From NCBI GenBank assembly GCA_027625915.1, contig JANTQA010000033.1, positions 868,001 through 932,000 of the forward strand: a stretch of DNA of 64,000 nucleotides. The letters run 5' to 3'. Of the stretch, positions 1-64,000 are shown piece after piece (within the stretch, counting starts at the first letter, position 1; each line of letters starts with the position of its first letter). This DNA comes from Anaeramoeba flamelloides (taxonomy: Eukaryota; Metamonada; Anaeramoebidae). The position numbers and the translations under genes are program-made. Below the pieces are notes generated by a model. The model searched no databases, was not told the origin of the DNA, and worked only from the letters and a program-made list of their open reading frames with translations.

Positions 1-333
1 AATTAGCAAAATTGTTTGGTGGTTATTATTAATAAATTAATGTATTGAGTTTTGAATTACTATTAATGTAATAAAATTTCCTAATTTAAAAAAATAAAAT
101 AAAAATAAAAATCTTTAAAAAAAATGTAAAAATGAATAATTATTATTTTTTTTTTCAATTTCAAAAAAAAATCAATAACTTAACTACTTTATCTTTGAAC
201 TATTTTGACTTTTTATTATAATTCAAATCTGGATTAAAGACAAATAAGAAGATTAATATATTAGTAGATCAATATCATTTTAAATCTATTTTAAAAAACT
301 TGATGAAATTTAGGCAAATCGGGGTGCTAAGGG
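1..333. mobile_element. TIR DNA element, 3' part, cut by window edge
   Basis: Bases 1-333 match 25,574-25,906 almost base for base and in the same orientation. Both end in the terminal motif GGGGTGCTAAGGG followed by ATATA. The 25.9-kb copy is complete and has the inverted form of this motif at its other end, so this is the right-hand end of a second copy whose left part lies outside the window. No coding capacity is visible, so it is presumably non-autonomous. The high similarity of the two copies suggests recent spread. The family name is unknown to me. Confidence 0.85.
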
Positions 334-1697
334 ATATAAAGCTAATTGTAGCACAAAAGTATTATTTTCCAATTAATAAATGAAAATTTTTATTTCAATA
401 TCCAAAATGTATATTAATTATTACTACTACAGCAAAATTAGCAACGTAAAAATTTAGTGTTAGAGTTAACAAAGGAAGTTTAATTTATTGTCTGAAAATA
501 TCATTTCTCAAAGACGTTGCAAAGTCTTTGTATTTTCTTTCGACTTAAAAACAAGAAAGATATTGTGGAATGTGAACCAAAAATTTTCGTTTTATAATTG
601 GAAAATCATAGTATATTTCCAACCTTATCTGAAATAATTTGTCAAAAACATATATTGGTTAATTATTTAATTTTTTAAAAAAATTGAATTTTTTAGCAAC
701 TAATCCACATTTCGCCACAAATTTAAGAAAGATATTTTACAACTTTGGAGTCTGAATATAGATAATTCAACCTTTAAATTTGCGTCGAAATGCAGATTTT
801 TTTCTGAAATTGTTGTAATTTTCACTAATACAAGGATCATTTTTAATTGATTAGATCAATTATTACTACTTTTACTAATCGATTTTTTAGAGACATCTGA
901 ACCATGTAGCACTAATGTGACTTACACCCAAAAACGACCTACTTTGATCTTGTGTTTCTCCTTGATAGAAGCTAATCACTTAAGTTCATAAAATACTTTA
1001 ATCAAAAAGAGTTAAAAATTTCAAAATGAAAAAAATTTTTCAAACATTAATTTGAATTTATCAGTATTTAAAGCACAGATAAAGAGTTTAATTTCAACTT
1101 ATTCTATTAAGAAATTAAAAGTTACTATTAACACATACTCTTGTCTTCAATGTGACTTCTTCTCTTTGTTAGTGGTTTAGGAAAGAAATATTCTTTGTTG
1201 TGTTTTGGGATTATTTGGTTTTTGAAAAATAAGAAACAAAAAACGCATTGGCTGAGATGTTTTTCTTCAAAAAAAGTTTCTTTTTGAGTGTCGTTTTTTT
1301 TTGTTGTTCGAAATTTTATGTTTTTTTGGGATGAAAAAAAATTAAACAAAAAAAAAAAAAAGCAAACAATAAAAAAAGATAAAAAAAATTATTTTAATTT
1401 GAAGTTGGTTTGCTTTCATCAAAATAAACATTTCCAAAAAAATGAAAAAGAAAAAAAAAAAAAAAATGAAAAATAACAGTTTTATTTATAGATTTTCTAA
1501 GTCAGCCACTGATTGCATAAAGAAGTTTTGTTTAAATAGATTTATGTTTTGAGTTTTTGTGTTGTGTTTTTTGATTTTCAAAAATAGTTTAAAAAATAAA
1601 AAGAAAACAAGACTCAACAATATTACGATTCTTGCTTTAAAGAAGATAAAGCATTGAGAAAAGAAATCTTTTTCTTTTTTTTTTTTTTAAAATTTGT
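334..1697. other. Intergenic, AT-rich, nothing recognised
   Basis: No gene-like exon was found. Short open frames at 1,128-1,476 consist of Phe/Lys/Asn runs made by poly-A/T tracts and show no protein-like composition. Confidence 0.5.
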
Positions 1698-2145
1698 TTA
1701 TCTAAATCGACGTGCTTGTCTTTCAGATTCCATAAGGACAAGAATGTCTCCTTCTTTAACTGGTCCTTTGACATTACGGATTAAATTTCTTGTGTTATCA
1801 TCAATGAATTCAACACGAACTTGGCTAACACCACCTGATGCACCTGTTCTTCCGAGGACTTTTGTTACAGTTACGAGTGTTTTTTCGTCCTAATAATCAT
1901 CAGGGTAGATAATGAAGTTTGAAGAAAAAAAAAAAAAAATTAAAAAGATCTTGTTTAAAAGTAAAATTTAAAAAAAAAAAAGATAACTTACGGTAGACTT
2001 TAGAAACAAAGACCAATTCAAATTAAGTGAGCACAAAAGAGAAATAACAAAGAAAAAAATAAAAATAAAAAAAAAAAAAAGAAAAGAACACATTGTTTAG
2101 TTAAAGGGTTGCTGTTTGAATAGAAATTTTTAAATTCGTTACCAT
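1698..2145 (-). CDS. RPS28: Ribosomal protein eS28 (small subunit)
   Basis: Structural protein of the 40S ribosomal subunit. The main exon is the reverse complement of 1,698-1,889 and encodes 63 residues ending in [10 protein letters not shown], stop TAA. It carries family signatures: [31 protein letters not shown] and ESERxARR. A 3' splice site (TTATTAG) precedes codon GAC. I place the start at 2,143-2,145, where ATG is followed directly by a donor (GTAACG). Splicing joins ATG to GAC, giving [14 protein letters not shown], close to the MD- start of other eS28 proteins and 64 residues in total (usual about 65-69). The intron would be 1,890-2,142. A competing donor (GTAAGT at about 1,990) would give a hydrophobic, un-eS28-like N-terminus from an ATG near 2,093. 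The main exon is near certain; the start exon is inferred. Confidence 0.9.
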
Positions 2146-2671
2146 ATTAATTCTATATTTGTGAAAGAGTTTATGAAAAAAAATGAAAGTCATAATAATT
2201 TTTTTCAAATCAGTTTAATTCAACCATAAACAATGTAATTGGATCTTGTACAAGGTTTGGTTTGTTATAAAAGTTTTTGATGAAGAACATACTGTTCTTA
2301 AAATAAATAGTAGATAATTTTAAATTCAGTACTTTTTCACTACACATGCCAACAATTATATATGAAATCATTGAAAAATCATTTAAATTTCATACAAATT
2401 CATATTTTTTCTTTTGGTTATAAATTTTCATTAAAAATTCATTGGAATTTCATTTAAAAATAATTTAGGAAAATTAAATGAAATTTATATGAAAATTTCA
2501 TTCAAAAATAATTTTATTTTCATTTAATTTCATTTTAAAAAACAATTAATGAAAATTGAATGAAAATGAATCAAATAATATTTAATTATAATAAAAAAAA
2601 ATACTCGATTTTTTCGAATTTAGAAGAATTAAAATTTAAAAAAAAATAAGTTTCTGTTTATTTTACGATTA

Positions 2672-2872
2672 TACAGTCAGTTTCACTTTTAAGGCACAAA
2701 CTTTCAACGAAATTTAAGACACAAAAAAAATCTCAAATTAAGGCACAAAATTCAAATTCTAGTAAAAATAAATTGTAAAAAAAAATATTCCAAATATTGT
2801 GACTTAATTTGAGATTTTTTTGTGCCTTAAATTTCGTTGAAAGTTTGTGCCTTAAAAGTGAAACTGACTGTA
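2672..2872. mobile_element. Palindromic Tc1/mariner-type MITE, copy 1
   Basis: A nearly perfect inverted repeat begins TA-CAGTCAGTTTCACTTTTAAG and ends with its reverse complement and TA. The arms are about 85 bp with a short A/T centre around 2,760-2,795. TA at both ends is the target duplication expected of Tc1/mariner transposases. No coding sequence. The RNA from either strand would fold into one long hairpin. Confidence 0.9.
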
Positions 2873-3220
2873 TTCGGATTTTGGAAGAAAAAAAAGCTTG
2901 TTATTTGACAAACTATCTTAAAATTCTTATAAAGTGAACGATCGATCTTTGAAGAACCAAAATAATAAGTAAATACCACCAAACACAATATAATATTTTT
3001 TTTATTCTTTAGCAATTGTTAACTTAATTGTTAATATGTTTTCCTTCTCTCATTATTAATAAATAATTGAATACTATATTGGAGTTTATTTTTTTAATTT
3101 CAAGATTCTTTTTAAATTCTTTTAGCATTTACTATCCAAATTACTTAAATATTTTTTATGGTCAATTCCCCCCCTAAAAAAAAACAATAAAATTTTTGAA
3201 TTAAATCTTTAAAATTCCAG

Positions 3221-3423
3221 TACAGTCAGTTTCACTTTTAAGGCACAAACTTCAAACGAAAATTAATACAAAATAAAAATCTCAAATTAAGGTACAAAAT
3301 TTTTAATTCTAGTAAAAATAATTTGTAAAAATTTAAAATTCCAAATTTTGTACCTTAATTTGATATTGTTTTGTGCCTTAAATTTCGTTGAAAGTTTGTG
3401 CCTTAAAAGTGAGACTGACTGTA
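3221..3423. mobile_element. Palindromic MITE, copy 2
   Basis: Same TIR (CAGTCAGTTTCACTTTTAAG), same size and TA flanks as the copy at 2,672. It differs by scattered substitutions in the arms. Confidence 0.9.
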
Positions 3424-3746
3424 TTCAAAATAAATTCCACAATTATTTAATATGAAGAGGGTAAATTGATAACATTTTAAGTTTATTTTTTTTTCAATTT
3501 TTCTTAAGTAGCTAGTCTCTATTAAATTTTTTTACCAATAACTAAATAAGGAATCCTTATCTTGAAATATGTTTAAAAAAGGAAAATAGACAGGTTTTTT
3601 CAATGTTAGAGCTTTTAGTTTTTGTTTTTTTAAAAGTAAAATTCTGTCAAAAAAAAGTGACTTTTAAAAAATTTTTTTAAACAAATATCTTAAACAGATA
3701 AAAATTTTTTGATTAATTTTGGATTTAATTATTTTCTCAAAAATAA

Positions 3747-3946
3747 TACAGTCAGTTTCACTTTTAAGACACAAACTTTCAACGAAATTTAAGGCACAAA
3801 AAAATATCAAATTAAGGTACAAAATTTGAAATATTTTTTTTTACAATTTGTTTTACTAGAATATGTATTGTGTGCTTTAATTTGAGATTTTTTTTGTGCC
3901 TTAAATTTCGTTGAAAGTTTGTGTCTTAAAAGTGAAACTGAATGTA
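3747..3946. mobile_element. Palindromic MITE, copy 3
   Basis: Same family as the copies at 2.7 and 3.2 kb, TA at both ends. The right terminus is slightly diverged (ACTGAATGTA). Confidence 0.88.
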
Positions 3947-4057
3947 ATTTTTCTCATTTTTAAAAACGAAAAAAATCATTTCTAACTAGTGAATATTTTC
4001 TATTTCGCTTCTATTCATCCAACTTGAATCTATAAAGAACTCAATTTGTTTTATCAA

Positions 4058-4259
4058 TACAGTCAGTTTCACATTTAAGGCACAAACTTTCAACGAAATT
4101 TAAGGCACAAAAAAATCTCAAATTAAGGCACAATTTTTTAGAATTTTAATTTTCACAAATTATTTTACTAGAATTTGAAATCATGTGCCTTAATTTGAGA
4201 TTTTTTTTGTGCCTTAAATTTCGTAGAAAGTTTGTGCCTTAAAAACGAAACTGACTGTA
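4058..4259. mobile_element. Palindromic MITE, copy 4
   Basis: Same family with both TIRs and TA flanks. Only about 110 bp separates it from copy 3, so four copies lie within 1.6 kb. Confidence 0.9.
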
Positions 4260-4487
4260 ATAACTTTTAAAAAAAAATAGTTCTTATTCTTTTCTTTGAT
4301 TTTTTTTGACTCTGACAAAAACTTTTTGGATAGTAATTTTAGGAACACTTAAAAAACTTCAAATCCAACAAAAAAAAAAGAGTGTAAACTGAAAAAGTAG
4401 ATTCATGAAAAAAAAAAAAGAATGGTACAAGAAAGGAAAGAAAATCTTTTATTAAGAGTAAAGTATATATTGTATATTTTTTTTGAA

Positions 4488-4598
4488 TCAAACTGTTTTT
4501 TCATGTAAATCCAAAAAAAAAACCTTTTCAGGTTTATTTTTCAAACGCTTTTTTGTACTTCCTCCACAAACATAACAAGGTTTTGCTTTCTTGCTCAT
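4488..4598 (-). CDS. Tiny CxxC protein or first exon, unrecognised
   Basis: The minus strand reads ATG then MSKKAKPCYVCGGSTKKRL and on to a TGA at 4,488-4,490, 36 residues in all. The first 25 codons are less AT-rich than their surroundings and look protein-like: a basic N-terminus and one CYVCGG zinc-ribbon-type knuckle. The tail then becomes Phe-rich where a T-run starts. That change, and the GT just after the Lys codon near 4,524, suggest this may be a first exon whose second CxxC lies in an exon I cannot find. I do not recognise the family. It could also be chance. Confidence 0.35.
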   Translation of the reverse strand: MSKKAKPCYVCGGSTKKRLKNKPEKVFFLDLHEKTV

Positions 4599-5225
4599 TT
4601 TTTTTTCTATTTTTTGTATTTTTGCAAAAAGATGAAAAAAAGTAACTTTCAAAAAAGTGAAAAAATGTATGTTTTTTTTATTTCTATAAAAACAATAACT
4701 AAATTAAATGAATGTCATTTATCAAGATTTCAATACTATACTAAGAAGTTTTTCACTTTTATTTCAAATCTAAGTTAATGGCAAAAAAAATTCTAAATCT
4801 CTATTAAATTTACCTAAAAAAATTGAATATATACTAGTCCCTTAAAAATTTCAAAAGAAAATTATGATTTCCGCCCTTTTTGAGAAAGAAAATTTGAAAA
4901 ATTAGCATTTATTGTTGATAAATGATGTTTTCATCTAAATATTACCGATTTCTGGATATTGTCAAATTTTCTTAAGAATACTTATTGTTTCACAAATAAT
5001 AATTTTTTTTTCAAAAGATACTTTTTTGATGATCAGATTCTTTTTATGGAAAAGTCATTTTTTCCATGAAAATTTATAGTTTTTTACGAATACAAAACAA
5101 ATAATAATGGGGGTTAAACAAAATAAAAAAATAAATTCGAAATTCTTGTTGTTTATGATCTTTGATTTTGGTAAAAAATACACCCTTTTAAAATAAATAC
5201 AAAAAGAAAAAAAATAAACTTCTTA

Positions 5226-5428
5226 TATCCAGTTCCACTTTTTTGGTATAAACCGTTGACGGAATTTAAGATACAAAAAAAATCTCAAATTAAGGCACAC
5301 AATTGGAATATTTTTTTAAAAAACGTGAAATTTTACTTGAATCCGAATTTTGTGCTTTAATTTGTTAATTTTTTTGTAACCTTAAATTTTCATTAAAAAT
5401 GTACCTTATAAGCCGAAATGTCTTTCAT
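5226..5428. mobile_element. Palindromic MITE, degraded copy 5
   Basis: Recognisable by CCAGTTCCACTTTTTTGG at the left, the inner AATCTCAAATTAAGGCAC motif, and a weak inverted right arm. Many more changes than copies 1-4, so probably older. Confidence 0.65.
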
Positions 5429-5959
5429 TGGTCTAAAAAAGTGAAATGTTCTTTTTGCTTTATTAAATTGGCATAAACCATCAAATACGGAAATGCAAAC
5501 TATTTAATAAATTCATTTGAACTGGCAGCACATATCTATAACATGTTTAAAAAGTGTTTTGACTACAAAAATAAATGAAAAATTTAATAATTTAACGCCA
5601 GTATATAAATATGAGTGATACCCATTTAATAAATTTTAAAAACAATTGAGAAGCTGTTTAAAGATTATATTCTAATTTTTTGACTATATAAAAATAGAAA
5701 AAGATCATTATTATTTATTTAGAGAAAGTCACAATTAAAGAAAATTTGTCAAATATAAAAAAGAGAAGAAGAACATTAATTAATATATATATATATAAAA
5801 ATATTATCGTTTTCTAGGCCAAATAGAAACTATCAGTGCCCTTGGTGCATGTGAGGAGCAAAAATCCTAAAAAGATCATCATCAAAGGAAGTGAGTACAT
5901 TTCCCCGTTTTGTAAATAATTTAATTGTCAGTTCATTAAAAAAAAATATTTTTTTTTGA

Positions 5960-6420
5960 AGTGGCTTCAGATATTGATACCTTGAAACCAAAACACCATT
6001 CATTCTCAAATTGTTTATGAAACGAAAATGAATCAAATTAAATCAAGGTTGAATCTTTAATTTTTTTTCTCTTGTTTTTGATTAAATTTTTGGTTTTATT
6101 ATATTTAATTTTGGATCTAGAAATGTTTCAGGTTGAATTCTGACAAACAATTAATCAAAGAGTAAACCAAAAAAAAATACACCGCAGGTGGTGTGTATTT
6201 AAAACAAATCTTTTCTTTTTGAAGACCAAACACAAGAAAGATCACATTTCCAAAGATCTTTTTGAAATCAAGAATAAAAAAATCCAAAATATACTTTAAC
6301 ATATTTATACTTTATCTTCTTAATTTAGATCAATCTCGGGGAGAGATTGTCTTGAATTCCTCACCATTACTATTTATTAAAATTTCCAATCTCACTTTTT
6401 TATAAATTTGTTTTCAAAGT
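5960..6420 (+). repeat. Interspersed repeat R1, copy 1
   Basis: About 450 bp that recurs in the same direction at 62,390-62,790 and inverted, in part, at 53,985-54,165. Shared landmarks are GATTAAATTTTTGGTTTTAT, AGTAAACCAAAAAAATA followed by a small CACC/GGTG hairpin, and GAAGACCAAACAC followed by GAAAGATCAC. Long open frames on the minus strand within it look non-coding. Ends and target duplication were not resolved, so the class is unknown. Confidence 0.65.
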
Positions 6421-9349
6421 AAAATTTTAAAAGTATTTTTATCAAAATAAGCTAAAACTAAGGGTAATAATCCTTCAATGATTAAAATAAAGGGACTCAA
6501 TTCTCAGAACCAAAAAATTGTTACCTGAGGTTCAACTCAAAGGAAAAGAATAATTAGAAAAAAATTAAAAACATAGGTCATAATTATTTATTTTTCTCAT
6601 TTTCAGTAAAAAAATAATAATCAAATCAGACAAATACATCCAATAAATCTTTTATTTCTGTAAAGGAATTAACAAAAAATATCATATTTTGTAAACTAAA
6701 TCCATATAAAATGAATTTAAATGAAACTAGGATTTTTAACAATTCCTTTTGGAGTCTTCTTTAGAAATAAAAAGTAATTTGTTTTTCCAAAATTTTTCAA
6801 AAAAAAAAAAAAAAGACCTTCCTAAAAACTCAAAATATAACCCAAGTAAAGAAGAAGAAAGTGTATCAAAAATTCAAGATAAGACCAAGAAATATATGAT
6901 TTCTTTCATTTTTACAGGATCAATTTTTTTATTATTTTGAATTACTTTTTTTTTATTGGTATCTAAATCTATTATACTAGGATAAAATACATACCCCTTA
7001 TTTTACTAAAATATCACTTTATTTGGTTAAATAAATGATTTGGATATTTTGATTTCAAATAAACTATGTCTTTCAAAATTGATTAAATAAATAGAGTGTA
7101 TTAATTTTGCAAAAAAAAAGATTTTAATTGTAGGAAATTTGGATTAATTACAAAATATTAGAAACAAAAGTAATAAATATTTTTTTAACCATTGACACTA
7201 ATCCAAGATATAAACCCAAATTTTAGTTTGTAATCTGGATATAATATGCTCTTAGTGTGTACAATATCTTCCTGTGTTCAAATACCTTACCTAAAAAAAA
7301 ACATTATTTAATTGTTCTTTGTTTGTCAGAACTCTTCAACCAAAGTTATTATTATAAATGTTATTCGCAAAAACATTATTATTTGAATAAATTATTTTAA
7401 GTATTGTAAATCTGTTGAAAATACCCCATATTTAATAAAATGGAAATAAAAGTCATCAACTCTTTGGCTTTTATGTTATTAATTATCAAGTTAAATCCTG
7501 AAATTAAAAAATGAAAAAATAGTTGCTTTTGGAAGTTCTTAATTTGATTATTAACTTTTAAAAAACTACTATTTTAGGTTTTTAGTTTTCGATTTGGAAA
7601 ATCAATCAAAAAAAAAAAATCACCAATAAATAAAATTTTTAATAATGATCATTTGTAAAAAAAACTAATAATTTATTATTCTTGAAAATTTTAAAAAGAA
7701 TTTGGAAGAGTTACAGAACGACAGATCACTAGTTTCGTTTTTGGTTTAATTACAATTATACCTTACTTTAAATAAAGACAAATCTATGCACAAATAAATC
7801 CCTTAAATAATTATTAGGTGGGATTTTAAAAAAAAATAAAAGAAAGTCAATTAAACTGTAACTGAATAATAGGTTTTTTTTTCAGATTCTATCCGCTTTC
7901 TTGTTCTTCAAATAAACTAAAAATATAAAATAAAAAACAAATGTGTTGTTCAACAAAAGAATCGAATTTATCAGTGGTTGCATAATTGAATACCAAAAAA
8001 ATTTGTTTCCAAAAAATAAAGCAAAGAGTATCCTTTTACAAAAATTATTTCTACAATTTTGGTTTCTCATTTTTTTTTTAAAATTTCTTCATTTTTTTAA
8101 TAAAATTTTTTTTGCTTTTAGCATAGATTTTTTCCTAGATTTTATTAGAAATGAGCAATTATCCGTAAGAAACTCCTTTTATTAAATTTTTAGTTTTAAA
8201 AAGTTCTGAGCTTCAAATTAAAAGCCTATTCCCCACCATACTTTTTTTTTGCTTGTATTTTTCTTTTGACAAAATAGAAATAATCGTTACCCATACAACC
8301 ATTGTAAGTGACAAGATTTTAACACCAACCAAACCAAACAAACAAAAAGAAAATTTATCAACTTTTTTTTTTTTTTTTTTCTTTTTTATTTTCCTTTTCT
8401 TTGTAATTTAATTTGCCACAAAAAAAAAAAGATGTAAGAAATTTCTTTTGGTTCTTTTTAACGATTCCTATCTTTTCTTTTCCACAATTTTTCTCTCTTC
8501 AGAACGACCAATCGTCAAAAAACAACAAACAAGTTTGTTGGATTTACTATAAAAAATTAAATAAAATATAATAATTTTGAGTTCGTGTTTCTTTAAATGA
8601 ACAACCATTTTGAAGTGTTATTTTAAAAAGCAAAACAAAACCCCTTTTTTCTTCGGTACTCAAAAAAAAAAATAACATATTTCAAAATTGGTAAGACTCT
8701 CTTTAATCAAATAATTCATCACCCATAAATTTTTAAGAAGACTTATTCTTTTTTCTTTATTATATTGTAAAAAAATCTTTCATCTAAAAAACACTCGATC
8801 TCTTCACCTTCAAGACAAACGTTTATTTTTTCATCACTTAAATTTCTTTTAATTAACGAAGAGACTATTAACCAATATAAGACAATTTGTTCGAATTCAT
8901 AATTTTAGACTTTCTGATCTTTTAAAATTAGAACTTTGATTTTCTTATAATCGTTTTAAAAAAGTGAGGACTTTTTTAAAAACTTTTATCAGGCTTTCTA
9001 TTTTAAAAAAGTGAAGGCTTTTTCAGAATTAAAATTTGAAGAAAATTTTCTGTTTTAATAAAGTAGGGATCATCCTTTAAATGCGAGGTAGAGACTTGGA
9101 GTGTGAAGAAAAGCACTTTTTTAAAACAAGTCCAAACTTTATTAAAACACAGAAAACTTTCAAAAAGATTTAATTCTGACAAAATTATAAAAAAATAGTT
9201 TTCATTTTTTTAAAATGACTTGACCCATTGCTTTGAAATTTTGGATTTTTTTTTTTTTTTTTTCAAAAACTTTGGATCAAAAATTTTTACACTTTAAAAT
9301 ATTAATACTCATTAACTTAAACCTGCTTTAATATTATGTTTTGAAAAAT
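6420..9349. other. Intergenic, nothing recognised
   Basis: Poly-A/T runs, no gene-like exon, no convincing inverted termini. Open frames at 7.9-8.2 kb are A/T-run artefacts. Confidence 0.45.
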
Positions 9350-9702
9350 ATAATAAATTTCTATTTTTGAAAACTAAATTGAGTTTAAAATTCTTCTAAT
9401 GACTGTACCCAAATAGTATATCGAGAAACTACTTGAACGAGAAGACACACATTTTGTCACTTCAAAATTCTCTCTTTACCAGACTAATTGTACAACTCTT
9501 AGTTCTTAACAATAAATCCGAAAATACAAAAAATTTTATGATATTTTAGAAAACTAAATTGAGTTTAAAATTCTTCTAATGGCTTTGTATATTTTAGATA
9601 CTCTTTGAATTAGGAGACACAAATTTAGTCACTTCAAAATTCTCTCTTTACCAGACTAATTGTACAACACTTAGTTCATAACAATTAATTCGAAAAAATA
9701 CA
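9350..9702 (+). repeat. Tandem duplication related to a LINE 3' tail
   Basis: Two direct units of about 180 bp (from about 9,350 and about 9,545) share AAACTAAATTGAGTTTAAAA near the start and TCTCTCTTTACCAGACTAAT near the end, with divergence between. The reverse complement of the same sequence lies at 27,240-27,372, inside the 3' part of a LINE fragment. These units may therefore be LINE 3' ends or a SINE sharing that tail. Confidence 0.6.
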
Positions 9703-10044
9703 AAAAATTGAGATTTTTTTCCCTCTATTTGTGATTATTGGTTTGTTTCAAAAATTTTGGAAACACGTTTACTTAATTATCTTCATCTAAAACTCTTTAT
9801 TTTTTTGCTCTTTCAAATTGTTAAACCAAATGATTAGAAAAATACAATTGTCTTTATTTGAAATAATTGAATTCTAAAAGAATAACAACTCCTTTACTGT
9901 TTCCTTTCACTTCTCGAAATAATTTTAAATTATTTATTTTGGATGAGGTTGATGCACAAATAAAAAAAGCCTCCAGATAAAAAGGATTACGATGAATACT
10001 TGTTATTATATGCTTTGGTAAATGTTGGGCCCAAATAACAGATC

Positions 10045-10078
10045 AAACAGAACAGAACAGAACAGAACAGAACAGAAC
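10045..10078. repeat. (AACAG)n microsatellite
   Basis: Pentamer AACAG repeated about six times without interruption. Confidence 0.9.
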
Positions 10079-10294
10079 TTTTAGTTTTTATTATATTGGT
10101 GATTTGGCTAGCTCAAAACAAAAGCTTTGATACATTTAAATTCACTTAATTATTTGTTGTTGGTGTGTTTAGGAAATCAAATCAAAACATTTTTTTTTTT
10201 TTTTTTTAATTAGAAATTTGATTGAAAATTTTTTAAAATCAACACATCAAGATAAAGATCATTAAAAAAAACTTTTTTCAAAAAAAAAAAATTA

Positions 10295-10565
10295 AACATT
10301 CGATAATTTTTCACTTTTTCATAACTTGACTTTAAATAAACTTCTATTGGTTAATAAGAGATCTTGGATCAAAAATTATTTTTTGAGATATTTAACAATT
10401 TAAACCAAAAAATCCAATTTTTGAGGTTCTATTAAGATTTTTTTTCAAATTTAATCATAAAAAATAACTAGAAAGTTTTTTTCACAGTTAAGCGGTTATT
10501 TTAATATATTTTAAAAGTATTTTAAATTTAATAAATATCTTTCAAATGTGAAAATCAATTATCAA
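10295..10565 (+). repeat. Interspersed repeat R2, copy 1
   Basis: Matches 19,570-19,850 in order: TTTTTCACTTTTTCA, then a TTAATAA stretch, TTTTTGAGATATTTAACAAT, TTTTAAAAGTATTTTAAA and AATCAATTA. Diverged, ends uncertain. Confidence 0.5.
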
Positions 10566-10633
10566 GGCTGATTAAAGAATTATTTATTGAATTAAATTGA
10601 AAAAAATATTTTTTTTTGAACCCTAAAAAAAAG

Positions 10634-10685
10634 CTAGGCACTTGACGGCACTCAACGGCACTCAACGGCACTCAACGGCAATTGA
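10634..10685. repeat. Minisatellite, unit CGGCACTCAA
   Basis: About four copies of a 10-bp unit (CGGCACTCAA and variants), much more GC-rich than the surroundings. Similar GGCACTCTAC strings end the LINE 3' regions at 29.4, 30.0 and 39.6-39.8 kb, and a TTAGGTTTTCCTGAG palindrome arm follows at 10,699, so this is probably a LINE 3' remnant. Confidence 0.7.
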
Positions 10686-10869
10686 AGGACACCTTCTGTT
10701 AGGTTTTCCTGAGTTCATGAGAATGGAGTAAAATCAAAGAGATTTTACTAAATTCTTTTGAATTATGTCAAACATCTAGGAAACAATATTTATCTTTAGT
10801 AATTTTTTTTTTTTTTTTCTATATTATAGTTTTATTTGATGAGTAAAGCATTTTTAAAACTATAAGTTA

Positions 10870-11160
10870 TTATCTATTAAGGTAGATATCTCAAGTTGAA
10901 TTAAACTAAAATTCATCCATCCATTTATTTACCCCTCAAAAAAACAAAAACAAAACACATTTTTTTTTCTTGACTTGAGAGTTTTAAAAATAGCAGTACT
11001 GATAATAACAATAAATACAATAGCCTCAAGGATTTAAAGATCTGGAATGTTGGGTATATTGTAAATAAACCTTATTGACAAGGATGAAATTTTAATTAGA
11101 AGTATTAGCTTTGTTCAACTTGAAATTTTTAATTTTGGTTTTTCATACTAGTGATGTGTA
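10870..11160 (+). repeat. Interspersed repeat R3, copy 1
   Basis: Matches 21,330-21,512 plus 22,037-22,110 (one copy split by a MITE) and, inverted, 63,320-63,480. Landmarks: GCCTCAAGG, TATATTGTAAATAAACTTTA and CTTGAAATTTTAAA. No coding capacity seen. Confidence 0.5.
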
Positions 11161-11855
11161 AAAAATGATTTCTTAATTTTTAAAGTTTTTTTTTTTTTTT
11201 TTTCTACTCAAATTGTAATTTTTCCCAAAACCGTAAAAATTTAGACAACTATTTTTCACATTGAATAGCCTTGATCTCAAAATAACAATTAAAAAGAATT
11301 CTTTTTAATTGGATTTTTTTCTGATTCAAAAAATTGAGTTAAAAACAACATTTTACTTTTGTAAGTTTGAGAAAACCTAAAGGAGCACCACCGAATGTAT
11401 GAAAACCAAGCGTTTTTTTTTTTTATTTCTTTATTTATTGTTTTTGTTTAGAAAAATAGGTACTTTGCTTAAAATAATTTTTTAAAATTGATACATAAAA
11501 AATTTTTAATAAAGCACTGATAATTTGTGTAATAAAGTTTTTCATCTGTTCTCAAGATATTTGGTGGCTTTTTGGTCACATTTTTTTCATAAAAAACCTA
11601 TCAAAGATAATAATAATAAAAAAAAAAAAACATAACAATTGATTTCTCGAAATATTCTGTTTTTATTCTGAAAATATATTTGAATTTTATTAACAAACAC
11701 TAAAAACAAAGAATTCTAAAAGGCCGATTTTAAAAAATTTTTTTTTAAATTGTATCAGAGAAAGAAAAATTAAACTCAAAAATTTTTTTTTTCTAATAAA
11801 AATATATTGAAATTTTTTTTTTTTATTAATTTTATCTACACAAATATTTTAATTT

Positions 11856-14800
11856 ATGATCTCAAAGAATAATCAAAATTATTATCCATATGGCCAATAC
11901 CCAAATAATTATCAACAGACACAATACGATAATTATAATTATAAACAAAACAATCCAAATATTAAGAGGGATTACCAACTAAATCAAATAACACAACAAA
12001 ACTCGCAACCTAATATCACACAAAATAATAATAATGATAATGAAGAACTAGGTCTATTATTTATCTTTAATGGGAAGGAAATTGAAGAACAAAAGTCAAA
12101 AAATGAGAAAATGGACGATAATATTACAGATAAGAATAAAAACAATAAAGAACAACAAAACAACAACAACACCACCACCACCACCACAACCAAGGACGAT
12201 AACAATAAAATGACCCACAGTAATAGCAACAAAAGCAATAATAATAATATTAATAAGAATAAAAATATTAATAAGAATAAAAATATTACTAAGAATAAAA
12301 ATATTACTAAGAATACAAAAACTGAACAAAGAAAAATAAAAAAAAAGAATAATATTCCAGAAAAAAAAGAAAGAAAAGCAAAAAAGGAAGGAAATACTAC
12401 TGAATCACCAAAAAACAAAATACATAACGAAGAAAAAACTCAACAAAATGGTGAAATATTATTTCAATTAATAACAACAGAAGAAGGACTAACGGATATA
12501 AAACCCACTGAAGAAAAGAAAGAAAATAATAGAAAAAAAGAAGAAACAAAAAAATCAAATGAAAAAATGAATTCAGCAATTCAAAATAAGAGTAATAATA
12601 TCAAAAAAAAACCAACAAAAGTCACAAAATCTCATAATAAAAAAAGAACAAAACCAAATAAATTAAATACAAAAATTGCAAACAACGAAAAAAAAACCAA
12701 AGTGAATAAAAAATCACCCCCAAAAAAACAAGTAAAAAATACGAAAAATTTGGAAACAAAAAAAACAAGAACAAAAAACAGAAAAGAAAATGATGAAAAA
12801 AATAAAGAAGGCCGATCAATAAAAACTGCAAATAGAAATAACACAAAAATTAAAAAAAAAGCACTAAAAGGAAATGAAGAAAAAATTTCAAGCCAGCCAA
12901 ATAAAAAACAAAATAAAATTAATCACCAAAAAAATAAAAATGGCCTAACCAAAACAAGAAAGGGCAAGCAAACAACCCAAAATAATAAATCTCAAGAAAA
13001 GGAAATTAATAAAACAAATCAAAAACCAAGGCAAGAAACCGGTAAAAAAACAAAAAAACCAGCAAAATCGGTAAAACCAAGCAAAAGAAATCTTGAACAA
13101 ACAAAGAATATAAAAAAAACCGAAAAAAAGACAAAGAATTTAAATAAAAAAATTGATAATGTGAAAACTAAAAAACAAAAAGAGAAAAATCCAAAAAAAT
13201 CTCAAAACACACAAAAAGTAATAAAAGAAGATAAAAAACAACAACGAAAAGTTGAAGAAAATAAAGAGAAAATTGAACAAATAAAAAAAGTTGAGAAAGT
13301 AGAAAATGATCTAGAAAAAGAAAGAAAATTATCAACAAGCAATATTAAAAAATTAAATAATAAAAAAAAAGACCAAGAAGTTATTTTAAATACATCCAAA
13401 GTAAATAATATTGAAAAAAGCAAACTTAGTTTAGAAAAACAAAAAAAAATTAATGAAATAAATGATCTTTTGTTATCATCGACCCCAAATACTTCTAGTG
13501 TGGATGTGGAAAAAGAAGAAAAAAAAGAAAATACCGAGCAAAAAGTTCAAGAAGTAAAAAAAAGCACTGTAATAGAAAAGAAACAAGAAACCAATCAAGA
13601 AACAGAACAAAAAGTACAAAAAGAAGTTAAAGACGAAAATAAAGACAAAGTAGAAACTGGAAAAGAAAAAGAAAATACTAATAAAAAACCACAACTTTTG
13701 AAAAAAAAATCAGAAATTTATTATACAGAAAAAATTTATAGTCCAGACAATCAACAAGGAAGTAAAGTTTATGATCAAGAATGGTTAAAACAATTTCAAG
13801 TAATTTTTTCATTTTTCTTATTTCATTGGTAAATTTTTTTCTTTTTTTTAATTGATTTTTTACTAACAAAATTTCTTCTTTTAATAAAAACAACAACAAC
13901 AACAACAACAATAATAATAACAACAACAATGGCAACAACAACAACAACAATGACAATAATAATATTAACTTAAACAACAACAAAAGAGTTTAATTCAAAA
14001 AGTACCAGAAAAAATGTATGAAATAAATAAAACCGAATTAATAAATCCACAACCAAATAGAAAATACCAAAATAATAATAGACAATACCGAAACAATAAA
14101 AGAAATAGACAAAGACAAAAACCAAAACCAAAGCCTTTAGAAAAATCAGAAAACCGATTTATCCCATCTTCCCAAAAAGAAACAGAAAATATAGAAAAGT
14201 TAGATGAACAAAAACAAAAAGAAGAAACGTTGAAGAAAAAAATCCAAATGTTCCGCTCTTTATTAAATAAATTAACGATTGAAAATTTCACAAAAATTAA
14301 AAAAAAATTTTTACAAATAGAAATTGATGATCAAAGTCTTCTCCAAAAAGCTATTGAATTAATTGCATCGCGAGCAATCGAAGAAAGGTATTTTTCAGCA
14401 ATGTATGTCGAATTTATCATTAAAATTAAAATGGAACTCAAATCCACGAGTAATGAGGATGAAAAAAAAATCAACATAGTGCTAAAGAACTTTTGCCAGA
14501 AGGAGTTCAGAAAAAGAATCAAAGTGGTACTTACTGAGGAATATTTAGAAAAGGCCAAATCGATTAAAGAGGAAGTGATTGAAGAGGTATTGAAAATCCG
14601 TAACGAAATGTTTGGAACAATTCAATTTCTCGGGGAGTTATTTTTACAAAAAATTCTAAGGGAAAAACGAATGTATCTCTGCTTAAAAAAATTATTGCAT
14701 CATGCTGAAAATGATAATTCAATGGAATGCATTGAAATGATCACAGTCTTGATGACGACCATTGGTAAAAAATTGGAGGAATCTTTGAACGATCAAGAAA

Positions 14801-15768
14801 GCAAGAGTACGAAGACAAATAAAAAAACCAGCAAGAAAAACTCACCCACGTACACGGAAATAATGGAAAAAATTAAATCCTTTAAGGAAAAGCAGGGAAT
14901 CAATTCCAAGGTCAAATTCAAATGTGTTGACTTGTTGCTCCTTCGGGGCCGCGAATGGAAACCTAAAAAGAATGAGGGGCCTAAAAAATTAAAAGAAATC
15001 CATCGGGAAGCGCGAATTGAACAGCGACAAAATCAAATGCATCAGGGTGGATACATGCATTACAATAACAAAAAGAATTATCATAATGACAACAATTACG
15101 GCAGACAGGGCAACTACAGCAATAAGAACCGAAGAGGCAATAATTCGAATAATAGCAGCAGCAGCCGCAAAAAAAATATTGATTTTAAAAGCCTTTTTAA
15201 GGATTATTTAAAGGCCTACAATTCGAAATTTTTCTTTAAGCAAGCGCAATTTAAAACCAATTATTCGAAAATTTTCCCTGTGATCTGGCAGGAATTTATC
15301 GACTCGGGCGGTAAGTGCATTGAGGGCTACCTCAAATTGTTTAGCGAGCTAACCAAGGAGAAAATCCTGAACATTTCTCAAATCAAAGATGGCATTTTAA
15401 TATTCTTCACCAGAGACAATTATTTACTTCTCGACGAAGACTGGCCAGCGTGGCCTAAGGCAATGGCCAAGATCCTCGCTTTGAATTTTACTCTCAATAA
15501 CCTTCCCTGGAGTGCTTTCGATACCTTTATCACACACATGTTTACCAACAAATCTCCTCAAAATATTAAACCCTCTGAAAATAGGGCCATTACTAAATTA
15601 ATCTCTTCAGTGTGTAAAGAAATTGAGAAAACAGAACGCGGAATGCTGAAAAAAATTATTAATAAAAATTCTTCCAACAACAATACTCAACAAATTTGGT
15701 TAGAATCAGACCAAAACCAAAAAGTTGTATCAACTTTATCAAATGAAACACAAATTGAGCAGAAATAA
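11856..15768 (+). CDS. EIF4G: eIF4G-like translation initiation scaffold
   Basis: Scaffold of the cap-binding complex; it joins eIF4E, eIF4A and eIF3. Exon 1 is 11,856-13,799 and exon 2 is 13,987-15,768, with a 187-nt intron (donor GTAATT, acceptor CAAAAG) in phase 0, giving 1,241 residues. Residues 1-635 are Asn/Gln- then Lys-rich low complexity. YDQEWLKQFQ (639-648) corresponds to the eIF4E-binding motif YxxxxL-phi, with Lys at the final hydrophobic position. A MIF4G HEAT domain spans about 730-975 (includes MFGTIQFLGELF and FKCVDLLLLRGREWKP). A basic Asn-rich linker follows, then an MA3/W2-like helical region at about 1,045-1,215. The intron falls just after the eIF4E motif, and without it TAA soon closes the frame. 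AAC repeats fill the 3' half of the intron. The MIF4G assignment is strong; calling it eIF4G rather than a paralogue rests on the order of motifs. Confidence 0.85.
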
Positions 15769-18430
15769 GTATCACATTTTTTTTAATGATTATAATTTTT
15801 ATTTTATTTTATTTTATTTTTTTATTATATTTTATTTTATTTATCAAAACAAATTTTAGAATTTTTCAATAAAATTTTGATCTTTTTATTAATTTTGTTT
15901 TTTTGTTTATTTATTTTGATTTGTGATCTCAAATATTTTGCATAATTTGGACCTTATGTTTTCGTCAGTTACGTCACGTTTCGTAAAGTGCGAGAATATG
16001 CCAAACTATTTTTTTTTTTTTTTTATTGAAATTTTTTGAATTAAATTGTTGATTTAATTAAATATGTCCTTAATAAAATTAAGCACTATTTTTTTCTGAT
16101 TAATATTTTTCAAAATTTAGCTTATAACTTCATTCAATTAAACACTGGTATAAAATATTTTTAGAATAAAAACACTCTTAACTTTTGAATATCGAAAATA
16201 TTTTTTGAAATTTCTGTGCACTTTTTTAAATTTTTTTTTGAAAAATTGGGGTTGAGAAAAATTAGAAATCAAAGAATAAGTTAAAATATTAAATTAGGTT
16301 ATTTTCCAGAGAGTGTATCCTTTTAGTTGAACTTTTTTTTAATTTTACCATTTAAAAATAAAAAAAACATTTGAGGACCAAATTAATCTTTTTTGTGAAA
16401 ATAAAATTCCCATGATTTAGAATTTGTTTTAGTAAATAAGCTAAAATAAGAGAGGTATCTAAAAACATATATAATTTCAAGTTTGAATTCGATGACTTTG
16501 GCAAAAAAATGTACAAAAGAAAAAGTTAAATGGAAACTTTATTTATTTTTATTTTTTCATTTAGTTTTTTTAATTTTTTTAATGGAAAGTATTTAATCAA
16601 TTTTCAATTTTTAATGTTTTTTGGGTCGTAGGGAAATATATTTAAGGCCGATAGTTACTGAAATGGGAAGAATAAGGATTATTTTGCAAGTCTGCTGAGT
16701 TTTCCTTATTTTGAGTCTCAGTTATTTTATCTTAAATTTACTTTGTTTTTGATAGGTTGATCTAAAATTCTTATTTGAAAAATTCCTTTTGAAAAGCAGA
16801 ATATGGCCAGGAAAGAGTATCATGGATTGATCTAAACGCAATTTCAAAAATTGTGACTTAACTGGAATAATAAAAAGAAATATATATATATATATATATA
16901 TATATAAGCTTTTTCCAATAATATAGGGCATTTTTATTTCAATAATTATTTCTTAATATTAATTCAATTATACAAAATGTACAACAATAATATGTTTTTT
17001 CACATATCATACTTAATTTCTTGTATTTTGAAGTTTTATTAATGGATTCTAAATATTTTTTTTTGAATTAAAATTATTTTGTAAAATTTTTAATTTTGAA
17101 AAAATAATAGAGTCAAATTTCTCATTTCATTATTTTTTCGAATTCTTCATTTTTTTCATTTTTACTTTGTTATTATTATTGTCCAAAATTTAACAAAGTT
17201 CAGAAGAGATGTGATAAGAAATCAACCAAAAATTCTTTTGATTCTAAACAATTGAGTTGACTTCGATGGTCTTTGGTGGAAAAATTGCTCAGAACAGTTG
17301 TACACTTCAATTACAGAGGTGAGATAAACTAAAAAAATTGAAAAAATAAAAAGGTTTTTTTTTTTTTTTTTTCATTCAGTTTGCTTTTTTAAAATTTTTA
17401 AAAAAGAAAAAAAAAAAAAAAAAAAAAAACACAAATAAACTTGATGTGAAAAAAAAAAAGTCAATGATCAAATGAAAAACAAAAAATCTAAAGATCAAAT
17501 CAAAAATATATTGAAGTATGATTTTACACATTATCAAAAAAAAAAATTGAAAAAAAGATCGAACTAAAGATTGTTAAATAGACATTACTAATTTTGGATA
17601 TTTTTCCAAAAATTAGGGGCAATTTTTTTTTTTTTTATTTTTATTTTTTATTCTTCGAACTTTGATCAATAAACACAAATTTTAATCAAGAGTTTTATTA
17701 TTATTAATGGCTTCGTTTTTTTTTGTCTAAAGTTTTGAGTTTAATAACTGAATAAAGAATTTATTCTTATATTGATGGATATTTTTTTGCCTCACATTTT
17801 TGGATGGAGCTTATATATATATATTCTTTTGTATTCAAGAACTATGAATTATTAAATCATATTAATATTTCACTATTTAAATATTATCAACATTTAAAAT
17901 CCCATTTTTTGAAAAATTATAACAATAAAATCAAAAACAGAAAAAAAAAAAGTGAAAAATGATTTTTGTAATTGTGATAATTGATATTTTATATTTGAAA
18001 CGCCCACTGAAACAATAATTAGAGACTAAGATTTTTTGCTGATAATAATTTTTTTACTTTTTATAGGATGTTACATAACCTCAATTGTCTCAATTTTATT
18101 TTATATTTTCAAAGATTTTTTTTTTTTACAAATAGATCTTTCTAAAAAAAAAGTTATTCAAAAAAAAAAGAAACAAAAAAAAAAAAAAAAGAAAGAAAAA
18201 GAAAACAAAAAATAAGAGAATAAAAAAAAATTGAAAAGAAAAAGAAAAATTTGAGAAAGTAAAAATACAACAATTTCCAATTAAATAAAAAAAAATGTAG
18301 AAATTATAAAAAATGATTCTATGTACAAATTAAAAATTATTTTAATAATATTATTAGATAAAACTTAGATAAATTGATTATTTCTTTAATTAAAATAAAT
18401 CTTTTAACGGGAAAAGAGTTTAGTTGATAT
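15769..18430. other. Intergenic; CRE-like box and poly-A/T
   Basis: A short GC-richer patch at 15,945-16,005 just beyond eIF4G includes TTACGTCA (15,969-15,976), the ATF/CREB-type bZIP half-site pair. At 17,266-17,319 an ATG frame (MVFGGKIAQNSCTLQLQR) runs into a good donor (GTGAGA), a possible orphan first exon with no partner found. A (TA)n tract lies at 16,880-16,906. Otherwise nothing. Confidence 0.4.
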
Positions 18431-18628
18431 ATAACCAGGTCTACTTTTAATACATAAACTTTAAACGAAATTTATTATACAAAAAAAGCCCCAAATTAAA
18501 GCACAGAATTCTGGTTCTAGAAAAGAATTTGTGTTAAAAAAATATTCCAATTGTGTTCCTTAATTTGAGATTTTTCAGTGCCTTAAATTTAGTTGAAAGT
18601 TCGTGCCTTCAAAGCGGAACTGACTTTT
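18431..18628. mobile_element. Palindromic MITE, degraded copy 6
   Basis: Same family as at 2.7 kb. Left arm has CTACTTTTAATACATAAACT, right arm AGTTCGTGCCTTCAAAGCGG. The inverted structure is still clear, with many substitutions and without intact TA termini. Confidence 0.7.
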
Positions 18629-18953
18629 TTTTTTTTTAAAATAAATAACAATATCCTGATAAATAATAATAATAGAATCAAATTACACATAATATGAAAA
18701 AAAGACTAATTCAAAATAATCTAAGTAAAGACTAATATTTATCGATTTACCTCAAAAAAAAAAAACAAATAGAATAAAAACGGAAAAAAAAAACACAAAA
18801 AACTATTAATAGATTTATATTTTCAAAAATTAACATTCTCAATGGGGGTTAGATTAAGATTATTTAAATAAGTTAACCCATCCAAATTATATTATGTATT
18901 TGAAATATTTAATTATTATAAGAATAAAAGAAAAAGTATAAAAACTCATATTA

Positions 18954-18955
<2 letters not shown>

Positions 18956-18987
<32 letters not shown>
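18956..18987. repeat. (TA)n microsatellite
   Basis: Uninterrupted AT alternation. Similar tracts occur at 16,880, 25,908, 41,823, 41,930 and 50,223. Confidence 0.9.
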
Positions 18988-18988
<1 letters not shown>

Positions 18989-19569
18989 AAAGAGTAAGAT
19001 AAATAGTTCAAAAAGGTACCTGCACAAAGATTATTCATAATAGAAGAGGGCACCGATTTATTTGATTTTGGTATAAAAAAAAGAAAATTTAAACTTATTT
19101 AAAATAATAAAATAACTTATATAGATATATACTGCAATTCAGAGACTTAAGGAGTCTACATACCCGTTTTAAACTTATTTGAAATTTCAATAAATATTAT
19201 TATTCCAATACATTAATGGTTTCAAAATATTGATTTTTAATTAAATTTCGTTTTATCTTTAATACACAAATGTGAAAAAAATGATTTATCAGAAATTTTG
19301 ATCTTTTCAGAAACTTTTTTCTTTGACTAAGATATGGTTAGCCAATTATTAAATCCAAAAAAAATTTATTACTTGTTTCTTTCCAAGATTTAGAATGAAT
19401 AATTCATTGAATAAAAATATTTGGTGATAACAAATGAAGAAGAATTTTTAGAGAATAATTTTTTTAAACTAAAATTCTAAAAATAAAGAAATCAAAAAAA
19501 TATTATACAGTGGGCCACCTACCAGTTTTTGAAGTTTAAAATCTGTCACAATCATGTAAAATTTTTTTC

Positions 19570-19839
19570 AAAAAAAAATTAAATATTTGCTATTACTTCA
19601 CTTTTTCAAAAATAACTTAGAATAATCACGTGTCGTTATTAAACGACACGTGATTAATAATTATTTTTCAAGATATTTGACAATTTAAATTGAAAATCTA
19701 ATATTCTATTCATATTTTTTCCAAATTTAATAGTTAAATAATTTGAAAATTACGTTCTTCAAAGTTAATAACCCATTTTATTATAATTTAAAAGTATTTT
19801 AAAACTGGTAAATATATTTCAAATTGGAAATCAATTAAA
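19570..19839 (+). repeat. Interspersed repeat R2, copy 2
   Basis: Diverged copy of the sequence at 10,295-10,565. It contains, at 19,625-19,654, a hairpin with a 13-bp perfect stem (ATCACGTGTCGTT) and 4-nt loop that the other copy lacks. Confidence 0.5.
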
Positions 19840-20380
19840 CTCTAATTCAAAATTTTACACAGAGCTAAAACTGACCAAATGATCAAAATAATACAATTTT
19901 ATTCAAATTGGAAATAAATTTTGATTTTTGTAACATATAAAAATCATTTTTTCATCTTTTCGTTTTTGGTTTTCATTTCATTTATTTGAATTACCTTAAC
20001 TTGTTTAGTTCGATCGAAAAATTTTTTTCAACAATTGATATTAGGTTAAATTTGAGTTGTTCCAGATAGAAGAACTCATATAAAATTAGTTTGTAGGTAT
20101 CTAACCTTTTGATCCATCAATATTCCTAATAGAATTTAAACAAATTTACTAATGTAATTTTTTTTTTTGCTCTCTCCAAAATTTTTAACCTACATATGAT
20201 TTCTTTGTATTGGTTAACATTTATTTTTTGTTTTATGATTATTTTAATTTATTAACAATTGTTAACAGTTCAATTGGCAAAATGTTCTAATTCGGTATTT
20301 CTTCTAGAATTGATTAAATAAGTTTTTTTTTTTTTCACAAATCGAATTTTGGTATATATAAAAATTTTGAATTGTGGTTT
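19840..20380 (+). mobile_element. MITE family A, copy 1 (about 540 bp)
   Basis: TIR-like ends: CTCTAATTCAAAATTTTACAC at the left and, inverted, AAAATTTTGAATT at the right. The interior has GGTTAAATTTGAGTTGTTCC, TAGAAGAACTCA and a purine/AT tail. Other copies: 36,381-36,914 and 57,676-58,212 (same direction), 21,514-22,036, 27,011-28,196 and about 45,580-45,965 (inverted). Non-coding. Confidence 0.8.
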
Positions 20381-20712
20381 ATTTTGACTATTAAAGAATG
20401 ATTTGTTCTTCACATCCGAAAAAACTTTTTTTTTTGATTTATCTTTTTGATTTTTTATTTATTTTTTGAAATGCAAAAAAAAATTAAAAACCTTAGGCAA
20501 AATACACACTCTAAGGACAATTTTTTTGGGTTTTCCAAATTTTAAAAGAATTGAATAAAATCTATATATTTAACCTGACACTTTTGAATACTGGAAAACA
20601 TAGAAAACCACAGATATATTCATCAGTTATTTTCTTTCCATATTTGAGTTTTTTTTTTTTTTTAGATTTATAGAATTTTTTCTAAATTATTAGTTATTAT
20701 CTAAACTACTTT

Positions 20713-21281
20713 CGAAAAATAAGGGCCCAGTTTTTCAAATTATACTCACTAAACTAATTATATGAGGAACCCTGTAAATAATCATCAATAAACTAGAAGT
20801 TGATGGATAATCATCAGAAGATTAAATATTAACAAGGTGTCTTCTTTAAAAAATTTTTATACGTTGAAAAAAAATCTATTTCATTTTTTTGTACAAAAAA
20901 TTTGGCTAAAAAAAATCATCCAAAATTTTACAACATCTGGATATTATCGAATTTTTTTTCGGTTGTAAGAGTAATTTGATTGAGAATTAAATTGAAATTT
21001 TTCATCATGTAAAAATATTAAATGTAAATCAGTGAAGAAAAATTAACATCTGAAACTATTTGATTGAAGAAACTAACAAACAAAAAAAAATCAAATTGTC
21101 ATCTGATTGTTTGAAAATTTTTTTTTATTTTCTTCCAATTTTTCAGTCAAAAGTTTGGTTAGTAAATTATGAAGTAGAAAATTTTATTTAAATTACATCA
21201 TTAATCAACTGCCCAACATCATATTGAAATCCAATGATTCTAGAACGAGATCTCGAAATTTGGGCCCCTATTTTTTGAATT
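20713..21281. mobile_element. Possible MITE with GGGCCC termini
   Basis: AAAAATAAGGGCCCAGTTTT at 20,717 is matched by the reverse complement of GGGCCCCTATTTTTTGAA at 21,262. The match is only about 20 bp and the interior is plain AT-rich, so it could be chance. GC-rich palindromes of this kind are rare in this window. Confidence 0.4.
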
Positions 21282-21329
21282 TAGTTTATTTAATTAAATA
21301 TAATAAAGTTGAATTTAACCAAAATTAAA

Positions 21330-22110
21330 CTTTCTATTTATTTAGATTATTTTGCCCCATATTCACCTTTTTTTCTAGATAGAGACTTTTAAAAATCGTG
21401 TTACTACTAAAAACAATTAACACAACAGCCCCAAGGTTTTTAAGAATTGTAATTTTGATTATATTGTAAATAAACTTTATTATTAATGATGAAATAGTAA
21501 TTGAAGTTATAAACCCCGTTCCAAAAATTTGTACACACCGAAAATCAAAAATAGGCAAAAAAAAAACCAATTTATTGTATTTTCCCAAACCTAATATATA
21601 ACTACATTTAAGTTACAAGGTATTAATGTTTTTATAAGTAATCATTCGAACCCAAATAAAAGAAAAAAAGATAAAACTCCAAAATAAAAAACAGGTGTGT
21701 CCAAAATAATGAAACGAGCGGAACAAAAAATGTGTTGGTAAATTTGTTGAAATTTCACCAACAATTGTTGATCGATCAAATGATAAGATACCATCTACCA
21801 ATTGTATTTGATTTTCCAATTTAACAAACTCGGCACTAACCTTCTATCAATCATTGAAAAAAAATTTCGAGATCTAACGAAACAGATTACGTAACTCGCA
21901 AAAAAAGAAATGAAAGCAAAACAAAAAAGACAAAAAATGAAATTGTTTGTAAAATCAAAATTCTTTCCAATTTGAATTTAAAGAACAGGAATGATGTTCT
22001 TTCAACTGTTTAAACTGTGTCCAAATTTTTGGAATCTAGTTTATTATTTGTCTAACTTGAAATTTTAAATATTATTTTTTGATACTAATGATGAGTTTAA
22101 ATGAATCCAG
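21330..22110 (+). repeat. Interspersed repeat R3, copy 2, split by a MITE
   Basis: Left part 21,330-21,512 and right part from 22,037 align with one continuous copy at 10,870-11,160. Between them sits an inverted family A MITE. The insertion therefore postdates R3. Confidence 0.55.
21514..22036 (-). mobile_element. MITE family A, copy 2, inside repeat R3
   Basis: Ends TTCCAAAAATTTGTACACA and, inverted, GTCCAAATTTTTGGAATC. The interior is the reverse complement of the 19.8-kb copy: ACGTAACTCGCAAAAAAAG, ATTGTTGATCGATCAAATGA. The flanks AAGTTATA/TAGTTTAT look like an imperfect target duplication. Confidence 0.75.
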
Positions 22111-22883
22111 TGATTTATTTCATCTTATTCTGATACCCCATATAGTTAAGTACTCAATATCATATCTACATTAAAACAAATTTTGAAGATAAACTACTTA
22201 ATATTTTCAGTAAAAGTTTAATTATGAATAGAATTTGTCTAAATTTTAGATAATTTTCAAATATTGACATTTTTTTTTATATTCTCTTTATTCAAGAAAT
22301 ATTTCATCAAACTTAACTCTATTTTTTGAGATAAATATTTATATTTGATCCTTAATTTTTTGATTTATTTTTAATATTAGAACGATAAAATACTAATATA
22401 AAGTTTCGTTCTGATTTTTTTGTTGGTTTCTTAATCTTTTAATAAGTCAGCTTTTCTATAACAACAAAAAAAAAAGGATTTTAATTTTGAATAGAGTGAT
22501 TAAACTGTACTGATTATTTCATTGCAAGTACTATTAGAGAAGACACTATCAAAATTGTTTGTAAGAATGATAAAAAAATTTCTAAACCACTAGAAAATTC
22601 TCCTCAAAAAAGTCTTTTTCTAAGAATCAATTTGAATTCATTCGAAAACAAAAAACTCAACTATTAAAATTAGTACCAAAAAGAAAATTGTTCACATAAG
22701 AACGATTTGAACAATAGGAAAAAAAATTTTTGCCTGAAGAATGTTTCATTTTTCCTATTTTTCTTTTTCTTTTTTTTATCTTCCAAAATTTTAAAAAAAA
22801 ACCCAAATATTATCTCTGATAATAAATCTTTTGTAATTCAACTTTTCTCCTTTTAAATCACTCTACTCAATTACCATCCAAAC

Positions 22884-25800
22884 ATGTTTAAAAGAACAAC
22901 ACTCAAAGGTGAACTTAAAGAACTCCAACTTCGTTTAGTTAGTTTAAATCTTGAAATTAAAAAAGAAGCAATCAAGCAAGTCATTGCATACATGACTGTT
23001 GGGAAGGATGTTTCTGGTTTGTTTACAGAAGTACTCAATAGCCTAGAAACAAAAGATCTTGAAATTAAAAAACTTGTTTATCTTTATTTAATGAAATATG
23101 CAAGCAAAAAATCGGAACAGGCAATTCTTGTTGTTAACACACTAGTCCAAGTAAATTCGATCAGGCTTTAATTTCTTTAACAAAACAATTTAAAAAAAAA
23201 AAACAAAAAAAAACAAATACACCAAAACAAATCATTACTAAAAATCCAACTGTAGATAAATCAACAATCAAACCCAATTATCCAACCCAAAAAAAAATAT
23301 TGAAATCTAAAAACATAAACAAAAACAAAAAACACAAAACAAAAAACAAAAAACAAAAAAACAAAAAAACAAAAAACAAAAAACAACAAAAAAAAAACAA
23401 AAACAAACAACCAAAATAAAAAGGACACAAAAGACAAAAATCCTTTAATAAGGGCATTAGCGATTAGAACAATGGGGAGTATCAGAGTTGAAGAAGTTAC
23501 AGAGTATTTGTGCCAGCCACTTCGAAAATGCTTAAAGGTATGGTTGTTTTTTGATAATGAAGACAAACTTTTTTACCTTTTTTTTCTTTGTTCTATTTTT
23601 CAATTTTTTTCTTATTTCTTTTTTTATTTATCATCAAAACCGAAAAGAAATCGGCAATTTTTTTCGTCTAATTTATCAAATTAATTTTGTTGCAGTCGTA
23701 CAAACCGTACTTTGTTCCCTTTTATCTATAATAGAAAAAAAAATACTTTTTCTTCATGGGTGTGACAAAATAAATCTCCAGGCCACAACATCTTCAAATC
23801 CACACCAAATGAGGAGAATTCATTTTAGCACTCTAATGTATATTTTCAAAACCCACATGATACAAAAGCCGAATGGCTCCAAGTATAACTAAATGAATAA
23901 TTATACTTTTCAAAAAATGACAAATTCATAATTTGCCCTGCTTATATTCAAATTGAAATGTTATTTTAGAGTTATATAATTTCAAACGAAAGAAAAATTG
24001 GAGTGTTTTAGATTGAAATTTAAAGACTAAATCCACTTAAAGTCCTTATGTAACTATAAAATAAAAGCAAAAACTCGGATTCTTTTTTCAAACTCGAATT
24101 CTTTTTTGTCATGTCTTTGAGAAATTCTCAAGTCGTTTTAAAAAAATTCGGCCAAAAAATGTTTTAAAAATGTCTATATAAGTTTTTTGTCTGTTTTGTT
24201 GAGACTTTTGAAAACTTTTTCGAAATACTCTTATAAAATAACTACTGGTATTTATATAATAATTGGGAAAAAATTATCATTTCTTCTTCGTATTTTTCTT
24301 TTTTAAGAAAGTTTTCAAAGAAAAAAAGTTTAGTTATTTTAAAAAAGTGAAATTTGATCTTTTGATTTATTTGCTTGGCCCCTTTTTTATGATATTTATT
24401 GTTAGTATATATATATATCCCTTAGCACCCCAAATAACCTAAAAACATTTCAAACAAAAATTTTAATTTGAAATGTTATCAAAGGATAATAAGGTATAGA
24501 ATTAATAAACAATTATCTTAGAAAATTTTATAATTAAAAATTGTATAGTTGTTTAAAATAAAAAATAACTTGAAAAAAAATTTTCAACATTGGGAAATTT
24601 TTTTTTGGTTATTGTGATTTTATTATTTTTTCCAAATTTTCTCAAAATAAATTTTTTTTTTTTTTTGAAAAGTTTGTCTAGACATCAAAAACCTCTTAGT
24701 TTTAACATTTAAAACACATCATACTTTACTGGAAATTTTTTTGGGGCCCTTTGCACCCCAAAATTGCCTAAAATGCTTGATTAAATAATTTATTCATTAT
24801 AAAAGTTATTATAACATCACATAGAATATTTGTTTTATCTACTGATTACTATTCAATATCAATATCTATATTAGATTCTAAATAATTTAAAAATAAAAAA
24901 AAATATAAATTAAATTAGAAAAAAAAATCAAATTTTTTTTCATTGCAAAATTTTACAATTTTTTCAACAAGATTTTTTTTCAATTTTAAATGATTTGGCC
25001 AATAGTTCGAGTCAGATTAATAATTGATTTTTTTTTTTTATTTTTTACAATTTTTTAATTTTTGACTTTTTAAAATCTAGACATAAAATAAACAATATTG
25101 TTGAATTAGAGACCATGTATCAAAACTTATTTAACAAGATCTGGATTAATTTATTAAGGAAAAATCCAAATATTGCAAATATATTATTCAAATTTTTACC
25201 AATAACAAAATGCAATAAAAAAAAATTTGGTTTCGGAGATTATTTTATTATATTGGAATAATATTTAAGAATTATTTTTTATTTTATTTAAATTTAGGTA
25301 TAAATATTTTATCGATTAAAAAGAAATTTATATTTGTTTTATTCCAATTTAATAAATTGAAATTATTTTACAATTTTTTTTTTTTTTTTGATTTTCAATT
25401 ATTATCTATTGCTTAAATAAAAGTTTTAGAAAATTAATCATATTAAAAATTTAATTTTGGCCTAAAGAAATAAATTTCATTTTTCTCTCAATTCGATATT
25501 TATTGAAATTTTTTCTAAAAAAAAAATTAAATTTCAAAGTAATTTATTTTTTATTTATTTTTTTTATCATAAAATTAGCAAAATTGTTTTGTGGTTATTA
25601 TTAATAAATCAATGTGTTGAGTTTTGAATTACTATTAATGTAATAAAATTTCTGATTTAAAAAAATAAAATAAAAATAAAAATCTTTAAAAAAAATGTAA
25701 AAATGAATAATTATTATTTTTTTTTTCAATTTCAAAAAAAAAATCAATAACTTCACTTCTTTATCTTTGAACTATTTTGACTTTTTATTATAATTCAAAT

Positions 25801-25901
25801 CTGGATTAAAGACAAATAAGAAAATTAATATATTAGTAGATCAATATCATTTTAAATCTAATTTAAAACACTTGATGAAATTTAGGCAAATCCGGGGTGC
25901 T

Positions 25902-25932
<31 letters not shown>

Positions 25933-28900
25933 CGAGTTAACTAAGAATCCTAAATGAAAGTCAGATTTCAGAATTAGAAAAAGATAATCAGCTGAAATTT
26001 TACCCCATTTGTATTCCAAATTCCAGCAAATAAAAAAATCAGAAATTTCGGGATTCTAGGTCTTGCCAATTATCATGGATTTGATCAACACTCAATAGAA
26101 GATTGGACACTATAAAGGATATTGTGAAATTGCACTTCTTTTGATTGACAGTAATAAAATAACAAAAAAATAAGAACATTTTCACCCAACAACAAACCGT
26201 GATATAATTACAAAGAAAGAGAAGATCAAATTTCACTTTTTTAAAATAACCAAACTTTTTTTCTTCTCAATGAATACAAAAAATTATTTTTTGATACAAG
26301 ATCGAGCGATTTTAATTCTCTGAATAAAATAAAAAAAAAAAAAAATGTATCAACATATTTTACATTTAAAAGTAGGATTATTTAAAATATCCAACATTAC
26401 AGAACTTTATTTGATGAAATGAAAACAAAAAAAAAAAATATAATTTACTGTTCTTCAATGAACTTTAAAGCAAAGCATAAAATTCACTTGAGAATATTAA
26501 TAGCATTCAAAATTAAATGCCATTTTATATTAGTTTTGCTATTTTCACTGCTATTTTGTTTTGACTTCTTATCAATTATCCTTATTTCTGTCATTAACTT
26601 TGATTATTGGGATCTCAATTTCGAATGAGATCACATCAATTTCAAAATTTAACCACAAGTTGTTAAATTGCTACACTTCAACTCATCTCGGTATTTGTTA
26701 AAGTAGACTAGACTGAAGTTTTGAGACACACACGAATTTATATCAAGAATTGATTTTCGCTTCGGAAATCTTCAAACAATTTAACAAATTTTTAAATTGA
26801 TTTGATCTCATTCACATTACAACCTAGAAATAATACAAGATAAAATTTGATCTGCAATCTCAATTTTTCAATACTTTAATATTTTCATTTCCAAAAACAA
26901 AAAAAAAAGAAAAAAGAAAGCAAGTTAAAGAAAAAAAAACATTTCAAAGAGTTAATTATTTAGTAACAATCATGTGGGCTTTAGAAATAATACTAATTAC
27001 AAACAAAATAAACTCTAATTCAAAATTTTTGACAGACCAAAATTCAATTTTTGAAAAAAAAATCTCATTTAATCAATTAAAGAAGAAATACCAAATTAGA
27101 ACCATTTTCCAATTGAACTGTTAACACTTGTTTATAAATTAAAATAATCACAAAACAAAAAATAAATAATTATCAACACTAATGAATTATCGGTGTGTTG
27201 AAAATTTTGGAGATGGACCAAACAAAAAAATGCATTGAATTTATTGTTAATGGGTTAGATGAAACCTCATCTAATCTATTAAAGATAGAATTTTGAAGTG
27301 ACCAAATTTGAGACTTCTAATTCAACGAGTATCTAAAGATACAATAATCAATGGTATTTGAATCTTAATTCAGTTTTCTAAAAAAAAAAAGAATGAAGAA
27401 TTGTGGAAAAAATAAAAGAGGGAAAAGAATCAAGAGTGGAAAAAATTAAGAGACTTACAATAATTGTTGTGAGAGACCTGGAATTTTCTAGTTTAAATTA
27501 ATTTGTTGATAGGTTTTATTTTGTCTTGATCTCCTTCTTCCTAATTGCTTGTTGAGTCATTTTTATCAGAATATATTCTGTGGTGATGTCTTAGATTTCT
27601 TTTATGTTCATTTTCCTCAATAATTCATTTGTGTCTTTTTTGAATATTATGCTATAATCAAAAATTTTGATTTTTTTGATTTGTTTTTTCCAGTGTTTTC
27701 TGGTTCTCTCATATTTTTCACAGTCCCAAATAAAGTGGTATATGTCATCATTTTTTTTTCTTACACCATGGGCATAATTTGGAATTTATTCCCTTTTCCT
27801 ATCTATATGTGTATCTATTCAATCCATCACAAAAATATTTGAGTTTGAATAATGTAGTTGATGATTTCCAGTTTAAGTAGGGTAAAAAAATGCGTTGATC
27901 AATTTGTAAAAATTCTATTTAGGATTATTGATCGATTAAATGATTAGATAACAATTAAACTAATTTTATTTGAGTTCTTCTTTTTTGAACAACTCAATTT
28001 TAACCTAATATCTATCGTTGAAAAAAATTATTGATCCAACGAAAAAAGTTACAAAATTCAAAAAATGAAATGAAAACAAAAAACTAAAAAGACGAAAAAA
28101 TTATTTTCATATTTTTCAAAAAATCAAAATTTTTTCTAATTTAAATGAAATTAAATTAAGTTTATTCTTTTAACTGTGTGGAAAAATTTGAATTTTGGTT
28201 TGCATCAAAAAAAAAAAAAAAAAAAAAAAAGAAAAGAAATACAATAAAATGAAAATTTTATCCACATCAATTTAAATATTGTATCAATAATCATCAATAT
28301 GGGTATTTTCAGAAAAATTAAATAAATTAATTCAGAAATTATCCTTTCACAACTCTGTTGCTGGTCACAATTTTTTTTTTTAGGTAAATCATTAAATATT
28401 TCAGAAAATATTAAAAAGTCATGAGAATGCACAAATTAACTATAACCATCAAAAAAAAATAAAAAATAGAAAATTTTGAATTAAAATTTTTAGTTTAATG
28501 GTTTATTCTTCAAAAAACAACTTAAAAATTTCATAAACACTTAAAAAATATATCTAAAAAATGACAAATGTTGTAATTGGTACTTTATTATTTGATTTTT
28601 TGCCAAAATAAAAAATAAAGGATTAAAAACTTGAAAACTTTGATTTTTAATCAAATGAAAAATTTATCTTCTCTACTTTTAAGTTTTAAAAAAATTTTTA
28701 TTGAATTTTTCTCAAAGAAAAATAGGAAGTTTACTTCTCTTCAAATAAAATCAAAAAAAAAAGATAAAAAATACAAGAAAAAAATTAAAACCCATTATTT
28801 TGAGTTGACAAAGATATTTTCATAAAATATAATTATATAAATTTATTAAAACTCTTAAAAATAGTGAAAAAATTCAACTGAGTGATAATTGACCGAACTA

Positions 28901-31900
28901 TCTACAAGATCATTTTATTTTTTCACAAAGAAATTAAATTGATGAATTTTACTAGCATTTTTTGTAATTTTTTCAAATAGGGAATATTTTAATAACAGGA
29001 GTTTTTAAATTAACACCAAACAAAAAATTTTTTTATTGGATTAATTTTTTTACAATACATTTTTCTGTTTTTTTTTATTATTTTGAATGAAGGAAATAAA
29101 TTTCCTCTTACATCCGTTATTTTTTTTTTAATTTAAGAAATAAACCGAAAATATATTTAATTTTCTGTTTATTTCTAAAATTAAAAAAAAACATGGACAC
29201 TTAACTTATGCTTTTTTAATTTGAAATAATGGAGAAATCCCAATGATTTTTTCTCCATTCTTTTGAATTCTGGAAAAGTGCTGTTAGGTTTTCTTGAATT
29301 TTCTGTTTATTGGCAAAACCTCAAGAAAACCTAGAATACTTCACAAATAAAATAGAAAACATCAAAAAAACCTAGAACACTTAACAAATAATACAGAAAA
29401 CCTCAATAATACCTAGGCACTTGATGGCGCTCTATGGCACTCTACGGCGCTTATAGGCACTTGGCAGCATTTTCCTAATTTCTAAATTTCTAAATTTTTG
29501 TTTAGAAATTCCAATAAAGAATCATAATTTTCTTTATCATTCACCAATGATAAAATGAATATTTATCTTTATTTTGAATAATATCAAAGATATTATTTTT
29601 ATTATTTTTGTTAATTTGAATTGAATCTTTCATCCAAAATTATTCGATTTTCTTTATAGAATGGGTAAGTCCCAGAAAAAATGATCGATATTTTCAAATA
29701 TTTTTGAATTTTGGTATTTTTTTGGATCGATTGGAAGATTTTCTTTTTATTTTCTTTTTATCATAAACATAAGAATATCTATTTAGATAATTTGTGAAAT
29801 TTCTTAGTTTTAATATGGAAGTTGAGCCTACCCATTTTAAATATTTTTTGTCGTTAGTTTTTTTTTAATTTAAGAAATAAACAGAAAATTTTATTTAATT
29901 TTCGGTTTATTTCTTAAATTAAAAAAAACCGCCGTTAGGTTTTCTTGAGTTTTCTGTTTATTTGGAAAATCGATAGATTTCACAAATAAAACAGAAAACC
30001 TCAAGAAAACCTCGGCACTCTACAGCACTTTACGACACTACTGTTTGTTTATATTGTTATTAAAGAATGATTTTTAGATATTCTTGACCTTTCCATCCAG
30101 AAAAATTTATTATCAAGTTTTCTCTAAATTAATTTAGATTTGGATCTAATAATTTTAAGTTTTCTATTTCCCAATTAATATTTTCATTATCTGTTTTTTA
30201 AAAAGTTAAATTTTATGATATGTGATCAAAACACAGAATTTCTAATTTCTTTTTGAGTTTATATCTTCTTTTATAGATTGTAATTCTGGCTTGGTCAATT
30301 TTTGCTTCAGTTTTATAGATTATTTGGAAAATGTGGGTTAATTTTTAAAAATTTTGTTACTTTTTTATTTATCCAAACACCAACCGAGTTAAAATCTTTT
30401 TGATTTAGATTAAAAATTACAAGCCCATAAAATAACTGGCTAATATTTATTAATTTCAACCTTTGTAATTTTACTCCGATTAGATAATTTTTGTTGGCTA
30501 AAAATCATTTTTATTTTTTTGCTGTCTTTTACTTTTTTGAATTTTTTACTATTTTTTTTTTCTTTTTCAAGACAAATTCCTAAATATTTTATTTCGGATA
30601 AACTTGTTTAATTTTCATGCTTAATCAATATTTTGGTTTATTCTGAGTTCTAGAATAATTTTATAAATTTTTATTAACTTTTTGTCAATTACTGATATTG
30701 GTCTTTCCAATATTAGAATTAAGTCATCTGCAAACATTTGGACATGTTGTACTAAATCTTTTCTTTTTTTTTTTAATTAAAAAATGGCTGATAAATCCAA
30801 ACATTAAAGGAGAAAGAGGATATACTTGATAAACCCCTGGTCCATCTTTTTTATAATATTTTTAAAGCCATATTTTAATTTTTTCATTTCAAATATATTT
30901 ATCGAGAGCATAGTGTACTAATATATGATTAATAGTATCAAAGCATTTGTTGATATCAATTGTAACCACAAAGAATTCTTTATTTTTATAATAACAAGTT
31001 TTTCTAATTCAAAAAGTAAATTTAGAACATGCTATTCTTGAATCTAATTTTTTTTGCAACCAAATTGAGAATATGATACGATATTCCAAGAGTCTTCTAT
31101 ACCTTTATAAATAAGTTTTAAAAAGAATCATCATCAAGTATTATTAATTGAGATTGGTATATCATTTAAAGGAATTTCTTCATCTCCAGATTTATGACTA
31201 AATAAAACATTTCATTCTATAATAAAATATATTATTTCATCGTTTGGGTTATCAATTTATTGTAAAAATATTTTTTTGAACATTTTTTAAAAAAAGGAGA
31301 AAATATTCTTTTTTATTCTTTTTTTTTTTGGTTCTAATTTATAGAATTGTATTTTATCAAAATCTTTAACTGCTTTATTTTTTTTAGATATTTTATTAAC
31401 TCGTAAATATTCTCTAATGAAAAAATTTCCTTAATATCCATTGGTTTTAAGTCTTAAAATTAATTTAAAATAATGATCTTTGATTAATTTATTATATTTA
31501 TTTCAGGTTTTCCTCTAACTTCTTTACAGTAATCAAAATAAATACTTTCTAAATTTTTATTATTTAAAATAATTTTTGTTGAATACTTTCTAATTAAATT
31601 TATTAATTTCTAACATTTTTGATTATATTCAAATAAAAAATATTTTTCTTAAATTAAAAAAATAATTCTTTTACAAGACCTTTTCCTTTTTATATTGATC
31701 AAAAAGGGTTGAAGAATGGGATGTAAATAACAAAAGAATTATAAATTTTTTTAAAAAAAAATCTATTTGTTTTATTAAATTGAGACAGTTATAATGAATG
31801 CCTCAAGACATAGTATTTTTATTGGATAATACATATGAATATATTTAAAATTAATAAAAATTTTTATTCAAACATTTTTTTCTTTTCAAACAATTTTTTA

Positions 31901-34900
31901 TAATATATAAATGCATGCATATATAGGATAAACACCCTTATGTTAGAAAGACTGCAGCCATTTGTATCTCCAAATTATTTGATTTAAACCCAGAACTGGT
32001 CCAAACACAAGGTTTTTTTGGAGATTTAAAAAAAATGATCAGCGATTCCAATCCAATGGTTGTTTCAAATGCATTAGTAGCGCTCCAACAAATCAATGAA
32101 AGTAGTACCCAACCAATTTTTGTTATTGATCATAAGAATATTATGACCATTTTAAATGCGTTAAATGAATCAACCGAATGGGGGCAAATTCAAATTTTGG
32201 AAGCTGCTGCACAATGCGCCCCCAAGAATGAAAAACAGGCATGTATAATTGTTGAAAAGGTTATACCACATTTATCGCATTCAAATTCCTCTGTGGTACT
32301 AACCGCAGTAAGAGTTGTTTTAAATATGCTAAACATTATTACCAAAAACAAAGATTTGGTTAAAAAAACCACGGAACAACTTTCTTCTTCATTGGTAACA
32401 TTACTTTCTGGAAAACCAGAAATCCAATATATCGCTTTAAGAAATGTAAATTTAATTGTTCAACGATTTCCAAAAATGTTAAGTAGAGAAATTAAAATGT
32501 TTTTTTGTAAATATAACGACCCAATATATGTAAAAATGGAAAAATTAGATGTGATGGTAATGCTTGCCTCCAAAAGGAATATTGAAATCTTACTCCGTGA
32601 ATTCCAATTGTATGCAAAAGAAGTTGATGTACAATTTGTAAGAAAATCAATCCGTGCAATCGGTAAATGTGCAATTAAAATACCTAAAGCTGCTGAAAAA
32701 TGTGCAAAGGCACTTCTTGATTTGATAATGACCAATGTTTCATATGTAGTGCAAGAAGTTGTAATTGTGGTTAAGGTTTGTACCTTGTTTTTGATTCATT
32801 TTATATTTTTCTTTTTTTTTTTTTATTATTGATTTTTTATTATGTTTTTTTTTTTTTTCAATTTTTAAAGAACTGATACAGTATATTTTCTGTTTTATAA
32901 ATAACTTAATTGTTAATAAAAATAATCAGTTACTTTTTTTTTAGTTTGATCTTGGAAACATGCGGGTTTTGGATTTCAAAAGATATACTCATAAATTAAT
33001 AAATTGTTTAAATGAGGTTAACTCATCCATTTCATAGGCCATACACAATTTTCAAAAAAAAAAATATTAAGAGATCTTTACAAGATTTAATTTTTATTTT
33101 AAACAAATACTAGTCAATTAAATAATTTAATTTTTTCTGTCATTTTTCAAGTTAAACAACACTTTCATTATTGGTGTTTTTTTTTTTATGCAAATGTCTT
33201 AATTTGAAAGTTATTATTTTTATAAATTTAAACACTGTTTGTAAAAAATCAATTTTGGAGTGTTGAGAATTCAAATTATACAATTTTTATGAGATAAAAA
33301 AAAAAAATTCAAAAAAATAACAACAATTTTTTACATTTTTTAAATCATTAATGAGTATTTAAAAGCAAGCCAAAACAGAATTTTCAAAACATTTTTTTTA
33401 AAAGTACTTTTTTTTTTTATCGTATAAAAATTTCAGAATTGAATAAAATCTAACAACACTATATTTAACGACATAAAATTTGAATCAAGTTTTTTTAAAA
33501 AAAAATTTCAAAAAAAAAATGAGTTATTGTTATTTTTATAGCCTTAATAATTTTTTAATAAAATCTAAATCTCAATTGTACTTTTGATTGATTTTGACAA
33601 TATTCTAACAAAAAAAAAGAAAAATAGAAAATGAAATGCTTGTTTAAATTCAATGAATTTTTTTTTTTATTGAAGACAATTTTTTCATTAAAATGATTTA
33701 TAAAATTTAATTAAAATGATTTCAATAGTGAATCAAAACAATGAAATATAAGAAAATATAAATGAATTTTGCAAATAATCAAAAATCAAAATAAAAGTCA
33801 AAACAGCAAAACAAAATAAATTAAAAAAAATAAACTTTGAATGAGAAATAATTTTATTTATATCAAATAATTAATTTTTATTTTCACATTTGATTATGAT
33901 TTCTTTAATCTTGGATCAAAATAAAATAATATATGAATAACAAAAAAAAATTAATGGAAAACGAAAAAAATTAATGAATAAAAAAAAAAATTAATGAATA
34001 AAAAAAAAATTAATGAATAAAAAAAAAAAAATCAAATTGAAATAGGATATCTTTAGAAAATTTCCAAATCAATATGAATCATTAATTGCAAGGCTATGCG
34101 AGCATTTAGAATCTCTGGATGATACCGAAGCAAAATCGTCAATGATTTGGATAATTGGGGAATACTGCGATCGAATTGAAAATGCCGATGAATTAATAGA
34201 GGAGTTAACAGATTCTTTTACAGAGGAGCCACATGAAGTCCAACTACAATTACTTACTGCAACTGTAAAATTATTTTTGAAAAAGCCGACTGATGCAAGA
34301 GATTTAATTCAAAAGGTTATTACAGTGGCTACTGAGCAAATTGATAATTCTGATTTAAGAGATCGTGCATATTTTTATTGGAGATTATTGAGTGAAAATC
34401 CAACAAAGGCAAAAAAAATTGTCCTTGATCAAAGGCCATTAATTTCTTCAGAAAATTATAAATATGATGAAATAATGCTATCTGAATTGGTTCGAAATAT
34501 TCCAAAGCTTTCAAGTATTTATCATAAACCTTCTGAAATGTTTGTTCAAACAGTAAAAGTTTTTGAAGGTGGGGAAAATAAATCTCAGAATTCAAGTGAA
34601 GAAAACGAAAAAAGTGAAGAAAGTGAAGAAAGCGAAGAAAGTGAAGAAATTGAAGAAAAATCAAAAAAAAAATCGTCCAAAAAAAAAACAAATACAAAGA
34701 CAAAAACGAAAACGAAAACCAAATCCAAAACAAAACCAAAAACAAAAGAAAATACAATCAATAAAGACGAAAATACATTGATATCAAACACAAATAATAA
34801 CAATAATACACAATCAACAAATCAAAATACAATGGAAACTTTAATTGATTTAGGATTTGGAATGACAAACACACAAACACAAACCACAAACACAAATCAA

Positions 34901-35761
34901 ACAATGAACAGTACTCAAAACATTACGGATATGAATACAATTATGAACATCAATAATAATAATAATAATAATAATAATATCAATAATAATAATAATACTA
35001 ATAATACTCAAAGTGACTTTTTTTCTTCTCTTAATAACGAAGAAACAACTTTTTCAATTGAAATCGAACCAAAAAAATTACTCCTAGATTCAACCAAGGG
35101 AAAAGGAATCCAAATTGAGGGCGCATTTCGTCGTAGAAACCGAGAAATTTTTTTTGATTTGTCAATAACAAATAAAACATCCGCACCAATCGGCGGTTTA
35201 GCTATTGCTTTTAATACAAATCTATTTGGATTAAAGCCAAAGGCTCTTGTGATGAAGGGTGTAATAATGCCTACCCAAACTCGCGAATCTTTTATCAAAT
35301 GCCCAATTAATAAAGCCCACATCCCAAAAAATGCTAAAGCCAATTTGAACATCCACATAGCACTTCGCTGTTCTGGAAAGAATATATTTTTCCATGATCG
35401 ACCCCCGTTAAATATCTTTTTAATCGAAGACCTCAAAATTTTGAAAAAGGATTTTTTAAATCATTGGAAACAAATCCCTGAAGAAAATGAAATGGAAAAG
35501 GAAATTAACAATGTTCAGAAAATGGATGTTTCCTACATTAAACATCTTTTTGCAAACAAAAATATATTGTTCGTTACTAAAAGAAAAGATGGCGAACTTG
35601 ATATTTTATACTTTGCAATGAAATTTGAATCTGGACATATTTCGCTTTTGGAATTAGTCCTCATTTCAAATTTGAATAAAGTTCAATTAAATATCAGATC
35701 AATAAATCCTTTATACAATCCTTTAATTCATCAATTTATCGACAATATTTTAAAAAAATAA
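22884..35761 (+). CDS. Beta-adaptin of clathrin adaptor complex (AP-1/AP-2)
   Basis: Large beta subunit that links cargo adaptors to clathrin at the trans-Golgi or plasma membrane. Four exons: 22,884-23,150, 23,424-23,537, 31,927-32,775 and 34,046-35,761. All junctions are GT-AG and phase 0, giving 981 residues (usual 900-950). The HEAT trunk (about 10-580) has family signatures: [79 protein letters not shown] and [10 protein letters not shown]. The hinge (about 590-740) is acidic, then Lys-rich, then poly-Asn, and contains a clathrin-box-like LIDLG near 676. A C-terminal ear (about 742-981) is present, as in AP-1/AP-2 beta and unlike the truncated trunk-only forms. I cannot tell beta1 from beta2; many protists have one shared gene. 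Intron 2 is 8.4 kb and intron 3 is 1.27 kb. Confidence 0.93.
24419..25906. mobile_element. TIR DNA element, complete copy (1,488 bp)
   Basis: Begins CCCTTAGCACCCC and ends with its reverse complement; further inside, CCTAAA and TTTAGG also pair. Both ends abut (TA)n, fitting insertion into or duplication of TA sequence. A second, internal CCCTTTGCACCCCAAAATTG (about 24,747) looks like another left terminus, so the element may be nested or have a doubled end. No ORF of note; non-autonomous. Its right 333 bp match bases 1-333 of the window. Confidence 0.85.
27011..28196 (-). mobile_element. MITE family A, copy 3, split by a LINE
   Basis: Left part 27,011-27,238 and right part from 27,884 are the inverted family A sequence in the right order (left end AACTCTAATTCAAAATTTTT, right end AAATTTGAATTTTGGTTT). 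The break lies where the intact copies are continuous, and a LINE fragment fills it. Confidence 0.75.
27239..27883 (-). mobile_element. 5'-truncated LINE, C-terminal zinc knuckle and 3' UTR
   Basis: The minus strand around 27,560-27,780 encodes [18 protein letters not shown] followed by [10 protein letters not shown], ending in TAA after NIKEI. The spacing C-x2-C-x8-H-x4-C is the CCHC knuckle found at the C-terminus of many non-LTR retrotransposon ORF2 proteins. The fragment is flanked by 15-bp direct repeats with one mismatch, AAAAAAATGCATTGA (27,224-27,238) and AAAAAAATGCGTTGA (27,884-27,898), a typical LINE target duplication. The reverse transcriptase part is missing (5' truncation). Its 3' UTR matches the tandem units at 9.35-9.70 kb. 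Confidence 0.8.
29068..29855 (-). mobile_element. LINE 3' fragment with hairpin-rich 3' UTR
   Basis: The minus strand carries a decayed ORF2 C-terminal region near 29,640-29,830 (readable pieces [20 protein letters not shown] and NIDHFFWDL), then a 3' UTR at 29,090-29,470 made of palindromes (AATTTAAGAAATAAACCGAA with its inverse; CTGTTAGGTTTTCTTGA with its inverse) and GGCACTCTACGGC strings. A T-run at about 29,068 is the A-tail on the minus strand. Close relative of the insertion at 39,476-40,058. Confidence 0.7.
29856..31730 (-). mobile_element. LINE with reverse transcriptase remains
   Basis: The minus strand preserves RT motifs in order: [15 protein letters not shown] (motif A, 30,926-30,970), [15 protein letters not shown] (motif B, about 30,790-30,835) and MFADDLILI (motif C, FADD catalytic pair, about 30,715-30,745). 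Upstream pieces include [15 protein letters not shown] (about 31,150-31,190) and [16 protein letters not shown] (about 31,500-31,550). The frame is kept from motif A through B apart from two stops, then shifts at an A-run before motif C, so the copy is dead. It has its own hairpin 3' UTR at 29,856-30,045, showing that it is a separate insertion from the fragment to its left. No endonuclease domain seen; 5' end uncertain. Confidence 0.8.
33950..34032. repeat. Tandem ATTAATGAATA + poly-A repeat
   Basis: About four units of roughly 20 bp (ATTAATGAATAAAAAAAAAA) end 13 bases before the 3' splice site of beta-adaptin exon 4. Confidence 0.8.
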
Positions 35762-36380
35762 TTTTTTCTTTTATTAATTTACTCTTTTTTGCTTTCTTTA
35801 TCCCCCTTTTTTATTTTTTTTATTTTTATTCTTTCGTTTTTATTTTTATATTCTTAATGTTGTCTATTGTCTTTTGTCTTTTTTTTATTTTCTTTTTCCT
35901 CTTTATTGTTTTTTGTTTTTTTTTCAAAAATGAGAATTATTTATCAAATACAAATATAAAATCGAGACATCATATTTACACTTGTGTATCTCATTTAAAT
36001 TTTTATTTATTTCATTGTTTTTTTTTTGTTCTTCATTTATATTAAACAAAAACAATTTAAAAAAATAAAGTTCTTTTCTTTTTTTGTTTTTAAATAATTT
36101 GATTTTTTTTTTGTTTATTTACTTGAAAGGAATTTGGGATTTTTGTAAAAAAATAATTTCAATTTTTGTACTTTGTTTCCCATCACTTATATTGTTCTGT
36201 ACAACATAATCTAACTTATACATATCCTGAATGTTTTCTCTTTTATTCAGAGATTTTCTCGCTTTTCCCAATATAAAGAAAACTTTTGACAATTTAACAA
36301 CAATTTTTTAAAATATAGAAGAACAATGGGAAATCATTAATGATTCTTGAATCTTTGAAATTCGAATATCAAGCTAATTT
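35762..36380. other. 3' flank of beta-adaptin, nothing recognised
   Basis: T-rich 3' flank with AATAAA at 36,064. No further gene. Confidence 0.4.
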
Positions 36381-36914
36381 AAACTAAAATTCAAAATTTT
36401 CAACACTGCTAAAACGTTCCTAACAATCACATAATTCAATTTCATTCAAATTGGAAATAATTTTGATTTTTGTAAAATATAATATTCATTTTTTCATATT
36501 TATGTTTTTCTTTTCATTTCATTTTTTGAATTACGTAACTTGTTTAGGTTAGATCGATTTTTTTTTGAACAATTGATATTAGGTTAAAGTTGAGTTGTTC
36601 CAAATAGAAGAACTCAAATAAAATTTGTTGGTAGTATCTACCCATTTGATCGATCAATAATTCCTAATAGAATTTAAACAAATTTACCTAATGTATGTTT
36701 TTGTTTTGCTCTCTCCAAAATTTTTTAACACACCCATGATTTATTTGTATTGATAATTATTTATTTATTGTTTCAACGTATTGTAATATATAAAAAAGTG
36801 TTAACATTTCAATTAGTGAATAGTTCTAATTTGGTGAATCTTCTTGAATTGATTAAATAAGTTTTTCTTTTCACAAATCGAATTTTGGTGTGTTAAAAAT
36901 TTTGAATTGGGGTT
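36381..36914 (+). mobile_element. MITE family A, copy 4
   Basis: Ends AAACTAAAATTCAAAATTTT and, inverted, TGTGTTAAAAATTTTGAATT. Interior as in the 19.8-kb and 57.7-kb copies (GGTTAAAGTTGAGTTGTTCC, TAGAAGAACTCAAATAAAAT). Confidence 0.82.
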
Positions 36915-38326
36915 TATTTTTCAGATTTCAAAAGAAAAGAACAAATTAATAGATTTTACTCGATTCTTTTAAATTAGGAAAAAAAAATATAGATCATAAA
37001 TATTAATTAGTAATCACATATTTGTGAATTTTTAGTTTTTATTGATATCCTTTTTATTGATTTTTTTTCCTTCTTTCTATATCAGGGGATGTTTCATCAA
37101 CTTCATAGTTTTTTTTTTTAATATTGATGAAATTCAAAAATTGATAAAATTTATGCGAGATAAGAATTTAAAAAATAAAATTAAATAACTATTAATAATA
37201 TTTAATTTGTTCAGACAAAGGTTATTATTATTTTCGGATTCCTTATTATATATCTTTTTTTTTTATTTTTTTCGGAAATCTGAATTGAATGTTCTAATAC
37301 TGATAATTTTGAAGGTATTAAATTAAAAAATTTTAAATTAATAAGTTTGAACTAAAGTATTAAAAAAAATTTAACTCTTTTTTAAGTTTACAGATCTTGA
37401 GGAAATTAATTGTGAGTTTTTTTTGTTAAACTGATCAGTTAATTATTAATAAAAAGCCAATAAAAAAAACGTATTCTTAAAAACAATGGCCAAAGTAAAC
37501 CTTTCAAACAGCAGAAAACCTATTTCTCAAATTTAAACTTTCTGTTTTTATTTTTTTTTTGTTCAAATACAACATCTAATTGAGTACTCAATAGTATAAC
37601 TAGGTTTAAATCAATTTTGAAAGTAAAATCCTTGATATTTTAAGTGAATTTTAAATTAGTAAAAGAATTTGTTGATAATTTTTGATATTTTTTTTGAAAA
37701 TTTTGTTTTTGTAAATCTTGCAAAAATTTTACTAAATAATTACTCTATTTTCGGAGATAAATTTTCCAATTTAATCCTTCATATTTATGGTTAAAATTTA
37801 AATAATAGAACTTTAAGAAACCTATAACATCTTTCTTTTCTATTTATTGTTTGTTTCTTCTAGAATTTAATCTCTAGTTCTTTTATAAGAAAAAAGAACC
37901 ACTTTTTATATAAAATAATATTTAAAAAAGTCATCTACATCAGTGTTATTTTAACAACAGCACAAATACTTATGAAAGATTTCAAAAACTTGAAACTGAT
38001 TTTCGGTAGAATTCCAATCACAAAAGTGTTTTTGTGAATAAAGGTTTTTCGATTTTTAAAATTAAATAAACATTTAAATTGAATGTTATTGGCTTTTGCT
38101 CACTTGGTTACTTCTAAAATTTGAAACAAATAATCTCAAAAAACAAAAAGGTGTGAATTAAATAATGTTCTCTCAATTTTTGTTTTCTTCTCGTAAAGAA
38201 ACAAATATAAATATTTGTAAAAATAATCATTTTTTTGACTTTTTCATCCAAAAAAACAATAATTTGTTTTTCTTCCTTTTTTTTCTTTTTTTCTTCAAAC
38301 GAAGAATTAACTTTCCAACTAGTTAT
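36915..38326. other. Intergenic upstream of the Spg1-like GTPase
   Basis: AT-rich with no recognised gene. The last 160 bases are pyrimidine-rich and open in the GTPase frame from an ATG at 38,165, but the Phe-run peptide argues against its being coding. Confidence 0.4.
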
Positions 38327-39325
38327 ATGTCCACAACAAAATCTAAGTCTCGATCAAAACACAAATCAAAATCAAAATCAAAATCGAAAACAAAATCAAA
38401 ATCTAGCTCAACAACAAAAAAAAGAAAAAAATCCAAAAAAAATGCTGTGCTCTTAAAAGTAGGTATGATTGGTGACGCTCAAATAGGAAAAACATCCTTA
38501 ATGGTTAAATATGTAGAAAACAATTTTGATGAAGACTATATCCAAACTCTTGGTAAGCTTCGATCTTTTTTTTGTTTATTTTTGAATATAAGATCTTTCT
38601 TTTTTTTCACAAAATATAACAAACAACAGAAATGAAATAAAAAGATTAAACCTATTTTTGTTTTTTTTTCTTTTTGATGAAAAATAAATTTACTCTTCTT
38701 TAGGTGTCAATTTTATGGAAAAATCAATTTCAATTAAACAAACAGAAATTACTTTTAGTATTTGGGATCTTGGTAATTTACTACTTTTTCTTTTTATTTT
38801 TTTTTTTTAGTTTCTCTAATTTTTCGATTCTTCTTCCCATCAAAATTAAAAAAAAAAAAAAAAAAAAAAATCTTTCCATAAATCCTCTTGTTCTCCTTCT
38901 GATAAAAATTCAAACATTTTTACGTATTTGTAGGTGGCCAAAAGGAGTTTGTGAATATGCTCCCCTTAGTATGCAATGAAGCAGTTGTAATTTTATTCAT
39001 GTTTGATCTATCCCGAAAAAGCACTCTTGTTTCCGTCAAGTCGTGGTTTAGACAGGTAAGGGGGCTCAATAAAAGCGCAATTCCAATCCTTGTAGGAACA
39101 AAATACGATATCTTTGCAGGCTTTTCCCCAGACGAACAAGAAGAAATCACAAAAACTGCAAGAAGGTACGCAAAGGCAATGAAGGCCCCTTTAATTTTCT
39201 GTTCAGCTAAGGTGCCAATTAATGTTCGAAAATTGTTTAAAATTATCTTGAGCAGAGTTTTCGATTTAAGAAGCAAAATCCCAAAAATTACTCAAGTCGG
39301 AGATCCAATTATGGAAGGATTTTAA
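38327..39325 (+). CDS. spg1: Spg1/Tem1-like small GTPase
   Basis: Ras-superfamily GTPase that in fungi starts the septation/mitotic-exit kinase cascade at the spindle pole. Exons 38,327-38,552, 38,704-38,772 and 38,934-39,325; both introns are phase 1 GT-AG, total 228 residues. After a basic Ser/Lys-rich N-terminal tail (1-42): P-loop GDAQIGKTS (about 49-57), [16 protein letters not shown], the family-specific [17 protein letters not shown] (96 onward), [14 protein letters not shown]4 as GTKYD and G5 CSA. WDLGG, TKxD in place of NKxD, and the absence of a C-terminal prenylation cysteine are Spg1-group features. Close similarity to yeast Spg1 runs to the IGDPI-like end (VGDPIMEGF). I chose the ATG at 38,327 because the upstream in-frame ATG (38,165) adds only a T-run peptide. 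A GTAAGG inside exon 3 (39,055) is not used: the protein reads on through it. Confidence 0.93.
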
Positions 39326-39475
39326 ATTTTGACTACAATTGACTTAATTTTTTTTTGATTTAATTTAAAACGAACAATTAGTGTTAATTACATTAATTTA
39401 TGATTTTAAAAAATTATTTAATTTTAATAATTTAAGATTCTCATCCCCAATTTAAAATAAAAAAAATACAATTTA

Positions 39476-40058
39476 TTTTTTTTTTATATATTTTGAAGGG
39501 AGGAAATCCATTTCCTCTGAAAGCCGTTAGGTTTTCCTGGATTTAAAAGAATTGAGTAAAATCTTTTGATTTTGCTCTATTCTATTGAACTCAAGAAAAC
39601 CTATGTACACGAAGGCACTCTACTGAACATGACAGGCAATTATCAATTGGTTTTCCAGAATTTAAAAGAATAGAATAAAATATTTAATTTTTCGACATTC
39701 TTTTGAATTCTGGAAATGTTCAGTTAGGTTTTTTTTTTAATTTTTTACTTTGATTAAAAGAAAATTTTAGATATCTTCTTTTTATTTCTTAAATTAAAAA
39801 TAAAAAACCCAGGAACTTGACAGCACTCTACTTTACTCTACGGTACTTACACAAATTTTCTAAATGTTTGTTCAGATATTTCAATAAAGAGTCACAATTT
39901 CCTTTTCATGGATTATTGATAAGATAAATAATGATTCTTTATGTTGAATAATATCAAAAATTATCATCACAATTATTTTTATTATTTTTATTTATTTGGG
40001 TTAAGATTTTAAGCCAAAATTTTCCATTTTTTTCATAGATTGGGCATTCACAAAAAAA
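39476..40058 (-). mobile_element. 5'-truncated LINE insertion with 17-bp target repeats
   Basis: Flanked by the identical direct repeat AAAAAAAATACAATTTA (39,459-39,475 and 40,059-40,075). On the minus strand it has an A-tail (T-run just after 39,475) and a hairpin-rich 3' UTR with TTAGGTTTTCCTGGATT palindromes and GGCACTCTAC strings. At 39,880-40,050 it has a decayed ORF2 end colinear with 29,500-29,690. This is the cleanest LINE insertion in the window and lies only 150 bp beyond the GTPase stop codon. Confidence 0.85.
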
Positions 40059-40075
40059 AAAAAAAAATACAATTT

Positions 40076-41470
40076 AAAGAATTGTTTTAGTATTACAAAA
40101 TAAGTAAAAATTATTGAAAATACTTTGTGAGAGTTTTTTTTTTAATACTTTGTTAAATATAAACAAGCAATTTACAAAAAAAAAAGTGTAAAATTTAATT
40201 TTAAATATCTTTATTAAAATGAATTCAATATTTCTATTCAAATATACTAAATTACTATTTATCAGAAATTTCTTATTCCCATAATCATCCAATTTACTTT
40301 TTTGTAAGAGATCATTAGCATCAAAAAGGGATAAAAATTTTCGATCTCTATTTGTATTTAATTTTTTTTTACGATGTAAAATTATGCTCACTATTTTTTC
40401 CCATTGATACTAAAAAAAACCAAATAATAAATAACGAGGTTTAATCTGATCAAAATTTACAAAAGACTGAAAAACTTATAACTTTCTATTATATTATTTA
40501 ACATCCTCTCAACTATAGTAAATACGAAATGTTGTAAAAAATAGAGTTTTTCCCATTTTCGAGATAAATATATAGTTACATACATATATCTAAATTTTTG
40601 TAATATTTAAAAGAAAATTTGTTTTGATTTTCGAGCTCAAAGGCGGTTTCAATATAAAATTATTTCACGACAACCAATTTTTTTATTGAATAAAAGTAAC
40701 TTGAAAAACAATATTTTATTTACATTTTTTATTATACTTATAATATGTTAAGAAGTTGGTTAGTGATTTAAAGTTTTGGGTGATGATATTTTTTAAATTC
40801 TCTGGAAAGGTTATTTTATTCAAAATTTGTCAATCATGATCAGAATGATAAAACAATAAAATAAAAAAACTTTAAAAAAACTTTAAAAAATTAATCTACC
40901 AATACTTAAACAATTCATTGTATATCCGGTTTAAATCAAAATAAGTTGTTTTTTTAAAATTTCTATCATGTATATTTTTTTTTGAGATTTAATTATATGT
41001 TATTGGGAAATCTTAAAAGGATACTTTATTTATAAATTTATTTTAAATTAAATTATTAAAATACAAATTTGAAATAAAAAATAAGTGTTAATTTCAATAA
41101 TTCAACAAAATATAAAAAACTATATTATTATTTATTTATTGATGGAAGAAGTGTAAATTACACTCTAGAAGTCCTTTTAATTAAATTTACTCAAAGATAA
41201 TTAAAGTGTAAAATCATAGATTTCACGATTGTACAAGAGAAAGATATACCCTATTTTTTTATGGTTTAAAAAGTAAAAATAAAAAATTGACAAGAAAATA
41301 AGAAAAAGAAAGAATGAAAAGGAAAAAGGAAAAAAGAAAAAGAAATAAAAATTGATATTTAAAAAGTGTTTATAAAAAGCAATTGGTAAAAAAATCAATC
41401 GAAAAAACCAATACTATCTTTAATTAAGGGCTCCCAAAATCACGGCCACGATACTTTTGGTTAATTTAAT
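40076..41470. other. Intergenic, nothing recognised
   Basis: AT-rich. The open frame on the minus strand at 40,074-40,391 is Phe/Asn/Lys-rich without recognisable motifs. Confidence 0.4.
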
Positions 41471-41475
41471 AATTT

Positions 41476-41784
41476 GATAATGGATCATGAATATTCACTT
41501 GGAGATGGTTGTTTAAGTTGTTGTAATTTCTTTTTTTTTTGATCTTATTTACTTTAAACCTTTGGTCATTTTTAGTCTTTGTTTTTGGTTTTTATTTTCA
41601 AGTTACTCATACTTTCGTGTTTCACTGTCACAGTATTAGAAGTAACCACTTGATCCTTTTTCTGTTGAAACTCTTCTTCCCAATATAAAGAAGACTCAGC
41701 CAAGGGGAAAATGGAAAAAAATAAAATGATTTTATTATAAAAAAAAAATAATAATTTATTGATATTAATGATATAATTTCTCAA
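41476..41784 (-). CDS. Unrecognised small gene or terminal exons
   Basis: The minus strand at 41,572-41,700 is less AT-rich than its surroundings and encodes a protein-like stretch, SSLYWEEEFQQKKDQVV then TSNTVTVKHESMSNLKIK. Read from the ATG at 41,784 it would begin with a hydrophobic segment (IILFFSIFPLAESS) that resembles a signal peptide. The same bases, T-rich and ending CTTGGCTGAG, could instead be an intron end, with earlier exons missing. A further piece at about 41,478-41,525, LQQLKQPSPSEYS and stop, may be the last exon. I do not recognise the family. Its neighbour, the bZIP gene, is on the same strand 600 bp upstream. Confidence 0.35.
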
Positions 41785-42382
41785 CTAATTCTTAAACACA
41801 AGTAATAATAATACAAAATAAATATATATATATATATATATATATATTAGTATTTTTATTCAAATCCTATTTTTATGAATTATTTTGGTGATCGAACCCA
41901 AAAGTTGTTAAAATATTATCTTGATTAAATATATATATATATATATATATATATTTACTAATAATAATTTCATGAGATTTCTTATTTTTTACACATCCTT
42001 TTGTTTATTATATTAAAAGGAATTCCCTTTGGTTTTCTATAAAAAATGCACTTCATTTTTTATTTTGGCATATCCAAACTCATTGTAGCAAAAAAATTAT
42101 TTTATTCGGTTTGAAGGATATCTTTGTTTGTAGTATCAATTAGTGGGGTATAAAAGAACAATTTTTTGTGTTTTGAAATTTTAATGATTTTTTCATTTTG
42201 CACTTTGATATCTGAAGAAATTTAATTTCGTGAATTACAAAATAATTATTGATCTGATATTAGCATTTTCAAATTCTGGGGTTGTCACATTTTTTTGTTG
42301 TATTATTTTCAAAAGAATTAGAGAATTATATATTGATATGTTTTTGCATTGAACGAAAATATTCTTAAACAAATTAAAGTGG

Positions 42383-43591
42383 TTATAAATTTGTGCCTAT
42401 TTTTACATTTGGAGAAGCGATTGAATTAAAATTTATTTCGTTTTCTTGAAGTGAATTATCAATATCAAAAAGATCATCGATTCCATTCGAAAATGATTGT
42501 ATTGGTGATGGTGATTGTTCAAAGTCATTCAAAAATTCGTTGTTTGAATCAAAATCAAAATCAAATTCAGATTCTAATTGTGTTGTTGACGGTTGTACAA
42601 AAAAGCATTTATTTTTAGGATTAATTTGTTGATCTTTTTCTTCAATTTTCTCATTTTCTTCATTTAGTAAGAAACTCTGGTCATTATTTAACATTTCTTC
42701 TTGTTGTTGTTGTTTTACTGGTATTTGAATAATAAATGGGATTTTTTTTTACTTCATTTTTAATTTCTCTTTTTTAAGAGAACATAGATCGAGAACCTCT
42801 TTCTTTAAGAACTATATTTATAAAAAAAAAATATGGAAAAGGAAGTGAAAATTCTTTCCCATTTAGAATTCAAATACCAGTAATGCTTTACCCAAAATTT
42901 TTATCAATTCTTTTAAATTATCATTTTCTTCACGAACTAAGTCCATGTTCTTGTTTAATTCTGTGTTTTGGTTTTTTAGTTGTAAAGTTTGGATTTCTAA
43001 ATTTTGAACATATTCTTTTTTTCTTTGTCGACAATTCCTTGCATTGACCCTATTTCTTTCCAATGTTAATAATTTTTTTTGTTTCTTGCTTAATTTCTTT
43101 CTTCTTCTTCTTCTTTTTTTGGTATTTAGATGATTTCTGGTTTGTGTAATTTGTTTTTTGTTTGTTGTTCCATTATTTATCGTATCAGTTGGGTGTGGTT
43201 TGTAGTTATTTTGCACAATTTCTTTTTTCTTTTCATTTTCTTTCTTTTTATCATTGTAAAGATTTAAAAAGTTATTTGGAATTGGTGTATTGTTTACTGT
43301 TGCATTGGTTTGTAATTGATTTCTTCTGTAAGTGTTTGGCAATGATGGGAAAATATTTGGTTTGATTTCATTTTTTTGATTTTTAATTGTTGTGTTTTTT
43401 GATGTTTGTTCTTTTTCTTTTTCTTTTTCTTCTTGTTTTTCTTTTTTTTCATGTTTTTGTTCTTGTGGTTTCCCGTCGATTATTAATTTTGGTTCATTTA
43501 GAAAATTGTTGTTAGGTTTATTCAAAAGATCAGAAGAAATTGAAAAATCGGTAAAAAATGAAGCATTGAAATTCAAAGAATCAATAGACAT
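42383..43591 (-). CDS. bZIP transcription factor
   Basis: Sequence-specific DNA-binding protein acting as a dimer in the nucleus. Exon 1 is 43,591-42,892 and exon 2 is 42,717-42,383, with a phase 1 intron (donor GTAAAG, acceptor ATACCAG), total 344 residues. A low-complexity N-terminus leads to a basic region with a run of Arg/Lys, then ERNRVNARNCRQRKKEYVQN, which has the bZIP signature N-x7-R. A leucine zipper follows (LEIQTLQLKNQNTEL, MDLVREENDNLKELIKIL). The splice joins ...KELIKIL|V|KQQQQEEM. The C-terminus is acidic with Ser/Asn/Phe clusters (DFDFDSNNEF, DDLFDIDNS), typical of activation regions. The basic region has Asn-Ala where many bZIPs have Ala-Ala. Subfamily not assigned. The intron is almost entirely a MITE (see 42,716-42,882). 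Confidence 0.88.
42716..42882. mobile_element. MITE family B forming the bZIP intron
   Basis: Core 42,718-42,880 (163 bp) flanked by TA on both sides. Terminal inverted repeat CTGGTATTTGAAT, then AAATGGGA. On the gene (minus) strand the element ends in ...CAAATACCAG|TA, and that CAG is exactly the intron's 3' splice site. The intron (42,718-42,891) is therefore the MITE core plus TA plus nine bases, GTAAAGCAT, which supply the donor. A full copy of the same length lies at 54,651-54,818. Confidence 0.85.
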
Positions 43592-45579
43592 TAAATTATT
43601 TAAATAATGATTCGTGTTAATGGTTAAAAGGTTTAAGTTGTTTGAAATATTTCTTTGTTTTGTTTAAAATAAGAGATTTTAAAAAATAATAAATCAAGAA
43701 GTCGAATTATTTTTTTTTAGTAATTTTTTGTTTGTACAATTCGATTTAATGTAAATTTATTTCAAGAAACTCAAAAGTGTGGCAAAAATTTCTTTATACT
43801 TAACAGAACAGAGTTATTGATCAAAATATTCTTTTTTTTATCGAGAATAATTCTAAGATTTCTTTTTAATTTTACTCTTATTTTTTCCGTTTTCAAAAAA
43901 AATTGAATAATTCTAGAGACCTTCTTCAATGATTTCTAATTCTTATTTCCTCTTAGATTCAATCATTTCACTTTTCAAAAATATAATAGCTGTAAATCAT
44001 ATGATCATTTTTTTTTAGTTATTTTATCTAAATACTTGCCTATACAATTGACAAGTGCCTTTTGGGAAATTTAAATATCTTTAACCAATTAAGTGAAGTA
44101 TTTGATTCTCAAAAATTATTGTATTTATTTCAAAAACAGAATGATATCATTTAAAAATAATATTTTTAAAATTATTAATATTACTCATTTTTAACCAAGA
44201 TAACTCAAAAATAAATTTTAGATTTGGCCAAAAACAATAATTTCGAAAGATTCTTCCTCTTTAGAATAAGAATTAATTAATTATATCCCTTAATATTTTT
44301 TTTGATTTGTTTTTTTTTTGCAATAATTTTTTTAGATTTAAGGGGGTTGGAAATTAAAAACTTCTTCCAATATATAAAATAAACCTCGTAAGTATTTTGA
44401 TATTTTAAAAAAAATAAAATAAAAATCTATCTTACCTAACTATATAAATGATTTATTCATTTACCAAGATTGTTTGAAATAGTCTAAACTGATTAACCTT
44501 CAAAAAAAGATTTTGAAAATGGTAAATATTCTTTAATAACTAGCCAAATCTTTATGAGATACTATAACTACTAATATTACTTATTAAAGGAAATTACAGC
44601 CCACCAAAAAAAAAAAAAAAAATAAATAAAATCAATCAATAAATAAATATATACCTTTATTTGTACATTAACAGGAACAAACAATTCATTTAACTTTCCC
44701 AAAAAATAAAACAAATTGCTAAGAAATTTAAGAAATCATTTCTTTCAGCAATTCTTAACTTTAGAGAGTTGAACTGATCTATAGAATTAAATTTTTAAAA
44801 TATGACTTTTATCAAATAAAATAATTTTTAGGGCAAATAAGAGGGATTAATAACTCCACCGTTAAAAAATAAAATAAAAAAAATAAAACAATTTTTTGGA
44901 AAAACGAATTAAAATTTTATTCAATTTATCTTTCAATAAATGTAGTTTCAGAAAAGAAAAAATGCTTATTAGTTAATAATTTCAATTTTTTAGGACAAAA
45001 ACAGTCAAAATTTCTGTGATTTTTGAGAATTTTCGAACAATTATTTTTCATTTTTTTTTAAAAAGAAAAACTATTCCCTAAGTCATTAATCTTACATATA
45101 TTATACCTATATTTAAAAAATCTAAATAAATTTAATTTTTTCTATTAAAAAAGTGGTAATTATATTGAATTACCTCTCATAATTCATAATAAATAAATAA
45201 CTAATAAGATTTTTCTTAAAATAAATATTCTTTTTTAAAAAATTCAATTCAACAATTAATCTTAATTTTTAAAAATCAAACAGAAAAATCTATTAGATTT
45301 ACAAAAAAAAGAAAATTATTCAGTTGGAAATTTTTTAACTCTGAAAAAAAAATTATTTCTTTAGATACTTTCCCCAACCAATCTCTGCTGAAAAAATTTC
45401 AAATAATTAATATTTGATTTATTGAAAAAGGTGTAAAAAAAATAATGAAGAAAATATTAAACTCAAAAAACATATATACTATAGAATATAATAGATTGGA
45501 TTGGATAATTTATTATGATTATACCGATAATCACAATATTCCTAAAATTTTGATAAATTTAGACAAAAAATATGTAAAA
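43592..45579. other. Intergenic upstream of the bZIP gene
   Basis: AT-rich; no exon, hairpin or element recognised. Confidence 0.45.
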
Positions 45580-45965
45580 AAAAAAATTAAATTATTGATA
45601 TTTTACAAAACCTAATATATATTCACATTTAAGGTTCCATATTATTAATATTTTTTGAATGAAATACTTTTTATAAAGAAAAATAATATAAAATAAATCA
45701 AAAAAAAAAAAAATCTGTGTGTCAAAAATTTGAAACATGGCAACAGAAAAAATGGATTCCAAAATGTTGAAATTCATCAACAATCATTGATCGGTCAAAT
45801 TATTAATAATATCGATTTTTCAATTTAACAAAAAAAAAAAAAAAACTAACCTTATTTCAATAATTGAAAAAAAATTCACAATATAACAAATAGATGACGT
45901 AACTAGAAAAAAGGAAATAAAAACAAAACAGAAAAGAAAAAAAAAAAGAAATATTTTAATACAAA
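45580..45965 (-). mobile_element. MITE family A, decayed copy 5
   Basis: Inverted; alignable with 21,570-21,960 (AAACCTAATATATATTCACATT, AACAATCATTGATCGGTCAAA, ATGACGTAACTAGAAAAAAG). Termini lost. Confidence 0.6.
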
Positions 45966-46056
45966 AATTATTACCAAATTTATTTTAAAATGCCGTATAT
46001 TTGTATTTTCTTTCCTTAAATTATTTCAAATGTATCAAAATCCTTCGAATTCCAAA

Positions 46057-46770
46057 CTTTGTTTCAGTAAAAGTTACACATCATTTTTTTCAAATATCAA
46101 TTATTTTTTATAATTCGACTTTGAAAAACAATTCAGATATAAGTAGAATAATATATATCTAAAAATTAGTTGATGTTATGTATAAATGAAAACTAATTAC
46201 CTGGTTTATTTCTTAAAAATAAAAAAACTCACTTCTTATGGTTACATTTAAGAAAAACAAATCCGTTCATTTTAAATTTCTACCGGTATTTGAATAATAA
46301 ATAGGAAACAATTTTCACTTCATTTTCCATACTTTTCTTTTACAAATCAAGTTCCCAAACGAAGTGTGTTGGTATTTGTGGTCTCTATTTGAAAAAGGGA
46401 AATGAAAATGAGGGTGAAAATTTTTCACATTTATTAAACAAATATCAAGATCAAAGATCCAAATAAAATTCCAATAGAATTCAATATTAAACTACAAGAA
46501 TCATTTCCCTTGTTTCAGTAACATTTTAAAAACACCTTTTTACAAAGTGAATTAGAGATTACAATAAAAAAAAAATTTTCAAAAAAATTACTTTAACTAA
46601 AAGTATCGAAAAAAAAAACAAAAATGTGAAAAAATAAGAAAAATTTTTTCAATTTTGAAAATTTCCAAAATTAAATTTTTCTTCTAATATCCATAAAATC
46701 TCTTTAAACACATGAAAATTATCTACACTACAACTGGAATTGGGTTGACTGGAAAATGGTCTAGTTTATA
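46057..46770 (+). repeat. Direct repeat D, left copy, flanking the fimbrin-like gene
   Basis: About 710 bp colinear with 50,979-51,683: TTTTTTCAAATATCAATTAT, a diverged family B MITE (ACCGGTATTTGAATAATAAA at 46,282), TTCATTTTCCATACTTTTCT, TTGGTATTTGTGGTCTCTAT and TTAAACAAATATCAAGATCA. The nested MITE is present in both copies, so it predates the duplication. Confidence 0.8.
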
Positions 46771-47144
46771 CAGATTAATTTTCTCTTTTGATTTCTTTTT
46801 AGAAAGTTAAATTTGACAATAACTAGTGAAAACATTAAAACTAAAACAAAGATCTGGGTTTGTAAATTTGTTAATTTATTTCTTATTATTATAATTGTTA
46901 TTTACGATTCTAGTTAAATAATTAAAAAAAATAATATTTTATATGATGAACTTTTAATAATTATAAAATTTTAAAAGGGATAAAAAAAAACCAAAAATAA
47001 GAAAATTAAAAATTAATGCTTTAAATTATATATAAAAAAATATGATAAAAATAAAACGATATAAAAAATAAAACGGTATCAAAAAAAAAAAATAAATGAT
47101 AAAAGAAAAAATAAAGAATTAAAAAATAAAAAATAATTTAAAAT

Positions 47145-50100
47145 TTAATTCTTTTCTTTGGAAATTCTCATAAATTCGCCAACTAAGGTTAAGATCATTT
47201 TATCTTTAACTTCTACGATATCTTCCGGTAATAAGAAGATTGTGCCACCTAATTTTCTGGTTAAGGAAATAACTAGTCTAGCATTATCCATATGGTCGAT
47301 ATATTCAGATCCATTGGAAACGAAATTATAATTGACTGCCTTGGGGTTGATTGAATATATCAGGTCTATTAAAAAGATTGAATTTTGTAATTTTTGATCT
47401 TTAAAACTCAAAATTTTGGACTTCTTTCCGGCATTTTTGACCTGTAAATTGGCCCAACTGACCATTGCCGAGTCTTCAATTTTCAAACCCTTGAGCACAT
47501 TAAGTTTTTTCAAAATAGCCAAAACGTGGTATCTCATTAACTGCCATACGTAACCAAGAACCATTTTTTTTTTGCCTTCGTAAATGTCTCTACCGCCTGT
47601 TGTTCTCAATTTGATACCTAACCGTTTCCCCAATTCCACGACACGGTTGCAATTATTAATTTTTTCGTACATGTTTCTGCAGTTAGTTTTAACAATTTTC
47701 CAATTGACTGTATTTGGAGGTGTGATTTTGTCAATTACCTGGAATAGAATATGGCCATCTTTTAAGTCCTCATACAAATGGTAGACCTTGGGCTTCACTC
47801 CTAATGAGTTTATCCACATTCGAAAGCTTCTTTCCTCCCTGGTGCCCACGTCCGGGATTTTGGAATGGCTTTTGGGCCTTTTCTGCGCCTGTATGCCAGA
47901 CTTGATGTCAAATAGGTAAGCGAGGAAGGCGAGATTCAATTTATCTTCGCCTCTTGTGATCCCAATTGGGGCAAGGAAATAAGTGATTTTCATTGCGTGT
48001 GTGAATTTGCAAATCAATTTAGCTCTTTGTTCCTTGTCCTTGATGGACAATAATTTTTTAATTGGGCAGCTCTTGGGATCCAATTGATTCAGCAGCAAGC
48101 CCAAAATGACGGAATCCTTGAGATCGTCCGAAAAGTTTGTCAATTTCTTTTTGTAGCCACCTCTTTTCAGATGGTAATTGACCCATCGCAAAATGAGATC
48201 CTCGGGATGAAGCGCGGCGATACCGCTTTGCCTTTCAGATTTCTCGCATAATTCCAGAATCTCTGGATGCTTTTCTGCATTGAGCTTTGATAGCAGCCCC
48301 GCCTTGATTATTTCCCAGCACAATTGCAGGCAGGGCACCTCTTCTTCATTTAACAGATCCTTTGAAGAGATGCCACGGACGTTACAGCCGAGCGCTAGCG
48401 CGGAATTGACACACAGAGTATGATTTTCCAAAATGGCGTCCATGTGCTTTTCGATATCGATTTCTTCAAAGACATTGATAACCCTTTCGTCAATGGTGCC
48501 CGGCATGATATGATTAACCAATTTACATAGCAAGAGCCCATCTCTCATCGCATCGACCAAATCGGGTGTCGTTTTGCCGATGGGCAAGAGATGGTTCAAT
48601 TCCAAATCGTATTTCAGCTCCTTGTTGATGTAATCGGTCATCATTTGCTCCACGATGTCAATTTCGCGATTCGATTCGATAATTTCTTCTTCAAGTTCTT
48701 CGGTGACCGTTTCAGTGATGACCTGTGGTTCAATATTCAGTGCCTCTTCCAATTGCTGCCTTAAGTTTTTGATTTCCTCCTTTAATTGTTTAATCACCAA
48801 ATACAGTTTGTCATTCTCTTCTTCCAATTTTCGATTGCCATTCATCAGTTTTTGCAATTTCATTTTATATAATTTCAGTTGCTTTTGATATTGAAGCTTT
48901 TGCTTCGCGGCCCGTTTATTCTTTTGCTGCTCAATTTCCAATTGTAGCTCGGTGTCTTCCAATTTCTTTTTCAAAATGTTCATCTGATCAATTTGGAATC
49001 GAGACATACTGCTTTGCCCTGAATTTAATTTTTTGAATTTGGTTTCATATTCCTTAATTTTGTTATTTAATTCCTTTTCAGTTTTATTTTTTTGCTTTTG
49101 TAAATCGTCGTATTTGATTTCCATTTCATCTAATTTGAATTGTAACTCTTCCAATTCAGACAGGTGTTTGCTATTCAGTTCATTTTTTTCAATTTCAAAT
49201 TTCCTATTCATCATGTTCATTTTCCTCTCTAATCGTTTTTTTTCTTTGTCAATTTCACTTTCCTTTGCCTTGATCTTTTTTTCATATCGGTTCCTTGTTT
49301 CCACAATCTCTTGCATTAATTCCATTTCCCTTTTTTGCCATTGGCTTTTCTTTTTTTTGAATTCCTTTTCCTTGTCTAAGAGTTTCTTGTTATGATCCTT
49401 CATTAAATTTTGCTTCATCTGATCCATTTCGTTTCTTAACTTTTCCTCTTTCATATTATAGAGCTTTAATTCATTTCTCAATCGTTCCTTGAGCTTTTCT
49501 AATTCGTTCTTTCCTTTGGATTGGCTATTTAAATTTAATTCAGTCTGCTTGAGGAGTTTCTCTAATTCCTTTATTTTGTTATTGCTTCTTTGTAATTTAT
49601 TTGAATATTCATTGATTTCTTCCTTTAAGTCACGATTATTTTGCTTGAATTTGAGTTCCGTTTCCATTAGTTTCGAGACGTGTAATTGGTAAAATAATAG
49701 TAATGTTAAATATAATATTCTTCTTTTATTATTAGAATCTTCTAGCAAGACAAATTCATTTTCATTTTCTTCAATTTCTGAGCTATACATCTCAATTTCT
49801 TTTAGAATCTCCATTTTTTGATTCTTGCCATTTTTCAGCGTTTTGACAATTTTAATCAATGCGTCATTAGCATTCGTAAAAATATTTTCTCCTAAAATTA
49901 TTTTTTTGTTTTTTTCTGAACTAAACCATTCGGTGATACCATAAATTCCTTGTAACATATTCGAATTCTTTATCGTCATTTTTTCTAACCAATAATTAAT
50001 TGCCTTTAATTCTCGGTTTTCTTTTTCCGATTCTTCATATGAAAATGTTTGTTTTAAATATTTATCCAATTCTTTAACATTTTTTTCATATTTACCATTG

Positions 50101-50149
50101 ATTTTGTTTTTTTCACGTTCTAAAAGGAGATATTGTTCATTTAAATTTT
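47145..50149 (-). CDS. Fimbrin/plastin-like actin bundler with long coiled coil
   Basis: Four calponin-homology domains, as in fimbrin, which cross-links actin filaments. The exon runs 50,149 to 47,145 (TAA), about 1,001 residues. No in-frame ATG precedes the coiled coil, an in-frame TAA lies just upstream, and AAATAG at 50,150 is a fair 3' splice site, so a first exon is missing. Order: a poorly defined N-terminal helical region, coiled coil (about 125-480, heptads with LEKLKERLRNEL, LQFKLDEMEIKYDDL), then CH1 (about 500-610, MRDGLLLCKLVNHIMPGTID), CH2 (about 635-745, LILRWVNYHLKRGG), CH3 (about 770-875, FRMWINSLGV, DLKDGHILFQVIDKI) and CH4 (about 890-1,000, AMVSWANLQVKNAG). NCNRVVELGKRLGI and YVWQLMRYH are fimbrin ABD2 motifs. 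Normal fimbrins have EF hands where this one has a coiled coil. The exon body is less AT-rich than the flanks. Confidence 0.88.
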
Positions 50150-50220
50150 CTATTTATTTGGTTAGTTAAGGTTTGTTTTGTTCAAATTTATTTTGAGTGT
50201 TTTATAAAGAGATATCGAAA

Positions 50221-50258
<38 letters not shown>

Positions 50259-50739
50259 AGAAATGAGTTTTGCAATTTAATAACAAAAAAGCTCGAATAA
50301 TAAAATTATTTATTTATTGATTTAAAGGAAATAGTGAAAAGATCCTAAAGAAAAAATCTCCCAAAAAATTGTAGATGTGTTGAGGGATTGTTTTGAACCC
50401 ATAAGTTTTTGATAATATTTATATATATTTTTGAGATGATCGTTTCCAATTTAAAAGTGTTATTGTTTGTTCTTAAATAAAATTAAAATAAACAAATTAT
50501 TAAAGATAACAATAGATAGAAATAAACACTTTTTCAGCCAATGAGGCCCAGTTATAATTAAGATTTCACTTGTAATTTTCTTTGTTTAAATATAAAGTAA
50601 GAAAGGTTTTTGAATAATTGAATTGTTGGAAAATCATAAATTCATTTTTTTTTTTAAAAACTTTTATTTTTTGTTTTCTACTTTTTATTTTTTCTTTGTT
50701 TTCAACTTTGTATTTTTTCATTTCTTTTTTTTTATTAAA

Positions 50740-50924
50740 ATGTGTAATTCATACTCTAAGAAAAAAAAAAAATGGAAAAGAAAGTTAATTTCTCAAAACA
50801 ATACCGATTCCTTGAATGAAATTCGTGATTCTGATCAACTAAAGTTATTTTATTTCCTTTATATTTCAATGTTCAAAAAGAATTTTATTGCAAAAAAGAA
50901 AAAAAAAAAATGGGTTTTATCTCG
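50740..50924 (+). CDS. Possible orphan first exon, unrecognised
   Basis: ATG at 50,740 opens 61 codons (LISQNNTDSLNEIRDSDQLK is protein-like) and runs into a strong donor, CTCG|GTAAGT, at 50,925. The rest is Lys- and Phe-rich. No matching second exon was found to the right; a copy of repeat D begins 55 bp downstream. It may be a broken gene or a chance frame. Confidence 0.25.
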
Positions 50925-50978
50925 GTAAGTTAAGTGACATATGAATTTTTACATTTAATATGCTTTTGATTAATAAAC

Positions 50979-51683
50979 TCTGTTTCAGTCAAAGGGAATA
51001 ACGTTTTTTTCAAATATCAATTATTTTATATAATTGACCTTTGAAGAACAAATAAGAAATAAAGAGAATAATACACATCAAAGAATTGTTGATACATGTC
51101 TGAAAGAAAACCAATTAATCAATAAATTTTCTTGAAAATTGAAAAACTCAAATTCTTAGGGCCCTATTGAGAAAAACAACGATGTTCGTTTTGAACTTCT
51201 ACTGGTATTTGAATAATAAATATGAAACATTTTTCACTTCATTTTCCATACTTTTCTTTTAGAAATTAAGCACCCAAACAAAGTTTGTTGGTATTTGTGG
51301 TCTCTATTTTAAAAAGGAAATGAAAAAGAAGTGAAAATTTTTCAAATTTATTAAACAAATATCAAGATCAAAGATCGAATTGAATTGCAATAGAAATCAA
51401 TATGATTTCTCAACAATCTTTACATGGTTTCAATGACATTAGAATAACACGTTTTTACCAAGTGACTCTTGATCTTGCAATAAAAAATTTTTTGCAAATG
51501 AATGAAGTTTTGAAAAAAAAATCGAAAAAAAAAAACAAAAATGTGTAGAATATGTGAAAAAATGATTTCAATTTTGAAAATTTCCAAAATAAAATTTTTC
51601 TTTTAATATCTATGCAAACCCTTTAAACACGTGTATTATATCATTACAACTGGGCCCCTTTGACTGAAAAATAGTTTATGTTT
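50979..51683 (+). repeat. Direct repeat D, right copy
   Basis: Colinear with 46,057-46,770 and in the same direction, including the nested family B MITE (ACTGGTATTTGAATAATAAA at 51,201) and the end block AATTTTGAAAATTTCCAAAA, ACAACTGG. The two copies enclose the fimbrin-like gene. Confidence 0.8.
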
Positions 51684-53984
51684 AATTTTCAAGAATATAT
51701 TTTTCTAAATTTGAACCATATTTGGAAAGTAATTATAAATTCTTTTTAAAACAAAAGGGCACGCCTCTCAAATCATCAATACTATTGAATCTGATTGTTT
51801 ATAAGATAATTACTTTTTGGTGATTTTCATTTTAATTATTCATTTTTTCATTTTTTGTTTTTTTATTGGTGGATATTGAACAGTTGGAAAATGAAAAAAC
51901 AAGATAAGAAGAAACCAATTTTTAAATAATCTACCAGTATAAAAATGGAAACAGTTTAAGTTTGATTTCAAATGAAGCTAGATATAGGAATTAAGAAATA
52001 ACATTATTGGCTTGATACATGGAACAAAGAAAAAAGAAAATAGAAAATAACGAAAAAAAACAAAATACCCAGATGGTTTGTGATTTTATCTTGAAAATGA
52101 GACATTAAAGAACAAAAGTTTGATATGTAAAGAACTTTTCCCCAATTCACCTTGTTCAACAGTTTTTTATTGATTTTATTATTTTTTCCCTTACAATTTA
52201 CAAAACGAGATTTCTCATTTCAAATAAAAGGGCACATCAATTTTTGAAATATTTAATTTTAATTATTATTGTTTTGTTTTAATGAGTTTTAAATATTCAT
52301 TTGAGTGTTTTTTTAATGTTTTAAAGAGTTTATTATATTTTAGAATGATGCTACAATTAATTTGATTCAATTATGAATAATTCTTGAATTTTCTGTGCCC
52401 ATTTTATTTGAAAAAGAGTTTATTTATCATTGGTATAAAGATCTATACCCATGTCATGTTTATAATAAATTGAGAAAAATATTTTTTTGGTGTTAGTCCG
52501 ATAGGTTGGCGGTAAGCGCAACATGAGAAAAATTGCAAATTCTTATGAATATTATTCTACTCATTTTGTGTGAAAAAAATTTCAACAAATTTAGTTAACT
52601 TTTTTATTGTAACCAATTTTTTTAAATTCAAAAAAACAGTTGTTATGTTTTGGGGGGGTGTAGTAGAACGAAGTTTTACAGAATTCAAAAGAATAGAGAA
52701 AAATTAAAGATTTTAATCAATTCTTTTAAATTCTGGAAAAGTTAATGGTGGTTTTCTTGAGGATTTCTATTTTATTCGTAGAGTGTTCTAGTTTTTTTTT
52801 GAGGTTTTCCAAATAAACAGAAAACTCGAGAAAAGCAAAGATCCGTTTTTTATGAATCAAAGCAATAATTTAAAAAAATAATGGGTATGACTGTAAAAAT
52901 AGTTTAGTTATATAATGAGTTTAAATTCAATATTCCAACGAGTAGAGGATTAGTGGTGCTTTCTAATTTGTTTGTAAGAAAATCGTAGTTGTAATAAATA
53001 AAAAATAAACTATTTTTCAAAAAGGTTTACTCATTTGGTAATGTTATTTTAAGTAGTTGTGAACGAGTTTTATCAGAGATTCTTATCAAAAAATAAATTT
53101 TCAATTGTTTGGATCAAACTCATTTTTTCTAATTTAATCAAATTTTAATTTTTTTTTTATGTTCTAATTTTTTCTTTAGTTGCAGTAATTTTAAAGCAGA
53201 TTCGTCAAAAAATATTCAGGGAGTCTGTACATTTTAACAAAATTAGAGTGTTATGGTTTATGCGAAACTAAATTATTCAAATCATTTCTTTAGCCAAATA
53301 CATTGATATTTTAATAAATATGAGAGTATCAGGTATCCAAAGTATAATATATTTACATATCGATTAAAAAATGGAAATCAAAAAAATGAAAAAATTGATC
53401 AAGAAAAAATAAATAAAAATCATTTATTTCTTGATCTTATCTGTATAATCTGATACAATTACTTCTTCATTACTTGGTTTTATTTGTAATTCTTATTTAA
53501 TAAAAACCTTTTTTTTTTGAAAAATTATTTTTTATTTCTAAAAGAATTCCCAAAATGAAATTTAAAAATCTTATTTTCATTTAATTGTTCTAATTCTTAG
53601 TTCTGATTCAAAAAATAAGATATTTTTTGAATTCTTCTTCAGAAATAAAAGTTTTATTGAATGTATTAGTTTGATTTCATAACTAATTTATTTATTTTTA
53701 ATTAAATTGAAAAACTAAATAATTCTGAATCATGATTTAAATTTTTTCTCAATTATTCTTTTACTTTGGGTCGAATCTTAATGTAACTGTTTTTTGATTT
53801 TGAGAATTCAACCGCTTTATTTTAATTTTACCAAAGTATCCTTGGTTTTGGTTTTGGCTTTGTTTGATAAAAATTATTTGAAAATAGAATTTTGAAAACA
53901 AATTTGTAAAAAAATGTTTTGTAAAATAAATAATCAATAGTAAAGGGGCAAGAAATCCAATGTAATGACTTGTTTGGTTCCATC
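51684..53984. other. Intergenic; LINE-type hairpin block
   Basis: 52,640-52,850 holds palindromic units like the LINE 3' UTRs (ATTCAAAAGAATAGAG with its inverse, GAGGTTTTCCAAATAAACAG with its inverse), probably a solo LINE 3' end. At 52,499-52,530 a GC-richer string (TTAGTCCGATAGGTTGGCGG) resembles a tRNA A box but no B box or cloverleaf follows. Nothing else. Confidence 0.4.
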
Positions 53985-54165
53985 CAAATTAAGAAGATAA
54001 AGAAAACAAATCTTCGGAATTTGCTTTTTTCGAATTTTTTTTTTATCATTTTTGATTTCAACAAATTTATCTGGAAAGGTGATCTTTCGTGATTGGCCTT
54101 CTAAAAGAAAAGATTTGTTTCAAATACACACCCTCTCTGGCCTATTTTTTTGGTTTATTCAATGG
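53985..54165 (-). repeat. Interspersed repeat R1, inverted partial copy
   Basis: Reverse complement of the 62.6-62.75-kb block: AAATTAAGAAGATAAAGAAA, GGAAAGGTGATCTTTCGTG, GATTTGTTTCAAATACACACC. Confidence 0.65.
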
Positions 54166-54650
54166 ACTAATTTCAAGAATTCCCCTATAAACACATTTCT
54201 AGATCCAAAACCTAATTTATAATATCCAAAAATTTAAATCCAACAATAATGTTCAAAAAATTGAAAAATTAAAGATTTAATTCTGAATTACTTTGGGTTC
54301 TTTTTCTTTTTACAAAAAGAGCAGTGAATGGTATTTTGGTTTAGAAGTTTCAATATTCCATGACACTCAAAAAATCTTTTTTCAGTAAGGTTATCACAAT
54401 TAAAATTTTTCAAAAATGGTAAAATGTCCCTACTTACTTTACAAGTTACTCAAAAATAGTCTAAATATTGAAATAGAAAAATATTTTGAACACTTTTTAA
54501 AACTTTGTAATTTTACTTTTTTGAAAGAAAGGTACGTTTAAAAATTTAAAAAAATTGTTGAAATATCTTTCTGTTTGTGTAATTGAGTTCTAAACCTTAT
54601 TGTTAAATTCAAAAAATTTAATTTTTATGTTTATTTAATTTCGATTATTA

Positions 54651-54818
54651 TACTGGTATTTGAATTTCAAATGGGAAATTTTTTCACTTGCTTTTCATTT
54701 TCCTCTTTGTAACAAAGACTCCAATTTACAACCCACTTCTAGGGAAACTCTGTTTGTAATTGAAAAATAAGGAAAATGAATTGAAAATATTTTCCCATTT
54801 AAAATTCAAATACCAGTA
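54651..54818. mobile_element. MITE family B, complete copy
   Basis: Core of 164 bp between TA dinucleotides; both ends CTGGTATTTGAATTT then AAATGGGAAA. This is the same size and termini as the bZIP intron copy. It lies 190 bp beyond the second exon of the coiled-coil gene, so it could be in an intron of that gene or in its 3' flank. Confidence 0.9.
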
Positions 54819-55005
54819 AAAAATCTTATAACTCCACTTTTCAAACAGTTCAAGACAAAGAATATTTTGAAAATTAACCAAGTTTACAAGTTCTCTTTGC
54901 ATATAAGCCAACTAAAAAAATACTTTTTTCAAATCAAAAGTAAACCTAAATTCCAAAAAGGATAAATGAATTAGAAAAAAGTTCAAAGCATGAATTTGAA
55001 TTTAC

Positions 55006-56136
55006 CATACGACTTATGACTTGGTAAAATGTCTTGTAACACTAGTTCCTTCAAGGGTTTTGCTAATTCAAATATTTATCTTTTTCTTTTTAATTTTTTT
55101 ATTCTTTTTTTAATTTTATTCAACTTTCAATTGAAAAAAAACAAAAAAGAAAAAATTAAAAAAGGAAAAATAAAACAAAAAAGAAAAAGAGAAATCCAAA
55201 AAGAAGGATTCACTTACTATACTTATTTTTCAAATTTTCATATTCCTTTTCCAGATTTTTTTCCTTCTCAAGTATCTTTTTGAGCTCTTGGTTTTTTTGT
55301 TTTTTGTGATCCAATTTTAGCTTCAATTCTTCATTTTCTTTTGCCAAATTTGAACCTGCTCCGTAGTGGTTTTTATACTTTTGGAGATCTTCGTCGGCTT
55401 TTTTGAGTTCGTCAAGATACTTTTGATTCGAAGACCATGCCTCTTCTACCTTTTTTCGCAAATAGAGATTTTTTTTGATTAAATTTTGTGTGTCGCTCTC
55501 GTAGTCTTGGATGGTGCTTTCAAATGTCTGGTTCTGTGTCTCGAGATCTGTTATTGCAGATTTCAAATTATCAAATTCGTTTTTCTGTGTTTGGTAATGG
55601 GTCTCGATGCTGCTTAGCCTCTTTAACTCATTTTTGATCGTCTGGTTTTCTTTGGAGACACGCAAACCAGCCATGGCTACTTCACGGATCTCGTTCTCTC
55701 GCTCTTCAATCGTCTGGTAAAGCTCGCTAATGTAACCCAACAGGGCCTCATGGTTTCCTTTGTTCATCATTTCAATTGGGTTGTTTTTCTTCATCGACAT
55801 TGTTTTCCTTTTCTGTCTTTCCTCGTCTGTGTTGTTTGCTAGTCCCTTAAGCATCAGCCGAACCTCGTTTTTTAAGTTTTTCGGCTTTTGTTGGTTGTTG
55901 ATTTTGTTATGTAGCGTTTTTGTTTGCCTCTTGGAAATCCTCATTGTATGGATCCTCCTCCTAAATGGCTTGGGCTTCGCATCTTTCCTTGTTTGGTTTT
56001 GTTTATGGTTTTGGTTTTTTTGTTGTTGCTGTTGTTGTAATTGTTGTTGTCTTAAACTCTTCGACCCTAAACCACTATTAACAGAGATGGGCCTTTCTAA
56101 TCTTAGCGTTTGAATTCTTCGTTTGTTATGAGACAT
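55006..56136 (-). CDS. Coiled-coil protein, possible dynein adaptor, 3' end open
   Basis: Exon 1 is 56,136-55,218 (ATG; MSHNKRRIQTLRLERP), ending at donor GTAAGT. Exon 2 is 55,062-55,006 after acceptor TGAATTAG and reads KPLKELVLQDILPSHKSY before a second donor (GTAAAT). Further exons were not found with confidence; LVNLVNFQNILCLELFEKW at about 54,835-54,895 is a candidate. The N-terminal 100 residues are basic with a poly-Gln run. From about 130 on it is continuous coiled coil. EREVAMAGL-type sequence, precisely VAMAGLRVSKEN inside the first coil, resembles the CC1 box (AAxxGxxLLxxN) by which BICD, Spindly, TRAK and related adaptors bind dynein light intermediate chain. That resemblance is by eye, with substitutions. 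Only the gene and the coiled coil are secure. Confidence 0.75.
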
Positions 56137-56554
56137 AATTTTGTTTTTTTTATTTTTTTTTTGGTAAAAAATAAAGAACACAAAAAAATAAATTTTTTTT
56201 TTCTTGGTTTTTTACTTTATGATTTTATTTTAATGAGAAGCATTAGTGTTTGTAAAGTATACCATTTTTTTTTGACTTTATTTTATTCAAATACTTTAAA
56301 TTTTATTGCTTTCTTCCTATTTTTTTCCCCAAAAGAAATTTGATTTAAAATTTTGTTGAGAATATATTTAAATTTGAATACTTTGTACAATGTTCATTTT
56401 AATTAGAAGATGGAAACGTACAAACCAAAATAATTGTCCACCAGTAGTACACTCTCAAAGTGTAATTACATTCTCGTCCAAAAGGACAAAAATATCTGTA
56501 AAGAAAATCATTTTTTTCAAATTAAATTTTACTTTTATTCACTTTAAACGAACA
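56137..56554. other. 5' flank of the coiled-coil gene
   Basis: AT-rich. The open frame at 56,390-56,572 reads into the foldback's left end and looks non-coding. Confidence 0.35.
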
Positions 56555-56932
56555 AATGTCTTAATATTTTAAGTTTTTTTCTTAAATTTGTTATTTTTCA
56601 ATTACTATAAAACTTTTCCCATGCTCTACATAAGGCTGTGGTTTTTTGTTAAAAAAAATTGTTGTTTCTTATCACAAAAAATTCAATTGAATGAAAAAAT
56701 AAAAATGTTTGGGATTGTATTTGTTTTTTGATTTCTAAAAATTATTTTTGTTTTGTTTATTTCTCTTTCAACCCCAAACATTTTTATTTGTTTATTCAAT
56801 TGAATTTTTTGCGATAAGAAACAAAAATTTTTTTTGTACAAGAAATCACTGTCTTGTGTGGCGCATGGGAAAAGTTTTATAGTTTTGGAAAAATAACAAA
56901 TTTAACTAAAAAAAATACAATATTAAGACATT
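56555..56932. mobile_element. Foldback element, about 378 bp
   Basis: Arms of about 180 bp are imperfect inverses of each other: outer ATGTCTTAATATT / AATATTAAGACAT, then AAATTTGTTATTTTTC / GAAAAATAACAAATTT, AAAACTTTTCCCATG / CATGGGAAAAGTTTT and, near the centre, AAAATGTTTGGG / CCCAAACATTTTT. One GC-richer segment in the right arm (GTCTTGTGTGGCG) has no good partner. No other copy was seen in this window. Confidence 0.85.
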
Positions 56933-57675
56933 AATTATTGCACAAGTTTTTTGATATTTTATTTTTTGAAAAACAAAAATTTCAAGAAATCAATCGATAT
57001 CGAGTTTTAAAATGAAGATTTCCTTTATTGGGCTAAGAAATTGAAGTAAAGAGAATAATCTACAACTTTTAAATGTTTTTTTTCATTTCGGAAAAAATCT
57101 AATCTGAATATATAAGTAATAACAACATAAAAATTCTGTCAAAAGAACAATACATTTTTTGTTTCAATTGTGTATGATTATTCATCATATTTAAACAAAC
57201 TACCTTTAATGAAAATTTCATTTTTCTATTTCCAACTTGATTTTTTTCTTTTATTTTATTTTTTCTGAAAATAAACCTAAAACAAAAGAGACAAAGTTAA
57301 TTATTTATTCATTTTCACTCAATATTTGTGTTTTATCTTTGAAAACAATTAATAATTATGAAATTGAAAATTAATATGATTTCCAAAAGAGTTGGGTTCC
57401 ATTAATAATCAAAGTATTAGTGGATCAACAATTGATGATTAAAATTTTAATATGTTTTTTACAAATATTTGTTTTTGAATAATCTGACATCAAAACTTTC
57501 TTAGAAAGAGTAAGTTCTTATTTATAAAACGATACTTTAAATACATATCTAAAAAAAAAACAAAAAATATGATAATGGAATTTGAATTTGAATGAGATAA
57601 ATATTTCAACTGATTATATATATATTATTTCTTCTTAATTACTATCAATTAGAATTCATGATAAATCTAAATATA

Positions 57676-58212
57676 AACTAAAATTCAAAATTTTCCACTC
57701 AGTTAAAATGGCCCAAAAAATCATAATAATTCAATTTTATTCAAATTAGAAATAAATTTTGATTTTTTGAAAAATATGTAAATCATTTTTTCATATTTAA
57801 GTTTTTGTTTTCTTTTCATTTTTTGAATTAAGTAACTTTTTTTGATCGAACTTTTTTTCGAAAATTGATATTAAGTTAAAGTTGTGTAGTTCCAAATAGA
57901 AGAACCCAAATAAAATTAATTGGTAGTATAAGACCTTTTGATCTATCAATATTACTAATAGAATTTCAACAAATTTACTGATGTATTTGATTTTGTTCTG
58001 CTCTCTAAAAATTTTTCAAAACATCCTTGATTTATTTAGATTGATAATTATTTATTTTTTGATTTTCAAGTTATTTTGATATATATATATTTAAAAATGT
58101 TAAAATTTCAATTAGTGAAAGGTTCTAATTTGGTATTTCTTCTTGAATTGGTTAAATAAGTTTTTTTCACAAATTCAATTTTGGTGTGTTAAAAATTTTG
58201 AATTGGGGTTTT
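57676..58212 (+). mobile_element. MITE family A, copy 6
   Basis: Ends AAACTAAAATTCAAAATTTT and, inverted, GTGTTAAAAATTTTGAATT. Colinear with the 36.4-kb copy throughout. Confidence 0.82.
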
Positions 58213-58464
58213 TATTATGAATAAAAAAGTATCTAACAAAAAAATATAGTGAGAGAGAGTCATGTATTACAATATCTGTCTTTAAAATATCACTTGTTTA
58301 ATAATCGGAAAATGAAAATGAAAAGAATTTTTTTAGCCTAATTGTTGTACTACTCGTAATTTACTTTATTTTAAAAACCAAATTCTTATTTGTTTTACTC
58401 TTTTCTATTGTGTAAAAGATTCTTGTTTATCTTTTAGAAAAATAAAAAAAAAATAAAAAGGGAT

Positions 58465-58735
58465 CTTTAATAAGGTTTCTGCTCACGAGTCATATAATTA
58501 GATCTTCTCTACTTTTTGAAATGTTCTTCAGCAAAAGAACACACTTCATTCTTAGCTATTTCCAATAAAGTGGTGCAAATTTATTTTATAATATCTCTAT
58601 TAAACCCAATCTTCAATAAAGTATTCAAACATCCAAAATCATTAAATAGCATTTATCGATTCTTGATAACAATTCATTTTGTTTCTTAGTATTTTATTAC
58701 ATAAATAAAAGATATTAAATTTTCTGATCCCGCTT
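58465..58735 (-). pseudogene. Decayed BTB-type protein gene fragment
   Basis: One minus-strand frame, broken by six stops, still reads GSENLISFIYVIKY, LFNDFGCLNTLLKIGFNRDIIK, ICTTLLEIAKNEVCSFAEEH and RRSNYMTREQK. The first piece resembles the end of a BTB fold (compare ENIECFLKFIYRN in the intact gene 1.2 kb away) and the second the helical segment that follows it. There is no start, and the flanks are plain AT-rich sequence. I infer a dead relative of the kelch-BTB gene, or a weathered downstream duplicate. A chance frame is possible. Confidence 0.4.
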
Positions 58736-59925
58736 TTATCTTATATTTTTTTAGTGATGAAAATTGGTGGGTATTATTTTCTTTTTGATCAAAAAAAATT
58801 GTTTTTATAACTTTTTTAATCTTAAGAAAATTTCGAACAAAATTGAAAACATATAAATCTATTTGACTGTTTAAAAAATTATTTGTACCCTTTTCTTATT
58901 TCTATTTTTTTTTATTAAAATTGGTCGTAGATTGCTTTCTCCAAAAAACAGTGCTTTTTTTTTTTTTCATTTTTTGAAAATATTTCATCAAATGTTTTTG
59001 AAATAAATATATAAATCATTGATTCAATTGGTATTAATATTAAAATTGATTCGTTAATTGTCAATTAATGAATAACTTCACTAAAAAATATGATTATTAT
59101 GAAATTTAAAAAAAAATTCCCCACTTTTTTGGAAATACTTTGTGTGTGTGTAAATGTGTATGTGTGATGTATGTGTTTTTATGACCTCTTGTGATTCTAA
59201 TATAATTTAATTTGATGTAAAAACATTTTTCAAAAAAATAAAAATACTAATGGGTATAACATTTTAAAATACTATTTTCAATATTAAACCCTCTCTAAAA
59301 ATTAAAAAAATGCCCAATACCTAAACATCATTTTAAATATTGTTACTCACCTTAATAATAAATTGAAATATATATATATATATCCTTTAGTATTCAAGAA
59401 CAATTAAAAATTAAATCTAATTTGTAATTTGCTTTTAAATCATTCTAAATCTAAAAAAACTCAATATTTTAAAAATTAAAAAACAATAAAAATTAAAAAT
59501 TAAAAAAATTAAATCACAATTTTTGAAATGAGCATTTCAGATTTTTTATTACTGAACTTTCACTGAAAAAAAGTTGAACAAGAAGATTCTTTATGAATAA
59601 TTCAATTCATTTTAAAAGACATAGATAGTCTCAATTTTAATAGTGTTTATTTGTCTTTTCGAAGATCTTTTTTTTTTTCCACATGATCTTTTGGAAAAAA
59701 AATAAAATTTTTCAAAGAAATCAAAAAAGAAAAATAAAAAGAAAAGAAAAACTAAAATTTTACAAAATTAGAAAAAATGAATCTGATCCCAAAAATTTGA
59801 AAATATTTTTTTGAGAAGAATACTGGAACAAACGCTCCAAACAACATCCATTAACATTATAAAGTGAGTCAAAATTTTTGAAATCTAGTTTAGATGTATC
59901 GATGAATGGATATGAATTAAAACCT

Positions 59926-61725
59926 TTAATTATTTTCATTCTTGTTCTTATTTCTCATTAAGAAATGCAATTGCTCCGTTAATTCAAAACCATTCATTTG
60001 GTAATATTCAGGGAATTCACTCAGTTCTTGATACATATTTGTAATATCTTCATCGGCAGTTAATATCAACATATTTCGATATATAAATTTCAAAAAGCAT
60101 TCAATATTTTCTAAAGAAAAATTTGAAAAGTTTTTGACATTTTTCAAATTCTCTGAATCCATTTTGAACATTTTCTTAAATAATTGTGATCTTGCAGCTA
60201 ACATAAATTTATGAACTGGCAATTCGACATAATAATCTTCTTCTTCGTCGTCGTCATCACTTTCGGCATCCTCTTTGCTTCCCTCATCCTCATCCTCATC
60301 ATCATCTTCTTCATCATCATCATCGTCCTTCACGAGTAATTTAAAATCGCAATTAATACTTTGAGAAAATAATTGGTAAATATCGTTACGAAAATTGATC
60401 CAATTATTGACAGGATCGATTGTTAACTCTAATTTTTTTAAGATTTTTGCTAAATCTTCATTATCGGAATCTCCAATATTCTTGTAATTGCCACAATAAA
60501 TAACGGACAATAATTTATCTACGAATAGCTTATTATTGGATGTAATAATTTTTTCCATTTCCACGATTGGCTCCTTAATTTTGATTCTTGCAGAAAGCAG
60601 TGCCGAATGTAAATTGTATTTGTAGTTATCTGTTGAAACCATGGCAACATCACTGGCGACTTGGTTGTCCTGTAATAGAGATTTCAAATCCTGCTGTAAG
60701 CCGTCTCCAAATTTGATCTTGATCATATCATCATATCTCTCCCAAGCAAAGTTTTTTTGGTACGCACCAGCGTAAATGTAAAAAACATAACGGTCGGGAT
60801 CTACTAACACACTATGGTAAGCACGCTTTAAGATTAGTTGATCATTGTTTTGTGTTTGCTGCTCCTTTTTTTCGTCAAGCAAAACATTGTCCCAGATCTT
60901 TCCAAATCTGTAATCAATTTGTTTCCAAATGTGGCTCTCCAGATCAAAAGCCCAAAAATCTACAAATTCCTGGTTTGAGTTGCCACCCACGACAAGTAAA
61001 TACTGATCCCAAATGCAAGACGCGCAACCAAGCCTCTTTTCTGGTTTGCTGCTCCCCTTATTTTCAATTTTGCTCCATGTGCGCTTTTCAAGATCAAAGC
61101 ACCAAATATCATCAACAGATTCGCTGTTTGAGGACCTTCCGCCATAGACATATAGGCACCCTTTGTAATGGTTCATCGTCAAAAAGACCTGGGGCTGGAT
61201 GTTGGTTGTGGAATTGTAAGTGACACTTTCCCAGTTGAAGGTGCTTTGCTTATCGTTGATCACCGACAAGTCGATCCGTGACATTTTGTCTGTAAACTCG
61301 TTGCGGTTGCTTTCGCCCCCACAGATGTACCACCACTTGCCAATTAGGCAAGAGTCAAGCTGGGAGGTGCCTTCTGGCGGAGTGCCAACTGCACTCAGCT
61401 TTGTCCATTTCAACGTTTTCAAATCTAAAACATGGAAGTCACGCTTAGGGTTGCCATCGTAGCCTCCATAAGCAAACATTTTGTCCTCATAGATACACGA
61501 AGTAGGGTTTGATCTTGGTGTTGGCGCAGTACCGCTCGTTTCTAAATTCACCCACTTATGTGTTTCGGGATCAAACTGTTCAACATCGTTGTATCTTAAC
61601 TCTGACGATTCGTTGCCAGCAAAGACTAGAATTTTCCCATTGTACCAATGCAAGTTTGTATAACACCTTTTTTTGGGTTTCCTCCCATTAGGAATTAGAT
61701 CTTCAGCAATCCAAAAGGTGTTCAT
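59926..61725 (-). CDS. Kelch-repeat and BTB domain protein
   Basis: Single exon, 599 residues, ATG at 61,725, TAA at 59,926. Kelch beta-propeller at about 20-330, at least five blades recognisable by GG and the later Trp: MFAYGGYDG...LKWTKL, WWYICGGES, LYVYGGRSS...RTWSKI, YLLVVGGNS...HIWKQI. A first, degenerate BTB-like segment (about 345-440, ASDVAMVSTDNYKYNLHSAL) precedes a second BTB (about 455-565, CDFKLLVKD...VHKFMLAARSQLFKKMF, FLKFIYRN). The second BTB is interrupted by an insert of about 35 mostly Asp/Glu residues (coding bases about 60,237-60,330) between its first strand and the HKFML helix. Kelch-BTB proteins often act as cullin-3 adaptors; propeller before BTB with tandem BTBs is the LZTR1-like order rather than the BTB-BACK-kelch order. 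Substrate unknown. Confidence 0.9.
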   Translation of the reverse strand: MNTFWIAEDLIPNGRKPKKRCYTNLHWYNGKILVFAGNESSELRYNDVEQFDPETHKWVNLETSGTAPTPRSNPTSCIYEDKMFAYGGYDGNPKRDFHVLDLKTLKWTKLSAVGTPPEGTSQLDSCLIGKWWYICGGESNRNEFTDKMSRIDLSVINDKQSTFNWESVTYNSTTNIQPQVFLTMNHYKGCLYVYGGRSSNSESVDDIWCFDLEKRTWSKIENKGSSKPEKRLGCASCIWDQYLLVVGGNSNQEFVDFWAFDLESHIWKQIDYRFGKIWDNVLLDEKKEQQTQNNDQLILKRAYHSVLVDPDRYVFYIYAGAYQKNFAWERYDDMIKIKFGDGLQQDLKSLLQDNQVASDVAMVSTDNYKYNLHSALLSARIKIKEPIVEMEKIITSNNKLFVDKLLSVIYCGNYKNIGDSDNEDLAKILKKLELTIDPVNNWINFRNDIYQLFSQSINCDFKLLVKDDDDDEEDDDEDEDEGSKEDAESDDDDEEEDYYVELPVHKFMLAARSQLFKKMFKMDSENLKNVKNFSNFSLENIECFLKFIYRNMLILTADEDITNMYQELSEFPEYYQMNGFELTEQLHFLMRNKNKNENN

Positions 61726-62245
61726 AATTTTTCGGTATTAAAATATAAAGTGTTTGATAAAAAATGTAAAAAATGATTTGGATTCCAACCACAAACAGAA
61801 ACATGTTTTTGTTTCAAGAATTGTAAAAGTTAAAACTTTACTTGAAATTATAGATATTTTTGTGATTGTTCTTCCCACAAATTAAAAGCCCTAAATTCCC
61901 GGATTAATTTAAAAACCCTTCAAACTTCTCATGATAAAAAAATTTCTCTTTTCAAATTAAATTTGACACTTTACCCTTCTGTTTGAGCAAGCAACAAAGG
62001 TATTTTGAAGACTTTTTTTTCTCCCTTTTTTACAGCAGAATTTTGTGTAACACAAAGGTTAACGATTTCAATGGAGTTCTCTCCTTTTTGGAGTCCACTT
62101 TTGGGTGTGCTGTATTCTTTTTGGAAAGCTGACTGTTTCTTTTCAAAAAAAAAGGTGCTTTTTATAAAATATTTATTGAGTCTGGATTACTTTTTTATCA
62201 TGCTGAATCAGAGACAAAAAGAAATAAATAGTTTTTGTTTCGGCT
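61726..62245. other. 5' flank of kelch-BTB gene; unexplained GC-richer patch
   Basis: 62,000-62,240 is richer in G/C than typical intergenic DNA and holds a 94-codon plus-strand frame (GVLYSFWKADCFF, MLNQRQKEINSF). I recognise no domain and no splice sites that would join it to anything. Confidence 0.3.
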
Positions 62246-62246
62246 C

Positions 62247-62318
62247 AGTCAGTTCCACTTTTAAGTCACAAAGTTTGAATAAAATTTAAGGTACAAAAAA
62301 TCTCAAATTAAGGAAGAA
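62247..62318. mobile_element. Palindromic MITE, left half only
   Basis: CAGTCAGTTCCACTTTTAAG begins a left arm that continues to AATCTCAAATTAAGG and then breaks off. The right arm is missing. Confidence 0.7.
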
Positions 62319-62389
62319 AGTACTTTTTTCCATTATGAAAAATTTTAATCCTGTGAGAACAATCATGAAAAATTATTTTTTGACTGTCA

Positions 62390-62790
62390 CCAGATAATGA
62401 AACTTTGAGACCAAAATACCATTCACTGTTTTATTTGGTGTCAATAAAACGAACCTAAATAACTTAAATCTATAATTTTTCAATTTTTCGGATTTTTTTT
62501 GATTAAATTTTTGGTTTTATTAAATTTGGTTTTGGTTTATAATCTGTTTATGGGTAAGCTTGAAATTATTCAAAGAGTAAACCAAAAAAATATACCCCAA
62601 AAAGGTGTATATTTGAAACAAATATTCTTTTAGAAGACCAAACACGAAAGATCACCTTTCCAAATAAATTGGTTAAAATCAAGAATTAAATGATAACAAT
62701 CAATCAAAGTCTATTTTTGAAGATTTGTTTTCTTTATCTTCTTAATTTGTATGAAGCCAAACAATTTAAAAACTTGAATTTCTCATTCCA
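62390..62790 (+). repeat. Interspersed repeat R1, copy 2
   Basis: Colinear with 5,960-6,420: GAGACCAAAATACCATTCAC, TGATTAAATTTTTGGTTTTA, CAAAGAGTAAACCAAAAAAA, AGACCAAACACGAAAGATCA, TTTATCTTCTTAATTTG. Confidence 0.7.
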
Positions 62791-63747
62791 TTACTATTTA
62801 TTCTTATTTTACAAAACCTTTTTTTGACATATTTACTGTAGCCAATATAAAACCTGCAAAAAAATTTAATCGGTGTTTCAAAATAAAAAGCGTGTTTTTT
62901 TGTTATAGAAGACCTATACATTAATCAATCAAAGAAACTTATAATAAACCCTAAAAAAATATGATATTGATTTCTTAAAGTTTGATTATTAAAAATTAAA
63001 TTCTAAAAATAAAGGATGAAATTGTAAAATTTATCTCAAAAAAAAGAGTAAACTTTTAAGAAAATTTTATAATCAAAAAAAACAAAAAAATTCAAAAAAA
63101 TTGAGAATATTATGAAAAATTTTTAACTTTTTACATTAATAATTTAAAATTTACTTGTACCTACAATGAGTTTATCTTCAAAATTGATTTGAACTATATT
63201 TTTACATAGGTATATGATTGGGTATAATTGATTGTATCTTAAAAAGAAGACAAAAAAAGCCAGGGGTATTATTTTAGACACTACCAACCTGAAAAAGTTA
63301 CATTGAAGATTTCAAGGTATGTCATAACTATTACCTTCATTAACCTTTCATCTTTGTTAATAAAGTTTATTTACAATATAATCAACATTTCAGTAATTAA
63401 TAATCTTGAAGTTGTTGTATGAATTTTTGTTATTAGAACCATTAGGATTTTTAAAAGTCTCTGGCTGAGATAAAAGGTTACAGTTTTGGGATAAAAAAAT
63501 TTAAAGAGATCTGACAATGAATTAGAGTTAAATTCAACTTTTGGACTATTTATTTAAATTGATAATAACTAATAGTTTTGAAAATACACTACCTATTTAG
63601 AAAAAATGAAAATATTAGAGAATATATTAATGATGATAAATATCCCACATAATAAATATTCTATTATTCAAGTGAATAAAGTAAAAATCATATCGATTTT
63701 CCTCTATACTTTCCAATTCTGGAAAACCTAACAACATTTACATACAT
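62791..63747. other. Intergenic; inverted repeat R3 copy at 63,320-63,480
   Basis: TTAATAAAGTTTATTTACAA and AATAATCTTGAAG are the reverse complement of R3 landmarks seen at 11.0 and 21.4 kb. TTCTGGAAAACCTAACAAC near 63,717 resembles a LINE 3' palindrome arm. No gene. Confidence 0.4.
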
Positions 63748-63954
63748 GTTTATTAGAACCAGTCCCACTTGTAAAAAAACAAACTTTCATTGTAATTTAA
63801 TCGACAGAAAATATTCCAAATTAAATTACAAAATTCTGATTTTAATAAATAATCTGAGTTAAAAAAATTTTCTAAAAAGGTGTATTAATTTGGAATTTTT
63901 TTAGTGTCTTGGTTTTTGTTGAAAGTTTATGTGTTTAAATTAGACTAACTGTAT
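63748..63954. mobile_element. Palindromic MITE, degraded copy 8
   Basis: Left CCAGTCCCACTTGTAAA, right TGTGTTTAAATTAGACTAAC and GTA; inner arms still pair (AAACTTTCATTG / GTTGAAAGTTT). Old copy of the 2.7-kb family. Confidence 0.6.
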
Positions 63955-64000
63955 TTAATTTTTTAATTCTGAAATTACAGAGTTTATTTCTAGTTTTTTA

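Follow-up and report, generated by a model that had tools for sequence, protein, structure and literature searches.

The origin of introns is an old question, and most of the gains that are known are too old to display the first step. The locus described here raises the question of whether a MITE that interrupts a bZIP gene functions as a newborn intron. The gene lies on the minus strand of a 64-kb stretch of Anaeramoeba flamelloides DNA (the whole stretch analysed, hereafter the window; 23.7% G+C) and is interrupted just past its leucine zipper (Table 1). The case is useful because the insertion is of near-zero age and an empty site exists in the same genome; the mechanism would be known in kind. 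We propose that a duplication had left two bZIP genes and that a non-autonomous TA-target MITE, mobilised very recently, entered a coding exon of one of them. With the MITE, a CAG 3' splice site would have come to lie 174 nt from a GTAAAG already in the exon. At least part of the transcripts would be spliced from GTAAAG to CAG to give a near-normal protein of 344 aa with three residues fewer at the end of the zipper, and the MITE would then be seen as an intron at birth. We give this explanation as a whole, a young MITE insertion together with splicing as a newborn intron, a probability of about 50%. The MITE insertion into the bZIP exon is in itself practically certain.

Table 1. Positions of the MITE, the bZIP gene and the candidate splice sites in the window
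Feature	Position	Strand	Details
MITE core, 163 bp	42718-42880	.	starts CTGGTATTTGAAT (CTGG), ends ATTCAAATACCAG (CCAG)
Flanking TA dinucleotides of the MITE	42716-42717 and 42881-42882		MITE with both TAs 42716-42882, 167 bp
Left inverted arm, including flanking TTA	42715-42741	+	27 nt, 93% complementary to right arm
Right inverted arm, including flanking TAA	42857-42883	-	27 nt, 93% complementary to left arm
bZIP coding part 1	42892-43591	-	ATG at 43591
bZIP domain PF00170	42905-43087	-	E 7.6e-09; residues 193-253 of frame 42863-43663; wholly upstream of insertion
bZIP coding part 2, acidic C terminus	42383-42717	-	stop codon 42383-42385; aligns with sister gene
Proposed intron, 174 nt	42891 to 42718	-	11 exonic nt and 163 nt of MITE; predicted from in-frame joining, 344 aa
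Proposed donor GTAAAG	42886-42891	-	old exon sequence; context TTGG/GTAAAG
Proposed acceptor CAG	42718-42720	-	MITE terminus; context TACCAG/TA
Stop codon if MITE is retained	42863-42865	-	protein of 242 aa

The MITE, its sister site and its age

The proposed intron had been described from the window as a TA-flanked MITE of 163 bp plus 11 bases, which has proved exact to the base. The inserted sequence has the features of a TA-target MITE, namely inverted ends, TA on both sides, a restored empty site and many short, near-identical copies without a transposase. The window copy contains stop codons in all frames. Folding of 206 nt of minus-strand RNA around the MITE gave a single hairpin of -51.6 kcal/mol (z -6.4). 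The genome (254 Mb, 76 contigs) was searched for copies, relatives and transposases. The MITE matched at least 40 places with 99-100% identity over 167-169 bases (the best 40 of 2184 candidates), and a 38-base end of it had 149 exact matches, the reversed control having 0. The MITE is a repeat, far above chance expectation. Among 121 distinct copies, retrieved with a pattern that left the two flanking bases open, 115 have TA at both sides, 117 begin CTGGTATT and 116 finish AATACCAG. Outside the TA these 121 copies show a mild preference only, G being scarce at the third and fifth base. DDE_3 transposase genes gave at least 150 matches in the genome (the best 150 of 268 candidates). At the three DDE_3 loci examined, neither ends within two mismatches of CTGGTATTTGAAT nor an autonomous partner of the MITE was found. 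Two DDE_3 loci, L130 (C37:2877700-2880500) and L131 (C1:8375400-8378100), carry TA-adjacent inverted ends containing TAGTCTACGA and represent a family different from the MITE.

A protein search of the genome with the bZIP gene gave 27 matches, with 117 of 117 candidates scored. One of these is a sister gene (C48:4917321-4918337) that consists of one 351-codon frame and shares 78% amino-acid identity across residues 1-343. In the DNA alignment the sister has a single TA where the MITE is inserted and continues there without a break, which is the exact empty site. About 100 bp upstream of the ATG are also alignable between the two genes, so that the sister seems to have arisen by DNA duplication rather than as a retrocopy. 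It follows from the empty site and the DNA-level duplication that the insertion postdates the duplication and that there was no earlier intron; the ancestral site is intronless. The dS between the two paralogs is about 0.21. The sister has GCACAG where the window gene has GTAAAG. No match above 53 bits was found in this search beyond the window gene and its sister, and the assembly thus shows no second allele. Nei-Gojobori dN/dS against the sister is 0.46 before the insertion and 0.71 after it, values that are uninformative because the changes are few and the insertion is very young. An intron at this place in distant bZIP relatives had been suspected, since several matches stop near the same query residue. 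This was rejected, as the two best of these relatives (L122, C34:364750-365350, and L123, C48:4430400-4431000) reach a stop codon after the zipper and not a donor, and in four others examined the frame continues past the zipper. L122 and L123 are a further pair of similar bZIP genes. Like the window gene and its sister, they are divided between contigs C34 and C48, which hints at a larger duplicated block.

The age of the insertion has been judged from a sample of copies picked for their likeness to the window copy (the best 40 genome matches and the exact matches to one end). This sample comprised 118 distinct copies, 61 of which are equal in length; 27 of the 61 lie within one difference of the window copy, and six, counting the window copy, show no difference in 167 bp. 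This makes the insertion very young. Since these six identical copies leave the window MITE without a private change, the donor can hardly postdate the insertion, in agreement with the claim in the original prediction that the GTAAAG was already present in the exon.

The MITE family and coding sequence

The empty site of each of the 118 copies was reconstructed, and the longest frame that crosses it was determined. The window copy lies in a frame of 371 codons from stop to stop, followed by copies in frames of 148, 123, 110, 96 and 95 codons, and is the only one of the 118 that is clearly within a long coding frame. With equal flanks of about 197 bp, 109 copies were also compared with all TA sites of the window. 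One of the 109 lies across at least 120 open codons vs 12.1 expected, two across at least 110 codons vs 13.7 expected (binomial p 6e-5) and six across at least 90 codons vs 18.1 expected, the expectation being rough because it is drawn from this one window. Exit frames were surveyed in five of the six frames, using the best 150 copies in each (of 235 to 4112 candidates). Exit frames of at least 120 aa among the copies scored were those of C22:2094913 (123), the window copy (142), C26:4279004 (179), C48:1562814 (154), C48:16562941 (121) and C51:140528 (1341). These surveys, of the best 150 copies in each of five frames, gave no second clear exonic copy. The copy at C22:2094913 (L033) has an empty-site frame of only 46 codons. 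The two C48 copies are not convincingly coding, and L052, L067, L070, L100/L120 and L121, also tried as exonic copies, look non-coding by eye. At C26:4277300-4280600 (L050, which includes C26:4279004 and has the 148-codon frame) the MITE copy is seemingly in the leader of a gene, the protein of which resembles CDC50 by eye. The C51 copy (L133, C51:140527-140692) precedes recognisable coding sequence by about 30 codons in the 1341-codon frame, which has Cys-rich repeats. Its empty-site frame takes in 24 codons before the MITE copy, and with recognisable coding starting some 30 codons beyond, a leader or an existing intron is likelier than an exon. Six peptides, including the short L050 peptide, had no Pfam match at E 0.01, which is weak evidence of absence. 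Like ordinary MITEs, the sampled family apparently avoids exons, with the proviso that copies between short exons may be missed. The suggestion that the MITE belongs to an introner family is therefore not borne out by these counts, and the test proposed with it, a genome-wide excess of copies in genes, gave no excess in the sampled copies.

Gozashti et al. (2022, PMC9860276) describe introners that carry a 3' splice site while the duplicated target provides the 5' site, others that take splice sites from the neighbouring exon, and cases in which the codon number changes. Introner families are there sets of similar introns, kept if they have at least four members. The window MITE is similar in being a terminal-inverted-repeat element within a gene with a possible change in codon number; it differs in that one of 118 copies is clearly in coding sequence and in that its splicing is a prediction. 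In a review (PMC3443670), transposon insertion is given as a route to introns, including the activation of nearby latent sites, and intron gains by transposon insertion are listed in Oryza, Drosophila, Oikopleura and Zea. The proposed route is alike here, an inserted transposon and a latent exonic site. Unlike those gains, as they are presented in the review, the present case has a sister gene with the empty site and a MITE without a private change, and is known from DNA alone.

The splice pair and the rival explanations

With the MITE and one TA removed, the computed product has 347 aa (..ILGKALKQQQQ..). Splicing from GTAAAG to CAG would give 344 aa (..ILVKQQQQ.., computed), nine bases shorter with the frame kept, and with the MITE retained the computed product has 242 aa, ends ..LGKALLVFEF and keeps the bZIP domain intact with loss of the acidic C-terminal 110 aa. 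The original prediction of a donor just upstream of the insertion, an acceptor formed by the MITE's own terminus and a frame-preserving loss of nine bases is thus correct in position and in arithmetic. GTAAAG-CAG is one of 8 among 91 nearby GT-AG pairs that restore the bZIP C terminus, four of which use GTAAAG, three a GTGAAG further upstream and one a GTATTT within the MITE. A pair that restores the frame is common by chance. In a simulation, the MITE was inserted at 1500 TA sites drawn from the 1853 that 35 long frames contain. An in-frame GT-AG pair was available within 60 nt at 1215 of them, so that frame rescue by itself proves nothing, and at 1028 the donor of such a pair started GTA. 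An exonic donor of strong type (GTAAA, GTAAG, GTATG or GTGAG) in frame with the MITE's own CAG was found within 15 nt in 6 of the 1500 and within 30 nt in 22, and any GTA donor in frame with that CAG within 30 nt in 81. A looser rule, under which the strong-type donor may lie inside the MITE or at a distance of up to 60 nt and the acceptor may be any YAG within 60 nt, was satisfied in 72 of 1500. A smaller simulation with 8 frames gave a strong-type donor with the MITE's own CAG at 1/727 (15 nt) and 8/727 (30 nt). Because the rules were chosen after seeing the case, the chance is best given as a range of about 0.4 to 5%. The flanks of the copies are mostly non-coding; of their 242 sides, 15 have a strong-type donor, in any frame, within 17 nt.

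For comparison, the beta-adaptin and Ras-like genes of the window provided five introns, which were positioned by protein homology and by eye. Their donors are GTAAGC, GTAATT, GTAAAT, GTATGG and GTTTGT, and the base after the acceptor is G in all five, vs T after the MITE CAG. A coding-score intron finder, which uses only GT and AG as motif, recovered GTAAAG-CAG among 17 candidates, an agreement that mostly restates the geometry. With only 17 candidates, of which one is the MITE case and several are doubtful, they are too few for a splice-motif matrix of this genome. The beta-adaptin gene also has an apparent intron of 8.4 kb (about 23530-31926), far longer than the other introns observed in the window.

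Several observations bear on whether the pair is used. In favour of splicing, the lone clear exonic survivor of the sampled copies carries a close, in-frame donor of strong type and, the family being depleted in coding sequence, an exonic survivor should be a tolerated one. GTAA-type donors, moreover, occur in introns of conserved genes of the window. Against splicing, the CAG sits in the stem of the strong hairpin, the acceptor is followed by T and not G, and the truncated product retains the whole bZIP domain. In addition, with an insertion so young and a sister gene as cover, presence cannot prove tolerance. The chief rival is plain disruption, in which the mRNA keeps the MITE and translation ends after 242 aa; we regard this as quite possible, a little short of even, by judgement and not by computation. 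Such a gene could persist through its youth, perhaps through non-fixation, and through the sister gene, and the short protein may be a trimmed or competing bZIP. The stop codon within the MITE, the position of the domain wholly upstream, the presence of the sister, the youth of the insertion and the stop right after the zipper in the two best-scoring distant relatives are all in keeping with disruption. It is opposed by the low chance frequency (0.4 to 5% under the various rules) of an in-frame strong-type donor 11 nt upstream, by the apparent removal of coding copies of the family as a rule, and by the four other relatives whose frame continues past the zipper. If the MITE is retained, the locus is an ordinary young gene disruption.

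The remaining explanations are much less probable. It is improbable that the MITE was misplaced in assembly or lies on one of several alleles of a normally intact gene; identical repeats are prone to assembly error and one allele is present in the assembly, but a misjoin is unlikely to leave a TA at each end of the MITE and to keep both flanks colinear with the sister, although a single-allele insertion is still compatible with these. That the family makes introns in many genes, with the window copy among them, is very improbable. The CAG at both ends of nearly all copies, by which an acceptor is supplied in either orientation, speaks for it; the depletion in open frames, the solitary position of the window copy among the 118 and the five exit-frame surveys speak against it, though short exons could hide some copies. 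An intron already present into which the MITE fell has hardly any probability. Apart from the location of the insertion at the domain end, nothing was found in its favour, and it was rejected because the empty site is one open frame in the window gene and the sister reads through it. Overall, the part of the predicted intron birth that stands is that a MITE was recently inserted into a coding exon where no older intron lay, with the empty site preserved in the sister and a donor that is older than the insertion. Substantial splicing, which is judged from sequence, has roughly even odds, a figure of judgement that was not computed. Local intron birth is plausible and slightly likelier than truncation. 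We also raise, tentatively and as an unlikely generalisation, that a MITE with CAG at both ends lands anywhere, that selection clears nearly all exonic copies, and that the survivors would be those with a ready in-frame donor a few bases upstream. If true, intron birth would be a filtering of ordinary MITE insertions and not a trait of specialised introners, and the sister gene would be a built-in control.

Related transposons and elements in the window

Rushforth and Anderson are said to have observed in 1996 that Tc1, a TA-target DNA transposon, is spliced out of mutant C. elegans pre-mRNAs when it lies in an exon. The window MITE is likewise a TA-target DNA transposon within an exon; Tc1 differs in being autonomous and in that its splicing was observed, whereas a MITE is concerned here and splicing is proposed. 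Stowaway elements are TA-target MITEs. The window MITE resembles them in short length, inverted ends, flanking TAs, the many near-identical copies and the hairpin, and differs in its terminal sequence. No published description of this MITE family was found in the accessible text of the literature on introners, on intron gain by MITEs or transposons and on Anaeramoeba, and the literature search found no paper on Anaeramoeba transposable elements. A second copy of the family is present in the window at 54651-54818 (168 bp with TAs); its interior is diverged and its frame is only 70 codons. Related elements at 46283 to about 46460 and at 51202 to about 51380, approximately 4.9 kb apart, share the left end of the MITE, have a degenerate right end and are alike in orientation; they flank a CH-domain gene (47145-50153).
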